From contig NZ_WUAG01000002.1 of the NCBI RefSeq assembly GCF_009828855.1, positions 62,001 to 126,000 on the forward strand: a stretch of 64,000 bases of DNA. Reading direction: 5' to 3'. Shown in pieces: positions 1 through 64,000 of the stretch; position 1 is the first letter of the stretch; the number at the start of each line of letters is the position of its first letter. Under the pieces are notes generated by a model. The model was not told the origin of the DNA. It ran no database searches and saw only the letters and a list, made by a program, of their open reading frames with translations. A program made the translations under genes and the position numbers. This DNA is from Psychromonas sp. L1A2. GTDB lineage: Bacteria > Pseudomonadota > Gammaproteobacteria > Enterobacterales > Psychromonadaceae.

Positions 1-289
1 TTACTTCGTAAAAATCTAAGTCATGTTTTGCAGAGACAGTAAAACGATGTTTATACACACCACTTAAATAACCACCGTAAGATGCAGATAAATCAATACC
101 TTCCGTACCACCTCCAATAGTTGCACTTGAGTAAACCGCTGTCGGATCGCTCATATCCACCCATGGTTGTTCTGTTTCATCGGCTGCTAATGCAGCAAAA
201 GATGATAAACCAACCAATGTGCCAACCGTCGCTTTTAAGGCGCAGCTTTTTAAGACACTATTTTTTAAGGTATAGTTTTTTAAGATCAT
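1..289 (-). CDS. Exported protein, N-terminal part (runs off the window)
   Basis: I do not recognise the family. An ATG at 289, preceded by AGAGAA, opens a frame that stays open to the left edge (96 codons visible), so the gene is partial. The N-terminus has scattered lysines, a hydrophobic stretch (TVGTLVGLSSFAALAA) and a likely signal-peptidase site after about residue 36. The mature part is rich in Gly, Ser, Thr and Tyr in alternating patterns (e.g. SASYGGYLSGVYKHRF), as in outer-membrane beta strands. It starts 12 bp after the tyrS stop on the same strand, so the two may be co-transcribed. An outer-membrane or periplasmic role is inferred from composition only. Confidence 0.6.
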   Translation of the reverse strand, partial: MILKNYTLKNSVLKSCALKATVGTLVGLSSFAALAADETEQPWVDMSDPTAVYSSATIGGGTEGIDLSASYGGYLSGVYKHRFTVSAKHDLDFYEV

Positions 290-301
290 ATGGATTCTCT
301 T

Positions 302-1573
302 TTATTTCCAGATAAATAGATTAAATAAACGCTTACCACGTTTAACCAATGTATAACGTGAGAATAATGCATCTACTTTTTGAATAGTTGCTTCAGTATC
401 AGTGACTTTGTCTCCATTCACCATCACTGCACCATTATTAACAAACTCTCGCGCCATTTTATTCGATGCAGCTAATTCGCAACTTGTTAATAATTCAACA
501 ATAGAAGCGCTTTCAGTTTCAACATCGGTAGCAGGCAGTCCATCTTGTGCTAATTGTGCTAAATCAGACTCGCTTAAACTACTTAAGTTCCCAGAAAATA
601 ATGCTTCAGTAATACGTTCTGCTGATGCTAACCCTTCTTCACCGTGCACTAAACGTGTTACTTCACGGGCTAAAATAGCTTGTCCCTGTGGACGCCCTTT
701 AATGGTTTTATCTTTCTCTTCAATTTCTGCAATTTCTTCAACAGATAAGAAAGTGAAGTATCGTAAGAATTTGTAAACATCAGCATCTAACGTCGTTATC
801 CAGAACTGAAAGAAAGCATATGGTGATGTTTTGGTCGGATCTAACCAAATAGTACCTGATTCCGTTTTACCAAACTTAGTCCCGTCAGCTTTAGTTACCA
901 ACGGCATAGTAATACCAAATACTTTTTCTTGGTTCATACGGCGCGTTAAATCGATACCACCGGTAATGTTACCCCATTGGTCAGAACCACCAATTTGTAA
1001 CGTACACCCTTTCTCTTTATTTAACGCTGCAAAATCATAAGATTGTAATAACATGTAACTGAACTCAGTAAACGAAATACCAGCCCCTTCACGGTCGATA
1101 CGTTGTTTAACTGATTCTTTTTGGATCATGGCATTGACACTAAAATGTTTACCTACATCACGTAAAAACGAGATGCTATCCATTTTGCTAATCCAATCTA
1201 AATTATTAACGACTTCGGCAGCATTGTCTTTTTCACCAAACTCAATAAATGCACTCACTTGCTTTTTAATTGAATCTACCCAGTTTCCGACAATCTCATC
1301 ACTGTTTAATTTACGTTCTGCCGCTTTAAAACTTGGGTCACCAATCAAACCAGTTGCGCCACCCACTAAAGCCAACGGCTTATGGCCAGCTTCTTGAAAA
1401 CGCTTAAGAATCAATAAAGGCACTAAACTACCGATGTGTAAACTATCAGCCGTTGGGTCAAAACCACAATATAAGGTACGACTCGCGCTAGATAGATGTT
1501 CGTGTAGTTCTTCATCTGCGGTTGTTTGGGCAATTAGACCACGCGCTTTTAAATCTTCGAGTAAGGCATTCAT
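302..1573 (-). CDS. tyrS: Tyrosyl-tRNA synthetase
   Basis: Cytoplasmic class I aminoacyl-tRNA synthetase that charges tRNA-Tyr. At 423 aa it is within one residue of the E. coli enzyme as I recall it. The HIGH-type motif is HIGS within [12 protein letters not shown], followed by the family stretch [13 protein letters not shown]. The tyrosine and ATP site includes [10 protein letters not shown], and the KMSKS loop appears as KFGKT. The C-terminal ~80 residues form the S4 RNA-binding domain. The ATG start is 15 residues before the first conserved block and needs no adjustment. It is divergent from mtnN with a 140-bp spacer. Confidence 0.97.
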
Positions 1574-1713
1574 TTACTTTTTCCTAGTTTGCTAGCAATA
1601 TTAATTACACAGGATTTTACACAGTTACTTGTCACAAAAAAACCTTAGAGTGAAGATATAGCAAACAATATGGTAGCATTACATCTTTATTGATATAACA
1701 AAGAGAAAATCAC

Positions 1714-2409
1714 ATGAAAATAGGCATTATTGGAGCAATGGATGAAGAAGTTAGCATCCTAAAATCGGCAATGAACAACGTAACAACAACTAGCATTGCA
1801 GGTTGTGAGTTTTACCAAGGTGACCTTAACGGCAAACAAGTTATTTTAACAAAATCAGGTATTGGTAAAGTGGCAGCAGCCGTTGCAACGACTTTATTGT
1901 TAGAAAAGTTCTCACCTGACACTGTTATTAATACCGGTTCAGCCGGTGGTTATGATAAAAACTTAAACGTTGGAGACATTGTTATTTCAACAGAAGTAAG
2001 ATTTCACGATGTAGATTTAACGGCTTTTGGTTATGAAATTGGTCAAATGGCACAATTACCACCCGCTTTTGCAGCAACGCCTTCATTAATCGATATTGCT
2101 GAACAGGCTGCACAAACATTACCAGGCTTGAACATCATCAAAGGCCTTATTTGTACTGGTGATATCTTCATGGCCGATCCAGTAAAAGCAGAAGTAGCGC
2201 GTACTAACTTCCCAACCATGGCAGCTTGTGAAATGGAAGCTGCTGCGATTGCACAGGTCTGTTTCCAATTTTCAATCCCGTTTGTAATTATTCGTTCATT
2301 GTCTGACATTGCAGGTAAAAAATCAGAGCTTTCTTTTGAAGAGTTCTTACCTGTTGCCGCTAAAAATGCCTCTACCTTAGTGGAAGCAATTGTAGATAGA
2401 ATTAATTAA
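1714..2409 (+). CDS. mtnN: 5'-methylthioadenosine/S-adenosylhomocysteine nucleosidase
   Basis: Hydrolyses the N-glycosidic bond of MTA and SAH, recycling by-products of methylation, polyamine and autoinducer synthesis. The length (231 aa) is standard. Family blocks are IGIIGAMDEE with the catalytic Glu12, KSGIGKVAAA, NTGSAGG, the purine-binding MEAAAIAQVC and SLSDIAG with the catalytic Asp near residue 197. AAAGAG lies a few bases upstream of the ATG. Its stop overlaps the next start (TAATG at 2407-2411), so it is translationally coupled to the cbiB-like gene, an arrangement also known from Vibrio. Confidence 0.97.
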   Translation: MKIGIIGAMDEEVSILKSAMNNVTTTSIAGCEFYQGDLNGKQVILTKSGIGKVAAAVATTLLLEKFSPDTVINTGSAGGYDKNLNVGDIVISTEVRFHDVDLTAFGYEIGQMAQLPPAFAATPSLIDIAEQAAQTLPGLNIIKGLICTGDIFMADPVKAEVARTNFPTMAACEMEAAAIAQVCFQFSIPFVIIRSLSDIAGKKSELSFEEFLPVAAKNASTLVEAIVDRIN

Positions 2410-3383
2410 TGCAGGACACATTAGCATTAATGGAACAACACAGTGTTTATTTCAGCTTTATGTTTGCTGCACTGTGTTCGTTTTGTTTCTCATTACCTAA
2501 AGATCTTAACCCTCTTTCCGCTTTTTCACTTATTTTCAAACAAATAGCAGTTAAAGTTAACCTGCCAGAACGCAGTGATGGATATAAGCGATTAGCTAGT
2601 TTACTCGCCTTTTCATTAATATATTTTCCCATCGCCTTAATCATCAGCCAATTATATGTAGTGGCGTTTAAACCTTTTGTGATTGATATTGTGGTGGTCT
2701 ATAGTTTGTTGTCTTGGCACGATAAAGTACACGTTTATAAACAGATCAACAGCGACCTACGGCATAATAGCTTGGCCACAGCAAAATTATTCTTATCTCC
2801 ACTCACATTACGTGAAACAAAACCGCTGTCTTTATTAGGCACCAACAAAGCGACCATTGAATCTCTAGTATTACATTTAACAAATGGATGGTTTGCAGTC
2901 ATTTTTTGGTATCTAGTCAGTGGCCTTTACGGTGCTTTGTTTTATCAACTAATGCATATTTGTACCCAACAATGGAACTGTAAATTACCGCTGTATAAGG
3001 TTTTTGGTCAACTACCCTCTTTCATTACCAGACTACTTCAATTGCCCGTACATATACTCGTTAGCTTTACATTTTCTTTGTACGATAAACCGATCAAGCA
3101 CCTCTTTAAAAAATTCAAGCAAAGCGTTGATTGGCATCACTTTTCTTCGGGCTTATTACTAAGTAGTTTTGCATTAAGCATTCAAACACAACTTGGTGGT
3201 GTTCGCTTATATGAATCAGAAAAAGTGACTTATGCCAACATCGGTATTAATAATCAACCAACGGTAGATAAAGTCACCCTAGCAATTCAACGCCTAGGGT
3301 TAAGCGCCTGGTTTTGGTTAATTTGTATTAGTCTTTACGAATTTTTCCCGCAGATTGTTGCTTATTTTAATGGCAGTTATTAA
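2409..3383 (+). CDS. CbiB/CobD-like cobalamin biosynthesis membrane protein
   Basis: Probable member of the CbiB (adenosylcobinamide-phosphate synthase) family, which joins aminopropanol phosphate to cobyric acid at the membrane. It has 324 aa and several hydrophobic segments (about 15-30, 62-85, 95-105, 155-180, 205-220, 295-315). The most family-like block is the NKATIESLVLHLTNGWFAVI region (residues ~144-165), which resembles the ISRAAIET...NTVDGVIAP segment of CbiB. It is divergent from classical CbiB, so enzymatic activity is uncertain. The start codon overlaps the mtnN stop. cobU lies 1.3 kb away on the other strand, which fits a cobamide salvage role. Confidence 0.75.
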   Translation: MQDTLALMEQHSVYFSFMFAALCSFCFSLPKDLNPLSAFSLIFKQIAVKVNLPERSDGYKRLASLLAFSLIYFPIALIISQLYVVAFKPFVIDIVVVYSLLSWHDKVHVYKQINSDLRHNSLATAKLFLSPLTLRETKPLSLLGTNKATIESLVLHLTNGWFAVIFWYLVSGLYGALFYQLMHICTQQWNCKLPLYKVFGQLPSFITRLLQLPVHILVSFTFSLYDKPIKHLFKKFKQSVDWHHFSSGLLLSSFALSIQTQLGGVRLYESEKVTYANIGINNQPTVDKVTLAIQRLGLSAWFWLICISLYEFFPQIVAYFNGSY

Positions 3384-3554
3384 GTCCTTATCTTGCAGAG
3401 AAAAGCACTTTAAAATTGTTCTGATAGGCAGGTCATTCTCAAATGTCGAAGTGAGTCTTATTAAAAAATAACGAATCAATTTTCATTGATAAAGATGAAT
3501 GGCTGCCATTAATAAACTTATATTCTGAATCCAAGCATTAAGAGTCAGATAGTA

Positions 3555-3715
3555 ATACCAAAAGAATTAATAAGGTGATCATTCTTGCTGGTTAAAATCA
3601 GCCCTAACTGCGTTGTGATTTTTGAAGTGAGAACAACTATCTCCTACAACTCACGCCTTATTAGTGTTAATTTTTCCTGCGCAATCTCTGATCACTTATT
3701 TAATTCCATTGGTAT
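3555..3715. mobile_element. MITE-like element, family A, copy A1
   Basis: A 161-bp non-coding repeat with imperfect terminal inverted repeats: ATACCAAAAGAATTAATAAG at the left, and ATACCAATGGAATTAAATAAG-like when the right end is read on the minus strand. Each terminal repeat runs into TGATCA. The internal sequence is shared with copies at 6573-6733, 14329-14489 and 41940-42104 and the partial copy at 6325-6409. No coding capacity is seen, so it is probably non-autonomous. Confidence 0.75.
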
Positions 3716-3753
3716 AATAGTATGATTTACCAATAGCCTAAAAGATGGCAATA

Positions 3754-3789
3754 AAAAAGCCCTTATCTGTTACCAGATAAGGGCTTTTT
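3754..3789. terminator. Bidirectional rho-independent terminator
   Basis: A 16-bp stem (AAAAAGCCCTTATCTG at 3754-3769 and its complement at 3774-3789) with a 4-nt loop and T/A tracts on both sides. It lies 40 bp after the fklB stop and serves that gene on the minus strand. It could also stop read-through from the cbiB-like gene. Confidence 0.9.
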
Positions 3790-3829
3790 AACTCATTAAG
3801 TAATAAAACTTAAAGTAGTTAAGCTTAAA

Positions 3830-4444
3830 TTATTTAATTGCTAATAATTCAACTTCAAATACTAATGTAGCGTGTGGGCCGATTGCAGCACCTGCGCCAC
3901 GCTCTCCGTATGCAAGATCTGCAGGGATAGCTAATTTCATTTTTCCACCTGGAGACATTAATTGTAATGCTTCAGTCCAACCAGCAATAACGCCACCAAC
4001 TGGGAATTCAGCAGGTTGACCACGTTCAACAGAACTATCAAATACAGTACCGTCGATTAAAGAACCGTGGTAATGAACGCTTACTGTAGATTCAGCAGTT
4101 GGTTTTTCGCCTTCGCCTTCTGCAACAACTTCATATTGAAGACCAGATGCAGTAACAGTAACGCCTTCTTTCTTAGCATTTTCAGCTAGGAATGCTTCAC
4201 CAGCCGCGCCTAATACTTTAGCTTGCTCTGCAGCAGCTGCTTGCATGCGCTCAGAAATCACTTGGAATGCAGCTTGTAGATCTTGTTGAGAAACTTTACT
4301 TTCTGCGCCAGCAAAAGCATCAGCAATACCAGCAGAAACAGCTGAGATTTCTAGACCATCAAAAGGATTAGAAGCAAGTTGCTCACCCATTTGTAAACCG
4401 ATACCGTAACTTGCTTGTTGCTCTTGAGTAGTATAATCAGACAT
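3830..4444 (-). CDS. fklB: FKBP-type peptidyl-prolyl cis-trans isomerase (FKBP22, FklB)
   Basis: Folding catalyst that isomerises X-Pro bonds. The 204-aa length matches FklB. Residues 1-105 form the helical FKBP_N dimerisation domain (YGIGLQMGEQL). Residues ~112-204 form the FKBP domain, with VHYHGSLIDGTVFDSS, PVGGVIAGWTEALQLM, IPADLAYGERG and the final FEVELLAIK. There is no signal peptide, so it is cytoplasmic. An A/G-rich ribosome-binding region (AAAAAAGAGAAAATAT) precedes the ATG. The gene is monocistronic and followed by a strong terminator. Confidence 0.95.
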   Translation of the reverse strand: MSDYTTQEQQASYGIGLQMGEQLASNPFDGLEISAVSAGIADAFAGAESKVSQQDLQAAFQVISERMQAAAAEQAKVLGAAGEAFLAENAKKEGVTVTASGLQYEVVAEGEGEKPTAESTVSVHYHGSLIDGTVFDSSVERGQPAEFPVGGVIAGWTEALQLMSPGGKMKLAIPADLAYGERGAGAAIGPHATLVFEVELLAIK

Positions 4445-4640
4445 ATATTTTCTCTTTTTTTATGAATTATTGGGTTTCCCCATCTAGGTTAATTAATAAT
4501 ATGGGGAGCAAAAATAAGATTTAAAGGGAAAAAGGATAAAAAGTTAAATTTTCTTTGAAAGAAAGTTTATTTGATGAAGTTCAACAGCCTATTTATTGTT
4601 AAATTTTAACCTAATGGCAATGCATTAACACGATTTCAGG

Positions 4641-5198
4641 TTATTTAAGTACTTGTTGAATACCTGCTGTCAACAAAAAAGCATGTTCAGACAATGCCGC
4701 TACTTTTTGATTTAATTCACCTAGTTTATCAGCATAACGTCTTTGCAAAGGTGTTTCACCAATCAAGCCACACCCGACTTCCCCGGTCACAATAATGACA
4801 TCGCATTTAGCCGTTGCTAAAAAAGATAATAAAGAAGCTTGTTGTTGTTCAAGTATGGTTAAGTTCTGCTGTAATGAATTGTCTAAACATAAATACCACC
4901 CTACCCAAGTAGAAAGACATTCAATCAACACGATATTTTCTGCTGAGTTCAGTGATTGTAAAACAGATAACAAATCAACCTGTTGGTAATCTAGTTCATG
5001 AGTAGAAATGGGTAACTCAAACTGTGCCTGACGACTTTGTTTATGTTTCTCAATACGTTCAATGGTTTCATCACCAAAAGCAACACTGGTAGCAATGTAG
5101 GCTGGTTTTAAAGAATGGCTATTTACGCGCTTAATTAATAATGCTTCTGCTGCCGCGCTTTTACCGCTCCGTACACCACCAATAAACAACTGAATCAT
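4641..5198 (-). CDS. cobU: Adenosylcobinamide kinase / guanylyltransferase
   Basis: Bifunctional nucleotide-loop enzyme of cobalamin assembly: it phosphorylates adenosylcobinamide and transfers GMP to it. It has 185 aa, typical for CobU. The P-loop is at the extreme N-terminus (GGVRSGKS, residues 7-14). ATSVAFGDETIERIEKHK is the conserved segment that carries the GMP-accepting His, and VIIVTGEVGCGLI is the second nucleotide-site block. No cobS or cobT is adjacent, so the pathway is dispersed. The cbiB-like gene at 2409-3383 is the only other cobamide gene in the window. Confidence 0.93.
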   Translation of the reverse strand: MIQLFIGGVRSGKSAAAEALLIKRVNSHSLKPAYIATSVAFGDETIERIEKHKQSRQAQFELPISTHELDYQQVDLLSVLQSLNSAENIVLIECLSTWVGWYLCLDNSLQQNLTILEQQQASLLSFLATAKCDVIIVTGEVGCGLIGETPLQRRYADKLGELNQKVAALSEHAFLLTAGIQQVLK

Positions 5199-5291
5199 AA
5201 CTACCTTTTTAACATTAACGTGATTTCGAGACTATTCTCTGTCTTACTATTTTTAACTAAGCAAACCTATTTTAAATAAACAGTCAACTTT

Positions 5292-5364
5292 AACTAGGTA
5301 CTCAATGTCAACTAGATACTCAATGTCAACTAGATACTCAATGTTAACTAAGTAATATTGGTTC
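5292..5364. repeat. 18-bp tandem repeat
   Basis: Three near-identical 18-bp units (consensus AACTAGATACTCAATGTC) at 5292-5309, 5310-5327 and 5328-5345, followed by one or two decayed units ending near 5383. It lies in the spacer upstream of cobU and downstream of the oxygenase gene. No function is evident. Confidence 0.85.
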
Positions 5365-5459
5365 AATTAAGTAACACAGATTTAACTCATTAAGACGACA
5401 TCACTTTTGACTAAGTAGCACAGCATAATAATGAAATTAAAAATGAAATACAAAAGGAC

Positions 5460-6272
5460 TTATTCTTTATTAATAAGCTTTTTTCCGCGGCCTGTTTTCA
5501 ATGCCTTCGAAACATGATTACGTAGAAAATTATCAACAACACCCACAGTTCTTTTCCACGTTTCCTCAGGTCGACCTGTAAAAGAGGTGACGTGAAAGTA
5601 CTCCAAACCGTTAGGTGATATTTCAGAAAAATAATAATTTGAAACACAACATCTTGCACGATCAGCAACAACAGGGTTCACTGAGTGCCATGATTTATCA
5701 TTCGTTTCCATCACCACGAGTCGATTAAACTGAGCAATGACTGTTTCAGGAACGGTCACTTTCGCATCCCATAACTCAAAGTTACCGCCATTCTCGAGTG
5801 TCCACTCTGGCGTCACGTAATACAGTAAATTTAATCTACGATAACGCTTTCTGTTTCCATCATGGCTATTATCAATATGCGGATTTAAAAAGTCATTTTT
5901 AAACATCATTGAAAGCCCACCAGCATATAATGTAGGATCCCCTTCTAATGCTTTCATACCCACTAACGATGATATTTTCTCAACCACCTCAGGTAATTGA
6001 AACGCTTTAGTAATATCACTCAATATAACAGAGCTATTCGCTAAAGCAGCAAAGGTACTCTTTTGTTCACGGAAACTTTTACGTTTATGAAAGCCATCAC
6101 CTTCTTTTGGAAAAGCCGCATAAATTTCATCAACTAATTCGACAGGCAATAAATTATCAATATAAAAATAATTCGTTGAGGTACCTTGATGCGTCGACCA
6201 TTGTTTCAAAATAGATTCTGTTTGTTGCTCAAGCTGAGTAATGATCAGTTCTTTTATTGCTTCTAATCTCAT
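5460..6272 (-). CDS. 2-oxoglutarate/Fe(II)-dependent oxygenase (prolyl-4-hydroxylase-like)
   Basis: Predicted non-haem iron dioxygenase. The iron triad is visible as HID within NPHIDNSHDG and the distal His in KSWHSVNPV. The 2-oxoglutarate-binding basic residue is probably in RARCCVSNYYFS. LNLLYYVTPEW...GGNFELWD is the strand region of the 2OG-FeII_Oxy_3 fold. I place the start at the ATG at 6272 (MRLEAIKELI); the frame extends to a TTG at 6287 without better support. The substrate is unknown. Such enzymes modify proteins, sugars or small molecules. The gene stands alone, followed by tandem repeats and preceded by two MITE copies. Confidence 0.82.
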   Translation of the reverse strand: MRLEAIKELIITQLEQQTESILKQWSTHQGTSTNYFYIDNLLPVELVDEIYAAFPKEGDGFHKRKSFREQKSTFAALANSSVILSDITKAFQLPEVVEKISSLVGMKALEGDPTLYAGGLSMMFKNDFLNPHIDNSHDGNRKRYRRLNLLYYVTPEWTLENGGNFELWDAKVTVPETVIAQFNRLVVMETNDKSWHSVNPVVADRARCCVSNYYFSEISPNGLEYFHVTSFTGRPEETWKRTVGVVDNFLRNHVSKALKTGRGKKLINKE

Positions 6273-6324
6273 ACATCGATATTCCAATAAGGTTTAAATA
6301 TTAATAAAGCGAGAAATAATGCTA

Positions 6325-6409
6325 ATACCAAAAGAATTAATAAGATGATCATTCTTGCTGGTTAAAATCACCCCTAACTGCGTTGTGAGTTTTGAGGTGA
6401 GAGCAACTA
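6325..6409. repeat. MITE family A, truncated copy A2
   Basis: The left ~85 bp of a family A element, with the terminal repeat ATACCAAAAGAATTAATAAG. Similarity ends abruptly near 6409, so the right half has been lost. A full copy follows 160 bp further on. Confidence 0.75.
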
Positions 6410-6572
6410 ACTTATCACTAACAATGACAATATCCATTATAAATGACCTTAATATTAACTTAATTATTCACCGCCATAACAGCCAATAGCTGAATTATGC
6501 CGAGAATAGTTATTAAAACGAAAGGCACATTATTTGATAATTACTTGGTGTTCAATTAATTATTTGCCTCTA

Positions 6573-6733
6573 ATACCAAAAGAATTAATAAGGTGATCAT
6601 TCTTGCTGGTTAAAATCCCCCCTAACTGCGTTGTGAGTTTTGAAGTGAGAACAACTATCTCCTACAACTCACGCCTTATTAGTGTTAATTTTTCCTGCGC
6701 AATCTCTGATCACTTATTTAATGCCATTGGTAT
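6573..6733. mobile_element. MITE-like element, family A, copy A3
   Basis: Full-length 161-bp copy in the same orientation as A1, differing from it by only a few substitutions. It lies in the 880-bp gene-poor spacer between the oxygenase and LprI-like genes, together with truncated copy A2. Confidence 0.78.
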
Positions 6734-7033
6734 AATTAAGTAATTGGGCCAATAAGGTTGAGTGATTGAAATAAATAAGAGCATATTCAGAATTGAAAAA
6801 ACATAAGAAAGAGTCGGCAATAAAGCATAGAGATTATCAAATAAACTAAACACGCTATATATTGATAGTGCCCATTATAATTGTTTTTTGGTTAGTTATG
6901 GCATGCATTAATACACTAAATATTACTAGAGTATTAAGCGCTGTATTTTGCATTTATGAACAAAATATTACCATTGAACTTATACTATCAAATCTTCGTT
7001 CTATACATCGGTTTTAAATATAGCTTAATTGAG

Positions 7034-7145
7034 TTTTTCTGGCTTACCTAGCCAATATGTCATATCGGTATGATCTTTTAAGTTATCGCCTGCTACTGCA
7101 TGAACAAATGAAATAGTAGATAAAAATCAATTTAAACTTGATTTA
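7034..7145 (-). pseudogene. Possible remnant of a small exported protein
   Basis: Read on the minus strand, a frame ending in TAA at about 7030 encodes STISFVHA followed by VAGDNLKDHT and MTYWLGKPEKLN. It has no start codon. A one-base shift just upstream would join it to KFKLIF, giving a plausible signal peptide. This looks like a frameshifted or truncated exported protein, but the evidence is only the readable sequence. Confidence 0.3.
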
Positions 7146-7168
7146 CAAAGAGTAACCATTTATCGCCT

Positions 7169-7576
7169 TTAAACTTTTGGTTCAGGCAATACTGGTGGCG
7201 TACTATCCATATAAGTTAGGAAATTTGACCAGATTTCATATGTTCGTTGCTTAGTTAATTTAGTTTTACAACTCAAAGACATAACACCTCTAATACTGCC
7301 CTCTCGCCACATAGTATAAATAGAATCGCAATGCGCTTCAGCATAGACTTCCCATGCTTTTTGAGCTTTATCAATAGCAGTGATTAGCTCTTTATCGTCA
7401 CTGTTTTTTTCTTTACTTTTAGCCAAATAGGTCGTCATTTCGAGTTCTGCCTTTTTCAACTCGACTCCAGCACAATAATTAATATCCAGCGTGCTGATTA
7501 TGTTATTACAATTAATTTCATCGCTCACCGAAAAGCTTGAGTAGATGGCGAATATCAAGAAAATAAATTTATTCAT
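7169..7576 (-). CDS. LprI-like (DUF1311) periplasmic protein
   Basis: Small exported protein of the LprI/DUF1311 family, some members of which inhibit lysozyme. I take the internal ATG at 7576 as the start because it gives a clean signal peptide (MNKFIFLIFAIYSSFSVS). The longer frame to 7651 adds a second hydrophobic stretch without a ribosome-binding site. The mature part carries the family pattern of paired cysteines (INCNN...INYCAG...EAHCDS...LSCKTK) and the helical KAQKAWEVYAEAHCD block typical of DUF1311. The neighbours do not suggest a specific partner. Confidence 0.75.
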   Translation of the reverse strand: MNKFIFLIFAIYSSFSVSDEINCNNIISTLDINYCAGVELKKAELEMTTYLAKSKEKNSDDKELITAIDKAQKAWEVYAEAHCDSIYTMWREGSIRGVMSLSCKTKLTKQRTYEIWSNFLTYMDSTPPVLPEPKV

Positions 7577-7741
7577 TAGAAACCAGTTTATAGTAGAAAA
7601 TAATAGTAATAGATAAACGTCCGCAGTAAATAATAGCTCGTTAAATATCATTTATTATGCGAATTTAGGATAGTTAAAATATAGTTAATTCAAAAGAAAA
7701 CAATTAACTATATTTTTATATTCATCCATTTTGTAATTTTT

Positions 7742-8068
7742 TTAAAGCAAAAAAGCAGCGAACACCGTTAAAGTCACAATCACTAACGCACATAGTAACG
7801 GTGGAACACCAACCTTTGAATGCAATTTTAAATAATGACTTAACGATTTAAAATTCAAAGCACTGTGCATTAAGACTAAAAAAGTAGCAACAACACTTAA
7901 ACAAAGATGTATATCTTTATATTGATGCTTACTAACCCCTAAAAATAACCAATTTCTTACTGCTACCCCATGAGGGGCAAAGTATAAAACCCAACCAGTA
8001 AAAACAAGTAAAACCAAAAAAACAGCCATGGTTACAGCAGCATAAGGACGTAAATGATTATAGTTCAT
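7742..8068 (-). CDS. DUF4405-type small membrane protein (cytochrome b-like)
   Basis: A 108-aa integral membrane protein with three predicted helices (~10-30, 54-70, 86-107). Histidines in KHQYKDIHLCLSVV and LVLMHSALNF are spaced like the haem ligands of cytochrome b561/DUF4405 proteins, so haem binding is plausible. A strong ribosome-binding site (TAGGAG) six bases before the ATG supports the start. No redox partner gene is adjacent, and its function is unknown. Confidence 0.7.
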   Translation of the reverse strand: MNYNHLRPYAAVTMAVFLVLLVFTGWVLYFAPHGVAVRNWLFLGVSKHQYKDIHLCLSVVATFLVLMHSALNFKSLSHYLKLHSKVGVPPLLCALVIVTLTVFAAFLL

Positions 8069-8879
8069 TGTTACTCCTAATATTTAATTTTCTCTATAAT
8101 TTCAAATAAAAGCTAACGATTAAAAGTGCTTATTTTATCTACTTCATTATTAAGTCTATTCATTAATTTTTTTCACCTACCATATTCTTTTATAGTTTGT
8201 ATTATATGTAACTCTCACCACCATTAGCGGCATGCAGATCACATACTGGTTACCAATCAAAATACATTATTAAGTCGTTAACTCGGACATCAAAACAAGG
8301 CGTAACATGATGACAATGGCGAGTCCTTATAAAATATTACACTAAGTATTAGTGTTCGAGTTAACGACCCGCAGGACAAGTCGTGATGCAACCATCTTAG
8401 CTCCTGTCACAGCAAGGAAATAAAATCTCTATTTAACCTATTCGTTCTTTACCTTCATGCCTAGAATCTGTTTACCTTTCGTCTTGCTGAATTTTGTACC
8501 TTGAATGGTGAAGGGGATAGAACCTTTACTTATTTTCACTTAGTTGTCATTGAACAACCTTCATTAGCGCCCAAATCGACAATGATTTAATGACATCATA
8601 AGAATCCCAAATATACTCATCACCTGCAAAATCAGAGAATAATATTTTTTGAGATTCTTTGATTATTGTTGTCTTAAAAGCAATAGTGATTCATATTAAC
8701 TCGCATATATAACTACATTAAAAGGTGTAATAATGTTTTTAAGTTAAATATTGCACCTTGTTACCGTTTTAACGTCTTATATATGGATGTTTTATTAAGC
8801 AATTAAAAACAACTTTACATTAATGCTTTAGATTGATGTTTTAAGCTAATGTTTTACCTTAAGAATAGAAGAGTGAATT
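8069..8879. other. Gene-poor spacer with inverted repeats and a coding remnant
   Basis: No complete gene is seen. Two 16-bp arms (8274-8289, GTCGTTAACTCGGACA, and its near-complement 8353-8368; 15 of 16 pair) enclose a nested hairpin (ACACTAA-GTA-TTAGTGT, 8339-8355). Further right, the minus strand reads VKISKGSIPFTIQGTKF followed by SKTKGKQILGMKVKNE and a stop (about 8447-8545). It begins at a GTG with no ribosome-binding site, so it looks like the tail of a decayed gene. Confidence 0.5.
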
Positions 8880-9560
8880 ATGATAATTTTGCACGGTTTT
8901 GCCGCTAGTAACTATTACAACCTAGTGAAACATGTACTTCTCTATAAACAATTACCATTCCAAGAAAACCTCCTTTACGCAGGCAGCAAGGAGCTATTAG
9001 CCATAAGTCCAGTAGGTAAAGTCCCCGCTATCACAACCCCCGATGATCTGAATATTTCAGAGTCGAGCGTGATTTGTGATTTTCTCGAAGAGACTTACCC
9101 TGATATTCAGCTCTACCCTGAAAACAGTGGCGAACGTGCCGTTGTACGTCAAATAATGAAAATAGCAGAGCTTTACTTTGAATTGCCAAGTAGACGATTT
9201 ATACCTTATGCCTTTTCCGGTACTGAAGCGCCTGAACTAGTTAAAGTAGAAGTACGCCAAGTATTAAAACGCGGTATTACCGCCTTGAGCCATTTATCTC
9301 AATTTTCACCTTGGATTGCAGGTGACCAACTTACGATGGCTGATATTTACGTTTATTACGTTAATAGCATTGTCAGTAAGTTTGCATCTAGCCAACTTGG
9401 ATGGGATGTATTAGCAGAAATTCCAGGAATGACTGAGTGGAATGAGTCTATGAGTGAATCTACGATAGCTCAAAAAATTGAAGCAGATCGTTTAACAAAC
9501 ATGCCTGAATTTATTAAAAAAGTAACGGCTCAAATTAAAGCATCAAAGGCTAAACAGTAA
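8880..9560 (+). CDS. Glutathione S-transferase family protein
   Basis: A 226-aa soluble protein with an N-terminal thioredoxin-like domain and a C-terminal helical domain. The N-terminal part reads ILHGFAASNYYNLVKHVLLY, then the cis-proline and glutathione motif GKVPAI and the SES signature ISESSVICDFLEE. The C-terminal part has the hydrophobic staple region LTMADIYVYYV. The usual Ser or Cys of the first motif is in ASNYYN. Its substrate is unknown. It precedes an MDR oxidoreductase by 106 bp; the pair may handle electrophilic compounds together, which is inference from proximity. Confidence 0.88.
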   Translation: MIILHGFAASNYYNLVKHVLLYKQLPFQENLLYAGSKELLAISPVGKVPAITTPDDLNISESSVICDFLEETYPDIQLYPENSGERAVVRQIMKIAELYFELPSRRFIPYAFSGTEAPELVKVEVRQVLKRGITALSHLSQFSPWIAGDQLTMADIYVYYVNSIVSKFASSQLGWDVLAEIPGMTEWNESMSESTIAQKIEADRLTNMPEFIKKVTAQIKASKAKQ

Positions 9561-9666
9561 TAGTTTGTTCAAGCTAAAAAAAATTACTGAATTAGCCCAA
9601 TAAAAAGCATAACCAATACAAATTTTTATTGGTTAATAACTTACTTATTTGTAGGAGAAAATCGAA

Positions 9667-10794
9667 ATGAAAAATACCAATATTCAACTGACTTCAACTA
9701 TCAGCGAAGACAATAAACTAACACTTGCCTTACAAGACATCGACATGCCACAGCCAGGTAACGATGAAGTGGTTATTCGCATTGAAGCAGCACCATTAAA
9801 TCCATCTGACTTAGGTGTTCTATTTAGTGCTGCAGACCTGTCAACGGCAGCCCAGTCTGGTACAAAACAAAATCCAGTAGTTACCGCAGATGTACCAGCT
9901 CAATTTATGCCTTCACTTAAAACACGTATTGGTAAAGCAACCCCTGTGGGCAATGAAGGCGCTGGCACAGTAGTCGCAGCTGGGTCATCACCTGCAGCGC
10001 AAGCATTAATGGGTAAAATGGTTGCTGTGATTGGTGGTGGTAGTTATCGCCAGTATCATTGTGCCAATATACAAAGCTGCCTTGTATTAAAAGAAGGCAC
10101 AACAGCTAAGCAAGGCGCCTCGTCATTTGTTAACCCACTTACTGCATTAGCGATGGTCGAAACGATGCGTAAGGAAGGTCATAAAGCCATTATTCATGCT
10201 GCCGCAGCCTCAAATCTTGGGCAAATGTTAAATCGTATTTGTATTGCTGATGGCATCGATTTAATTAACATTGTACGAAAACCAGAGCAAGAAACATTAT
10301 TACGCGATATGGGTGCAAAATTCGTTGTTAACTCGAGCAGTGAATCTTTCCTTGCAGACTTAACAGCAGCGATTGTTGAAACAGGTGCAACGATTGCATT
10401 TGATCCAATTGGTGGTGGTCAACTAACCAGTGACATTCTTAACTGTATGGAAGTGGCTGCAGCCCGTGATATGAAAGAACACACGATTTATGGTTCTGAC
10501 ACATTCAAACAGGTTTACATTTATGGTGCACTAAATCGTGGGCCTATTACCTTAAATCGTAACTTTGGTTTCGCTTGGGCTGTAAATGGGTTCTTACTAT
10601 TTAATATACTTGGTAAATTAGGTGCTGAAACCGTGGCAACAATGCGTAAACGCATTGCTGATGAAATTACCACTACCTTTGCTAGTCACTATACACATCA
10701 AGTTTCATTGTCAGAGGCATTACAATTATCATCAATAGCGGCTTATTCTAAACAAGCAACGGGTGAAAAATACCTAATAACACCGCAAAGTTAG
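9667..10794 (+). CDS. MDR-superfamily NAD(P)-dependent oxidoreductase
   Basis: A 375-aa medium-chain dehydrogenase/reductase. Residues ~20-170 form the GroES-like substrate domain (EVVIRIEAAPLNPSDLG; GNEGAGTVVAAG). Residues ~175-310 form the nucleotide domain. The expected glycine-rich turn is replaced by AAAASNLGQML, followed by VRKPEQETLLRDMGAKFVV. The catalytic zinc ligands of alcohol dehydrogenases are missing, so a quinone- or enoyl-reductase role is more likely. TAGGAGAAAATCGAA gives a good ribosome-binding site. A hairpin (9611-9634) separates it from the upstream GST gene, and terminators follow. Confidence 0.85.
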   Translation: MKNTNIQLTSTISEDNKLTLALQDIDMPQPGNDEVVIRIEAAPLNPSDLGVLFSAADLSTAAQSGTKQNPVVTADVPAQFMPSLKTRIGKATPVGNEGAGTVVAAGSSPAAQALMGKMVAVIGGGSYRQYHCANIQSCLVLKEGTTAKQGASSFVNPLTALAMVETMRKEGHKAIIHAAAASNLGQMLNRICIADGIDLINIVRKPEQETLLRDMGAKFVVNSSSESFLADLTAAIVETGATIAFDPIGGGQLTSDILNCMEVAAARDMKEHTIYGSDTFKQVYIYGALNRGPITLNRNFGFAWAVNGFLLFNILGKLGAETVATMRKRIADEITTTFASHYTHQVSLSEALQLSSIAAYSKQATGEKYLITPQS

Positions 10795-10820
10795 TTTATT
10801 ATAAAAATGCAGCCTATTAG

Positions 10821-10847
10821 CAGCCTCTTAAATGGGCTGTTTTTTTA
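10821..10847 (+). terminator. Rho-independent terminator
   Basis: Stem CAGCCT/GGGCTG (one G-T pair) with a 7-nt loop and an eight-T tract, 27 bp after the oxidoreductase stop. Confidence 0.8.
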
Positions 10848-10918
10848 ACGATGAGTGAGTGTAAATATATACCCGTTTCAACGCATTCTGAATGTTGCAT
10901 CTTGAATGGTAACGAGTA

Positions 10919-10950
10919 AAAAAGCAGATGCTGAAATAGCATCTGCTTTT
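10919..10950. terminator. Second, bidirectional hairpin terminator
   Basis: A 12-13-bp perfect stem (AAAGCAGATGCT and complement) around a GAAAT loop, with A and T tracts on either side. It is a back-up to the terminator 70 bp upstream. From here to 11564 I see no gene: the DNA is about 70% A+T with no repeats I can align. Confidence 0.8.
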
Positions 10951-11564
10951 CTATTAAGACTTTTATTGATAAGAGTTCGATAAAAACGAACATTCTAAAT
11001 AACTGGTGTCATGATCATATAATTTGTCATGCATTAGTTTAATCCTTCATGGCACAAAAAAACTACCCCAAATGCCTCTCATACTTGACCGATAATATCT
11101 TACTAATTCATGAAGCTTCCAGTCCTTACTTTCAGATAGCTAACTCCTATCTTTAATCAAACAATTATGAGTTTATAGCCGATTAAACAACCCGCTATTT
11201 ATCGCATTACACAAAAGCGCAGGTCATTAATTTTAATGTACTTTAAAAGCTATTACGTAAAAAGGAAAAGTGTTCGTTCTCAATGCAAATATTTGTGATT
11301 ACTGCACCATGTTAATGCAATTTAATTTATTAATGAGGTTGTTATATAACCTAAACAGAACTAAATTAGCGGCGTTGGTAGTGGGATTACAAATATTCAT
11401 TATTGGTCTAATTATTGCTATTTAATCTTTAATTATTAAGTATTTATTGTTTGTTTGTTTAAAAAGTACTGAAGATGGATATTAAGTTTCCAGATACTTT
11501 CAAACGTTCAAAGTACATTAATTTATCTTTATTTTTTATTACTGAACAAACAATTAGGCTTGCT

Positions 11565-12170
11565 ATGTCTACAAAATCAGCTCAACACTCATTCTTTGAA
11601 GATGCTCAAGGCATACTGATCGGCACACTTCTCGCCGCACTTGGTATTACGTTTTTCAAATCAACAGGATTGCTTATTGGTGGTACGGCAGGTTTAGCAT
11701 TTTTAGGACAATATGCCTCTTCATATTCATTCAGCGATGTATTCTTTATTATCAACTTACCCTTTTATTATTTGTCATACCGACAACTTGGTTTAGCTTT
11801 CACATTAAAAACTTTTATTTCTGTTTTTCTACTGTCTATTTTTGTCGAATATGCACCTGCTTTTATGCAATTTAAATTTTTAGATCCCATCTATGCAGCG
11901 TTGATCGGTGGACTATTGGTTGGTTCAGGTTTACTTGGTTTATTTAGACACCAAGCAAGCTTAGGTGGCCTGACTATTCTCGCGCAATTTTTAGCACAAA
12001 AATACGGAATATCTATTGGAAAGTTTCAAATGGCCGTGGATTGTGTCGTCCTCATTCTTGCCGTTTTTATTGTTGATTGGAATGCTATCATTTTATCAAT
12101 CGTTGGTGCGATTTCCTATAACTTGATACTGGTTATAAATCATAAACCAGGACGCTATAGTGCAAGATAA
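11565..12170 (+). CDS. YitT-family membrane protein
   Basis: Polytopic inner-membrane protein of the YitT (DUF161) family, function unknown. About five hydrophobic segments are visible, including GILIGTLLAALGITFF, the glycine-rich GLLIGGTAGLAFLGQYA, and LIGGLLVGSGLLGLF followed by the conserved HQASLGGLTILAQFL. It lacks the C-terminal DUF2179 domain of longer YitT proteins. The frame opens at 11475, but the ATG at 11565 (MSTKSAQHSFFEDAQG), preceded by TTAGG, matches the usual N-terminus and is preferred. It stands alone on its strand. Confidence 0.8.
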   Translation: MSTKSAQHSFFEDAQGILIGTLLAALGITFFKSTGLLIGGTAGLAFLGQYASSYSFSDVFFIINLPFYYLSYRQLGLAFTLKTFISVFLLSIFVEYAPAFMQFKFLDPIYAALIGGLLVGSGLLGLFRHQASLGGLTILAQFLAQKYGISIGKFQMAVDCVVLILAVFIVDWNAIILSIVGAISYNLILVINHKPGRYSAR

Positions 12171-12366
12171 TGAAATGGTTCCTTTTATAATCAAATAGCA
12201 CTACTAGTCATACAACATTAGTGAAAAGCATCTTAAAATGGTACTACTCGCTGGCAAGATTGGAATATATAAAATGCTCTACAACCTTTAAAAAACGTAA
12301 CTTGAAGCTTATTTCAACATTATTTGAAGGTATAGCCCAACCATAAAGCACACATGTTCAGGTATT

Positions 12367-12990
12367 TTAGTTTTTAATAAATAAAACACTCGTCCCCATA
12401 CCAACAAATAAACCACCACTGATTCTATGGAACCATTTCATGTTATTTATATTTGATAGCACTCCCTTTGCTTTTTGTGCTAAATAGCCATAACAAGATA
12501 ATGATAGAAATGAAAAGGCCATGAATATAGCCGTCATAATGATAAATTGGGGGATAATTTCATAAGTTGTATCTAAGAATTGAGGGAATAATGCAACAAA
12601 GAATAATATTGGTTTAGGGTTGGTCGCCGCGACTAAGAAGCCTTCTTTGAAGTAAGAACTTAAAGATCGGTTATTGTTGATGCCTAATATTTCTTTTGCG
12701 CCTTTCTTACTTGAAAATAATTGTCTAAACCCTAAATAAATAAGGTAAACAGCACCGACTATTTTAACCATAAGAAATACAGTCGAAGATGCTAAAAGGA
12801 TCGCACTAAGACCACTGATCGACAATATTGATAACATCATTAGACCAATAATATTGCCAAGAGCAGACACCATAACGACTTTACTGCCATTAACTGCGCC
12901 ATTATAGATAGCGAGTAAAATAGCAGGACCGGGACTGATGATATAAAAAAATGCGACAAAGACATATATTATTAACGTATCTATATTCAT
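12367..12990 (-). CDS. LysE/RhtB-family amino-acid exporter
   Basis: A 207-aa inner-membrane efflux protein with about six hydrophobic segments. The family signature is near the N-terminus (SPGPAILLAIYNGAVNGSK), followed by ALGNIIGLM. The loop GFLVAATNPKPILFFVALFPQF is typical of RhtB transporters. These export amino acids such as homoserine, threonine or lysine; the specific substrate cannot be told. The ATG is preceded by GGAGGTAGTTC, a strong ribosome-binding site. A LysR-type regulator lies 265 bp upstream on the same strand, which is a common pairing. Confidence 0.88.
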   Translation of the reverse strand: MNIDTLIIYVFVAFFYIISPGPAILLAIYNGAVNGSKVVMVSALGNIIGLMMLSILSISGLSAILLASSTVFLMVKIVGAVYLIYLGFRQLFSSKKGAKEILGINNNRSLSSYFKEGFLVAATNPKPILFFVALFPQFLDTTYEIIPQFIIMTAIFMAFSFLSLSCYGYLAQKAKGVLSNINNMKWFHRISGGLFVGMGTSVLFIKN

Positions 12991-13255
12991 GAACTACCTC
13001 CAAAATCCTACCAGAAAAGATCAGTGCTGATTTAGTAAAAGAAGCCATACAATCTAGTTTTACACCAAAAAATAAATTAAAGCACTGAACAATTAAAATA
13101 CAGCTCAATTAAAATACAGTTCAATTAGCTCACCGATTAACAATTAACTAACCGATTAACAAAATCCTAAAATTAACCATAAAGAGTGTTGTATTGTATT
13201 CATATACTTTATCTGATGTGTCATATTTTATTAAATCATCACGGCTATCAAATAG

Positions 13256-14095
13256 TTAAAACCAATCATCTTCACTTTCTAACACTTTGATAAGATGTTG
13301 CTTTAAATTATTAATGTTTAACTCTTTTTTAGCGTATCGAATTAAGTACACAGGATACGAAAATTGTGGAGAATCAGGGGTTAATTCGAGTAATCCTTGT
13401 TGTAAATATCGATTAATAACTCTTGTTCTAAAATAACCGCTACCACCACTTTTAAGCATTACTTGTAAAGCAACAGGCCCTAAGCTGATCGATATATTAC
13501 TTCGCGCTAATTCTGGTAAAGCAGAGTCGTGCAATCTTTTGAATTTCTCACCCCAGTCGACATAAAGGTACGGAGTAGGCTTATTAACTGATTGAACTCT
13601 TACCAGTTTTTCATCTAATAAATGTTCAACCACAATTCGAGAGCTGTATTCAGGTTGATGGACAAGCGCAATATCTAATCCACCAGAGCGCACTTTCTCA
13701 CACATTTGTTTATTGTCGCCTACCTCAATGGTTATCGCTAACTCTGAGGCAGTTTCATTCAGATGCGTTATTAACGTTGCTGCAATAGGATTCCATAACG
13801 TCAAATCAACACCGATAGCTAAACTACCTTTCACTGTTTCAGGTAACGGCAAATCTCTTTTAGCAGCATCCCATGTTTGCACTATTTGTGTCGCATAAGA
13901 TTTAAAATGCTCTCCATTTTTTGTTAATGACGCACCACTTTTATTACGAATAAATAAGGCGCACTCCAACACCTTTTCTAAAGACTTTATGCGAGCGGTG
14001 ACGGTAGTTTGAGTCACGTTAAGTTCATCTGCGGCTGCACCAAAAGTGTTCAAGTCGCAAATAGTTAGAAATGTTTTAGCTAAAATATAATCCAC
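13256..14095 (-). CDS. LysR-type transcriptional regulator
   Basis: A 279-aa LTTR. Residues 1-60 form the winged helix-turn-helix (FLTICDLNTFGAAADELNVT then QTTVTARIKSLEKVL). Residues ~90-270 form the periplasmic-binding-like effector domain (GSLAIGVDLTLWNP). It is transcribed toward the LysE-type exporter, which it may control, and divergently from the HPP region. The effector is unknown. The protein is slightly short for the family (usually ~300 aa) at the C-terminal end. Confidence 0.88.
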   Translation of the reverse strand: MDYILAKTFLTICDLNTFGAAADELNVTQTTVTARIKSLEKVLECALFIRNKSGASLTKNGEHFKSYATQIVQTWDAAKRDLPLPETVKGSLAIGVDLTLWNPIAATLITHLNETASELAITIEVGDNKQMCEKVRSGGLDIALVHQPEYSSRIVVEHLLDEKLVRVQSVNKPTPYLYVDWGEKFKRLHDSALPELARSNISISLGPVALQVMLKSGGSGYFRTRVINRYLQQGLLELTPDSPQFSYPVYLIRYAKKELNINNLKQHLIKVLESEDDWF

Positions 14096-14328
14096 TTACT
14101 CACCTTTACATTCAAATAATCAATAATAAATCGATATATTATTCATTATACATTACTCATTGATTTATTATATTCTTTCGCACCAAATCAGTGCCAACGA
14201 CCAATAATGGTGCGCGCATTAATTATGGCTATTTATTGTTGGAGACAAGTATTAAATCTTTGAATATTTTTAAACTTATTAATCGTAGTAATATCTTAAT
14301 GTTGAACGCCCTCTTTATAGCCTTACTA

Positions 14329-14489
14329 ATACCAAAAGAATTAATAAGGTGCTCATTCTTGCTGGTTAAAATCCCCCCTAACTGCGTTGTGAGTTTTGAA
14401 GTGAGAACAACTATCTCCTACAACTCACGCCTTATTAGTGTTAATTTTTCCTGCGCAATCTCTGATCACTTATTTAATTCCATTGGTAT
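14329..14489. mobile_element. MITE-like element, family A, copy A4
   Basis: Full-length 161-bp copy with both terminal repeats. It has landed in the region just upstream of the small ORF at 14512, and one reading frame runs through the element into that ORF. The insertion may therefore have replaced the native promoter or 5' end. Confidence 0.78.
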
Positions 14490-14511
14490 AACAATACTTT
14501 CAGTTCATTTA

Positions 14512-14682
14512 ATGGATACTAAGAAAACAATAATCCAACTAATTATTAATGATCTGATGGCTTACTTTATGGCGGTTTGGCCTGTTTTTATTTTTGCTCT
14601 AGCCAATGCTGTAGCTGTCTTATATCAATCGTTGTATGCATTTAAATTAGTAAGTTTAAAAGAGTTGGATATCGCTGAATGA
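14512..14682 (+). CDS. Small membrane protein upstream of the HPP gene
   Basis: A 56-aa ORF (MDTKKTIIQLIINDLMAYF...) with one or two hydrophobic helices, FMAVWPVFIFALANAVAVLY. Its stop overlaps the HPP start (ATGA at 14679-14682), suggesting translational coupling. The reading frame extends upstream to 14191 through MITE copy A4, but that part is repeat sequence and probably not native coding. No ribosome-binding site is clear. It could be the remnant of a longer gene cut by the MITE. Confidence 0.45.
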   Translation: MDTKKTIIQLIINDLMAYFMAVWPVFIFALANAVAVLYQSLYAFKLVSLKELDIAE

Positions 14683-15632
14683 TCAATAATGCATTAACCA
14701 AAGAGATTAAATTATTTTTAGGTATCCCGACAATAGGGCCCACTTTTAAGGAAATAATTGTTTCATCATTCACCGCTTTATTAGCGACACTGTGTGTCAT
14801 TTACATCTCCAAAGATCTATTAAGCTATTTTAATGTGCACGCCAATATTTATATTTTAATTCCTATTGCAGCGACTTCAGTTCTTGTATTTGTTGTTCCT
14901 CATGGTGCGTTGTCTCAGCCGTGGCAAGTGATTGTAGGTAATCTCGTTAGCGCGTTTATAGGGGTGACTTGTTATCAATATTTCGGCAATGATCTGGCAA
15001 CCGCCGCAGCGTTGTCTGTATCAATCTCGATAATGACGATGTCACTGTTAAGGTGTGTACACCCGCCAGGTGGAGCAACGGCATTAGGCGCCGTTTTAGG
15101 GGGAGATACTATCCACCAATTAGGTTATAGCTATTTACTGATCCCGACATTATTAAACTGCTTAATCATTATTTCAGTTGCAATCGCTTTAAATTATCCA
15201 TTTAGTTGGCGACGATATCCGTCTCATTTATATTACAAAAATAACCTAACCAACACTATTTCACCTGGTGCAAGAGCCAATGAAGTGACTGTTGAGGACT
15301 TCATGAAGGCAGTGACCGAACATGGTTCATTTATCGATATGACCGATGAAGGTTGGAATGAGATATTTGAAAAAGCCAAGCAACATGCTGAATACGACAA
15401 CATACACCCACACAATATTGAATCAGGTCAAACCTATAGCAACGGAAAAATAGGAAAAGAATGGGAGATTAGAGAAGTATTAACGATAAGTAATAAAAAG
15501 ACCGTAAAATACTTTGTACTCGCAGGTGAAAACATAAATCTCTTAGAATCTTGTTCGGTAAAGGAGTTTATTGCTTGGTCTAAGTTTAAAGTGAGCAAAA
15601 ACAATATTGGCATATGGGAGAGACTGACTTAA
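14679..15632 (+). CDS. HPP-family integral membrane protein
   Basis: 317 aa. The N-terminal ~170 residues hold four or five membrane helices and the family signature (LLRCVHPPGGATALGAVLGG). HPP proteins include nitrite carriers of plastids and cyanobacteria, but most bacterial members have unassigned substrates. The last ~130 residues (from ANEVTVEDFMKAVTEHGSF) are soluble and do not look like the CBS pairs seen in many HPP proteins. I cannot assign this tail. It overlaps the small membrane ORF by 4 bp, so the two probably form a short operon. Confidence 0.82.
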   Translation: MINNALTKEIKLFLGIPTIGPTFKEIIVSSFTALLATLCVIYISKDLLSYFNVHANIYILIPIAATSVLVFVVPHGALSQPWQVIVGNLVSAFIGVTCYQYFGNDLATAAALSVSISIMTMSLLRCVHPPGGATALGAVLGGDTIHQLGYSYLLIPTLLNCLIIISVAIALNYPFSWRRYPSHLYYKNNLTNTISPGARANEVTVEDFMKAVTEHGSFIDMTDEGWNEIFEKAKQHAEYDNIHPHNIESGQTYSNGKIGKEWEIREVLTISNKKTVKYFVLAGENINLLESCSVKEFIAWSKFKVSKNNIGIWERLT

Positions 15633-15734
15633 AGCGATAACCTAATCTTACCACCTAATACCTTAAAGCATTTTTAGAACTATATGAAAGCCACATTGAT
15701 ATCATTGATAATATCAATATCAATATCAATACCA

Positions 15735-15932
15735 ATACCAATTAAGTGATCAAATTTTGCGCTGGAAAAATAGTTTAATTCAAAGCGTAAATTGAGCCTT
15801 TAGAATTAATCGTCTGTCGGGAAATTAACCAAAAGAGGTTAATGCTTTAATGGCTGTTCCCTTCACGAAATTTACAACGAGGAAGTGGGTGTTTTAACAA
15901 GTAAAGTAGATAAGCTATTTATTGTGATTAGT
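15735..15932. repeat. MITE family B, degenerate inverted copy B3
   Basis: About 198 bp matching the reverse complement of the 222-bp family B elements at 26706-26927 and 61901-62122, with internal deletions. It is preceded by a short run of ATCAAT repeats (about 15708-15735). Recognisable blocks include TTTTGCGCTGGAAAAATAGT and TTTAATGGCTGTTCCCTTCA. Confidence 0.65.
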
Positions 15933-15967
15933 GTAATTAATGTGATTGTTATTAATACAGCAGAAAG

Positions 15968-16003
15968 CAAAAAGGCTCATCACTTTTCAGTAATGAGCCT
16001 TTT
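15968..16003. terminator. Hairpin terminator downstream of tRNA-Ser
   Basis: Stem AAAGGCTCAT (15971-15980) pairs with ATGAGCCTTT (15993-16002). On the minus strand a T-rich tail follows. It lies 7 bp beyond the tRNA 3' end and fits transcription termination of that gene. Confidence 0.85.
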
Positions 16004-16009
16004 CAAATG

Positions 16010-16100
16010 TGGCGGAGGAGGAGAGATTTGAACTCTCGGAGAGCTATTAACCCTCGCTGGTTTTCAAGACCAGTGCATTCAGCCGCTCTGCCACCCCTCC
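16010..16100 (-). tRNA. tRNA-Ser (anticodon UGA)
   Basis: A 91-nt class II tRNA. On the minus strand it starts GGAGGGGTGG and ends in an encoded CCA. The anticodon arm is CTGGTC-TTGAAAA-CCAG with anticodon TGA. A long variable arm (GAGGGTTAATAGCTCTC) follows, as expected for serine, then the T arm with GTTCAAATC. The acceptor stem pairs fully with one G-T. Confidence 0.96.
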
Positions 16101-16344
16101 GCAGAACGAGACGAATAATACAGACTTTAAGCCTTGTTTGTAAAGTTTAATTTGGCAAAACAAATTTGTTTGCCGAATAATTAAACATAAAGTTCAAATA
16201 AACGACATTGAGGCTACATTTTATTCAGCTATTCAACAATATACTTCAATCGACTTACTTTACTAATTTAAATTGTTTACTTGCGCTATTTGCTTAATCA
16301 CTTTTAGTTAAGCCAGTTTCTACCAGCTTATGATTTAAATCGAC

Positions 16345-16980
16345 TCACTTGAATCGATTAGTATGTGCATCTGGGTGTTGTTCTGCATGACACTCAAATA
16401 AGTATTCAGTTAAAGCAGAAAGCATGTCATCGTCGCCTTCTTTACCTAATGAATAAGCCACTGTGTATTTATCAATACGGCGTATTTGAGAACCTGAGAT
16501 AGGTAATCGTGCTCGGTCAGGTAATTGCAGGTAAATATTACTTAATATTTCTGGTAACGATTCATGTTCAGGATCATCAATTAATAAAGAGATACCTGAT
16601 GCTGAAAGATCTTTAACGCGGTAAGGTAAAACTTCCCCTTCTTCATTAACGATCCTCATGGTTTTATCTGCCGATAAACGCCAAGAGCGTAACTTATCGC
16701 CCGTTTCATAAATTTTAGGTGATTTTAGCGTCATACTAAAATTAGTGAAGTCGCCCATTTTCATTTGCACTGGAAAAATTAGATGATGGCTTCCGTAATT
16801 CGCAACTAATTGCAAATCGTCTGCTAACCCAAGTTGAAAGAGTAATGCGTCTTTTCCTGACTTCGATGAAATATCATAATTGAGTTCTTTATTTTCACTA
16901 ATTTCTGTATCCAATAACATTTCAGACAGTAGCTCAAATTCCTGATCATTGATTAATAATTCTTTATCTGATTTAGCCAT
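16345..16980 (-). CDS. PilZ-domain protein (c-di-GMP effector)
   Basis: A 211-aa cytoplasmic protein. The N-terminal ~90 residues resemble a YcgR-like domain and the PilZ domain occupies ~110-200. The c-di-GMP pattern is recognisable as an Arg-rich segment (LRSWRLSADK) and DLSASGISLLI, matching D/N-x-S-x-x-G. It is therefore a likely c-di-GMP receptor acting on motility or surface attachment. There are no flagellar genes nearby. A second PilZ protein lies at 24179-24862 and a GGDEF-EAL protein at 28024-30099. Confidence 0.82.
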   Translation of the reverse strand: MAKSDKELLINDQEFELLSEMLLDTEISENKELNYDISSKSGKDALLFQLGLADDLQLVANYGSHHLIFPVQMKMGDFTNFSMTLKSPKIYETGDKLRSWRLSADKTMRIVNEEGEVLPYRVKDLSASGISLLIDDPEHESLPEILSNIYLQLPDRARLPISGSQIRRIDKYTVAYSLGKEGDDDMLSALTEYLFECHAEQHPDAHTNRFK

Positions 16981-17171
16981 TGGTCTCCGCCTTATGATTT
17001 TAGAAAGTCCTTATTCTTTTATTTTACGACAATTCCACATATTTATGTCTAAATAATTACTTTTTAATCTGTTTCCTTTCGCAATAGTCCAACTTTTTTA
17101 AAAAATGAGGCTTCATTCTTCATAAATATTGTTGCAAAGCAACTGCTCCTGTATCCTACAGCCCTTATTAA

Positions 17172-19787
<2,616 letters not shown>

Positions 19788-19836
19788 TTTATTAATTAAC
19801 GTGTTCAATTTACTGTTTTAGTTTTTGATTAATTTA

Positions 19837-19871
19837 ATAAACCTCTTATTCTTAGCGAGTAAGAGGTTTAT
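19837..19871. terminator. Hairpin downstream of leuS
   Basis: A perfect 12-bp stem (ATAAACCTCTTA and complement) with an 11-nt loop, 50 bp after leuS. The downstream T tract is weak, so it may attenuate rather than fully stop transcription into lptE. Confidence 0.6.
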
Positions 19872-20052
19872 TGTTAATCAGACTTAATCATTAGACTTAT
19901 TACAGTATATTTTTATTTCTGTTTTCTGATATATCTCGTACCATAATGAATACACAAGATATAAACTCAAAGCAAAAATCTATCACTTATTTTAGATAAT
20001 TAAATAACTGGCTTAATTTATTCATTCTATTAAACACTACAAAAGGCTTTTT

Positions 20053-20580
20053 ATGTATTCAATTCACCCTCGAGCTTTTTATCGTCAGACATTGCTATTA
20101 ATGACTATCGCAATGACATTATTATTAAGTGGCTGTGGTTTTCACCTTAAACATAATAATGGTTTGGTGGAAAAATTCCCTGAAATATATCTACAAACTA
20201 ATAACCCTAAAGGTGATTTAACACGTCTTGTTAAACTGCGTTTACGTGGTGCTAATATTAAAATATTAACTGAACCTAACCCTGATGCAGCTGTATTAAG
20301 GCTGAAATCAGAAAGTCAAAGTGAACGTACTATCTCGTTATATGCAACCGCACAAAATGCAGAAAAAGAGATTGGTTATGTGATGAAATACTCTTTAAAA
20401 ATGCCTAATTATACGACTAAAGATTTTGACGTTAATTTATACCGAGATTTCCTTTACGACTCTTCGCAAGCATTAGCAAAATCTCGTGAACAAGAGCTAC
20501 TAATCAAAGAGTTAAGAGTAGTTGCAGCCGATCATATTATTGCCACTATGCTGAGCATAGAAAACCAAGCGGCAGAGTAA
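20053..20580 (+). CDS. lptE: LPS-assembly lipoprotein LptE
   Basis: Outer-membrane lipoprotein that plugs and assembles the LptD translocon for lipopolysaccharide export. 175 aa. It has a signal peptide ending in the lipobox LLLSGC, with the modified Cys at about residue 28, followed by GFHLKHNN. The fold segments LTRLVKLRLRGANIKIL and the C-terminal helix SREQELLIKELRVVAADHII fit the family. The sequence is poorly conserved generally, but the position between leuS and holA settles the identity. Six bp separate it from holA. Confidence 0.93.
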   Translation: MYSIHPRAFYRQTLLLMTIAMTLLLSGCGFHLKHNNGLVEKFPEIYLQTNNPKGDLTRLVKLRLRGANIKILTEPNPDAAVLRLKSESQSERTISLYATAQNAEKEIGYVMKYSLKMPNYTTKDFDVNLYRDFLYDSSQALAKSREQELLIKELRVVAADHIIATMLSIENQAAE

Positions 20581-20586
20581 CCTTTT

Positions 20587-21585
20587 ATGCGAATTTATCC
20601 TGAACAGCTAGCACAACAGATCCAACAAAAACTGCCTAGCTGCTGCTTGATATTTGGTGATGAAGCACTATTAAGCATTGAAGCCTTTGAACAAATTCAA
20701 GTTAAGGCTAAAGCATTAGGTTTTTTAGAACGTTTTAGTTATAGCTTGGATGGTAGCTTTGATAAAGACCAAATATTTAGTCAATTCAATACCCTATCAT
20801 TGTTCTCTGAAAGACAAATTATTGAATTAACACTCAGTAAAACCACCAAAGAAAATACTGACTTCATTAGAGAAATCACTCCCCTTTTAAATCCAGATAT
20901 TTTATTGGTCATTAAAGGGCCAAAACTCAATGCTCAGCAATTAAAAAGTGTTTGGTTCAATAAGCTAGAGCAGCAGGGATTGTTTGTTGCCACTAATGCG
21001 CTAATGCCGCAACGTTTCCCTCAATGGTTATTTCAACGTCTTCGTGTTGTCGGTTTAACGGCTGACAATGAAGTTATTGACTTTTTAACGTTGCATTTTG
21101 AAGGTAACTTGTTGGCAGCCAAACAAGAAATTGAAAAATTATCTATCCTTTTTCCAAAACAACATTTACATTTACCCCAAGTAGAACAAAGTATTACGAC
21201 ACATAATCATTTTAGTTTGTTCCAATGGGTAGATAGTTTGTTAGGTGGTGAAAAAATACGAAATGCACGTATTATTAAGCAATTACAAGCTGAAGGTACA
21301 GAGTTATTGTTAATGAGCGCAACATTAGCCAGTGAGATTCAAAAACTGCTTTCATATTCGTATCAGATGAAAACACAATCATTACCATCGTTATTTGCAC
21401 AACAGAAACCTAAGTTATGGCCAGCTAAACAAGCTTTATTAACTAAGGCATTAAACCGTTTAAGCACGTTACAATTAGAGAAAATGCTTATTGAATGCGC
21501 TCAATTAGAGGTGTCGGTTAAAGTTGAAAATAAAACAGATACTTGGCTACAATTAAATGCTATTTGTTATCAATTTTTAAAATAA
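20587..21585 (+). CDS. holA: DNA polymerase III delta subunit
   Basis: Clamp-loader delta subunit, which opens the beta clamp at the replisome. 332 aa. The start MRIYPEQLAQQIQQKL leads into the family opening CCLIFGDEALLSIEAFEQI. The AAA+-like core lacks a functional P-loop, as expected for delta. LFQWVDSLLGGEKIRNARII belongs to domain III, and the C-terminal collar helices follow. It sits 6 bp after lptE and 9 bp before nadD, in a tight operon. Confidence 0.95.
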   Translation: MRIYPEQLAQQIQQKLPSCCLIFGDEALLSIEAFEQIQVKAKALGFLERFSYSLDGSFDKDQIFSQFNTLSLFSERQIIELTLSKTTKENTDFIREITPLLNPDILLVIKGPKLNAQQLKSVWFNKLEQQGLFVATNALMPQRFPQWLFQRLRVVGLTADNEVIDFLTLHFEGNLLAAKQEIEKLSILFPKQHLHLPQVEQSITTHNHFSLFQWVDSLLGGEKIRNARIIKQLQAEGTELLLMSATLASEIQKLLSYSYQMKTQSLPSLFAQQKPKLWPAKQALLTKALNRLSTLQLEKMLIECAQLEVSVKVENKTDTWLQLNAICYQFLK

Positions 21586-21594
21586 AGGAAGTAG

Positions 21595-22242
21595 ATGAAA
21601 ATTAATGACTGTACTGCAATAGGTTTTTTAGGTGGGACATTTGATCCGATCCATTTTGGCCACTTACGCCCTGCATTAGAGATTCAACAAGCACTGAATT
21701 TACAGTCATTATATTTACTGCCAAATTATATCGCGCCGCATAAAGAAAAAAGCTTAGCTAATACGCAGCAACGCATTGATATGGTTAAGCTCGCTATTCA
21801 AGAAACACCAGAGTTACAACTCAATACTCAAGAATTACTCCGATCTACTCCCAGTTATACTATTGATACATTAAAGTTATTACGACAGCAATATCCAGAG
21901 ACGCCAATCTGCTTTATTATGGGCATGGATTCATTAATTAATTTTGATAGTTGGTATCAATATCAAGAGATATTAGATTATTGTCATATAGTCGTTAGCC
22001 ACAGACCTGGTTGGGATCCAACGTTTAATGAAGTTGTGAGTGCGCTTTTAACTAAACATCAAATACAAAACCCTGCGCTATTACATAGCGCTTTAGCAGG
22101 GCATATCTATTTTCAAAGTACCAGTCAATTAGCTATTTCATCTTCCCACATTCGCGATTTATTAGCAGCAAAGCGAAGTATTAACTTTTTAACCCCGCAA
22201 TCTGTTTGCACTTACATAAAGGAACAACACTGTTATACCTGA
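21595..22242 (+). CDS. nadD: Nicotinate-nucleotide adenylyltransferase
   Basis: Converts nicotinate mononucleotide and ATP to deamido-NAD in NAD synthesis. 215 aa, normal length. The nucleotidyltransferase motif is GGTFDPIHFGHLRPA near the N-terminus. LPNYIAPHK and FIMGMDSLINFDSW are the substrate blocks, and the C-terminal ISSSHIRDLL matches the ISxTxxR motif. AAAGGAAGTAG lies before the ATG. In many relatives rsfS and rlmH follow; here ggt follows instead. Confidence 0.97.
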   Translation: MKINDCTAIGFLGGTFDPIHFGHLRPALEIQQALNLQSLYLLPNYIAPHKEKSLANTQQRIDMVKLAIQETPELQLNTQELLRSTPSYTIDTLKLLRQQYPETPICFIMGMDSLINFDSWYQYQEILDYCHIVVSHRPGWDPTFNEVVSALLTKHQIQNPALLHSALAGHIYFQSTSQLAISSSHIRDLLAAKRSINFLTPQSVCTYIKEQHCYT

Positions 22243-22314
22243 CTTAAAAATGATAATAATCATCATAAGAATAACAATAAATGGAAACTTTACTTTTAAA
22301 TAAGGAACATCACT

Positions 22315-24081
22315 ATGTTAGCTCTCATTAAAAATCGAATGTCTCATCCACTCAAGCTCGCTGTTTTATCCTTTTCGCTATTATCCATTACCCCAACTAC
22401 ATTTGCGGCAACCACCCCAACAGCACCACAGACAGCAATCTATAGTCAAATGGCGATACATCATCCTGTATGGGCGAAAAGTGGCATGGTTGCTTCACAG
22501 GAAGCTATTGCAACTAAAATTGGGTTAGATATTTTAAAGCAAGGCGGTAATGCTATTGATGCAGCAGTAGCCGTTGGATATGCATTAGCCGTAACACTGC
22601 CAAGAGCCGGTAATCTAGGTGGTGGTGGTTTTATGTTGGTGTACCTTGCAGACAAAAAACAAGTAGTTGCCATTGATTATAGAGAAAAAGCACCTGCTCA
22701 AGCTTCTCGTGATATGTACCTTGATGAAAACGGCGAAGTAGTTCCTAATTTATCAACTTTTCATGGTTTAGCTATCGGTACCCCCGGCACGGTAATGGGT
22801 CTAGAACATGCACGAAAAACATTCGGTACGATGTCTAGAGAACAGTTAATAGCGCCTTCTATTAAATTAGCAAAAGAAGGTATTGTGGTCACAGCGGATT
22901 TATCTAACTCACTAAATGCGCTAAAAGAGCGTTTAAGTAAGTGGCCTAATACACGTGAAATTTTCTATAAAGAAGATGGTTCCAACTATCAACCTGGCGA
23001 TATTCTTAAACAAAAGGATTTGGCGAAGACATTATCAATCATCAGTAAAGAAGGTGAAAAAGGCTTTTACCAAGGTGAGATTGCCAAAGCAATTGCAACT
23101 AGTATCCAAGAAGCAAATGGTGTGGTTTCTGAAAAAGACCTTGAAAATTATAACGTAGTTGAACGTGAAGCGATTCAAGGAACTTACCGAGGTTATGAAG
23201 TATTTTCTATGCCACCACCGTCTTCAGGAGGTGTACACATAGTGCAAATACTGAATATGCTTGAAAACTATGATTTAGCTGCAATGGGTCATAATAGCGC
23301 ACAACATATCCATACTATGGTTGAGAGTATGCGCCGAGCTTATGCAGATCGTAGCTTACATTTAGGTGATAGTGACTTTGTAAGCGTCCCTGTAAAAACA
23401 CTCACCAGTAAAAAATATGCAAAGCAACTAGTGGCAACCATTGACCCTAATAAAGCGACTTCAAGTAAAGATATTCAACCTGATGCTGACTTGCCTTATG
23501 AAAGTGACCAAACAACACACTTTAGTGTCGTTGATAAATGGGGCAATGCCGCAACCAACACTTATACATTGAATTACAGTTATGGCTCAGGGATTGTTGC
23601 GAAAGGAACGGGTGTTCTGCTAAACAATGAAATGGATGACTTTTCATCTAAGCCTGGCCATGCAAACGGTTACGGATTAATTGGTGGAGAAGCTAATTCA
23701 ATTGCACCAGGTAAACGCCCTCTTAGTTCGATGAGCCCAACTGTTATCTTAAAAGACAATGCATTGTTTATGGTGACAGGGACTCCTGGAGGCTCTCGTA
23801 TTATCACGACAACGCTGCAAGTGATTTCTAATGTGATTGATTATGATATGAATATTGCTGAAGCAACATCAGCACCACGTATTCATCATCAGTGGTTACC
23901 TGACTATATTCGTATTGAATCTGGTTTAAGTGCAGATACGATCAAACTATTGGAAGAAAAAGGGCACCAATTAAAAGTACAGTCAACGATGGGTAGCACA
24001 CAAACGATTATGAAGTCCGATGTTGGCTTATATGGCGCCTCTGATCCACGTACTCCATCTTCATTAAGTGCTGGTTACTAG
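22315..24081 (+). CDS. ggt: Gamma-glutamyltransferase
   Basis: Periplasmic Ntn-hydrolase that cleaves glutathione and gamma-glutamyl compounds and transfers the gamma-glutamyl group. 588 aa. The signal peptide is in the first ~30 residues (LAVLSFSLLSITPTTFA). The precursor self-cleaves before the Thr of SDQ/TTHFSVVD, which becomes the catalytic N-terminal Thr of the small subunit. Other marks are GNLGGGGFML, the substrate Arg in DYREKAPA, RPLSSMSPT and TGTPGGSRIITT. TAAGGAAC precedes the ATG. It is 72 bp after nadD and may have its own promoter. A bidirectional terminator follows. Confidence 0.97.
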   Translation: MLALIKNRMSHPLKLAVLSFSLLSITPTTFAATTPTAPQTAIYSQMAIHHPVWAKSGMVASQEAIATKIGLDILKQGGNAIDAAVAVGYALAVTLPRAGNLGGGGFMLVYLADKKQVVAIDYREKAPAQASRDMYLDENGEVVPNLSTFHGLAIGTPGTVMGLEHARKTFGTMSREQLIAPSIKLAKEGIVVTADLSNSLNALKERLSKWPNTREIFYKEDGSNYQPGDILKQKDLAKTLSIISKEGEKGFYQGEIAKAIATSIQEANGVVSEKDLENYNVVEREAIQGTYRGYEVFSMPPPSSGGVHIVQILNMLENYDLAAMGHNSAQHIHTMVESMRRAYADRSLHLGDSDFVSVPVKTLTSKKYAKQLVATIDPNKATSSKDIQPDADLPYESDQTTHFSVVDKWGNAATNTYTLNYSYGSGIVAKGTGVLLNNEMDDFSSKPGHANGYGLIGGEANSIAPGKRPLSSMSPTVILKDNALFMVTGTPGGSRIITTTLQVISNVIDYDMNIAEATSAPRIHHQWLPDYIRIESGLSADTIKLLEEKGHQLKVQSTMGSTQTIMKSDVGLYGASDPRTPSSLSAGY

Positions 24082-24135
24082 GAACATTAACGAAAGAGCA
24101 TTAAACAGCTTTTAAATGAGTATATTAATGAAATA

Positions 24136-24186
24136 AGGTTACCTGTTGATTAATGCTTTCTTAAGCGACAGGTAAACCTTATTTTT
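24136..24186. terminator. Bidirectional terminator between ggt and a PilZ gene
   Basis: AAGGTTACCTGT (24136-24147) pairs with ACAGGTAAACCTT (24168-24180) with one bulge, followed by TATTTTT on the plus strand. It overlaps the stop codon of the convergent PilZ gene. Confidence 0.75.
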
Positions 24187-24862
24187 GTAAATGATGTAAC
24201 AACAACTCTTGAATACTCGCTTTAGCTTCCGTTTCAGGGGTCATAAACACAAGACCACATTGCACTTCATCATTAACGCCTAAGTTATTTATATTTTTCA
24301 ACGCCACTGAAAGACAAATCTTTTTATTTTCTTCTTCAAGATCAATACACAGTTCATAGATAGTGCCTACGCTTAAACTCTTTTCTTTTTTACTGACAAA
24401 AGCACACCCTTGAATAGATAAATCAATCAGCACACCATGCGCTAGAACAGCCTTCGTTTCTGAATCAACCATTGAAGCTTCAACACTCACATCAACTCGT
24501 CGATGTTGTCGTAATGCAGCTGATTCAATCGTTTTCGGATAATCTAAAACTAACCAACGTCCCATGATCGTCATAATTTTTTGTATTGAAGATCGAAAAG
24601 CAACAACGCTTGCTTGTTGTTGATCATTATTCATAAAACGCACAATGACATCATTAGTTTCTTTAATATGCGGTAATGCTTTGATCCAATTTGCATCATT
24701 TCCAAAAGCTAAAATCACTGACATATTAGGATCAACACCAATTAAACGTGTTTTCAGACGAATTGGCTTAGTCGCGGTAATAATTTGTAAATGTATGATT
24801 TCACCGCAATTGACTTGATTTAAACGAGTAAGCTCTCGATTATCTATCTTTGACACTTCCAT
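24179..24862 (-). CDS. YcgR-like PilZ-domain protein
   Basis: A 227-aa c-di-GMP effector with a YcgR-like N-terminal domain (~15-105; NCGEIIHLQIITATKPIRLK) and a PilZ domain (~115-220). The PilZ ligand motifs are clear: RQHRRVDVSVEA gives RxxxR, and DLSIQGCAFVS gives DxSxxG. In flagellated relatives, YcgR-type proteins slow the motor at high c-di-GMP. No flagellar gene is in the window, so the target is unknown. It is convergent with ggt. Confidence 0.85.
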   Translation of the reverse strand: MEVSKIDNRELTRLNQVNCGEIIHLQIITATKPIRLKTRLIGVDPNMSVILAFGNDANWIKALPHIKETNDVIVRFMNNDQQQASVVAFRSSIQKIMTIMGRWLVLDYPKTIESAALRQHRRVDVSVEASMVDSETKAVLAHGVLIDLSIQGCAFVSKKEKSLSVGTIYELCIDLEEENKKICLSVALKNINNLGVNDEVQCGLVFMTPETEAKASIQELLLHHLQK

Positions 24863-25430
24863 CTCTCCAACTTCTCTTTATACGCCAGTGATATACGATG
24901 ACTTATTAATAAAATGATATGGCTTAAATAAGATAAGTTCTAATAATTTAACCGTTATAAAATACACATATGTACTTGAAACTAAATAACCTAGTGAATA
25001 GATAGGCAATTACTTAATACAGCATAACTAAACATTTAATAAGCTCTTAATATAGTATAAAAAGTGGAGATTGTATTTATGATTATTTCATTACAGGAAA
25101 AGGTTATTAAGATTAACACAGAATAAAATGCCGGTACGATACAACTATTTGCATCGATTACTTGATTAAACAGTTGAATAACGTTGATCTAATCCCCATT
25201 AGAGTGAATACTTTTCAATAACCCCAATCCCCAATATAGTGGCTCTTTCAAACTAACCATAACCATTTTATGATTTCAAACAAATCAGTCATTTGATTAT
25301 CGAAATGCAGCTAAAAAATAAGCAACACATAATGGTAGTTTGCTCACAATCTAATTAGTAAGATCTTCGGGTAGTTATAGATATCTCGATCAGTTATGAT
25401 CCTAATTAAAGTAACTAAATGAGAGAAACC
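24863..25430. other. Spacer without a recognisable gene
   Basis: 568 bp, very AT-rich, between the PilZ gene and the small acidic gene that starts at 25431. I see no RNA gene, no repeat copy and no convincing reading frame. It probably holds the promoters for both flanking genes. Confidence 0.5.
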
Positions 25431-25742
25431 ATGACTCAACCTATTATCACTAAAAAACAAGTTGTTGATACCCTGACACTTTGGCATCAAAAGAAAATTG
25501 ATAACGCACAATTACAAGATTGGATGGTGACACACTTTGATCCACCTGAAACATTAATTGGAGAAGATGAAGAAGAGCTCGTCCAAGAAGCAATGCATAT
25601 TATTATGAATGAATATGAGTTAGCTAAACTAGATAAGTTTAAAGAAGAAGGTTACGAGTTTGCGATGAAGTTTTTGGCCTGTACAGAAGAAGACTTTGTA
25701 CAATTAAGACATCAATTTATCCACAAAAGCTTTAGTGATTAA
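25431..25742 (+). CDS. Small acidic protein of unknown function
   Basis: 103 aa from the ATG at 25431 (MTQPIITKKQVVDTLTLWHQ). That start has GAGAGAAACC just upstream and is preferred over the ATG at 25419. The protein is soluble, helical and acidic, with the run IGEDEEELVQEAMHIIMNEY and two aromatic-rich stretches (DWMVTHFDPPE; VQLRHQFIHKSF). I do not recognise the family. It has its own ~570-bp upstream region, so it is likely monocistronic. Confidence 0.7.
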   Translation: MTQPIITKKQVVDTLTLWHQKKIDNAQLQDWMVTHFDPPETLIGEDEEELVQEAMHIIMNEYELAKLDKFKEEGYEFAMKFLACTEEDFVQLRHQFIHKSFSD

Positions 25743-25893
25743 ACCATATTAAAGTATCGATAATTATCACATAACCATTTATATAATAAGTTGTTATATA
25801 GTCAGTTACTATATAGTCAGTTGTTTTATACTCATTATAGTTATTTAGTTATGTGAATAAGCTACAAGCGTTAAATACAAAGCCATGGAAGGT

Positions 25894-26298
25894 TTATAAG
25901 CTTTTAGACATTCTATAATAGGCAATATCACTTTTATAAAATAACTCCCCCATTTTATCAAAACCAAAGCGTTGATAGAAACCTAAAGCTGATTCTCTTG
26001 CATCAAACCATAAGTAGTTAATGCCCTGCTGCTTTAAGTTATCAATAAGATAATTAATCATAAAAGATCCAACTCCTTTGCTTTGAAATGCACTAAGAGT
26101 CGCGAATTTTCTTAATCTTGCAGTATTATTGTCAATATAAAGAGAGGCAACACAAACTATCTGTTGACTACCCATCACTGCAAAATGTAAAGCTTGTTCG
26201 TCGCCTTCCACCCTACAGAATTCAGGGGGCTTATGTGGCCATAACACTTGATGACGAACCGAGATGGTGTCTTGCCATTTAATTGCTACTACTTTCAA
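25894..26298 (-). CDS. GNAT-family N-acetyltransferase
   Basis: 134-aa single-domain acetyltransferase. The acetyl-CoA motif is FQSKGVGSFMINYLIDNL (Q-x-x-G-x-G), followed by the strand NYLWFDARESALGFYQRFGF typical of GNAT C-termini. The N-terminus (VAIKWQDTISVRHQVLWPHK) resembles small GNATs of unknown substrate. It is the first of two closely spaced minus-strand genes but 74 bp from the DUF2007 gene, so co-transcription is possible. Confidence 0.85.
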   Translation of the reverse strand: MKVVAIKWQDTISVRHQVLWPHKPPEFCRVEGDEQALHFAVMGSQQIVCVASLYIDNNTARLRKFATLSAFQSKGVGSFMINYLIDNLKQQGINYLWFDARESALGFYQRFGFDKMGELFYKSDIAYYRMSKSL

Positions 26299-26372
26299 AA
26301 TAAACCTATTCTGCTATTTTAGTATAATGTTTCTGATTATTTAGCATTCATTACAACGACTAGATTAAGAAA

Positions 26373-26681
26373 TTACGGCGCTTCATTATTACAATTCCAG
26401 CAGACTTCAAAAGCAGGATCATTTTTCTCATTGCAGTTAGCACAAACCCAATCAGCTATATTTTTTGATTGTTGAGATTGTTTTACAATGGCAGTAGCCG
26501 CTTCTAAATCATTATCATCAAAAACCCAAACCTCAGGCCAACAATCAAAAGCAGACATTTCACCCATCGCACCTTGCGAAAACTCATTTTTAATAAACAC
26601 TTTGATGTTTTGTGCTTCAATTAGATTCTTTATGTTCCCGACAATAAAATGATTTTCATGTGTATAAACTAGTTTCATCAT
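26373..26681 (-). CDS. DUF2007-type protein with a C-terminal zinc ribbon
   Basis: 102 aa (second ATG MKLVYTHEN is also possible, one codon in). Residues 1-65 resemble the putative signal-transducing DUF2007 domain (NIKNLIEAQNIKVFIKNE...WPEVWVFDDND). Residues ~79-98 form a zinc ribbon with CxxC...CxxC (VCANCNEKNDPAFEVCWNCN). The role is unknown; similar proteins occur as stand-alone small adaptors. Confidence 0.75.
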   Translation of the reverse strand: MMKLVYTHENHFIVGNIKNLIEAQNIKVFIKNEFSQGAMGEMSAFDCWPEVWVFDDNDLEAATAIVKQSQQSKNIADWVCANCNEKNDPAFEVCWNCNNEAP

Positions 26682-26705
26682 TACCTTCCGATTATTTATT
26701 GATTA

Positions 26706-26927
26706 ATACCAATCACAATAAATAGCATATCTATTTTACTGGTTAAAACAGCCCTCTTCTTCGTTGTAAATTTCGTAAAGGGAGTAGCCATTAAAGCATT
26801 AACATTTTTTGGTGAATTCTCCGATAGATGATTAACGAAGTTAATCTTCGAAAGGCTCAATTTTCGCCTTGAGTTGAACTATTTTTCCAGCGCAAAATGT
26901 AGATAACATATTTAATGTAATCGGTAT
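26706..26927. mobile_element. MITE-like element, family B, copy B1
   Basis: 222 bp with imperfect terminal repeats: ATACCAATCACAATAA at the left, and ATACCGATTACATTAA when the right end is read on the minus strand. The centre holds a near-perfect hairpin (GATTAACGAAGTTAATC). A full copy is at 61901-62122, with decayed copies at 15735-15932 and 62951-63018. No coding capacity is seen. It resembles family A in its ATACCAA termini and CCAGCGCAAA-like interior, so the two families may be related. Confidence 0.75.
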
Positions 26928-27220
26928 AACAGCCCAACACTTTATATCTGCACATATTATTTAGGCGATACTCTGAACTATGTTTTAACTATGTTCTAAC
27001 TACTTTCTAACTATTTTTTTAATTTCGGTTTTTGGCTTCGATTCAGATAATAAGGTGACATTAATAAAAATGATGCTTTAAAAATGAACAAAAATTTAAT
27101 ATCTCAGTGTTAACTTTTAACGATAAAGAAATGCTTAACTTGATGATGTATAAACCATCAAGTTATTAATTGCTCTTAATCTTCAAAAACTAATGGTGAA
27201 AAAGTAAGTTTAAGAAAAAG

Positions 27221-27697
27221 TTAATCTACAAAGATTTCCATTTCTTCACCAATTTTCTTACGCATTTCCATTAGTTTCATTGCTGTATCATGTTGTTTAA
27301 TATCAGCTTCTGATTCAGGGATCCATTGTGGCACTAACTCTGATTGACCATTTTGATCGACTGCAACCATGATAACGATACAATGTGTTGTGGTGCGTTT
27401 ATTAAGCGACTTAGGGTCACAAGCATTTACCTCTAAAGCAATATGCATTGATGATTTTCCGGTATAAATAACTTTTGCGAGTACTTCTACCAAGCTGCCC
27501 ACATGAATAGGTGCAACAAAACGTATACCACCAGCATAAGCGGTTACACAATAACGACCACTCCAACCAGCTGCACAAGCATAGGCTGCAAGATCTATCC
27601 ATTTCATCACAGCGCCGCCGTGAACTTTCCCGCCAAAATTTACATCTTGAGTTTCAGCTAAAAATCTCAGGGTTATATCACGTTGCGGTTTTTTCAT
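27221..27697 (-). CDS. Acyl-CoA thioesterase (hotdog fold)
   Basis: 158-aa hotdog thioesterase of the YciA/BACH type, which hydrolyses acyl-CoA esters in the cytoplasm. DVNFGGKVHGGAVMKWID is the catalytic block, with the Asn and the Asp on the central helix. GGIRFVAPIHVGSLVEVLAKV and GKSSMHIALEVNACDP complete the fold. The C-terminal tail (ALKLMEMRKKIGEE-like) is helical. It stands alone between MITE copy B1 and the signalling operon. Confidence 0.88.
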   Translation of the reverse strand: MKKPQRDITLRFLAETQDVNFGGKVHGGAVMKWIDLAAYACAAGWSGRYCVTAYAGGIRFVAPIHVGSLVEVLAKVIYTGKSSMHIALEVNACDPKSLNKRTTTHCIVIMVAVDQNGQSELVPQWIPESEADIKQHDTAMKLMEMRKKIGEEMEIFVD

Positions 27698-28023
27698 ATT
27701 AGTTCTCTAAATTCAGTATGGTTAGTAAATTTATCTGCTTAACAGTGAGTTAGCAAATAATTATTTATTTCGTTAAAGGGGAATTAGTAATATATGACAA
27801 CAGATAATGTCGAATTATAAGCTCAAGTTAATAGAGTCAAAAGCAATCACTAAGCTCATAGGTAGAGTAATCTAAACAAATTTAACAGTTAATAATGGAT
27901 AGAAAACAAACAATAATAAAACAATTTACGATTAGACTTGTTTAAAAATCCGATATTAATCAATGGGTTTATCATATAGATATTCAATAAAAATATATCT
28001 ACAACCGTCTATTTCCGCTTAAA
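27698..28023. other. Spacer without a recognisable gene
   Basis: 326 bp of AT-rich DNA between the thioesterase gene and the end of the signalling operon. No hairpin with a T tract is obvious at the operon end. No repeat or RNA gene was seen. Confidence 0.5.
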
Positions 28024-30099
28024 CTACCACTTTTTATTTTCTATTAAATGTTCTATTTCAGTATATGTCACTGGTTTAGAATAATAATATCCTTGTATAA
28101 TGTCACAATCATTATCACGCAAATAAATCAGCTGCTCAATGGTTTCAACCCCTTCAGCAACCACTTGTAATTCAAGATTTTTAGCTAAACTGATAATGGA
28201 TTTAATCATTGCGGTATCTTGTTTGTTATTTGGAATATGATCAATGAAAGATTTATCAATCTTTAATATTGATATTGGCATACTTTTTAATTGTGATAAT
28301 GAAGAATAACCAGTACCAAAATCATCAATCGATAATCTGATGCCGATATCAGTTAAATCTGTCAGGGTTTCTTTAATTGTATTTTCTTGGTTTGTTGGTA
28401 TTAAATGTTCTTCAGTAATTTCCATTTCTAATTGACTAGCGTCCACATCAGCATTTTGTAAAGCTTCGACAACGAACTTGGTAAACCCTTTGCTGTATAG
28501 CTGTCGGCTAGAGACGTTAACCGCAATGGATAAATGCCCACAAGCCGTATTCTGCCATGCTTTTAATTGACGAATAGCTTCTTCAATGACCCATTTCCCT
28601 AACGCAATAATAAGGCCAGATTCTTCTGCAATGGGTATAAATTCAGAAGGATAAACTGGCGAATCGTTTTTTACTGGTAAACGAATAAGAGCTTCTACAC
28701 CTGATATTAACTCAGTATTACTGCATACCTTTGGTTGATATAAAAGAATGAAATCATCCTTCTCAATAGCCTCTCGTAATTGATTTTCTATAGACCAACG
28801 TTTAGCAGTACTTTCTGTTAAATCATTAGAGTAAAAATAGACATTATCTTGTTCTAGTTTTTTAGCCTGGTACATTGCTGCATCAGCATTTCTTAATAAT
28901 TCACTTATTTCTCTGCCATTATCAGGATAAATACTGATCCCAACACTCGAACCAATATGAAGATATTCATCATTAATGAAAAATGGATCTTCAAATAGTT
29001 TTTGAAAACGTTTAATAAATGGCGGTATTTGTTCTAAATCATCGATTGAGTCGAGCAGTATCGCAAACTCATCTCCACCAAAACGCGCCACGATATCGAA
29101 TTTACGTATAACGGTACTGAAACGTAATGCCACTTCTTGTAATAATAGGTCCCCAACTTCATGACCAAGCGAGTCATTGACCTGTTTAAAACGGTTTAAA
29201 TCAATAAACAATAGTGCGACTTTACGCTTGAGTCGATCAGCTCTTTGTATTGCACCCTCTAATCTTTTATTAAATAACACCCTATTAGGAAGGTTAGTTA
29301 ACGCATCGTGATGGGCAATATGTACCAGCTTTTTCTGGGATTCTTTAAGTTCACTAATGTCTTGCATAATGCCTGAAATAATCGGTATTGCAGCTTTATT
29401 ATCTTCTAACAACTTACCTTGCAGTTTTAAATGTAAATACGCATCCGTTGGCAACTTAATTCTTATATCTAAATTAAATGCTAAACCATCATTAAAGGCC
29501 TGTAATAATACATTTTTGATATGAAACTTTTCAGAAGGATGAATCAAATCAAGTAAAAACTCTTTGCCGTTCTCAAACTTATAAGATGATAAAGAAAGCA
29601 TTTTAGAAAGCTGTTTAGACAACAATAAATGCCCTTTATTACCTTCTAGTTCCCAGTAGCCTAATCGTGCAATCTTTTGAGCATGCTCAAGTCGAGATTC
29701 ACTTTTCTTTAATGATTTAAAATAATGACTATTACGTAAAATATAACGCAAGTGGTGTCCAAACAAAGACCAATTAATGGGTTTAATAATGAAGTCAGTA
29801 GCCCCTAAACGATAAGCATATTCGATAGATTTTGTATCATCCATACCAGTAATCATAATGATTGGCACTCTTTGCCCCTCTTCTGATTCACGAATTAACT
29901 GGCATACTTCAAAGCCATTTAATTTAGGTAGATCAACATCTAATAAAACCAAGTCTGGCGTATGCTGATTAAATAAAATAATACCTTCAGCCCCATCTTT
30001 AGCCTCAACGACATCAAAAAGGTCCGGTGATAAGACTTGATTAATTAATAGTCGAGTCATTTCATCGTCATCTATCACTAATATTAATTTCTTATTCAT
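28024..30099 (-). CDS. Response regulator with REC-PAS-GGDEF-EAL domains
   Basis: 691 aa. REC domain (1-120) has the acidic pocket Asp10-12 and phospho-acceptor Asp54 in LVLLDVDLPKLNG. A PAS domain spans ~135-255 (ending ISGIMQDISELKES). GGDEF (~260-425) is intact (RFGGDEFAIL) and is preceded by an RxxD inhibitory site (RKFD). EAL (~435-690) keeps GVEALIRLP, EITEEH, DDFGTGYSSL and KIDKSFI, so both c-di-GMP synthesis and breakdown are possible. It is the last gene of the receptor-YfiR-kinase operon, 45 bp after the kinase, and is the likely phosphorelay output. Confidence 0.93.
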   Translation of the reverse strand: MNKKLILVIDDDEMTRLLINQVLSPDLFDVVEAKDGAEGIILFNQHTPDLVLLDVDLPKLNGFEVCQLIRESEEGQRVPIIMITGMDDTKSIEYAYRLGATDFIIKPINWSLFGHHLRYILRNSHYFKSLKKSESRLEHAQKIARLGYWELEGNKGHLLLSKQLSKMLSLSSYKFENGKEFLLDLIHPSEKFHIKNVLLQAFNDGLAFNLDIRIKLPTDAYLHLKLQGKLLEDNKAAIPIISGIMQDISELKESQKKLVHIAHHDALTNLPNRVLFNKRLEGAIQRADRLKRKVALLFIDLNRFKQVNDSLGHEVGDLLLQEVALRFSTVIRKFDIVARFGGDEFAILLDSIDDLEQIPPFIKRFQKLFEDPFFINDEYLHIGSSVGISIYPDNGREISELLRNADAAMYQAKKLEQDNVYFYSNDLTESTAKRWSIENQLREAIEKDDFILLYQPKVCSNTELISGVEALIRLPVKNDSPVYPSEFIPIAEESGLIIALGKWVIEEAIRQLKAWQNTACGHLSIAVNVSSRQLYSKGFTKFVVEALQNADVDASQLEMEITEEHLIPTNQENTIKETLTDLTDIGIRLSIDDFGTGYSSLSQLKSMPISILKIDKSFIDHIPNNKQDTAMIKSIISLAKNLELQVVAEGVETIEQLIYLRDNDCDIIQGYYYSKPVTYTEIEHLIENKKW

Positions 30100-30144
30100 A
30101 AAGACCTCAATATCGAGAGTAATATACCGCTATCAACCATTAAA

Positions 30145-32934
30145 TTATGACTCATTATTTTTTTCGTTAAAATATGAAATGACACGTTGAGATTCAATTT
30201 CAATCTCATCAATCAGCGTGGCTATTGATGAATCGGCTTGAGCAATAATCGCTTGCTCTAAATTATTTGATAATTTAGCTAATTGAAAAGCCCCGACATT
30301 TGCACTGCTAGATTTTAAGGTATGTGCTGCTTTTCTAATACTTTCATCATTTAACGTTGCTTCTTTAAAAGTAGATAAACTTTCGGTTAACGTGTTGATA
30401 TAAAGCGAGACGACTTTATTAACTAGTGCATCAGAATGACCTGGTTGCAATGAGGCAATTTTATTTAATGCATCAGGGTCGACGGAAGCTAATTTTTCAT
30501 TCATCTGAGCTGTCATCGTATTAATAACGTCATTTTTACTGTTGGTCTCGTTGTGACGAGGAATACTCAACCAAGGGGATAATTGGTCATAAAGTTGAGT
30601 CATTGAGAAAGGTTTGCTTAAATAACCATCCATGCCTGACTGCAAACAACGTTGCATATCACCATCGATGGCATTAGCTGTTAAAGCAATAATAGTATTG
30701 CCTTTAGGAATAACGTTTTTCAATTCCAAACTACGAATAGTCCGTGTCGCTTCTAAACCATCCATTTCAGGCATTTGCATGTCCATTAGCACCACATCAT
30801 AATTATTTTTTTTGATCGCTTCGACCGCGATTAAGCCGTTATCAGCAATATCAACATGTAAACCAAATGACTCCAGAATAATAACAGCCACCTCTTGATT
30901 GACAGGATTATCTTCCGCAACAAGAATGCGATATGGATAATTAAACTGGTAATTTTGTGTATTACTTTGTGTATTATTCACTGAGCGTTGTGCATTAACC
31001 GTTGAACCCGTTATCGCTTTTGTCAGAGATTGATAAAGTTCTTTTTGTAAAACAGGTTTGTTAAGGAAACAAGTAATTTGGTTTTCTTTTAATAATTCAC
31101 TATCTGCAGTCACAGAACTAAGCATGATAATAACGGGTTGTTGCCAGTCCGTGTTTTGACGGATTTTTTTTGCTAATTCAATACCATCCATTTCAGGCAT
31201 ATGCATATCTAAAATTAATAAGTCATAAGGATGGTTATTTTCGTGAGCGGCCTGCAATAAATGGAGTGCAACATGCCCACCATCAGCTAAATCACAGTCA
31301 ACATTAATTTCATTTAATTGTTCTTTAATAATGACTCTATTAGTCGGGTTATCATCAACAACCATTAGACGTTTATTTTGTAAAACTGAAAATTCTGGAT
31401 GCGTTGTTACGGACATTGTGTTTAATCCGATTGCATTATTGATCACAGGCTTCAATGTAATATCAAAAGAAAAAATACTACCCCGTGATTTTTCAGATTT
31501 AACCGATAACTTACCGTCCATTAAGTTAACTAACTGTTTGGCAATGGGTAAACCTAAACCTGAGCCACCATATTTTCTTGTTGTTGAACTATCTTCCTGT
31601 GAAAATGATTCGAAAATATAGTCCATTTTATTGTGTTCAATACCAATACCCGTATCTGTCACAGTAAAGTTTAATTGGCCACTATCTTTGTCGATAACAC
31701 GTAAGATAACTTGTCCATGCTCAGTAAATTTTAAAGCGTTACTTAATAAATTAGCCAATATTTGTCGAATTTTAAGCGGATCGCCAATATAAAAATTATT
31801 AAAATTTGCTGGGATAGAAAGTATTAATTCAATATTTTTTTTGTATGCTGTTTCTCCGTACAAAGTTCCAAACTCTTCAATAAGAGAACGTAAATTAAAT
31901 TCTATAAGTTCAAGCTGCATTTTCCCTGATTCAATTTTAGAAAAGTCTAAAATATCATTAATAATGGCAAGTAAATTAATGCCAGATTGATGAGCAGTTT
32001 CCGTGAAACGTTTCTGTCGGTCATCAAGGTTCGTTGTCTGCAATAATTCAGTCATGCCCAATATACCATTCATCGGCGTTCGAATTTCATGGCTCATTGT
32101 AGCTAAAAATTCACTTTTCGCTTTACTCGCCGCTTCTGCATTTTCCTTAGCAGCAACAAGCTCAATGGTTCGTGACGTAATTTTATCTTCTAATGTATCT
32201 TGATGCTCTTGAAGTGATTTATCTCTTTTTTCAACTTGCTCAAGCATTAAGTTAAAACCACTCATTAACGCACCAATTTCATCCGTACGTTCACCAAGTA
32301 TGCGTAATTGGTAATTTTTATGTTCAGAAACCGCATCAATCACTTTTGTTATTTCTAATAGCGGACGAGAAATAATTCTTTGCATACGAATTGCGATGAT
32401 TAAAGCTAAAAGAGTCCCTAAAGCAAAAATGAAAGGAGCAATAGCCAATGTATGCAATAAACGTTGTTTTAGTAAACTACTATCATCAACCAAAAGTACA
32501 TAACCTAATGTTTTACCCTCATAGTTTATAGGTTCAAGCTGAAGGAGCAGGCCATCCATGCCCTCTTTTTGTAATTCCGTTAAGGTCATTTTCAAAGAGG
32601 AGGTTGATGCTGATTGTTGAAAAGAAGGTTGAATATATTCAGCCAAAATTTGTTTGTCTTGATCATAAATTCTCGCCAATACAATTTGTTTTTTTGCATT
32701 AAGGCTATCTAGACTCTCTTTAGCAGCTTCTTGGTCTTTGAATAAGGCTGTTGCTGTATTTAAAGATGCCATTAATACCGCTAAGGTTTTAAGTTCATTT
32801 TCAGAATCAAGGTGACTATAGTGATGCTGTACAAAGCTCATAAAAACAATAATAACAATAGAGGCTAATACACCAGGTAAAAAGCCAATTGCGATTAATT
32901 GAGTGCGTAAAGAAAAATGTTTAATTTTATTCAC
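30145..32934 (-). CDS. Hybrid sensor histidine kinase (HAMP-HisKA-HATPase-REC-REC-HPt)
   Basis: 929-aa inner-membrane phosphorelay kinase. Two membrane helices (~12-32 and ~163-183) frame a periplasmic sensor region. HAMP (~185-235) and a coiled coil follow. HisKA carries the phospho-His in [19 protein letters not shown], and the ATPase domain ends in [11 protein letters not shown]. Two receiver domains have their Asp in [13 protein letters not shown] and [13 protein letters not shown]. The C-terminal HPt domain has its His in [14 protein letters not shown]. It lies 14 bp after the YfiR-like gene and 45 bp before the REC-GGDEF-EAL gene, so signal flow from kinase to regulator is very likely. 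Confidence 0.94.
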
Positions 32935-32948
32935 AAATTTACCTTAAG

Positions 32949-33494
32949 TTAGTCGACTAAGATTGAAAGTTTAAGTAATTTTGAACTTAGTATTAATTTA
33001 GTGTCAGAAAGTTGTTGATTAGATATTTGGAAGCGTAAACGTTTATTTTTTCGTACTAAGTTAACCAATCCGCCTGAATCAAAAAATGGACTTTCATCTG
33101 TAATAGTGAGTACTTTTTGTTGGTCTATTTGAGAGAGCAAATAACGATACAGTCGACTATCATCGGTACTAATATACAGAGCATGGCAGTATTGAAAATC
33201 TTGATCTTTTTTGACGTTAACAACCTTAATTGAATGCTCATCAATCTTTTTATTTTCTAATATTATTAGCTCTTTACTAACGATGTCTTCACCATAAGAA
33301 CATAAGATAAATGGGGCGTTGGCATCTTTCCAAGTCGTTGCAGGCCAACGTGTAAATTTAGCTATATTGTAAATATAAGCCACCTTTACTGCACTAGGAC
33401 TATTCTCTTCAGAAAACACTGGCCTTATGATATTCATCATAAGAAGAGCAAAGATCGAGTAATATTTAATAGACAAATTATTTATCATATTCAA
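32949..33494 (-). CDS. YfiR-family (DUF4154) periplasmic protein
   Basis: 181 aa with an N-terminal signal peptide (YYSIFALLMMNIIRPVFS). The DUF4154/YfiR signature is VKVAYIYNIAKFTRWPATTW, followed by CSYGEDIVSKEL, VLTITDESPFFDSGG and VRKNKRLRFQISNQQL. In Pseudomonas, YfiR holds the diguanylate cyclase YfiN inactive from the periplasm. Here it lies between a TonB-dependent receptor (16 bp) and a hybrid kinase (14 bp), so it more likely modulates the kinase's periplasmic domain. That role is inference. Confidence 0.88.
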   Translation of the reverse strand: MNMINNLSIKYYSIFALLMMNIIRPVFSEENSPSAVKVAYIYNIAKFTRWPATTWKDANAPFILCSYGEDIVSKELIILENKKIDEHSIKVVNVKKDQDFQYCHALYISTDDSRLYRYLLSQIDQQKVLTITDESPFFDSGGLVNLVRKNKRLRFQISNQQLSDTKLILSSKLLKLSILVD

Positions 33495-33510
33495 ATACTT
33501 CTAAAGGCGA

Positions 33511-35541
33511 TTACCAATGGTAAAGAGCATTAATCGCAATACTGCGTTCAATAAGAGAGTCAGTACTTGATGATTCCGTAATAAACTGCTGTTTTTCTGC
33601 ATGTAATAGATTACGGCCAATAATAGAGAAGTTTAATGCTTTAGTTGCCTGCCACCCAATGCGCAAATCACTATCAAAACCATCGGAAATTGAGTAATCA
33701 CCACCAGAACTATCCCATTTACGCTCAGATGCATAATAAAGGCGTAAATCTAATTCTACTGAATCACTTAAATCAAAACTTCCCCAAAAAGAAGCCTGGT
33801 GTTCAATAGAGCGATCTGCGACCAAAGAGATAACTTCACTACTAAATGAATTTTCAGCTTTATCTTTTAATTTAATGTCTATAAAACTATATGAAAAACG
33901 TAAACGAGATTGACGAGTTACTTGCCAAGTGGCTAGCCATTCAGTGCCGTAGCTATAACCTTCTAAATTATTATCAAGATTAATTGGAATCACATAAAAG
34001 GTACTACCATTAACATTTTTTATTTCTGCATCGCCAATATCATAACTTAGTAAGTCATTATAAACGTTGTAAAAAGTAGCTACATCAAAGGATAAAGTAG
34101 AGGTAGGAAGCCAACGAAATCCAAGTTCATAGGCATTTAATTCTTCAGATTGAAAACCATTATTACCAACAATCTGTAACAAACCAGGTGTCGCAGTGGG
34201 ATCAAATTGGCTAGGTTGAAGAACTTGTATGTTGATTGTTGAATCACTTTCTACTTGAGAAGGTATTCTAACGGCACGTGAAATAGCTCCCCACAACGTA
34301 ACTCTATCCGATGGTAACCAGCTTAACCTAATGTTAGGTTGAATTTCTGTACTGCTATTTGTATTACCTTCGATTTTAGTACCAAATGTTAGTGATAGAT
34401 TTTGCTCAGGTAACTCCATAGTATCTTGAATAAACAAATTCCATATATCAAGATTCTCTACAGAAGATGAGGTTGAGAAATAAGCAGAACTTTCTATATC
34501 ACTCTGACTCCAACGATACCCTCCACCCCAAATTAACTGATGATTTTTAAAGGGAGTAAATTGGTGTTCTATTTCAATATTTAAAGTATTGCGCGTTTCT
34601 TTAAATTGAAGATCATTGTGCTCATAGACATCATAACTGGTACGAATATTTAACTCTGAATCAATACTGGTTTTCATTCCCCAACGAGCACCGATATTAC
34701 CGCCTATAAGATCGACGTCTCCACTCTGAATTTCTGCTATATAAGGGTCTTCAAAATTGGATAAAGAGAATTGTTGTCGCAGATCGTGTTTATAGATATC
34801 GCCTTGTAAGGTTAACCATTGATCATCATCTAGTTCTAAATCAAACCGTAATCCCGTTTGTAGATATTGCCCTTCATTACCTTGATCATGGCCAGAAAGA
34901 TCTTTTGATTCTTCCAACTTTCTGCCATTCACATATGCTCGGAATTTAGTATTTTCATTAATTTCAGCCCCTTGACTGGCACCTACTCCCTGAGACTCGG
35001 TTCCCATAGTGAGTGAAAGAGCGCCACCTTCTTTTCCAGTGGCTTCTTTAGTAATGATATTAATAACACCATTAACGGCATTGGTTCCCCATAAAGTAGC
35101 ACCAGGTCCGCGAATGACTTCAATGCGTTTAATATCAGACATTAAATAGTTCAAACTCTCCCAATAAACACCTGACGAAGTAGGCGTATAAATACTACGG
35201 CCATCGACCATCACCAAAAGTTTATTAGAAAATCGTCCATTAAATCCCCTAATACTCACCGCCCACTTATTTGAATCTATTTTTGCAGCATCAACACCAG
35301 GCACTAAAAATAATGCTTCAGGGATGCTAGTAGCACCAGTACGACGAATTTCTTCTTCCGTTACCACATAAATTGCAGCTGCCGCTTCTGACAGTTTTTC
35401 ATTTTTTTTACTGACTGAAGTAACTTCAATTTTCATTAGCTCATCAAATTCAATATCTGTAAGATCTTGTTCGCTAGTATGAGCATGGCCATAAAATGAG
35501 ATCCAAGTTAACGATATAACTAACCATTGGTAGTAATTCAT
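33511..35541 (-). CDS. TonB-dependent outer-membrane receptor
   Basis: 676 aa. A signal peptide ends near HAHTSEQDL. It is followed by a short segment (LTDIEFDELMKIEVTSVSKK) with a TonB-box-like region, then the plug domain (EEEIRRTGATSIPEALFLVP; VMVDGRSIYTPTSSGVYWE; IEVIRGPGATLWGTNAVNGV; INIITKEA). The 22-strand barrel ends in SIAINALYHW with the C-terminal aromatic. The ligand is unknown. It is the first gene of the operon with the YfiR-like protein, hybrid kinase and GGDEF-EAL regulator, so it may be the ligand-sensing entry point. Confidence 0.92.
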   Translation of the reverse strand: MNYYQWLVISLTWISFYGHAHTSEQDLTDIEFDELMKIEVTSVSKKNEKLSEAAAAIYVVTEEEIRRTGATSIPEALFLVPGVDAAKIDSNKWAVSIRGFNGRFSNKLLVMVDGRSIYTPTSSGVYWESLNYLMSDIKRIEVIRGPGATLWGTNAVNGVINIITKEATGKEGGALSLTMGTESQGVGASQGAEINENTKFRAYVNGRKLEESKDLSGHDQGNEGQYLQTGLRFDLELDDDQWLTLQGDIYKHDLRQQFSLSNFEDPYIAEIQSGDVDLIGGNIGARWGMKTSIDSELNIRTSYDVYEHNDLQFKETRNTLNIEIEHQFTPFKNHQLIWGGGYRWSQSDIESSAYFSTSSSVENLDIWNLFIQDTMELPEQNLSLTFGTKIEGNTNSSTEIQPNIRLSWLPSDRVTLWGAISRAVRIPSQVESDSTINIQVLQPSQFDPTATPGLLQIVGNNGFQSEELNAYELGFRWLPTSTLSFDVATFYNVYNDLLSYDIGDAEIKNVNGSTFYVIPINLDNNLEGYSYGTEWLATWQVTRQSRLRFSYSFIDIKLKDKAENSFSSEVISLVADRSIEHQASFWGSFDLSDSVELDLRLYYASERKWDSSGGDYSISDGFDSDLRIGWQATKALNFSIIGRNLLHAEKQQFITESSSTDSLIERSIAINALYHW

Positions 35542-36118
35542 GCACTTCCTTATGATGAATAATTCTTAATATAAGACTTAAAATATAGAGCGGTATAGAG
35601 ATAAGTAAAATCGGTAGTGTGAGTCTGATGACAGATTCACTAAATACTTCTTTAATAGATTAAGTTTTATCCTTTAAACAAAATCTATTTTGCACATTTT
35701 TGAGTGGTAGCGTTGAGACACAAACCTCAAAAGCAACCATAAAGTGGTAGTCTACAGGTTAATAATTGACCAAGCAATCATATGCATTATTTAATAATGG
35801 ATAATTTAGTAATGTGGATTGAGAGCGATTTAAAAGGGGTTTAACCTCAATTCTGATTAATGAAAGCGGAATTATATTTAAAATCATAAGGTTAAATTTT
35901 TTTACTAGTCAGTGCCGTTAGTTTTACGTAGTTCAAAGCGAATTATTGAAACAATAACGGGTTATTGAGAAATAATTTAACGCATAAATCCGCGGAAATA
36001 GAGGTGTTGTATCGCTTTGCTTATTCAGAGCTGAGGTTATTTAAGCTTAATTTATAAAAGAGTTCATTCAAAACTAGGCGTCTTAAAATTTAGAAATACG
36101 CCTTTTATTGATTTAATG
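35542..36118. other. Promoter region and spacer upstream of the receptor operon
   Basis: 577 bp between the receptor operon start and the end of the MerR-type gene. I see no gene. A weak hairpin (AGGCGT at 36076-36081 with ACGCCT at 36098-36103, then TTTT) may terminate the MerR gene or transcription from the right. The promoter of the receptor operon must lie in the left part. Confidence 0.5.
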
Positions 36119-36529
36119 TTAATTATCTTTTTCACTTACTTCATTCAAACTTTTTAATACCAAGCAATCATCAGATCCATCAACATCACAATTATCTATC
36201 ATTGTTAATAATTGTTGTTCTAGCTTCTTTAGCTGTTCAATTTTACTTCTAACATCGGCTAAATGATGTTGAGCTACATCGTGTGCTTGATGTGCATCGT
36301 GATGTTGACAGTCTTGTAAATGAATCAACTGCTTAATTTCATCAAGACTAAACCCTAATGCGCGGCTATGACGTATAAAGTGTAAACGTTGGCATTGTTG
36401 GCTGGTATAACGACGTTGATTACCTGCACTACGTTGTGCTTTATCCAGCAAACCAATTTCTTCGTAATAACGAATCGTAGGTACCTTACATTGTGTTTCT
36501 TTACTAAGTTGACCAATCGAATAAACCAT
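36119..36529 (-). CDS. MerR-family metal-responsive regulator
   Basis: 136 aa. The N-terminal MerR winged helix (YSIGQLSKETQCKVPTIRYY, EEIGLL, QRRYTSQQCQRLHFIRHSRA) is followed by a dimerisation helix. The C-terminal metal-binding region is rich in Cys and His (DCQHHDAHQAHDVAQHH; DNCDVDGSDDC), like the Zn/Cd/Pb-responsive ZntR/CadR/PbrR group. It is divergent from a cation-diffusion-facilitator gene, with a MerR-type operator in the shared spacer. It is therefore the likely activator of that exporter. Metal identity cannot be fixed from sequence alone. Confidence 0.9.
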   Translation of the reverse strand: MVYSIGQLSKETQCKVPTIRYYEEIGLLDKAQRSAGNQRRYTSQQCQRLHFIRHSRALGFSLDEIKQLIHLQDCQHHDAHQAHDVAQHHLADVRSKIEQLKKLEQQLLTMIDNCDVDGSDDCLVLKSLNEVSEKDN

Positions 36530-36563
36530 TTCTTATTTATCCTTAATTATTTTCAAAAAAGAC

Positions 36564-36594
36564 TTGAACCTCTAGTTACTAGAGCTTGTATAGT
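36564..36594 (+). promoter_or_regulatory. MerR-type promoter with a 19-bp spacer
   Basis: -35 TTGAAC (36564-36569) and -10 TATAGT (36589-36594) are separated by exactly 19 bp. The spacer holds a perfect dyad CTCTAGT-T-ACTAGAG (36570-36584). The long spacer and central palindrome are the hallmark of promoters that MerR-family activators untwist. It faces the efflux gene, 42 bp before its ATG. Confidence 0.88.
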
Positions 36595-36635
36595 TTCATT
36601 ATAAAGCAATCCAACAACACAAAAAGAGGTATTTT

Positions 36636-37346
36636 ATGGCTGGATGTTGTAACCACCAAGCAGATTTCACCGGTATTGATCCTGTTTATAAGCGTATATT
36701 AATCGCCATCATTTTAATCAACGGCATTATGTTTTTTGTTGAAATGTTCGCCGGCGTACAATCAAACTCACAATCGCTACAAGCCGATGCTTTAGACTTT
36801 TTAGGCGATACGCTAACTTACGGTATCAGCTTATGGGTTATCGGAAAATCCTTGTCATTGCGCAGTAATATCGCCCTATTAAAGGGTGTTAGCTTATTGT
36901 TAATGGCCATTTATGTATTATCTTCGACCTTATATAAATTCTGGTTTATACAAACGCCTGATGCAGGCATTATGGGGAGTATTGCGATACTTGCCTTTGT
37001 AGCCAATGTAGTCAGTGTATTACTACTAATGAAATATAAAGATGGCGATGCCAATGTGCGCTCAGTTTGGTTATGTAGCCGTAATGATGCAATCGGAAAC
37101 TTAGTAGTTTTAATTGCCGCTTCAGGTGTATGGGTTACCGACAGTGCTTTACCTGATTTAATTGTAGCGGCCTTTTTAGCAACTCTTTTCTTAAGCTCTG
37201 CAAAACAGATCATTCAACAAGCAAACCAAGAAAAAAGATTACAACGATTAAGTACTAATGAGCATGAACAGAAGCAATCTAATGACCATTGTAGTCTAAA
37301 GGCAGAAGACCAGACACATAACCATCAACATGAACATAAACATTAG
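36636..37346 (+). CDS. Cation-diffusion-facilitator-like metal efflux protein
   Basis: 236-aa inner-membrane transporter. Cys-Cys-His near the start (MAGCCNHQADF) may bind metal. Helices are at about 24-42, 55-75, 85-105, 112-130 and 150-190. LQADALDFLGDTLTYGISLW and SRNDAIGNLVVLIAASGVWV hold the Asp pairs of the CDF zinc site (here D-x3-D in both halves). The C-terminal cytoplasmic domain is replaced by a short tail ending in a His-rich run (HNHQHEHKH). AAGAGGT precedes the ATG. Controlled by the divergent MerR-type gene. Confidence 0.88.
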   Translation: MAGCCNHQADFTGIDPVYKRILIAIILINGIMFFVEMFAGVQSNSQSLQADALDFLGDTLTYGISLWVIGKSLSLRSNIALLKGVSLLLMAIYVLSSTLYKFWFIQTPDAGIMGSIAILAFVANVVSVLLLMKYKDGDANVRSVWLCSRNDAIGNLVVLIAASGVWVTDSALPDLIVAAFLATLFLSSAKQIIQQANQEKRLQRLSTNEHEQKQSNDHCSLKAEDQTHNHQHEHKH

Positions 37347-37607
37347 TTCAACTCTAGTTAAGCTTATTAACTCTAAGTATGTTTTTTACTAAGTTACTAA
37401 GTTATTAAGCTTTCTTTCATAAAAACACCTTAGTTCAATGCTCTATTCAGCGACTGTCTTTTGAATAGAGCCCCCTCTTTATATATGAACTTATGCCTGG
37501 ATCACTTAATTGAAACAGGTAATTAAAACATAAGTTTACAAAGAATTAACATGCACTTATTATCTTAATTTGCCACAATCAATTATCTTCTTTTGAAAGG
37601 CTTATAT

Positions 37608-38240
37608 ATGTCACCTATTTTATATTCATTTCGACGTTGTCCTTATGCAATGCGAGCTCGCTTAGCCATTGCGATTAGCGAACAAGATGTACGATTAAGA
37701 GAAATAGTATTAAAGCACAAGCCAACAGAGTTATTGGCTATATCGCCAAATAAAACCATTCCTGTATTAAAGATAAATGAACAAGAAGTATTAGACGAAA
37801 GTTTAGAAATAATGGTATGGGCCTTAAGCAAAAACGATCCACAACAATGGATAAATGATTCGTTACAAGAGATGTTGTCACTGATCGACAACAACGATTA
37901 TGAATTTAAATCTTGGTTAGATAAATATAAGTATGCAGATCGTTTTCCTGAATATGAGCAAGTATATTACCGGGACCAAGCAGAAGATTTTTTAATGGAA
38001 TTAGAGTCTCGTTTACATAAACAAACCTATTTATTTGCCGACCATATCACCTTAGCGGATATGGCGATTTTCCCTTTCATTCGACAATTTGCTAGTGTAG
38101 ATAAAAACTGGTTTGAACAAAGTCCCTATTTATTAGTCCAACAATGGTTAATTAAATTAATTAACAGCGACTTATTTATATCTTGTATGAAAAAATATCC
38201 TACCTGGTTAGAATCAGGTGAAGAAATTTCATTTCCTTAA
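37608..38240 (+). CDS. Glutathione S-transferase family protein
   Basis: 210 aa from the ATG at 37608 (MSPILYSFRRCPYAMRARLA), which has GAAAGG upstream; the TTG at 37593 is not needed. The N-terminal thioredoxin fold contains RRCPYAMRAR with a possible catalytic Cys, NKTIPVL with the cis-Pro, and VLDESLEIMVWAL. The C-terminal helical domain has ITLADMAIFPFIRQF. The CPYA motif resembles glutaredoxin-like or omega-class GSTs, which reduce disulfides rather than conjugate. It is followed by cytochrome b561 and YceI genes on the same strand, which may be an antioxidant or redox group. Confidence 0.88.
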   Translation: MSPILYSFRRCPYAMRARLAIAISEQDVRLREIVLKHKPTELLAISPNKTIPVLKINEQEVLDESLEIMVWALSKNDPQQWINDSLQEMLSLIDNNDYEFKSWLDKYKYADRFPEYEQVYYRDQAEDFLMELESRLHKQTYLFADHITLADMAIFPFIRQFASVDKNWFEQSPYLLVQQWLIKLINSDLFISCMKKYPTWLESGEEISFP

Positions 38241-38327
38241 CCTTTCATTAACTATTATTTATTTATAGTCATTTAATGATAGTAAAAAACAATTATTCTT
38301 ATTAAGATTTGAAGCATGGAAGAAGCA

Positions 38328-38843
38328 ATGACAAAATACAATAAGTTAGCAAAATCGTTTCATTGGTTATCAGCCATTTTAGTTATTGGTTTATTTGCAG
38401 CTGGATATTGGATGGTTGACCTTAGCTATTATAGTGAATGGTATCAAACAGCCCCTTACTGGCATAAGTCTGTTGGTCTATGTTTTGTCGCGATCACGAT
38501 AGCGAGATTGATCTGGAAACTTGTATCAACCGCACCAACGATAGAAGGCTCAGCTTTCGAAAAGAAAGCGGCTACTTTTGCACATTACCTTATCTATATT
38601 TTGCTATTTACCATGTTTTTATCCGGTTACTTAATATCAACGGCAGATGGTCGCGGTATTGACGTTTTTAATTGGTTTGAAGTACCTGGTTTAGGGTCCT
38701 TTATTGAAAATCAAGAAGATCTCGCAGGACAAGTACATGAATATGCAGCTTATATTTTAATCGGCTTATCAAGCTTACATGCCCTTGCCGCTTTGAAACA
38801 TCATTTTATGAATAAAGATAATACGCTTAAAAAAATGCTTTAA
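38328..38843 (+). CDS. Cytochrome b561
   Basis: 171 aa from the ATG at 38328 (MTKYNKLAKSFHWLSAILVI), preceded by GGAAGAAG. Four membrane helices carry candidate haem ligands: His in FHWLSAI, YWHKSVGL, FAHYLIYIL and VHEYAAYILIGLSSLHALA, the pattern of the YodB/CybB family. It likely moves electrons from quinol across the inner membrane. The yceI-like gene starts 51 bp downstream; b561-YceI pairs (yceJ-yceI in E. coli) are common. Confidence 0.9.
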   Translation: MTKYNKLAKSFHWLSAILVIGLFAAGYWMVDLSYYSEWYQTAPYWHKSVGLCFVAITIARLIWKLVSTAPTIEGSAFEKKAATFAHYLIYILLFTMFLSGYLISTADGRGIDVFNWFEVPGLGSFIENQEDLAGQVHEYAAYILIGLSSLHALAALKHHFMNKDNTLKKML

Positions 38844-38894
38844 ACTATTTTAAACCATGTTCTACGTTATATTTACTCAACTAAGGAAAATACC

Positions 38895-39458
38895 ATGAAA
38901 AAAGTACTAATCGCGTCAGCTTTAAGCGCAATAATGGCTTTACCAATGAGCGCAATCGCAGCAGATTATAAGATAGATACAACGCATGCTTTTGTTAACT
39001 TTAAAGTTAGTCACTTAGGTTACAGCTTTATTCAAGGGCGTTTTAATAAATTTGAAGGACAGTTTAGCTATGATGAAAAAAATGTAGCGGCGTCTAAAGT
39101 GACAATAAACGTTAACACAACCAGCTTAGATTCAAACCATGCAGAGCGAGATAAGCATCTTAAAAGCGATGATTACATTAATGCAGGTAAATTTTCTACA
39201 GCCAAATTTGTTAGTACGAGTGTTGCAGAAAAAGCCGATGGCGGTTTAGCTATTACAGGTGATATGACCTTCCATGGTGTCACTAAACCACTTGTTGTTG
39301 ATGCTAAAATCATTGGTCAAGGTGATGATCCATGGGGCAATTACCGTACAGGTTTAGAGGCTACAGCACGATTAGAATTAGCTGAATTTGGCATGAATGT
39401 TAAAGGTGCATCAACTTACGTTGATTTGGATATCGTATTAGAAGGTATTCGTCAGTAA
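38895..39458 (+). CDS. YceI-family periplasmic lipid-binding protein
   Basis: 187 aa with a clear signal peptide (MKKVLIASALSAIMALPMSA then IAA). The lipocalin-like YceI barrel follows: DYKIDTTHAFVNFKVSHLG, FKFEGQFSYDEK-like strand, DSNHAERDKHLKSDDYINAG and MTFHGVTKPLVVDAKI. Family members bind polyisoprenoid or amide lipids. AAGGAAAATACC precedes the ATG. It follows the b561 gene and ends in a strong terminator. Confidence 0.92.
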   Translation: MKKVLIASALSAIMALPMSAIAADYKIDTTHAFVNFKVSHLGYSFIQGRFNKFEGQFSYDEKNVAASKVTINVNTTSLDSNHAERDKHLKSDDYINAGKFSTAKFVSTSVAEKADGGLAITGDMTFHGVTKPLVVDAKIIGQGDDPWGNYRTGLEATARLELAEFGMNVKGASTYVDLDIVLEGIRQ

Positions 39459-39488
39459 TCTAAAATAGATTCAACGATATAATGATGA

Positions 39489-39522
39489 CAGCAACAGTGA
39501 GTTTTTCTGTTGCTGCTTTTTT
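39489..39522 (+). terminator. Rho-independent terminator after the YceI gene
   Basis: 9-bp stem CAGCAACAG/CTGTTGCTG with a 9-nt loop, then CTTTTTT, 30 bp after the stop. Confidence 0.88.
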
Positions 39523-39693
39523 AGAGCAACCTTATTACGACAAAACGCTTATTTAATTTACCCTAACTTCGCTACGCTAATAACTCGTTACCAAATCCGT
39601 TCTCCTAATAATCCAATTCGGTTATTACTCTAATAAACAGTAATGACAACAACTTAACTGTATTTTTCAGCCTAAAAACACGTTACACTTTTT

Positions 39694-41157
39694 ATGTACT
39701 TAGCAAACAACGGTGAAAATATGCGTTTAGAAAAGAACACGACAACGGTTGAAGAACATAATAAAAGTATTCAACTTGGTGCAACAATAAAAACAAATGA
39801 CGTCGATCTTTCTATTAACAATGCTTGGCTAGAACGTCTGATAGAAGAGCCTAATAAAAAAAGACGATTAGACCAACGTACCCCCTTTCAACGTGATAAA
39901 GCACGTGTATTACACTCGGCAGCATTTCGACGTTTACAATCTAAGACTCAAATTCATAATAATGGCCTCAGTGATTTTTACCGTACTCGCTTAACACATT
40001 CTTTAGAAGTGGCACAAATCGGTACGGGTATTATTGCTAACTTACAAATGATTCAGCCAGAATTTCATGCTTTGTTACCCGGTAACAATTTAATTGAGAC
40101 AATTTGCTTAAGCCATGATATTGGCCACCCTCCTTTTGGTCACGGTGGTGAAACGGCTCTTAATTATATGATGATAGAACACGGTGGCTTTGAAGGTAAT
40201 GGACAAACCTTTCGAATTCTAACGCAGCTTGAGCAATATACAGAACATAACGGCATGAACTTAACCCGCCGTAGTTTATTGGGGCTATTAAAATACCCAA
40301 TCTGTTTGAGTGAACTCAGTAATTCCTACCCTATTGATAACAGTCGTAATTTTCGTCAATTAAAAACTGAAGAATGGATGCCTGCAAAAGGTATTTATGA
40401 TCATGACAAAGCATTATTAGATTCTGTTTTAGCGCCGTTGTGTGAAAGTGATCGACGTTTATTCGGCAGTAAAAGAACACCGATAAACGACTCGAAACAA
40501 CATTTAAAATCTAAATATAAATCTTTTGATTGTTCGGTGATGGAAATCGCGGATGACATTGCCTATGGCGTGCATGACCTTGAAGATGCGATCGCGATGG
40601 GCATTATTAATAAAGCCTTATGGCAAGAAAAAGTACTGACGCAGTTATATGACATTAAAGACTTTTGTTTACATGACCAGCTACAAGAAATAACAGACAA
40701 TTTATTTTCATTGCAACACTTTAAGCGTAAAGATGCGATTGGCTCATTAGTGAATGCATTAATTACATCTATCAGCATTCAACGTGTTAATAAACAGTTT
40801 ATAGAGCCATTATTGGCTTATAACGCATACTTAGATCCCGCTATGTACCAAGCTTTAGAAATTCTAAAAAGCTTTGTTTTAAACTATGTTATCAAAAGCC
40901 CTGATTTACAAATTTTAGAATACCGAGGACAACAAATTGTCATGGAGTTGTTTGAAACCTTTAAAGCGGGACCCTTACGCTTTTTGCCTGAGAGTGCGAA
41001 ACAGTTATGGAAAGCACAAAATGGCGATGAATCACGCGAACAAAGAGTCATTGCAGATTACATTTCAAGCTTAACCGACAATCATGCGTTGAGATTGCAC
41101 GCGAGTTTATTTAGCAGTAACCAAACGACCCCAATGATGGGTGAACATGCGTTTTAA
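39694..41157 (+). CDS. dGTPase-like HD-domain triphosphohydrolase
   Basis: 487 aa, close to Dgt-like proteins. Hydrolyses dNTPs to nucleoside and triphosphate, affecting nucleotide pools or foreign DNA. The HD-domain metal site is RLTHSLEVAQIGTGI, SHDIGHPPFGHGGETALNYM and the distal Asp in EIADDIAYGVHDLEDA. RTPFQRDKARVLHSAAFRRL is the family N-terminal block. It could start at 39694 or at the ATG at 39721 (MRLEKNTTTVEE); the latter has GGTGAA just upstream. Monocistronic; an 11-bp hairpin at 41191-41220 follows. Confidence 0.9.
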   Translation: MYLANNGENMRLEKNTTTVEEHNKSIQLGATIKTNDVDLSINNAWLERLIEEPNKKRRLDQRTPFQRDKARVLHSAAFRRLQSKTQIHNNGLSDFYRTRLTHSLEVAQIGTGIIANLQMIQPEFHALLPGNNLIETICLSHDIGHPPFGHGGETALNYMMIEHGGFEGNGQTFRILTQLEQYTEHNGMNLTRRSLLGLLKYPICLSELSNSYPIDNSRNFRQLKTEEWMPAKGIYDHDKALLDSVLAPLCESDRRLFGSKRTPINDSKQHLKSKYKSFDCSVMEIADDIAYGVHDLEDAIAMGIINKALWQEKVLTQLYDIKDFCLHDQLQEITDNLFSLQHFKRKDAIGSLVNALITSISIQRVNKQFIEPLLAYNAYLDPAMYQALEILKSFVLNYVIKSPDLQILEYRGQQIVMELFETFKAGPLRFLPESAKQLWKAQNGDESREQRVIADYISSLTDNHALRLHASLFSSNQTTPMMGEHAF

Positions 41158-41939
41158 TTGATTGACTATTATTACAGTAAATCGAAACAACTGAGTTATT
41201 TACTTATTCAAATAACTCAGTCACGCATTGTCATCGAATAGAAAATCAGAATCAGCTCAACTGCACTCGTCACGTCATTAGGGGGATTAATTTTACAGCC
41301 TTCACTCTATCGGCGACTCTCCTTGTTATTATCAGAAAAATACCTAATCACAACACGCAAAAAATAAACAGGATACACAGAGCTAAATTCGCTCGTAAAA
41401 CGATACTCTCGCATAACTTGCAAAGCTCAAAGAGTGGTGTTGTTCTAGTCCCGTTACAGATCGACTTGCTCAATAACTTGATATTACTTATTTTAACGCT
41501 TCGGTACCCACAACCTACCCTTCTATCATAAAAATGGGCGTATCATTTATAAAGCCGTCTTTATGACAAATTAATTTTCTTAAATTGAACATTCGAGTTA
41601 TAAAAACACTGATAATTACAAGCGCAAGAATTGTAATTCTAAATGATTCAGTATGTATGTTTTCAACACAGGTAACTCACACTTTTTACTACCACTTACC
41701 CTAAGCGTTAAAATACTCTAAATCGTTTTCGTCTTCATATCCGCCTTAGAAAAAGATCCAGTTAACATTACAACCGACAAGTAAAAATCATTTTTACAAG
41801 GTGTTAATGCACGTTTAAAATATCTTCAAATTGACTGCTTTAGACGTGATGAATTACATTTTAAAAATGAACTTCAATTATTATTCCTCAGAACTTATTT
41901 TTGACTTTCGACAGCTTTCTTTTGAGCTAATTTCAATTT
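41158..41939. other. Gene-poor spacer with a broken reading frame
   Basis: An 11-bp perfect stem (CTGAGTTATTT, 41191-41220) follows the dGTPase gene. Around 41720-41901 the plus strand reads VFVFISALEKDPVNITTDK, one stop, then KSFLQGVNARLKYLQIDCFR and RDELHFKNELQLLFLRTYF. This is coding-like but has no start and one internal stop, so a decayed gene is likely. I cannot name it. Confidence 0.4.
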
Positions 41940-42104
41940 ATACCAATGGAATTAAATAAGTGATCAGAGATTGCGCAGGAAAAATTAACACTAATTAATA
42001 AGGCGTGAGTTGTAGGAGATAGTTGTTTTCACTTCAAAACTCACAACGCAGTTAGGGGGGAGTTTAACCAGCAAGAATGATCACCTTATTAATTCTTTTG
42101 GTAT
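41940..42104. mobile_element. MITE-like element, family A, copy A5 (inverted)
   Basis: Full copy in the opposite orientation to the others, 165 bp because of a small internal duplication (ACTAATTAATAAGG in place of the usual end). Both terminal repeats are present. Confidence 0.77.
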
Positions 42105-42176
42105 TAGTAGCAACTATTTTATCTTAGTATGATGATTGCCCAATACTGTTTTTAACATATTAAATAAGGAGTTAGC

Positions 42177-42290
42177 ATGAAAAATAAAATAATTTTCAAC
42201 ACAACAACGTTTAATAAAACCAGGTTATATTTTACAAACGTTATCTTTTTAAGTGTTGGATATGCTATCTGGCCAACTGACCTTCATTAA
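42177..42290 (+). CDS. Small ORF coupled to the metal transporter
   Basis: 37 aa (MKNKIIFNTTTFNKTRLYFT...). A strong ribosome-binding site (AAGGAG) lies 6 bases before the ATG, and its stop overlaps the next start (TAATG). It has one hydrophobic stretch (VIFLSVGYAIW). It could be a leader peptide, a small membrane partner, or the displaced N-terminal helix of the transporter after a frameshift. Confidence 0.45.
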   Translation: MKNKIIFNTTTFNKTRLYFTNVIFLSVGYAIWPTDLH

Positions 42291-43018
42291 TGATGGCCAG
42301 TATGCACTGGCAAAAAGAAATAAATGAACAAATAATTGAGTTATTATATTCAACTCAAACTCAACTCTTGGCCTCTGGTTTTTCACTTATCTCTGCGGCT
42401 TTTATATATGGTGTATTGCATTCCCTTGGCCCAGACCATGGTAAGTTAATTGTTACAACGTATCTTTCAACTCACCCGACTAAGGTCAAAATAAGTTTAA
42501 TACTCACCGTTTTGTCTGCTTTGCTACAAGCAATAGTGGCCATTGTTGTTGTCTCAATATTATTGCTGCTATTTAATTCAACCATGCGCGAAGTCAATAA
42601 TGAAGCAAACCACTTCATCAGTTTAAGTTTTTATTCCGTTGTGATATTAGGCTCAATCGTCATCTGGCGTAATATGAAGACACTTTTCAAAGAATTTTAC
42701 TCCCGCCCTTGTACAGGTGCAATCATGGTATTACTCTTTTCTAATACCTTGGGGCTGTATTGGCTAGGAATTATTAGTGCATTGTTTATGTCGGTTGGTA
42801 CCGCATTAACAACCTCTAGCATTGCTATTATGACAACAATAGGAACAAAGCTAGTACAAGGTTACTTAAGCAACGGGGATAAAAACAATATTCACTTTAA
42901 AAGTAAAAGAAGAAAAACTATCAATACTTTAATTAAATTAACGGGTGGCATTTTATTAGTATTAATGGGGGGTATATTATTAAAATCTCAACCAGTTGGC
43001 ATGTCAGCGGTATTTTAA
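42290..43018 (+). CDS. NicO/RcnA-type nickel-cobalt transporter
   Basis: 242-aa inner-membrane protein with about six helices. The signature of the NicO family is GVLHSLGPDHGKLIVTTYLS (His and Asp in the first metal motif). A second motif is YSRPCTGAIMVLLFSNTLG. Several such proteins export Ni/Co, others import Ni. The central His-rich loop of RcnA is absent. In Vibrio-like genomes a DUF1007 gene usually precedes it; here only a 37-aa ORF does. It is translationally coupled to that ORF. Confidence 0.85.
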   Translation: MMASMHWQKEINEQIIELLYSTQTQLLASGFSLISAAFIYGVLHSLGPDHGKLIVTTYLSTHPTKVKISLILTVLSALLQAIVAIVVVSILLLLFNSTMREVNNEANHFISLSFYSVVILGSIVIWRNMKTLFKEFYSRPCTGAIMVLLFSNTLGLYWLGIISALFMSVGTALTTSSIAIMTTIGTKLVQGYLSNGDKNNIHFKSKRRKTINTLIKLTGGILLVLMGGILLKSQPVGMSAVF

Positions 43019-43199
43019 ATAAGTAAATAAATAAAATCTGATAATAAACAGTAGGCTTTCAAGGGAGTACTATTAAATACAACATCATCACTAATGATTA
43101 AGAGAGGGTTAATAATTATATTACCCTTTATTTTCAAGTATAGTCACTCGTTAAACCTAGCATACATTTATATAATAATGAGTGGTATTCACTAAGTCG

Positions 43200-43500
43200 G
43201 TTTGTGCTCCTTTGCGCCCTAGAAAGAGAAGGCGCAATCGCCCCCGAAGCACCTTAGCTCATCTAATTCTCGTTTTAATCGGACAGAATCATCTCGTCTT
43301 CGCTCGTCGAGGTGGGCTGATGTTTTTAGCTTTGAATTTCGCCCTTTCGACGACTTTACTTTCTCTCTGCCAGCAGAGAAAGTAAGCAAAGAGACTGGCA
43401 CCGAGTCGCTTTCTGAACCAACCAATTCCGCCATTTTAAACGTACCGTTTCGGACGTGCATCCATGCACTAGCCGAAACTAATACAAACATCCTGTTTGG
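43200..43500. other. GC-richer, hairpin-dense block at the distal end of the integron
   Basis: A ~300-bp island clearly richer in G+C than its surroundings. It has open frames on both strands (43182-43385 + and 43219-43491 -) with low-complexity, Arg/Ser/Lys-rich translations that I do not believe. It contains a stacked hairpin (43447-43479, GTTTCGG / GTGCAT / ATGCAC / CCGAAAC) and a 9-bp stem (ACTTTCTCT, 43358-43383). It is better read as a structured, non-coding repeat than as a gene. Confidence 0.5.
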
Positions 43501-43601
43501 CTTTACTAAAATGAGTTCATTGATTGGGAAAGCTCAACGGTGGTATTTTTGCAGCCGCGCTGAGTTTTGATTTGATCATTAACTAATTGATATTACTGAG
43601 T

Positions 43602-43754
43602 TCAACGTTTGGGTGTCCACAATTTATACGTTTTCATCAAAAATTCAAGAGCAGAAATCAAATCGTCTTCATAGCCGCTAATTTGCTTTTTAGCGATTAA
43701 GGTAGCTGATTTTTTGATCTTAGGAATGGATTTAGAATTTAACTCAGTATTCAA
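43602..43754 (-). CDS. Small ORF in the last, decayed cassette
   Basis: 50 aa from a TTG at 43754 (NTELNSKSIPKIKKSATLIA then KKQISGYEDDLISALEF...TPKR). It reads in the array direction, about 30 bp inside the cassette that begins at attC1. No ribosome-binding site is strong and no attC is found at its far end. It is either a short cassette gene or the remnant of one. Confidence 0.4.
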   Translation of the reverse strand: MNTELNSKSIPKIKKSATLIAKKQISGYEDDLISALEFLMKTYKLWTPKR

Positions 43755-43779
43755 AATATGTGCTCAACTTTCTAGTGGC

Positions 43780-43879
43780 ATTTAACGCCGCGTTAAGCGG
43801 ACTAAAATTGTGGGTTATACTGTGGAGCGAAGCGGAACGTAACCCACTGTTTTAGTTCCGTTTAAACGCCTTGTTGAAC
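43780..43879 (-). repeat. attC1 (interrupted by mobile unit copy 1)
   Basis: 100-bp attC. On the plus strand it opens ATTTAAC and closes GTTGAAC. The arms AAGCGGACTAAAA and TTTTAGTTCCGTTTAAACG pair with extra-helical bases, as IntI substrates do. It is the attC of the Cdd1-like cassette, split at its R'' box by the inserted unit. Confidence 0.85.
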
Positions 43880-43971
43880 GAAGCCGCTGTGCGGCAGAAA
43901 AACAAAATACCAATAACGTTCATACTTATATTTATATCACTTTTCGGTGATATCTAATAGGAGTATAAGCG

Positions 43972-44859
43972 ATGAACACCTCAGAGCAACAACACTTTAA
44001 TCTTTTATATCAACAGCATTTGACCAACCTAACACTGCAAGGCATGAGACCTGCCACGATTGATGCCTACTCTCGTGCAGTACGTAGGATAACTACCTTT
44101 TTTGACCGCACACCTGACACATTAACCAAAGCAGATTTAAAGTGTTACTTTGCACAACTCATTCAAACTCACTCGTGGAGTACCATTAAATTAGACCGAA
44201 ATGGATTACAGTTTTTTTATAAACATACTCTCGATAGACAGTGGGAATGGCTCAATATTGTCAAACCACCACAAGTAAAACGCATTCCCGACATCCTCAC
44301 GCCACAACAAATTGGACTGATAATTAGCCACACTCGTGCATTGCGTTATCAGGTGTTTTTTCTTGTTTTGTACAGCATGGGATTACGCTTAAGTGAGGCC
44401 CTTGATTTGACGGTGAACGACATTGATAGCCATACCATGCAAGTGCATATTCGCGAAGGTAAAGGAGGTAAAGACCGTTTACTCCCTTTACCCAAACGAA
44501 CACTTTCTGCATTACGTTGCTATTGGTCAACGCATCGTCATCCGCAGTTGTTATTTCCAAGTATTGGTAAAAACACACAAGTGCCGATGGATAAAGGCAG
44601 TGTGCAGAAAGCGTTGAAAAAAGTGATGACTGAATTGGGTATTAATAAATCTATCAGTCCACATTCATTACGACATTGCTTTGCAACTCATCTCTTAGAG
44701 CAAGGTATTGACCTACGCTCCCTGCAAATACTATTGGGACATCACAGCCTGAATACGACAGCGAAATACACACAACTCACTCCACTCAAACAAAAAGATA
44801 ATGTCACCGCCTTGAACCAGTTAACCGAAAGGTTATCAATTCAATGGGAGGCATCATGA
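43972..44859 (+). CDS. Tyrosine recombinase of the mobile unit, copy 1
   Basis: 295-aa phage-integrase-type recombinase. The N-terminal SAM-like core-binding domain spans 10-95 (THNLTLQGMRPATIDAYSRA-like). Catalytic residues are Arg139 (MGLRLSEAL), Lys near 164-167 (EGKGGKDR), His231-x-x-Arg234 (SPHSLRHCFATHLL), His257 (LLGHHSLNTT) and Tyr266 (KYTQL). It lacks the extra alpha-I2 helix of integron integrases. AGGAG lies 9 bases before the ATG, behind a hairpin (43934-43953). Its stop overlaps the transposase start by the ATGA of 44856-44859. It may direct the unit to attC sites. Confidence 0.9.
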   Translation: MNTSEQQHFNLLYQQHLTNLTLQGMRPATIDAYSRAVRRITTFFDRTPDTLTKADLKCYFAQLIQTHSWSTIKLDRNGLQFFYKHTLDRQWEWLNIVKPPQVKRIPDILTPQQIGLIISHTRALRYQVFFLVLYSMGLRLSEALDLTVNDIDSHTMQVHIREGKGGKDRLLPLPKRTLSALRCYWSTHRHPQLLFPSIGKNTQVPMDKGSVQKALKKVMTELGINKSISPHSLRHCFATHLLEQGIDLRSLQILLGHHSLNTTAKYTQLTPLKQKDNVTALNQLTERLSIQWEAS

Positions 44860-45905
44860 GCCAATTTATTGCACTACTTGAGCGCTATCAAGCACAACTG
44901 GAGCAACAATATGGTGGATTGTTGAATCAAGATATTCGTCGCGCTATCACTGATATGCTGCACTGTAAAAACGATGTAAATCGAACGACCCAATGGCATT
45001 GTGGCCATTGTCAGCATGACCAACAACTCCCAGCATCTTGTGGGAATCGAAGTTGTCCACAATGTTTGCATCAAACAACTTCAAATTGGTTAGCTAAACA
45101 GACCGATAAACTATTACCCGTACACTATTTTATGGTCACCTTTACGCTACCCTATCAATTGAGAGTACTGGCTCGTCAACACCCCAAAGCACTGTATCAA
45201 TTGATGTTACAAGTGACGGCGGGCATATTAAAAGACTTTGCCAAGCGAGAGAATAAAGGCAGTTTAGGGTTTACTAGCGTATTACACACGCATAATCGGC
45301 GACGTGAATGTCATCCTCATGTGCATATCATTGTGCCCTGCGGACGTTACGATACGACAAAGAAACAATGGCACAAAAGTGATGCAAAATATCTGTTTAA
45401 TGAATTTGCACTCGCTAAAGTATGGCGGGCAAGAGTCATTGATGCGATTAATCACAGCGCTGAGTTAACCATGCCCACTGACACGCCTAAAAAATGGATG
45501 GTCGATTGCCGTAAGGTCGGATTTGGTGCCTCTGCTTTTAAATACTTATCACGTTATCTGTATCGTGGCGTGTTACCCGATAAAGACATTATTAACCTCT
45601 CCGAGGAAATGGTCACATTTAAGTATAAAGAAAGCAGCACTAATATGACTAAAGAACGTACTTTACCTGTGCTCGAATTCTTATGGTTAATCTTACAACA
45701 CGTGTTACCAAAAGGTCTGCAGCGGGTGAGGGATTATGGGTTTTTAAGAGGTAATGCCAAACAACTGCGACTACAAATATTGCTGATATTGGGGAGCGAC
45801 ATAAGCACAATGGCGACACCAGTAAAACGCAAGCGTGCTATCTGTATTTGCCCATGCTGTCACCATGAAATGCATTTTATGGGCTTAAGTCGACTGAGAA
45901 ACTAA
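44856..45905 (+). CDS. IS91-like HUH transposase, copy 1
   Basis: 349 aa from the ATG at 44856, chosen because GGGAGG lies just upstream and ATGA couples it to the recombinase stop. A zinc finger comes first (CGHC at 49-52, Cys62, CPQC at 67-70). The HUH metal motif is HPHVH (153-157) and candidate nicking tyrosines are Tyr230, Tyr234 and Tyr236 (FKYLSRYLYRG). A second Cys cluster is at the C-terminus (CICPCCHHEMHF). The family transposes by rolling-circle replication. All parts look intact. Confidence 0.92.
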   Translation: MSQFIALLERYQAQLEQQYGGLLNQDIRRAITDMLHCKNDVNRTTQWHCGHCQHDQQLPASCGNRSCPQCLHQTTSNWLAKQTDKLLPVHYFMVTFTLPYQLRVLARQHPKALYQLMLQVTAGILKDFAKRENKGSLGFTSVLHTHNRRRECHPHVHIIVPCGRYDTTKKQWHKSDAKYLFNEFALAKVWRARVIDAINHSAELTMPTDTPKKWMVDCRKVGFGASAFKYLSRYLYRGVLPDKDIINLSEEMVTFKYKESSTNMTKERTLPVLEFLWLILQHVLPKGLQRVRDYGFLRGNAKQLRLQILLILGSDISTMATPVKRKRAICICPCCHHEMHFMGLSRLRN

Positions 45906-46127
45906 TGCGTGAAAACGTACGGTCTTAAACAGATCATTGACACAAATAAAAGATTAACAAGCCAGAGAGGTGATATGGCATTCAACATATAAAATATAAC
46001 ATACTGATATAATTGAGGTATCAATTTTATATTAGCGAGACTCGCCTTAAAGAAAGTTGAATTATTGAGCCAGCCCAAAACCCATTCCACTATTTACTAT
46101 ATAAAGCAAAGAGTCTCATACGGGCTT

Positions 46128-46182
46128 GTCCAACACTCAGATAAGGTGTCGGCTGCGCGACACCTATCCTTATTTGTTAGCA
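46128..46182 (+). repeat. Short attC-like end of mobile unit copy 1
   Basis: 55 bp: GTCCAAC opens and GTTAGCA closes it. The inner hairpin is AGATAAGGTGTCG-GCTG-CGACACC, completed by TATCCTTATTT. The opening box differs by one base from the complement of the unit's own start (GTTGAAC), as expected if the unit is itself cassette-like in the plus direction. Confidence 0.75.
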
Positions 46183-46187
46183 ATATA

Positions 46188-46466
46188 CTACTCCATGCTA
46201 AGTTTTCTTTCTTTCGTGAAGTGCCACCAAGGAAGCGAATCACCACCTTCCATATAAGATATTGCCGATAAGAAAACATCTATAATACAGTGATCTTGTT
46301 TGCAACCAAGTCTTGAACAATGTAGTCCATACAATTCATATGCATTTTTGCCAATGAGTTGCTTTGGATGAGTTAATCCAATTTTTTCTAAATCAGCCGA
46401 TATTGCTTTACCGATATTTGGTAAATCTGACATTTTCGAAATTTTATCGCGATCTGGTGATTTCAT
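46188..46466 (-). CDS. Cdd1-like helix-hairpin-helix protein (third cassette)
   Basis: 92 aa. It resembles the Cdd1 / pathogenicity-locus family: SPDRDKISKMSDLPNIGKAI, then SADLEKIGL, LIGKNAYELYGLHC and a C-terminal DVFLSAISYMEGG...PWWHFTKERK. The LPNIGKAISADL stretch is a helix-hairpin-helix, suggesting DNA or nucleotide contact; some members have been labelled mitomycin-resistance proteins. The ATG is 13 bases inside the cassette that starts TTAGCA. The attC of this cassette has been split by mobile unit copy 1. Confidence 0.82.
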   Translation of the reverse strand: MKSPDRDKISKMSDLPNIGKAISADLEKIGLTHPKQLIGKNAYELYGLHCSRLGCKQDHCIIDVFLSAISYMEGGDSLPWWHFTKERKLSME

Positions 46467-46473
46467 ATTATAT

Positions 46474-46573
46474 TGCTAACGCCTAATTAACAGGCAAAAA
46501 ATAGTTGGTTACAATTAGCGACGAAGGAGCAAAAACCAACTGTTTTTTGTCCTTGTTTAATTTCTTGTTAGGT
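46474..46573 (-). repeat. attC2 (intact)
   Basis: 100-bp attC. On the plus strand it opens TGCTAAC and closes GTTAGGT. The arms AGTTGGTTAC and AACCAACTGTTTTTTG pair. It belongs to the cassette of the 139-aa protein and is the only uninterrupted attC of the three. Confidence 0.85.
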
Positions 46574-46575
46574 TT

Positions 46576-46995
46576 TCACGGCCACCAATTGTCAGCCCAT
46601 AACTCACCAGTAACCTTAATGTTAGAGCATAAAGGTATTTCAGAGTTATCAAACTCATTATCAAATTGCAGCTGAAAAGAAGATTTAAGTAGAAATAGCA
46701 CTTCATCATCTAGTACATCAATTGACAGCAATTCTCCAGTGGCAATGAAGTAGCAATTTTTATTTGGAAAAGTAATCTGTGATGTGTTGTTTCCATGAGG
46801 CATTTCAACTTTACAGTTTTCACCTTTTAACTCTACCTCAATGGATTTACCAACCACAAATATTTGTTTAGCCTGAGAGTCTGAACCTTGATAGTAAAAG
46901 TGAATAATAGTCTTATCTTCTAACTCAGCAACAACTTCACCTTCGGCGTCACACCCGCAGGAATTTAAAGCTATGATGGTGACTCGATACTTCAT
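46576..46995 (-). CDS. Unknown 139-aa cassette protein (second cassette)
   Basis: I do not recognise the family. It is an acidic, all-beta-looking protein with Cys at CGCDAEG, GENCKVEM and PNKNCYF (segments EVVAELEDKTIIHFYYQGSD; FVVGKSIEVELKGENC). The end KVTGELWADNWWP is aromatic. The ATG lies 11 bases inside the cassette, which starts TTAGGTTTTC; such short leaders are typical of integron cassettes. There is no signal peptide or membrane helix. Confidence 0.75.
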   Translation of the reverse strand: MKYRVTIIALNSCGCDAEGEVVAELEDKTIIHFYYQGSDSQAKQIFVVGKSIEVELKGENCKVEMPHGNNTSQITFPNKNCYFIATGELLSIDVLDDEVLFLLKSSFQLQFDNEFDNSEIPLCSNIKVTGELWADNWWP

Positions 46996-47000
46996 TGAAA

Positions 47001-47100
47001 ACCTAACGCCGCACTAAGCGGACTAAAATAGTGGGTTAAAATGTGTAGCGAAGCGAAACGTAACCCACTGTTTTAGTTCCGTTTAAGTGTCTTGTTGAAC
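47001..47100 (-). repeat. attC3 (interrupted by mobile unit copy 2)
   Basis: 100-bp attC, a close relative of attC1. On the plus strand it opens ACCTAAC and closes GTTGAAC. It is the attC of the SIR2 cassette, separated from the gene by the inserted unit. It differs from attC1 at roughly a tenth of its positions, although the adjacent units are identical, so the attCs are older than the insertions. Confidence 0.85.
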
Positions 47101-47192
47101 GAAGCCGCTGTGCGGCAGAAAAACAAAATACCAATAACGTTCATACTTATATTTATATCACTTTTCGGTGATATCTAATAGGAGTATAAGCG

Positions 47193-48080
47193 ATGAACAC
47201 CTCAGAGCAACAACACTTTAATCTTTTATATCAACAGCATTTGACCAACCTAACACTGCAAGGCATGAGACCTGCCACGATTGATGCCTACTCTCGTGCA
47301 GTACGTAGGATAACTACCTTTTTTGACCGCACACCTGACACATTAACCAAAGCAGATTTAAAGTGTTACTTTGCACAACTCATTCAAACTCACTCGTGGA
47401 GTACCATTAAATTAGACCGAAATGGATTACAGTTTTTTTATAAACATACTCTCGATAGACAGTGGGAATGGCTCAATATTGTCAAACCACCACAAGTAAA
47501 ACGCATTCCCGACATCCTCACGCCACAACAAATTGGACTGATAATTAGCCACACTCGTGCATTGCGTTATCAGGTGTTTTTTCTTGTTTTGTACAGCATG
47601 GGATTACGCTTAAGTGAGGCCCTTGATTTGACGGTGAACGACATTGATAGCCATACCATGCAAGTGCATATTCGCGAAGGTAAAGGAGGTAAAGACCGTT
47701 TACTCCCTTTACCCAAACGAACACTTTCTGCATTACGTTGCTATTGGTCAACGCATCGTCATCCGCAGTTGTTATTTCCAAGTATTGGTAAAAACACACA
47801 AGTGCCGATGGATAAAGGCAGTGTGCAGAAAGCGTTGAAAAAAGTGATGACTGAATTGGGTATTAATAAATCTATCAGTCCACATTCATTACGACATTGC
47901 TTTGCAACTCATCTCTTAGAGCAAGGTATTGACCTACGCTCCCTGCAAATACTATTGGGACATCACAGCCTGAATACGACAGCGAAATACACACAACTCA
48001 CTCCACTCAAACAAAAAGATAATGTCACCGCCTTGAACCAGTTAACCGAAAGGTTATCAATTCAATGGGAGGCATCATGA
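47193..48080 (+). CDS. Tyrosine recombinase of the mobile unit, copy 2
   Basis: Protein identical to the 295-aa recombinase at 43972-44859, with the complete catalytic set (Arg139, His231, Arg234, His257, Tyr266). The identity of the two copies points to a recent duplication or to strong homogenisation. It overlaps the transposase start in the same ATGA arrangement. Confidence 0.9.
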   Translation: MNTSEQQHFNLLYQQHLTNLTLQGMRPATIDAYSRAVRRITTFFDRTPDTLTKADLKCYFAQLIQTHSWSTIKLDRNGLQFFYKHTLDRQWEWLNIVKPPQVKRIPDILTPQQIGLIISHTRALRYQVFFLVLYSMGLRLSEALDLTVNDIDSHTMQVHIREGKGGKDRLLPLPKRTLSALRCYWSTHRHPQLLFPSIGKNTQVPMDKGSVQKALKKVMTELGINKSISPHSLRHCFATHLLEQGIDLRSLQILLGHHSLNTTAKYTQLTPLKQKDNVTALNQLTERLSIQWEAS

Positions 48081-49126
48081 GCCAATTTATTGCACTACTT
48101 GAGCGCTATCAAGCACAACTGGAGCAACAATATGGTGGATTGTTGAATCAAGATATTCGTCGCGCTATCACTGATATGCTGCACTGTAAAAACGATGTAA
48201 ATCGAACGACCCAATGGCATTGTGGCCATTGTCAGCATGACCAACAACTCCCAGCATCTTGTGGGAATCGAAGTTGTCCACAATGTTTGCATCAAACAAC
48301 TTCAAATTGGTTAGCTAAACAGACCGATAAACTATTACCCGTACACTATTTTATGGTCACCTTTACGCTACCCTATCAATTGAGAGTACTGGCTCGTCAA
48401 CACCCCAAAGCACTGTATCAATTGATGTTACAAGTGACGGCGGGCATATTAAAAGACTTTGCCAAGCGAGAGAATAAAGGCAGTTTAGGGTTTACTAGCG
48501 TATTACACACGCATAATCGGCGACGTGAATGTCATCCTCATGTGCATATCATTGTGCCCTGCGGACGTTACGATACGACAAAGAAACAATGGCACAAAAG
48601 TGATGCAAAATATCTGTTTAATGAATTTGCACTCGCTAAAGTATGGCGGGCAAGAGTCATTGATGCGATTAATCACAGCGCTGAGTTAACCATGCCCACT
48701 GACACGCCTAAAAAATGGATGGTCGATTGCCGTAAGGTCGGATTTGGTGCCTCTGCTTTTAAATACTTATCACGTTATCTGTATCGTGGCGTGTTACCCG
48801 ATAAAGACATTATTAACCTCTCCGAGGAAATGGTCACATTTAAGTATAAAGAAAGCAGCACTAATATGACTAAAGAACGTACTTTACCTGTGCTCGAATT
48901 CTTATGGTTAATCTTACAACACGTGTTACCAAAAGGTCTGCAGCGGGTGAGGGATTATGGGTTTTTAAGAGGTAATGCCAAACAACTGCGACTACAAATA
49001 TTGCTGATATTGGGGAGCGACATAAGCACAATGGCGACACCAGTAAAACGCAAGCGTGCTATCTGTATTTGCCCATGCTGTCACCATGAAATGCATTTTA
49101 TGGGCTTAAGTCGACTGAGAAACTAA
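48077..49126 (+). CDS. IS91-like HUH transposase, copy 2
   Basis: Identical in protein sequence to copy 1 (349 aa, zinc finger, HPHVH, YLSRYLYRG). Both transposase genes are full length, so either could act on both units. Confidence 0.92.
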   Translation: MSQFIALLERYQAQLEQQYGGLLNQDIRRAITDMLHCKNDVNRTTQWHCGHCQHDQQLPASCGNRSCPQCLHQTTSNWLAKQTDKLLPVHYFMVTFTLPYQLRVLARQHPKALYQLMLQVTAGILKDFAKRENKGSLGFTSVLHTHNRRRECHPHVHIIVPCGRYDTTKKQWHKSDAKYLFNEFALAKVWRARVIDAINHSAELTMPTDTPKKWMVDCRKVGFGASAFKYLSRYLYRGVLPDKDIINLSEEMVTFKYKESSTNMTKERTLPVLEFLWLILQHVLPKGLQRVRDYGFLRGNAKQLRLQILLILGSDISTMATPVKRKRAICICPCCHHEMHFMGLSRLRN

Positions 49127-49348
49127 TGCGTGAAAACGTACGGTCTTAAACAGATCATTGACACAAATAAAAGATTAACAAGCCAGAGAGGTGATATGGC
49201 ATTCAACATATAAAATATAACATACTGATATAATTGAGGTATCAATTTTATATTAGCGAGACTCGCCTTAAAGAAAGTTGAATTATTGAGCCAGCCCAAA
49301 ACCCATTCCACTATTTACTATATAAAGCAAAGAGTCTCATACGGGCTT

Positions 49349-49403
49349 GTCCAACACTCAGATAAGGTGTCGGCTGCGCGACACCTATCCTTATTTGTTA
49401 TAC
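49349..49403 (+). repeat. Short attC-like end of mobile unit copy 2
   Basis: Same 55-bp hairpin as at 46128-46182, but its closing box is GTTATAC because the last bases come from the SIR2 cassette. It directly abuts the SIR2 stop codon (49404-49406). Confidence 0.75.
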
Positions 49404-50708
49404 CTAAATTTGGTTCACCACTGCGAGGGCATCTATATTGTATGTTTTTTCTTTAATAAACTCTTTTATCATTACCCTATTCTTAGAAATTATACTTGAC
49501 CAACGGATGTTCCATGAGTTGTAAGCGTGCCATGAATAGCCAACACGATGTTCTCGACACATCGAGGTCATAGATCTTAATGTTGCATCTAAATATACTT
49601 TCTCAATCGATGTCCCCTTAATTTCTAAAATACTAGATAAATATATCAACCACCTAGCAAGGTGCTCATATTGTTCCCAAGCATTATTTTCACTAGTTAG
49701 TTTACGTTTAGATTCGATAATTTGCCCCAATGCCCGAACGACTTCAGGATGCTCTATGCTTTTACCAATAGCTCCGATAGAAGATATAATTTCGTAAAAT
49801 GCATTTTCCATTTTTAGAAACGATGGAGTGAAATAAGCGCTTTGGAAAACTACTTTTCTAATATTTTCGATTGAGGATTCAGTGCATTTTTCAGCCTCAG
49901 GAAGGTACATATTCAAATTAACAAAAAAATCATTTACTTCCAGCGAATCCATAACGCGAATACCGTAACAATGCGCATAATAGTCTTTTACTGATTGATC
50001 GACAGCATTTCTCGAAACTAAGAAAATATTTGCACCAATTACATGGTCTCTAGAAAAACCTTTATAGTCGTTAATAATTGATTTTAGATTGGCATCACCT
50101 AATGAATACCCAAGAATTACAACCGTATTTTCATGTAATACAGTACTAAGTTTCTTTGAAAAATAAGAGTTTGTATTCATAAATTTAAAATAATCGTCTG
50201 AAGTTACGACCATGTTTTCAGGAGACTCTATAGATCCATGTACATGGTAGACTTTCACTTGTGTTGAAGAGCGTGGAATTGGCAACCCAGGAGTTATAGA
50301 CTGACACCTCTCTGACCCAGCCAATTTTTCAGCTAATTTATCATAATTTGTAGTAACAACACGGACAGATTTTGTAGACAAAAATTGAGAAATTGCAGAA
50401 TTATTCCCTTTAATTTCAACTTTTGAAATTATCTTAGACACTTCATCGTGAAGATTTTTATGATTGCTTAACAGTTCTATAGATAAAACTTGTGCAACTT
50501 CCTCTAAACTCAGTGGGTTTTTTCCATTTTCGGGAAATAGAGCTAATTTTAAGTCTTTACCTCTAGGTGTTAACAAACAGATTTCTTCGAGTAATCCTTG
50601 CCAACTTGGAGCTTCATTCAAGCTAACTGCTTTAGAAAAACCAGTACCAGTAAATAAACATAATCTATTTGATACAGCGGCATATGCAATTTCAAAATAC
50701 TCGCTCAC
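49404..50708 (-). CDS. SIR2-domain protein, first integron cassette (candidate antiphage NADase)
   Basis: 434 aa from a GTG at 50708 with TAAGGAG 6-8 bases upstream, 19 bases inside the cassette. The SIR2-like Rossmann domain spans ~10-250: GTGFS (21-25), TTNYDKL with Asn121 and Asp123, VYHVHGS with His157-Gly158, DDYFKF and VVILGYSLGD (~196-205). Residues ~260-434 are a helical domain I cannot assign. SIR2 proteins of this type in defence systems (e.g. Thoeris ThsA, SIR2-HerA) deplete NAD on infection. First position next to attI normally gives the highest expression. The antiphage role is inference. Confidence 0.85.
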   Translation of the reverse strand: MSEYFEIAYAAVSNRLCLFTGTGFSKAVSLNEAPSWQGLLEEICLLTPRGKDLKLALFPENGKNPLSLEEVAQVLSIELLSNHKNLHDEVSKIISKVEIKGNNSAISQFLSTKSVRVVTTNYDKLAEKLAGSERCQSITPGLPIPRSSTQVKVYHVHGSIESPENMVVTSDDYFKFMNTNSYFSKKLSTVLHENTVVILGYSLGDANLKSIINDYKGFSRDHVIGANIFLVSRNAVDQSVKDYYAHCYGIRVMDSLEVNDFFVNLNMYLPEAEKCTESSIENIRKVVFQSAYFTPSFLKMENAFYEIISSIGAIGKSIEHPEVVRALGQIIESKRKLTSENNAWEQYEHLARWLIYLSSILEIKGTSIEKVYLDATLRSMTSMCREHRVGYSWHAYNSWNIRWSSIISKNRVMIKEFIKEKTYNIDALAVVNQI

Positions 50709-50721
50709 TCTGACTCCTTAG

Positions 50722-50904
50722 GTATAACAGCTTATTATACGGAACTTATCCGCATTTTCCGTGGATAGATAGAACAGTATATTTTATTTAAATTTGATAC
50801 AAGAGTAACAAATTATATCAATTAAACAATGTGTTAAAAACAAAAATAAAACCTTAATCATGTGGATAGATAGAAAAAGTCCGTATTAACAACAAAAATA
50901 CGGA
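50722..50904 (-). other. attI region
   Basis: The recombination box GTTATAC (minus strand, 50728-50722) joins the first cassette. Behind it are a 14-bp direct repeat GTGGATAGATAGAA (50761-50774 and 50862-50875), an inverted pair ACGGAA/TTCCGT (50738-50762) and a perfect 8-bp stem TCCGTATT/AATACGGA (50880-50904). Direct and inverted repeats of this kind are the accessory IntI sites in known attI regions. A cassette promoter Pc is expected here but I could not locate it with confidence. Confidence 0.7.
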
Positions 50905-50916
50905 ACAACGCCTATA

Positions 50917-50932
50917 CTGTATATAAGAACAT
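50917..50932 (+). promoter_or_regulatory. LexA-like box in the intI promoter
   Basis: CTGTATATAAGAACAT matches the LexA pattern CTGT-N8-ACAG except for the last base. It overlaps a TATACT -10-like hexamer (50913-50918), 23 bp before the intI ATG, suggesting SOS control as known for other intI genes. Confidence 0.65.
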
Positions 50933-50954
50933 ATGAATTAAGTAAGGAGCAAAT

Positions 50955-51932
50955 ATGAAATCTCCATTTTTGTCAGCAGTTACTGAAAATATGCGCATGA
51001 AGTTTTATGCAGAAAAAACAATTAAAGCTTATGTATATTGGATAAAGTCTTATATTTACTTTAATAATAAAAAACACCCATTTGATTGCCATGATAAAGA
51101 AGTAGAGTCTTTCCTTTCTTACCTCGCTAATATCAAGAAAGTAGCCCCAAAAACTCAAGCATTGGCACTTAATGCATTAGTTTATTTATATCGAGATTTT
51201 TTAGATAAACCATTAACTTTGACGCTTAAGTTTAAAAAAACGAATACACAACCCAAACTACCGATTGTGCTGACACCCGAAGAAGTTTCGGTTTTGCTAG
51301 CAGAGATTCCGGTATCAATCTCACTCCCTTGTTATTTATTATACGGGAGTGGGTTGAGGCTAATGGAGGCTGTTAAATTACGAATACAAGATATTGACTT
51401 TGATTACCTCTCAATTAATATTTGGCATGCTAAAGGAGGTAAACATCGCAGAGTAACACTTGCTCCTGAACTTAAGGGTGTTTTACAAGATCAAATAGCT
51501 AAAGTTCATTTGTATTATCAGGAAGATATACAACGGGCTGATTATAAAGGAGTTTATTTACCTTATGCATTAGCAGGTAAATACCCGAATGCGGCTAAAG
51601 AATTCAAGTGGCATTACCTATTTCCTTCGTCCCTGCTATCGATTGAACCAGGAACTAAAAACCTAAGACGTCACCATATACATGAAACAAATATTCAAAA
51701 AACAATAAAAAAGACGGCACAAAAATTGAACTTTAGTAAGCAAGTTACCCCTCATACATTACGCCATTCATTTGCAACTCATTTATTACAAAGGGGAGCA
51801 GACATTCGAACTGTACAAGAGCAATTAGGCCATACAGATATCCGTACCACACAAATCTACACTCATGTATTACATGCGGGTGCAAATTGTGTAAGAAGTC
51901 CGCTATCAGATTTAATGATTGATAGAAAATAA
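50955..51932 (+). CDS. intI: Integron integrase IntI
   Basis: 325-aa tyrosine recombinase. Catalytic residues Arg135 (GSGLRLMEA), His267 and Arg270 ([17 protein letters not shown]), His293 ([10 protein letters not shown]) and Tyr302 are present. The integron-specific extra helix is visible at ~200-222 ([20 protein letters not shown]), which separates it from XerC/D. AAGGAG precedes the ATG. Family members recombine single-stranded attC hairpins with attI. It is divergent from the array, as in typical integrons, and looks intact. Confidence 0.95.
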
Positions 51933-52741
51933 AGTAAGTGGAGAGTAATTGCTATGTTAACAATATTATTTAAAGGCATTAGAACCTTAGAAATAAGAAA
52001 CTTAATAATATAACTAACTCGCTATGCCCCTTTCCAAGATAGAACTAAAAATTAATAAGGTCACCTGTGTGGCTTAGTTGTCTCTCAGGATAAAGAAGAT
52101 CTGTATCTTCTGAAACGCTGTAAATAGACCAAAAAATTATTAATTCTAATGTCTTCTATGTCGAAGCAGCTGACATTAGATATTTCAAAAGCGCACATAA
52201 ATTCTATCGCTTTGTGCCCCTTTCCGACTTAGAAGCTATGAATTTATGGCCAAAATGCCCGAACCACAACAACTTGATAACGATCTCAAAAGGCAAAGCC
52301 TTGTTTGGGAGGACGCTTTGTAATATTCAAAAGCTGAAAATAGTTTCAATTTATCACTAGTTAAAGCTTTATATTTATTAATTGGCTTTGTTGTTAGCTG
52401 ATATATTTTTACTCCGCAACACTAACTTCTTCGCAAGAATACTGTGTTAATTAAGCAGAAAGATCGTTGAGGACTAGCTTTGTTAATTTAAAAGTGTTGA
52501 AACTCTAAATGTGATAAATAAGATAAATAAGATGACCAATGCTTACTTAACTCTTACTTAATTCTAATGGAGACTGTAATAAAAAATCTTTATCTGAGAA
52601 AGGTCAAAAGATACGTCATACTTAGCTACTCTCACCTTTCTCAATTAATTAAATTAATTGTTGCGCATTGTTCTTACCGAATCACATCGACTCTTAATTT
52701 ATGTCACTAAGAGTCGTCTAATCAATGGAAGTTTATAGGTT
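51933..52741. other. Spacer beyond intI, with a coding-like remnant
   Basis: 809 bp without a complete gene. A plus-strand frame from about 52128 to 52360 reads NSNVFYVEAADIRYFKSAHK then FYRFVPLSDLEAMNLWPKCP. It has no start near its beginning, so it may be a decayed gene. A CCCCTTTCC motif recurs at 52027-52036 and 52220-52229. Nothing resembling an attC or second integron boundary was seen. Confidence 0.4.
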
Positions 52742-53224
52742 TTACAAGCCTAAATCCGATAAGCTTGGGTAATCTAAAGGACGCACTCCATCTTTCCATA
52801 ATAGTTTTCGTTCAGACTCGTCTATTTTAAGGTCGTTAATGCTGGCATAACGTTCTTCCATTAGTCCTTTCTCACTAAATTGCCAATTCTCGTTGCCATA
52901 CGACCTAAACCATTGCCCTGATTTATCTTGCCATTCATATGCAAATCTAACGGCAATTCTGTTGTTTTTTACAGCCCATAATTCTTTAATTAATTTATAG
53001 TGTTGCTCTTTTTCCCATTTTTGGGTTAAAAGCGTAATAATTTCTTGTCTTCCCGTTATAAATTCATTTCGATTACGCCACTTACTATTTAGTGTATAAG
53101 CTGTAGCAACCACTTCTGGATCCTTGGTATTCCATGCATTTTCTGCTTTACGTACCTTCTCAATCGCTTCTTCTTCAGTAAAGTTAGGTATTGGGTATCT
53201 CGTTTCTTCAAGTGCAATATTCAT
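52742..53224 (-). CDS. DUF1348 / NTF2-like (SnoaL-type) protein
   Basis: 160 aa. It is a cone-shaped NTF2-like fold protein: [20 protein letters not shown], then [40 protein letters not shown] and [19 protein letters not shown] match DUF1348. The function is unknown; related folds bind or isomerise small hydrophobic compounds. AGGA lies upstream of the ATG. It is 263 bp beyond the Nit1 cluster and probably separate from it. Confidence 0.85.
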
Positions 53225-53382
53225 ATAATCCTCTTTTGGTAGTCATTATAAATTGACTGATATCCTCTAATGAATATCAAGCATTTAATTATTTGGACAA
53301 ATCCATTTTTGCAGAAAGAATGTAAAAAACACACTTCCCGTAATGAAAGTGTGCAAGTTAATGTTTGAACACATGATGGCTA

Positions 53383-53438
53383 TAGGAACTTAGGAACTTA
53401 GGAACTTAGGTGCTTAGATACTTAGATGCTTAGATGCT
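53383..53438. repeat. 8-bp tandem repeat, seven units
   Basis: Units in order: TAGGAACT three times, TAGGTGCT, TAGATACT, and TAGATGCT twice. It lies 50 bp downstream of the last gene of the Nit1 cluster. The unit count is the kind that changes by slippage. Confidence 0.88.
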
Positions 53439-53487
53439 TAGCCGTTATGCACTTCAAAATTGAATCTGCCCTATTATTTCAAGGCCT

Positions 53488-54753
53488 TTAGCTTTTCAAT
53501 ATTTCATTTTTTATAAAGTGTGCATCTTTCCCTACGTGGAAAAAACGTCCAGAACCCCATGTGTTCATCCAATTTAAACCTAAAAAGTACAATCCCTCTA
53601 CTGGGCTAACGCCACGTTTTTCTAGTGGTAGCCCTCGGTCATTAAACGCGGGTAATTTAACCCAATCGAAATTCATTCTAAAACCTGTCGCCCAAATAAC
53701 AGTGCTTATTTTACTTGTGTTCATATCAAGTGTTGCTGGCGTGTCAGGCAGATAGGTTGAATGAATATTATCGTCTGCAGGTGCTTCAATGTTGTTGTGT
53801 TGAATGTATTCTTCAATTTTATCGGTAATACGTTTTGCTGAGTCGTCTGCGTTTGTTAAATGTTTTGACAAGTCGTCTAAAAAGTTTGCGACACCGTTAT
53901 TTACTTCGCCTAATTGGCCATAAAGTTTCATGCCTTGTTCAGCAAATATGCGTAGGTTTAAATCGCGGCCGCCATCTCGACCAGTGACGTAGTGGTTTGT
54001 TGAATGTGGTGCATTTTCACCATCTGGGTGCTTGTCAATGGTTGTGTCGTAGTAGCCCATGTCTTCAAGCCATTGCACAACGTCTTTACCGCGGTAACGT
54101 CTGTTTACGCGCGGGGCATTACCGACACAAAGGTGAACGTTTCGCCCTTGTAGGTGAATGTCTTCTGCTATTTGTGCCCCACTTTGGCCTGTACCTACTA
54201 CCATGATGTCGCCAGCGGGTAGTGATTCTGCATTTTTATAATCACGTGAATGAATATGTTTTATTTTTTCAGGCATATTTTGTGCTGACGGTAAAATAAA
54301 GGCTTGGTGGTAGCTACCACAGGCAAGTACTACTTTATCAGCGGTGTAATGGTTTTTGATACCATTACAGTCTGTTGTCACATGGAATATGCTGTCTACT
54401 TTTGTAATTGAATCAACAACGCTGTTAAACACGACTGGCGGCTTAAAAGAATCAAAATAAGACTGTAAGTAATTAATTATTTCATCTTTAACCATAAAGC
54501 CATCTGGATCGTCGCCTTGATAATGATGACCTGGCAGTTGGCATTGCCAATTTGGGGTAACTAAACAAAATTCATCCCAACGTTCATTTTTCCAGTTATA
54601 TGCAATTTCACTATTCTTTTCAATAACTAAGTGAGAGATGTTGTCTTGTTTTAAATGGTAACTCATTGACATACCTGCCTGCCCTGAGCCAACAACAATA
54701 ACAGAATAATGCGTTGAGTTAGACGAAAGTGAGTTTGTGGTTGAATGTGTCAT
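53488..54753 (-). CDS. Flavin-dependent monooxygenase of the Nit1 cluster (MSMEG_0569 family)
   Basis: 421 aa. The FAD-binding site is near the N-terminus (SVIVVGSGQAGMSMSYHL). The monooxygenase-type segment and the NAD(P) site follow, the latter as MVVGTGQSGAQIAEDIHLQG. The C-terminal part has VIWATGFRMNFDWVKLP and LGLNWMNTWGSGRFFHVGKD. The family is known only from Nit1 clusters and its substrate has not been established as far as I know. Last gene of the operon, 14 bp after the MSMEG_0570-type gene. Confidence 0.88.
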   Translation of the reverse strand: MTHSTTNSLSSNSTHYSVIVVGSGQAGMSMSYHLKQDNISHLVIEKNSEIAYNWKNERWDEFCLVTPNWQCQLPGHHYQGDDPDGFMVKDEIINYLQSYFDSFKPPVVFNSVVDSITKVDSIFHVTTDCNGIKNHYTADKVVLACGSYHQAFILPSAQNMPEKIKHIHSRDYKNAESLPAGDIMVVGTGQSGAQIAEDIHLQGRNVHLCVGNAPRVNRRYRGKDVVQWLEDMGYYDTTIDKHPDGENAPHSTNHYVTGRDGGRDLNLRIFAEQGMKLYGQLGEVNNGVANFLDDLSKHLTNADDSAKRITDKIEEYIQHNNIEAPADDNIHSTYLPDTPATLDMNTSKISTVIWATGFRMNFDWVKLPAFNDRGLPLEKRGVSPVEGLYFLGLNWMNTWGSGRFFHVGKDAHFIKNEILKS

Positions 54754-54767
54754 TGTTAGCCTATTTT

Positions 54768-55055
54768 TTAATTAAAAACGGTAACGCAAACTTTACCGTT
54801 TTTGTGTGTGTTAATGAGTTGGTTATATTTACGTTCGATTTTTGATTTTTCGTCGCTTGCGGCAGAGCAATAAAAACCATACGTGCTTTTAACGCGCTCG
54901 GATGCAGCGTCTAATGCTTGATCAACAGTGAGCTTAAATTTGCTAAGGTCATACTCAATACCTAATGATAAGTAATTGTGAATAACCGTAGATGGGGAGT
55001 AATAGCTAACTATTTCACCGTCAGGCCAATTTACGGTAAAGTTTACTGCTGGCAT
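54768..55055 (-). CDS. Nit1-cluster small protein (MSMEG_0570 family)
   Basis: 95 aa. MPAVNFTVNWPDGEIVSYYS and YLSLGIEYDLSKFKLTVDQA are typical of the MSMEG_0570 nitrogen-starvation-response family. Soluble, with no catalytic motif I can see. It lies between the AIR-synthase-like and monooxygenase genes with gaps of 10 and 14 bp. Confidence 0.85.
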   Translation of the reverse strand: MPAVNFTVNWPDGEIVSYYSPSTVIHNYLSLGIEYDLSKFKLTVDQALDAASERVKSTYGFYCSAASDEKSKIERKYNQLINTHKNGKVCVTVFN

Positions 55056-55065
55056 ATGCTGATCC

Positions 55066-56097
55066 TTAAAGAGGCGCTTTACCCATACAGGTAAGCTGTT
55101 CGTGGTTTATATCCCAAAATTCAGATGATGAATGTTGGGTTTGAATATGAATTTTTCCGCTATGATTAAACGTACCGACTTCAACACAACTAAGGTGGCT
55201 GTTAGCAAAGTATTTATTTAATTCAGCTGCTTTTTCTGGGCGAACGGCGAGTAAAAATCCAAAGCTTTGAAAGGCTCTAAGCCATCGTATGTCGTGTGGA
55301 TTTTCTGGCGCGGGAATGTTATCTATATTTATGTTCACGCCACATTTGGTCAGCTCTATCATCATGAGTAGCGTCCCCATAATGCCGCCGTTACTAATGT
55401 CTTTCGCGGCAATGGCGAGGTCTTTTTCAGCAAGGTCTGCTGGAATGCCCCACTGCGCTTGAATTTGTTCGTCTGTTTTACCTTGTACACAGCCCCAATA
55501 AGGTAAGTTGCCATGCCAGCTTCCAGTAAGATCTGACAATATAAAAAGCTTGTCTTCGGGTTGTATGTGGTAACACGATAAGAGTTTTTCAGCATAACCT
55601 GTTATGGCGACCGCTAAATTAGGATGCATTGATGCATTAATACTGCTGTGTCCGCCTGAGAACTGAACACCGAATGAAGTACAGGCACGTTTTATATGAA
55701 AAATTAATTCTTCGCTTTGCGCTATATCGTTATGCCAAAAAGCATTGGCGATGGCAGTTGGTCTTCCCCCCATGGCGGCAATATCACTTACATTCGCCAT
55801 TACCGATGACCAACCAGCAGCTCTTGGGTCTTTTTTTACAAAATCAGGCAGCATGCCTTCCATTGCTAATAGCTGATAGCCGCTACCTGCTTTAAATGCC
55901 GCGCAATCATCGCCGGGTAAAGCATAAAGTTGTTCGATATTTTCAGCATGTTTACTTTCTTTATAAGCATGTGAGGCCGCTATTTTTATGGCTCTTTTAG
56001 CCTCTATTTCAGGTAATGCTTTTAAGCTACGGCATAGTGACTCAAGCTCATCTTCAGGTTCAATATTTGCTTTATAAATAGTCTGACAAGCATTCAT
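55066..56097 (-). CDS. AIR-synthase-like protein of the Nit1 cluster (sll0787 family)
   Basis: 343 aa. It has the PurM/ThiL/SelD ATP-binding fold: GDDCAAFKAGSGYQLLAMEG near residue 65, then the metal-site loop SSVMANVSDIAAMGGRPTAI. The second half has AAKDISNGGIMGTLLMMIEL. By family it should activate an amide or carboxyl oxygen with ATP. It overlaps the acetyltransferase gene by 4 bp. Confidence 0.88.
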   Translation of the reverse strand: MNACQTIYKANIEPEDELESLCRSLKALPEIEAKRAIKIAASHAYKESKHAENIEQLYALPGDDCAAFKAGSGYQLLAMEGMLPDFVKKDPRAAGWSSVMANVSDIAAMGGRPTAIANAFWHNDIAQSEELIFHIKRACTSFGVQFSGGHSSINASMHPNLAVAITGYAEKLLSCYHIQPEDKLFILSDLTGSWHGNLPYWGCVQGKTDEQIQAQWGIPADLAEKDLAIAAKDISNGGIMGTLLMMIELTKCGVNINIDNIPAPENPHDIRWLRAFQSFGFLLAVRPEKAAELNKYFANSHLSCVEVGTFNHSGKIHIQTQHSSSEFWDINHEQLTCMGKAPL

Positions 56098-56633
56098 TGC
56101 AGATCCCTCGTCATAAAAGGATACATGTCTAAGTTAGCTTCCATGTGCACATGAGGTTTGCCCGCTACCTCTATTGAACCGAGTGTTTTCCAGTGTACGG
56201 ATTTAAAATACTTTTCATTTTGAGGCTGCACCGTTGCTAGAAACGTTTGACAACCAAGATCTTTAGCACGTGATACCGCTTCGTTAATAAGTGCTTTGCC
56301 AATATTTTGATAACCTCGATAAGTACGCGCAACGCAAAGTCGGCCGCCATACCATGTGTTGTCGGTGTCAGAGATTTTATAAATACGCACCGCGCCTGCG
56401 ATTTCTTCACCAATTGACCAATTAGACGCTAACGCAATGATAGGAATAGCTTCGAAGTCTTTTGTATCTTTCTCTTTTCCGGTCAATATTGTTTGTTCTT
56501 GCGTAAATGTTTTATTACGTAATTGAAAGTATTCCTGTTTTTCCCATGGAGAAGTCGCGACCTTGACTTGAATATGTTGCGAACGAAAACTTGGAAATAC
56601 ATCATTAATTACCGCAAATTTAGCTTTAGCCAT
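56094..56633 (-). CDS. N-acetyltransferase of the Nit1 cluster (MSMEG_0567/sll0786 family)
   Basis: 179-aa GNAT protein. The acetyl-CoA motif is ARTYRGYQNIGKALINEAVS, followed by ATVQPQNEKYFKSVHWKTLG. The N-terminal half (VKVATSPWEKQEYFQLRNKT then FTQEQTI) is typical of the Nit1-cluster subfamily. Its stop overlaps the next start by 4 bp, and it lies 10 bp after the radical SAM gene. Confidence 0.88.
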   Translation of the reverse strand: MAKAKFAVINDVFPSFRSQHIQVKVATSPWEKQEYFQLRNKTFTQEQTILTGKEKDTKDFEAIPIIALASNWSIGEEIAGAVRIYKISDTDNTWYGGRLCVARTYRGYQNIGKALINEAVSRAKDLGCQTFLATVQPQNEKYFKSVHWKTLGSIEVAGKPHVHMEANLDMYPFMTRDLQ

Positions 56634-56643
56634 GGTATTACTC

Positions 56644-57732
56644 CTATTCGTAACTTTTCATTGATGAGCATGCACCACATTTAGCACAGCCAGCTTTTAA
56701 AGAATCAGAGGTCATCATTTTGTCTTTCAAAATCGGGCCTAAGGTAGAAAAAATACGTTTCAGCATTTCAGGATCAGGCATGGGATGATTTTCTAACGGC
56801 GTGCCTGCAACAGGCGTAAATGGCACAACAAACGGGTAAACGCCTAGGTCGATTAACATAGTGCTTACTGAAATTATTTCTTCTTCAGTATCGCCAAGCC
56901 CTGCCAGTATGTAGGTACTTACATTACCCCGGCCAAACACTTTTACTGCGGCTTTATAAGCGGATATATAACGCGACATTGGCACGCTGGCTTTGCCGGG
57001 CATAATAGCTTCACGCACTCGTTGGCTCACGGCTTCTAGGTGCATACCGATGGCGTCAACGCCTACGTCTTTTAGTGCTTGAAACCAAAAATCATCTTCA
57101 GGTGGCTCACATTGCACCTGTAAAGGAATATCAACCGCAGCTTTAACGGCTGTCGCACTTTCCAGTAGCATTTTTGCGCCACGATCTTTTAAATTAGGAG
57201 TCCCGGTGGTCATTATCATTTGCGTAATACCGTCAAGTTCAATGGCGGCTTTGACTACTTCAACTAATTGTTCCGGCTTTTTATGGGCGATAGTCGCGCC
57301 ACTTTTTAGTGATTCTTCAATAGCGCAAAATTGACATGATGTATCTCTATTGCCGTAGCGTACACACTTTTGAAAAACGGTTGTCGCTAATACATTTTTA
57401 CTGTGTAATGTGGCTATTTTTGAGTAAGGTATACCTTCTTTTGTTTTCAATTTATAAAAATTAGGTTGCGCAGGTATAGTTGCTTTATCCACTAACGTGT
57501 CATTTTCATAAATTAAAACGTGATCTTTATTTTCACTATAGGTTGCTGAATAATTTGATTTTTTAACTTGGTCATTAAAAATCGGCACCATGGTAGTTTG
57601 CTCTGCAAAATTAAATGCTTTGTGATCGGTTGGCCCTGCACCACCTTTGCGATTTAAGTCATATTCATCCATATCAAACCAACGTATACCAAGCGTTTGA
57701 AGGTCGGTAAGTTGTTGCTTATTCAGCCCCAT
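56644..57732 (-). CDS. Radical SAM protein of the Nit1 cluster (MSMEG_0568 family)
   Basis: 362 aa. The candidate 4Fe-4S ligands are Cys123, Cys133 and Cys136 (CVRYGNRDTSCQFC), a C-x9-C-x2-C spacing instead of the canonical C-x3-C-x2-C. A second C-terminal cluster site is AGCAKCGACSS. The SAM barrel includes MIMTTGTPNLKDRGA and VQCEPPEDDFW. The start is 2 bp after the nitrilase stop. Substrate unknown. Confidence 0.88.
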   Translation of the reverse strand: MGLNKQQLTDLQTLGIRWFDMDEYDLNRKGGAGPTDHKAFNFAEQTTMVPIFNDQVKKSNYSATYSENKDHVLIYENDTLVDKATIPAQPNFYKLKTKEGIPYSKIATLHSKNVLATTVFQKCVRYGNRDTSCQFCAIEESLKSGATIAHKKPEQLVEVVKAAIELDGITQMIMTTGTPNLKDRGAKMLLESATAVKAAVDIPLQVQCEPPEDDFWFQALKDVGVDAIGMHLEAVSQRVREAIMPGKASVPMSRYISAYKAAVKVFGRGNVSTYILAGLGDTEEEIISVSTMLIDLGVYPFVVPFTPVAGTPLENHPMPDPEMLKRIFSTLGPILKDKMMTSDSLKAGCAKCGACSSMKSYE

Positions 57733-57734
57733 AA

Positions 57735-58736
57735 TTACAACTCCTCAGCAGTAATGATTGGTGCGTCAGTTGGTTTATTTTCTTGTTGAATGCCTGATAA
57801 TTTACTCATGTCATGTGTATGTGCGGTGGGGGTTTTATCAATCAGTAAACTTAATAATTCTGGGCGGCTGTAATGCCCAACAGAATCCATCATGCGTTTA
57901 CGTTTACTGATTAAGCTTAAATCTAATTCAGCAACACAAGCACCTTCACCTGAATCACTTCGTAATGTTTCACCGAGTAAACGGCCTTCTGGTGATACAA
58001 TTGCGGTAAAGCTTCCGCCGCTAATGGCTTCAATTGGACAACCAGTATCATCTATTATTTGTTGCTGTTGTTCAGGGCTTAACCAACTAGTCGCATTTAC
58101 CACAAAGCAACCGCTTTCTAGTGCGTGATGACGAATAGTGACTTCGATTTGTTCGGCAAATATTTCCCCTACTAATGAACCGGGAAACATGCTGACATGA
58201 ATTTGCTCGTGATCAGCCATTAAGGCATAGCGTGCTAATGGATTGTAATGTTCCCAACAGGCCAGTGATCCAATACGGCCTACTTTGGTATCTACCGCCG
58301 CTAAACCTGACCCATCACCTTGTCCCCAAATCATGCGTTCATGATAGGTTGGCGTAATTTTTCGTCGATGCTGAACAAGCGTGCCGTCAGCATCAAATAA
58401 TAACTGTGCGTTATAAAGTGTTTGATTGTCGCGTTCATTAATACCAACCGATACAACCATGTTCGCGGCTTTGGCGGCTTCTGCAATTTGGTGTGTATAA
58501 ATTGAAGGTACTTCAACACTTTCTTGCATTAATAAAAGATGTTGCTTTCCCATTTGGTAGGGAGGTTGAACAAATGAAAAATAAGGATAATAAGGCACTA
58601 ATGTTTCTGCAAAAACAACAAACTCAACGCCATCTTTACCAAGCTTGTGAATCCAATCGCATACCTTATTGACAGTACCTGCACATGAGTAAAGTACTGG
58701 ACTACATTGAACCGCAGCGGCAATTATTTTTGTCAT
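57735..58736 (-). CDS. Nitrilase of the Nit1 cluster (Nit6803 type)
   Basis: 333-aa C-N hydrolase. The catalytic triad is Glu44 ([14 protein letters not shown]), Lys126 ([20 protein letters not shown]) and Cys160 ([19 protein letters not shown]). It converts a nitrile to a carboxylate; the natural substrate in this cluster is not known to me. [18 protein letters not shown] and the substrate-loop region match bacterial nitrilases. Second gene of the operon. Confidence 0.94.
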
Positions 58737-58800
58737 CGTTTGTGCCTTATTATCTTATTTTATTAATATTAATCAGAGCTTAGCTAAGTAGAGATACTGC

Positions 58801-59283
58801 TTAACTTGTCCAGGTATGAACAACAAATGCATTTTCTTTTGCCATTAATAGTTGTAAATCCATTACGTCTAATGGATTAATTGGGCGTATACCTTCCATT
58901 AATGCTTTTTCTGTTTGGCCATATAATGCTTGAAGAGCAAAGCGACACGCGTAAACCTCACCACCTTCGTCCATGAACTGTTGAATTTGAGTGTTGTATG
59001 CCAAATTACCAGGGAAAGCTTCTGAACCTAGTTTTGGAAATCCACGTTGTACACCTAAAAGTACACCCGGTCCGTATAACAAAATTTTTGTTTCAAACCC
59101 TTTACGTTGTAAACGCTTAGCTTGTAGCAAGTTCACTAAACCAATTGAGCCTTCGAATGCAACGGTATGAAATGTAACTAATGCTTTTGCACCTGGTTCA
59201 GCTTGTACATCTTCAAAAACTTTTTCTTCGTAATCTACGAGAAAATCACCCGTTTTATGCTGCTCTTTATCGACTTTTGGCAT
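58801..59283 (-). CDS. Nit1-cluster leading protein (MSMEG_0572/Sll0783 family)
   Basis: 160 aa. First gene of the operon. [20 protein letters not shown] and [20 protein letters not shown] identify the Sll0783 nitrogen-starvation-response family. The fold looks DsrE-like ([14 protein letters not shown]). AGAGGATTTAAAC is upstream of the ATG, and a sigma-54 promoter lies about 57 bp before the start. Confidence 0.88.
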
Positions 59284-59350
59284 GTTTAAATCCTCTAAAG
59301 TTATTGTGTATCACGTGACTACAAAATTGTTAGTTCACTGACTCAGCTAT

Positions 59351-59366
59351 AGCGAAAACTGTGCCA
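59351..59366 (-). promoter_or_regulatory. Sigma-54 (-24/-12) promoter for the Nit1 operon
   Basis: Read on the minus strand, TGGCACAGTTTTCGCT matches TGGCAC-N5-TTGCW at all but one informative position (TC for TT), with correct GG-GC spacing. The predicted start is about 59340, giving a ~57-nt leader. The activator is encoded divergently. Confidence 0.85.
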
Positions 59367-59441
59367 AAACCAAAATAAAAAAATTACCTATAAATATCAA
59401 TAACTAACAATCAATTTCATTCATTCCACCAAAAACCACAA

Positions 59442-59706
59442 TTACTCAATATCGTAATTATTACGCGAATTAGTGCTTAACCACGAATGTGAGTAATATA
59501 AAGTGCTATTTGAATATAATGACCCGAGTGTTGTATTTTAAGTACTGTGTAGAAAATCGATTAAATATAAACGAAGCACAAAAGCCTTTTATATAAGGGG
59601 TCTGGCTGGTGGTATTTTTATGAAACTGAATGGAAAGTTGAAATAATTACGATAATGAGTAACATTAGATGCATTGAAGCATGATGACCTACTCATTAAT
59701 GTTAAA
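59442..59706. promoter_or_regulatory. Candidate enhancer sites for the sigma-54 activator
   Basis: TTACTCAATATCGTAATT begins a 21-bp site at 59442-59462, repeated in inverted orientation at 59642-59662 with one mismatch. Weaker relatives are at 59481-59497 (inverted) and 59690-59706. The first is 76-96 bp upstream of the promoter, a normal enhancer distance. The sites could also govern the activator gene itself. Confidence 0.65.
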
Positions 59707-59741
59707 AATATTAAAACTATTTCTTCGGTAAGGTTATCTTT

Positions 59742-61676
59742 ATGGAACATCAATTAGATTCGAGCGACAACTGGAGCAAGTTGGCTTATTGGATGCGAAA
59801 TGCGGCTTTTGAACATTGTCCTGAAGCATTGATGCTTTTAGATCCTATCGAAAATAAATACATTGATTGTAATGTAGCTGCGTCAGCTTTATTAGGTTAT
59901 CCACGGCAAAAACTTCTGATGATGCCCATTTCAAAAATACATGATAAAGACCTAGGTGAATTGATTGTTTTTACTGAAGAGGTATTAATTTATGGTCGTG
60001 CATCAAGTTCGAAGATACAGTGTAAAAATTCCAAAGACGACTATATTTCAGTAGAGTTACAAGCTGCTAGAACGGTTATTAATCAACGTGAATTAATTAT
60101 TTTAAGCTTGAAAGACAGTAAACTTGAAAAGCTAAAGTATGAAAACAAAGAAATAAACCGCATTTCTAGTAGTAGCTTATTAGAACTTAAACATTTAGAA
60201 AATATGTACCATCAACATAAGCTAGATAACGCATTAATGTTGTCGTCAGTAGGTGACGGACTTTATTGTGTTGATACCGAAGGCTTGTGTACCTTTATGA
60301 ATCCAGCAGCAAAAAAATTATTGGGCCGAACAAGTGAAGAAGTATTAGGGCAAAATGTTCATTACATTCATCATCATACACATGATGATGGCAGCCATTA
60401 TCATGTTGAAGACTGTCCTATCTATGCAGCCGTTAGAGATGGCGTTATCTATGAAGGCAAACAAGAGTTATTTTGGAAGCATGATGGCCCCCCTTTTCCT
60501 GTTGAATTTACCAGCACGCCTATTATTTCAGACGGTAAAATTATTGGCGCAGTGGTTGTTTTTCGAGATATTAGCGAACGCTTAAAAACAGAACAATATT
60601 TAAAAGACACCTTAGACGAATTAAATGAATTAAAAGCACGATTAGAAGATGAAAATGCTTATTTGCAGCAAGAGTTTTTAATCGAAAAGAATTTTTATGG
60701 CATTGTTGGTGAAAGCTCATCTATTAAACATGTAATGCAGCAAATTGACCTTGTTGCAAAAACCGATGCGAATGTGTTGGTTACTGGTGAGTCTGGCACC
60801 GGTAAAGAATTAATCGCAATGGCAATACATGAAGCCAGTAACCGTAAAGAAAAATCTTTAATACGCGTTAATTGTGCAGCTATTCCACACGAATTATTTG
60901 AGAGTGAGTTTTTTGGTCATATAAAGGGGGCTTATACTGGCGCAGTTCGTGACCGAATAGGCCGTTTTGAATTAGCTAATGGCGGTACTATATTTTTAGA
61001 TGAAGTGGGTGAAATACCACTTAACTTACAAAGTAAATTGCTAAGAGTAATACAAGAAGGACAATTTGAACGAGTAGGCGAAGACTGTACTCGTATGGTT
61101 GACGTAAGAATAATTGCAGCGACTAATCGTGATTTAAAACAAGAGTCACTTAAAAATAATTTCAGAGAAGATTTATTTTTCCGATTGAATGTTTTTCCTA
61201 TTCACTCGCCAGCACTTCGTGAACGAGCCGGTGATATTGCATTATTAGCAATGCACTTTTTACAACGTGAATCACAAAAATATGGAGCAACATTAGTTAA
61301 ATTAAAGAAATCATCTTTAAAACAAATCGAAGAATATTTATGGCCAGGTAATATTCGAGAGTTACAAAATGTGATAGAAAGAGCAGTAATAACAGCCGTT
61401 AACGGTGTAGCAGAGTTAAATTTACCTAATAGCAATAATGCTACCCCTGACATATTTGAAGATTATACCCAACAAGATAGAACGATAATTTCAGATATAA
61501 AAATTCAGGAAATCGTTGAAAACAACATGCTAGCGGCATTAGAACAGTGCCATTGGAAAGTTTTTGGTGATGCTGGCGCGGCTAAACTATTAGGCATGAA
61601 ACCAACAACCTTAGCCTCACGCATTAAACGTCTTGGTTTATCAAGGGATACGCATAAAAAATCATCTCACTTTTAG
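59742..61676 (+). CDS. Sigma-54-dependent activator, PAS-PAS-AAA+-HTH
   Basis: 644 aa. PAS 1 (~20-125) and PAS 2 (~165-280, with HHTHDDGSHYHVEDCPIY) precede a short coiled coil (~283-312). The AAA+ domain has Walker A GESGTGKE (349-356), the sigma-54 contact loop GAYTGA (396-401), Walker B GTIFLDEVGE and the sensor NVFP region. A Fis-type HTH closes it (DAGAAKLLGMKPTTLASRIK). There is no REC domain, so a small ligand or partner bound to a PAS domain is the probable signal. It probably activates the divergent Nit1 operon. Confidence 0.93.
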   Translation: MEHQLDSSDNWSKLAYWMRNAAFEHCPEALMLLDPIENKYIDCNVAASALLGYPRQKLLMMPISKIHDKDLGELIVFTEEVLIYGRASSSKIQCKNSKDDYISVELQAARTVINQRELIILSLKDSKLEKLKYENKEINRISSSSLLELKHLENMYHQHKLDNALMLSSVGDGLYCVDTEGLCTFMNPAAKKLLGRTSEEVLGQNVHYIHHHTHDDGSHYHVEDCPIYAAVRDGVIYEGKQELFWKHDGPPFPVEFTSTPIISDGKIIGAVVVFRDISERLKTEQYLKDTLDELNELKARLEDENAYLQQEFLIEKNFYGIVGESSSIKHVMQQIDLVAKTDANVLVTGESGTGKELIAMAIHEASNRKEKSLIRVNCAAIPHELFESEFFGHIKGAYTGAVRDRIGRFELANGGTIFLDEVGEIPLNLQSKLLRVIQEGQFERVGEDCTRMVDVRIIAATNRDLKQESLKNNFREDLFFRLNVFPIHSPALRERAGDIALLAMHFLQRESQKYGATLVKLKKSSLKQIEEYLWPGNIRELQNVIERAVITAVNGVAELNLPNSNNATPDIFEDYTQQDRTIISDIKIQEIVENNMLAALEQCHWKVFGDAGAAKLLGMKPTTLASRIKRLGLSRDTHKKSSHF

Positions 61677-61876
61677 CCTGTGTGTTGGATGTAATTATCT
61701 AACACCGCTACCCATTTTTTCACGATAAAACTGATATCGCTAAGGTGAAATTCATACACGATAGTCATAACCATCTGGCACTTTATCAACCTGAAAATAT
61801 CTCCAAGCAGAAAATAGGATAAAGTAGACAAATATTAGCAACTCACATTCAATCACCTTCCCAACCTCGTTAAATT

Positions 61877-61892
61877 TTAATTCTTTTGGTAT
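61877..61892. repeat. Solo terminal repeat of MITE family A
   Basis: TTAATTCTTTTGGTAT is the end of a family A element with no internal part, only 9 bp from the start of MITE copy B2. It may be a remnant of an excised or replaced element. Confidence 0.5.
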
Positions 61893-61900
61893 AAGTAACT

Positions 61901-62122
61901 ATACTAATCACACTCATTAACTAATCTATTTTACTTGTTAAAATAACTTATTTCTTCGTTGTAAATTTCATAAAGTGAACAGCCATTAAAGAATTAACTT
62001 CTTTTGGTTAATGCTCCGATAGACGATTAACGAAGTTAATCTTCGAAAGGCTCAATTTACGCCTTAAACTAAGTCATTTTTCCTACGCAAAGTTTAGATC
62101 ACTTATTTAATGTAATCGGTAT
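61901..62122. mobile_element. MITE-like element, family B, copy B2
   Basis: 222 bp, same orientation and length as B1 (26706-26927), with the central GATTAACGAAGTTAATC hairpin and the right end TTTAATGTAATCGGTAT. It lies between the activator gene and the SGNH hydrolase gene. Confidence 0.75.
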
Positions 62123-62212
62123 AACTATAAGTAATTTTATCTTGATTGTTTTATTGTAAGTTATTGGATATTCTAAAATAAATTAATTAGTTTTATGAAA
62201 GGATATTGAACA

Positions 62213-62845
62213 ATGAAAACCATTTTATGCTTTGGTGACTCCAACACTTGGGGATACTCTCCTTCTCTAGAACGACGTTATAACGAATCTGAACGATGGA
62301 CTATGTTGCTACAATCCCAATTACTTAGTGAATATCGTATTATTGAAGAGGGATTGAATAGCCGTACCACGGTATTTGAAGACCCATTTGAAGCGGGTAA
62401 AAAAGGACTAGATTACCTACTCCCCTGCTTAGGAAGCCATCACCCTGATTTGGTGATCATTATGCTAGGTACCAACGATTTAAAATCCAGATTTAATGTG
62501 ACCGCGAGCGATATCTCTAAGGGTGCAGCACGATTGATTGAGGTGGCTAAAAATTTCAATCCAGGCTTTATGAGCAAAGCGCCTGAAGTACTTTTAATTT
62601 CTCCTGCACATGTATTGGAACTAGATAATGGTAAAGAAGGTTGGGATGGTGCTCAAGCTAAATCCGAACAGTTTAGCCACTATTATGAGTTACGCGCGAA
62701 GGAATTAGGTTGTCACTTTCTAGATGCCGCTAAGTTTATAGAACCTTGTAAAAAAGAGGGAATACATTGGCATCCTGAGCAGCATATCAAACTTGCCAAT
62801 AAGCTGAGTCAATTGATTCCTACAATATTACCACTGGACGAATAA
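62213..62845 (+). CDS. SGNH/GDSL-type hydrolase
   Basis: 210-aa esterase-like hydrolase without a signal peptide. Block I is CFGDSNTWGYSP with the nucleophile Ser. Block II/III regions are EEGLNSRTTVFEDP and IIMLGTNDLKSRF (GxND). Block V is GIHWHPEQHIKLA with the catalytic His and an adjacent Asp-like position. It belongs to the arylesterase/acetyl-hydrolase subgroup. AAAGGATATTGAACA precedes the ATG. Isolated from its neighbours by MITE B2 and B4. Confidence 0.9.
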   Translation: MKTILCFGDSNTWGYSPSLERRYNESERWTMLLQSQLLSEYRIIEEGLNSRTTVFEDPFEAGKKGLDYLLPCLGSHHPDLVIIMLGTNDLKSRFNVTASDISKGAARLIEVAKNFNPGFMSKAPEVLLISPAHVLELDNGKEGWDGAQAKSEQFSHYYELRAKELGCHFLDAAKFIEPCKKEGIHWHPEQHIKLANKLSQLIPTILPLDE

Positions 62846-62950
62846 AACTAGATGAGTAGTGGTTGGGTTATCTTGGCCACTAGTTCAAAGCAAAACCTAC
62901 TATGTTTCCTTGGATGTTTTGTGGTACTAAGCGAGTTAGAAGTTAAAGTT

Positions 62951-63018
62951 AAACCAATCACACTAATTAATTGATCTATTTTACTGGTTAAAATAACTTA
63001 CTTAATGTAATCGTTATA
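62951..63018. repeat. MITE family B, internally deleted copy B4
   Basis: 68 bp: the left end (ACCAATCACACTAATTAATT then ATCTATTTTACTGG) is joined directly to the right end (TTAATGTAATCGTTATA). The whole centre is missing. The 328-bp spacer around it has no gene. Confidence 0.6.
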
Positions 63019-63173
63019 AAAAAGCAAAACTTTAACATCCCGCTTGTATTTTCAATACTTAATCATTAATTTTCTAACTTATAGTTTCTTTTTTGTTAGC
63101 ATTTTAAATATAACTTCAATCTTTGAGTACCCACAACTTTAAGATCCTTTCTTTTTTTATTCTTGAATTCAAG

Positions 63174-64000
63174 CTATAACTTACGTGAGTGAACTTTTTC
63201 ACCTTGAACCCATACTTCTCGAATATTTTCAGGGCGGGCTAGGTACATGATTTTTTGAAATACATCGTTTAAATCTTCATCAGGATTAAAAATAGGCAAC
63301 TTTGCAGACGAGACCCTTGAATCGATAATCTGTATATCCCATGCATAATTTTCTTCTAGGCGACCAATAGGCAAACTTAAGCTTTCACCGCCACCAGCAG
63401 TCGCAAAGTAGAAAGCTTCATTAATGGTAATACGTGACGATGGCAATCCACGCTGTTCGGCCGGCAGTGCAGGATTGACGCCATCTTCTAACATTCTCGA
63501 TGACATCACAGCTTGTCTAGCATTGTCGAAAAGACTAGGTGAAAATCCTCCAGAAAGGTCCGACCCTAATCCCACATCGATACCTTTTGCATGTAGATGT
63601 GAAATAGGAATAACACTGTTGGCAAAATAAGCATTTGAAATAGGACAATGGGCTATTGCAGTACCTGTTTTAGCAAATAAATGAGCATCGTCATCATCTA
63701 AAAAATTACAATGTGCCATCACAGCTTTATCACCTAATAGGCCAAAATCATTTAACGCAAACGCATCATTTTTTTGAAACCTGTCCTGTACATGATGATG
63801 CTCCCAATCACTTTCGCTGCAGTGTGACTGAACATGCGTATCATGTTTCGCTACTAATTCACCTAACCCCTTCAAAGCCGCGTCGGTACAACTTGGAATA
63901 AAGCGTGGAGTGACAACAGGATAAACGCCTTGTTTTGTTGATTTGGCTAATGCTTTAACAGCTAAAATAAACTCTTCGGTTTCTGCCAAGGCAGTTTTAG
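63174..64000 (-). CDS. guaD: Guanine deaminase, C-terminal part (runs off the window)
   Basis: Amidohydrolase that deaminates guanine to xanthine. The frame is open to the right edge (275 codons), so the N-terminal ~170-190 residues are outside. Visible zinc and catalytic blocks are the His in QSHCSESDWEH, VMAHCNFLDDDDA and the Asp in GLGSDLSGGFSP. RFIPSCTDAALKGLGELV and SSRMLEDGVNPALP are strongly guanine-deaminase-like. It suggests purine-nitrogen scavenging next to the Nit1 cluster. Confidence 0.93.
   Translation of the reverse strand, partial: KTALAETEEFILAVKALAKSTKQGVYPVVTPRFIPSCTDAALKGLGELVAKHDTHVQSHCSESDWEHHHVQDRFQKNDAFALNDFGLLGDKAVMAHCNFLDDDDAHLFAKTGTAIAHCPISNAYFANSVIPISHLHAKGIDVGLGSDLSGGFSPSLFDNARQAVMSSRMLEDGVNPALPAEQRGLPSSRITINEAFYFATAGGGESLSLPIGRLEENYAWDIQIIDSRVSSAKLPIFNPDEDLNDVFQKIMYLARPENIREVWVQGEKVHSRKL

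Follow-up and report, generated by a model that had tools for sequence, protein, structure and literature searches.

A SIR2-domain gene in the first cassette of a Psychromonas integron: a predicted single-gene antiphage NADase with relatives in prophage-like elements and P1-like phage-plasmids

The stretch of DNA analysed here, to which we refer as the window, comprises 64,000 nucleotides of the genome of Psychromonas sp. L1A2, which consists of the two contigs C1 and C2 (2.49 and 1.85 Mb, respectively); the window lies on C2. An intact SIR2-domain gene (49404..50708, minus strand), recognized through ORF calling, Pfam, alignment and a structure model, opens with a GTG codon, is free of internal stop codons and encodes a protein of 434 aa. 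It forms part of the first cassette of an integron whose integrase gene intI (50955..51932, plus strand) adjoins it, is divergent from the cassette and matches TIGR02249 with 434.8 bits versus a cut-off of 265. The start codon is found 19 bases inside the cassette, behind a leader (50709..50727, minus strand) with an AAGGAG ribosome-binding site that ends five bases 5' of the GTG (G|TTATACC TAAGGAG TCAGA GTG). Pfam detects a SIR2_2 domain (PF13289) in residues 117-252 with 92.5 bits versus a cut-off of 24.5; given this score and the existence of full-length homologs with 51-82% identity, the SIR2 assignment is not a matter of chance. The SIR2 NADase-type domain occupies about residues 1-260 and is followed by an all-helical C-terminal domain of 174 aa (residues 261-434). 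The NAD-site motifs are GTGFS (21-25), TTNYD (119-123, with N121), HVHGS (155-159, with H157) and GYSLGD (200-205). Their residues are invariant in an alignment of 20 sequences except for V156 and G204, the P1-like relatives possessing a serine in place of the second glycine of GYSLGD, and both N121 and H157 are present in 20/20 sequences. The gene in its first cassette, the leader, the motifs and the unassigned helical domain had all been pointed out in a first-pass annotation of this DNA, and each of them holds.

All components expected of an integron cassette, intI, attI, a core site and an attC, are present in the window. The recombination core between attI and the cassette, GTTATAC (50722..50728, minus strand; crossover G|TTATAC), lies at the very base at which the identity with a second genomic copy of the cassette stops, and the sequence that separates intI from the cassette is similar to the attI region in the genome's second integron. 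Directly after the SIR2 stop codon follows a native R'' box, GTATAAC (49397..49403, minus strand), complementary to the cassette's own start. The attC itself is interrupted by an IS91-like element about 2.3 kb long (47095..49396, plus strand; ends set by comparing copies and good to a few bases) with genes for a tyrosine recombinase (47193-48080) and an IS91 transposase (48065-49126). It separates the SIR2 gene from the remaining part of the attC (47001..47100, minus strand), whose R'' box GTTCAAC stems from the end of the element, and extends the cassette to 3.7 kb. Consequently, the cassette extends beyond the IS91-like element, to the attC at 47001-47100. A hairpin after the SIR2 stop codon (about 49340-49400) was considered as the cassette attC and rejected, as the comparison of copies shows it to be the end of the IS91-like element. 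Scanning for attC sites with strict R boxes gave no result, and a relaxed scan proposed attC-like sites at hairpins next to several IS91-like copies, its matches elsewhere being probably due to chance. The "best-expressed position" previously ascribed to the gene holds with respect to position; a promoter scan between intI and the SIR2 gene yielded no clear Pc on the strand of the cassette. One LexA-like box with one mismatch is found upstream of intI, and such boxes occur at chance frequency across the window (16 versus 18.6 expected); neither scan near intI revealed anything that bears on cassette expression.

The transposase gene of the IS91-like element is present in its own genome in six intact copies; a relative at 76% and a broken copy exist in addition. 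All eight left ends of the element that we found (43874 and 47095 in the window; L033 17612; L034 3325 and 6890; L044 7071 and 10337; L045 8207) adjoin an attC, each time at AAC|AAG, beside the CAAG of the attC, and the element end supplies a new R'' box, GTTCAAC. Judged from these junctions, cassettes that receive the element may stay movable by virtue of the rebuilt R'' box. A copy of ISShvi3 beside an attC has been reported for Shewanella (PMC9229058), and the parts of the literature covered by our search contain no description of an IS91-like element that targets attC sites and repairs the R'' box. Between two IS91-like copies (46188-46995) lie the next two cassettes after the SIR2 cassette, which are small and encode a Cdd1-domain protein of 92 aa and a 139-aa protein without Pfam match. 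Elsewhere in the window (53385-53440), a tandem repeat with a unit of about 10 bases (such as GGAACTTA and GATGCTTA) separates two genes.

A gene 100% identical to the window SIR2 gene is present at C1 2364923-2366221, within a cassette array that has no integrase gene. The identity spans 3725 bp (window 47004-50728) and ends at GCGTTA on one side and at GTTATACC on the other, both of them integrase core sites. As an identical copy of this length is bounded by core sites, the SIR2 cassette appears to move as a unit. The simplest reading of the two sequences is that the whole cassette moved between arrays via the integrase, and the second identical copy suggests that it stayed movable with the IS91-like element inside it. 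Homologous recombination was dropped as a source of the second copy since both ends of the identity fall at GTTA core sites, which homologous exchange would not favour; an assembly error was set aside as well, provisionally and from the assembled sequence. That the cassette resides next to attI on one replicon and inside an array on the other is best explained by a recent move as a unit, whose direction we infer. Close matches to the window integrase in this genome comprise the integrase itself, a disrupted gene at C1:1098507-1099732 with 73-86% and, near 256.9 kb of C2, a short remnant; the recombinase of the IS91-like element is matched too, and the others are partial (e.g., C2:750543, 58% over 57 residues).

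In the second integron (L043 9991-11352, at C1:1.10 Mb), about 250 bp interrupt the integrase gene, and the first cassette encodes a distant SIR2 paralog of 453 aa, with its attC at 11347-11454; this protein is 29% identical to the window protein, over residues 15-267 only. Just past the C1 array that holds the second copy, a KAP-NTPase gene (L034 10217-11671) matches the PADLOC candidate PDC-S20 with an E-value of 4e-86. The nearest relative of the window protein (82%) is encoded in a Colwellia metagenome-assembled genome (L001), where its gene leads a cassette array (8001-14798) with attC-like sites of about 100 bp after the attI-like AATAAGCTGTTATA. These sites were identified by eye in intergenic sequence, the relaxed scan having given none there, and no integrase was found in the 17-kb stretch. 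The second gene of this array matches PD-T7-5, a named phage-defence model (E 3.8e-115), and the array holds a second SIR2 gene as well. A SIR2 gene is accordingly found at each of three attI-like starts (window, 453-aa paralog and Colwellia), a number that proves nothing. That integron cassettes carry defence genes, as the first-pass annotation had stated, is in print: antiphage cassettes have been described in Vibrio and in mobile integron arrays (Darracq 2025; Kieffer 2025; Getz 2025; via PMC12409362 and PMC12444791). The likeness to our case lies in small defence cassettes housed in integron arrays, and the difference in that the window cassette occupies two kinds of place in one genome, the interior of an array and attI. 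A SIR2 cassette is named in neither of the two articles, as far as their accessible text extends (0 occurrences).

Outside its integron setting, the protein belongs to a family already delineated in PHROGs, phrog_7567, which it matches over its whole length (residues 1-421 on profile positions 1-421 of 434; E 6.6e-174). The family shares its length of 434 aa and differs from the window copy by the integron cassette setting of the latter; PHROGs gives no function for it, and its C-terminal part is also represented by phrog_35181. Full-length relatives are rare: of 398 genomes sampled across the phylum, three encode one, the Psychromonas genome included (a fourth match is partial), and of 24 genomes of its own family just this one does. 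A loose search at the level of the order (E up to 0.001) matched 41 of 394 genomes, mostly through the SIR2 part of other proteins. Pattern searches in a collection with one genome per species recovered six relatives (53-82%); the gene at L004 has no read-through and was excluded from the alignments. At three loci (L005, L009 and G439), the adjoining genes look, by eye, like housekeeping genes.

In the IMG/VR viral contigs, 39 loci matched, 27 of which are close relatives at 52-71%. At 14 of these 27 loci, the surrounding genes include mat plus lxc or ulx, as in P1-like elements; another shows mat alone, its contig ending inside the gene, and 12 lie outside the P1 slot. Among those of the latter 12 whose neighbours were examined, six have phage-type neighbours: baseplate and major-head genes in L047, an adjoining repressor gene and a nearby CII-like gene in L048, a phage primase gene in L050, which shares its neighbour families with L048, terminase genes near the gene in L055 and L064, and a DnaB-like helicase gene in the prophage-like L046, where genes for a DUF2971 protein and, two genes downstream, a TIR protein are also found. 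L049 offers a helicase gene only, and L051 shares neighbours with the metagenomic locus L002 and may not be viral. The integron proteins group with L046 in the tree (95/94 support). DUF2971-type genes recur beside the SIR2 family or in the P1 slot (L046 4934-5857, by Pfam; L128 9541-10371, by eye; L099 8269-9279, by annotation). A search of 50,697 deposited phage records brought up four weak partial matches (24-29%) and no relative of full length, and the link to phages consequently rests on the IMG/VR contigs, PHROGs and plasmid records. PLSDB contains 190 matching plasmid records, 122 of them from Escherichia; 123 match over at least 80% of the protein. In the neighbourhoods listed, we find one gene without a recurrent partner; P1-type genes aside, no neighbour family is common to more than two of these loci.

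In phage P1, the res gene of a type III restriction system lies between mat and lxc, and the regulatory features of the record place mod in the same interval, so that the slot is bordered by mat and by lxc-ulx-darB. Precisely in this slot the IncY plasmid U2501 carries the SIR2 gene, followed by genes with the sizes of lxc, ulx and darB. The P1-type SIR2 gene occurs in 63 of 5426 E. coli genomes, with 65 of its 66 places on plasmids (megablast), and the lxc-ulx pair in 699 of the same number (702 records). Among at least 30 lxc-ulx records, 10 hand-picked P1-like elements were inspected; two further listed records, H164 and H165, are known to carry SIR2. The 10 slots contain a type III restriction-modification system (two), nothing (two), a YaaC gene with a small gene (two), a RelA/SpoT-domain gene, a DUF2971 gene, SIR2 (one each) or are disturbed (one). 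Only the two restriction-modification slots hold an established defence system; the remainder is suggestive. Variation of P1-like elements at res-mod has been reported, in a text whose accessible part makes no mention of SIR2 (PMC9603915), and genes from P4 and P2 hotspots include uncharacterised SIR2 genes (PMC9122126). Homologs of the window protein are hence not confined to non-defence contexts, a point on which the first-pass annotation had made its reading depend: they are present in prophage-like contigs and in the exchangeable slot occupied in P1 by a restriction system.

With many relatives in phage-like elements, and with a repressor gene adjoining and a CII-like gene near one of them in surroundings that recur in another (L048 and L050), one may ask whether the gene serves the mobile element itself, either through lysogeny control or by excluding close phages only, or is neutral cargo in the integron. 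We regard this as unlikely. Relatives also exist outside phages, in integron arrays and alone, and the phage can do without the SIR2 gene, as in some P1-like elements the slot is occupied by a restriction system or empty. An antiphage role, in contrast, appears well supported by the sequence context, and it draws mainly on the P1 slot and on the fold of the SIR2 domain.

The structure model of the window protein (mean pLDDT 83) places this domain among antiphage NADases. Its closest fold matches are DSR2 (Z 23.1, rmsd 3.0, 255 aligned residues), KomBC (Z 21.9, rmsd 3.0, 256 aligned) and SeThsA (Z 21.7, rmsd 3.2, 251 aligned), all within residues 1-280 of the model; matches to DSR2, ThsA and KomC range from Z 18 to 23, and the best 50 VIA entries for the whole model are exclusively of the SIR2 type. 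N121 and H157 align with N133 and H171 of DSR2, whose exchange to alanine lowers the NADase activity of that protein (PMC10981675). The C-terminal domain, for which the first-pass annotation had proposed a structure prediction of residues 260-434 and its comparison with defence SIR2 proteins, yields a confident model when taken alone (pLDDT 90.6), with nine helices and zero strands, but has no clear match to known folds: the best VIA hit (Z 7.6) is in the range that VIA calls common, and Foldseek found no match with an E-value below 0.001. Both programs gave nothing but generic helical-repeat matches, which were discarded as evidence. Pfam assigns no family to this domain in the window protein and gives only stray single-member matches among 14 members. 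Searched for on its own, the domain was found in three of the 398 phylum genomes, always in a frame that also encodes SIR2, and at 27 loci in viral contigs, all 27 of which carry SIR2 too; 26 of these lie on contigs already found, among them L068/L125 with its gene broken into two frames, and the only addition (L123) likewise has SIR2. No instance of the domain without SIR2 was detected in either collection. In DSR2, the C-terminal domain senses the tail tube protein of the phage (PMC10981675), and by analogy we propose that the helical domain of the window protein is most likely a sensor or regulatory part that responds to a phage product.

Like the SIR2-domain defence NADases, the window protein combines a SIR2_2 domain with the catalytic Asn and His residues, yet by the features compared it appears to belong to a single-gene family outside DSR1/2, Thoeris, Kongming, SIR2-HerA and Avs5. 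The PADLOC models PDC-S25, ThsA, LmuA, Dsr1 and Dsr2 match its SIR2 part only; for PDC-S25 (model length 517-528 aa), residues 14-246 align with positions 23-277 of 517. With DSR2 it shares the SIR2 fold (Z up to 23), the aligned catalytic residues and the layout as a single gene with a C-terminal extension, but DSR2 has about 1000 aa, a middle domain and its tail-tube-sensing C-terminal domain, so that only the SIR2 part aligns. The NCBIfam models for DSR1 and DSR2, which span 1215-1263 positions with a cut-off of 1400 bits, score 32.0 and 27.1 bits, again in the SIR2 part only. KomC chains are alike in fold (Z 19.5-21.9 for KomC/KomBC) but consist of 264-278 aa without a C-terminal domain and were solved in complex with KomB. 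SIR2-HerA (Nezha) works with HerA, SPARSA with a pAgo protein, Kongming with KomA and KomB, and Lamassu with LmuB; no gene for any of these partners adjoins the window gene. A STAND NTPase domain, as in Avs5 (SIR2-STAND), was not detected by Pfam in the window protein, which has 434 aa only.

ThsA deserves separate consideration, as it shares the SIR2 domain, has a similar length (about 476 aa) and resembles the window protein in fold (Z 18.5-21.7). Its C-terminal domain is an alpha/beta SLOG domain, the defining feature of ThsA. The proximity of the SIR2 domain to ThsA and KomC in both sequence and fold, together with the TIR gene near the relative in L046, could be taken to mean that the protein is the effector of a Thoeris-like or Kongming-like two-component system whose nucleotide-signal producer is encoded elsewhere. 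This appears very unlikely to us. Neither a SLOG domain nor any other C-terminal Pfam domain is found in the window protein, whose C-terminal model lacks strands; as the domain is all-helical and not SLOG, the known signal pocket is absent. No ThsB TIR gene adjoins the window gene, whose neighbours are intI and the genes of the IS91-like element, and the lack of a recurrent neighbour family noted above also argues against a dedicated partner. That the protein is an NAD-dependent protein deacylase, as its automatic RefSeq name on E. coli plasmids has it, or a toxin directed at the host that serves to maintain the element, appears highly unlikely: the folds nearest to it are those of antiphage NADases, Plasmodium SIR2A, a classical sirtuin, comes last among the best 50 VIA entries (Z 12.7), and in the neighbourhoods listed small partner genes do not recur except at P1-type loci.

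A single-gene NADase abortive-infection cassette is consequently the best explanation for the window gene, and we consider it probable, with the enzymatic activity being a prediction. Of this proposal, which the first-pass annotation had already put forward, the gene without recurrent partner, the defence-type fold and the conserved Asn/His pair are borne out, and the remainder is predicted. The N-terminal SIR2 domain would be an NAD+ hydrolase in a latent state, in which N121 and H157 form the catalytic pair like their counterparts in DSR2. Upon encountering a phage product, the C-terminal helical domain (residues 261-434) would release this activity; the infected cell, provided that it expresses the cassette, would lose its NAD+ and die, and the phage cycle would remain incomplete. 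Temperate phages and phage-plasmids would carry the family as a weapon against competing phages, and a phage-borne gene would have been captured as an integron cassette and then moved as a unit to its attI-proximal position. In the literature searched, we found neither an experiment on the phrog_7567-type SIR2 family nor a paper on a full-length single-gene SIR2 family in integrons, phages and P1-like phage-plasmids.

Neither SIR2 NADases nor antiphage integron cassettes are new as such, and the storage of antiphage genes by integrons is on record (PMC12409362; PMC12444791). What our data add is a link between three carriers through one SIR2 family whose C-terminal domain is uncharacterised: integrons, prophage-like elements and, at the place of the EcoP1 restriction system, P1-like phage-plasmids. 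Tentatively, and as a possibility that we would put at somewhat below even, the window genome offers a natural snapshot of the integron as a defence biobank, in which an identical NADase cassette was recently promoted from an inner array to an expressible attI position, with phrog_7567 representing a distinct antiphage family that has a helical sensor and is swapped with restriction systems in P1-like phage-plasmids. Re-insertion of cassettes at the first position has been seen by PCR at the population level, the variants not having been isolated in the work as far as its text is available to us (PMC12409362), and the Psychromonas genome may provide a natural example of such a re-inserted cassette. 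If the proposed antiphage role is true, phrog_7567, a PHROGs family without function, would gain one.
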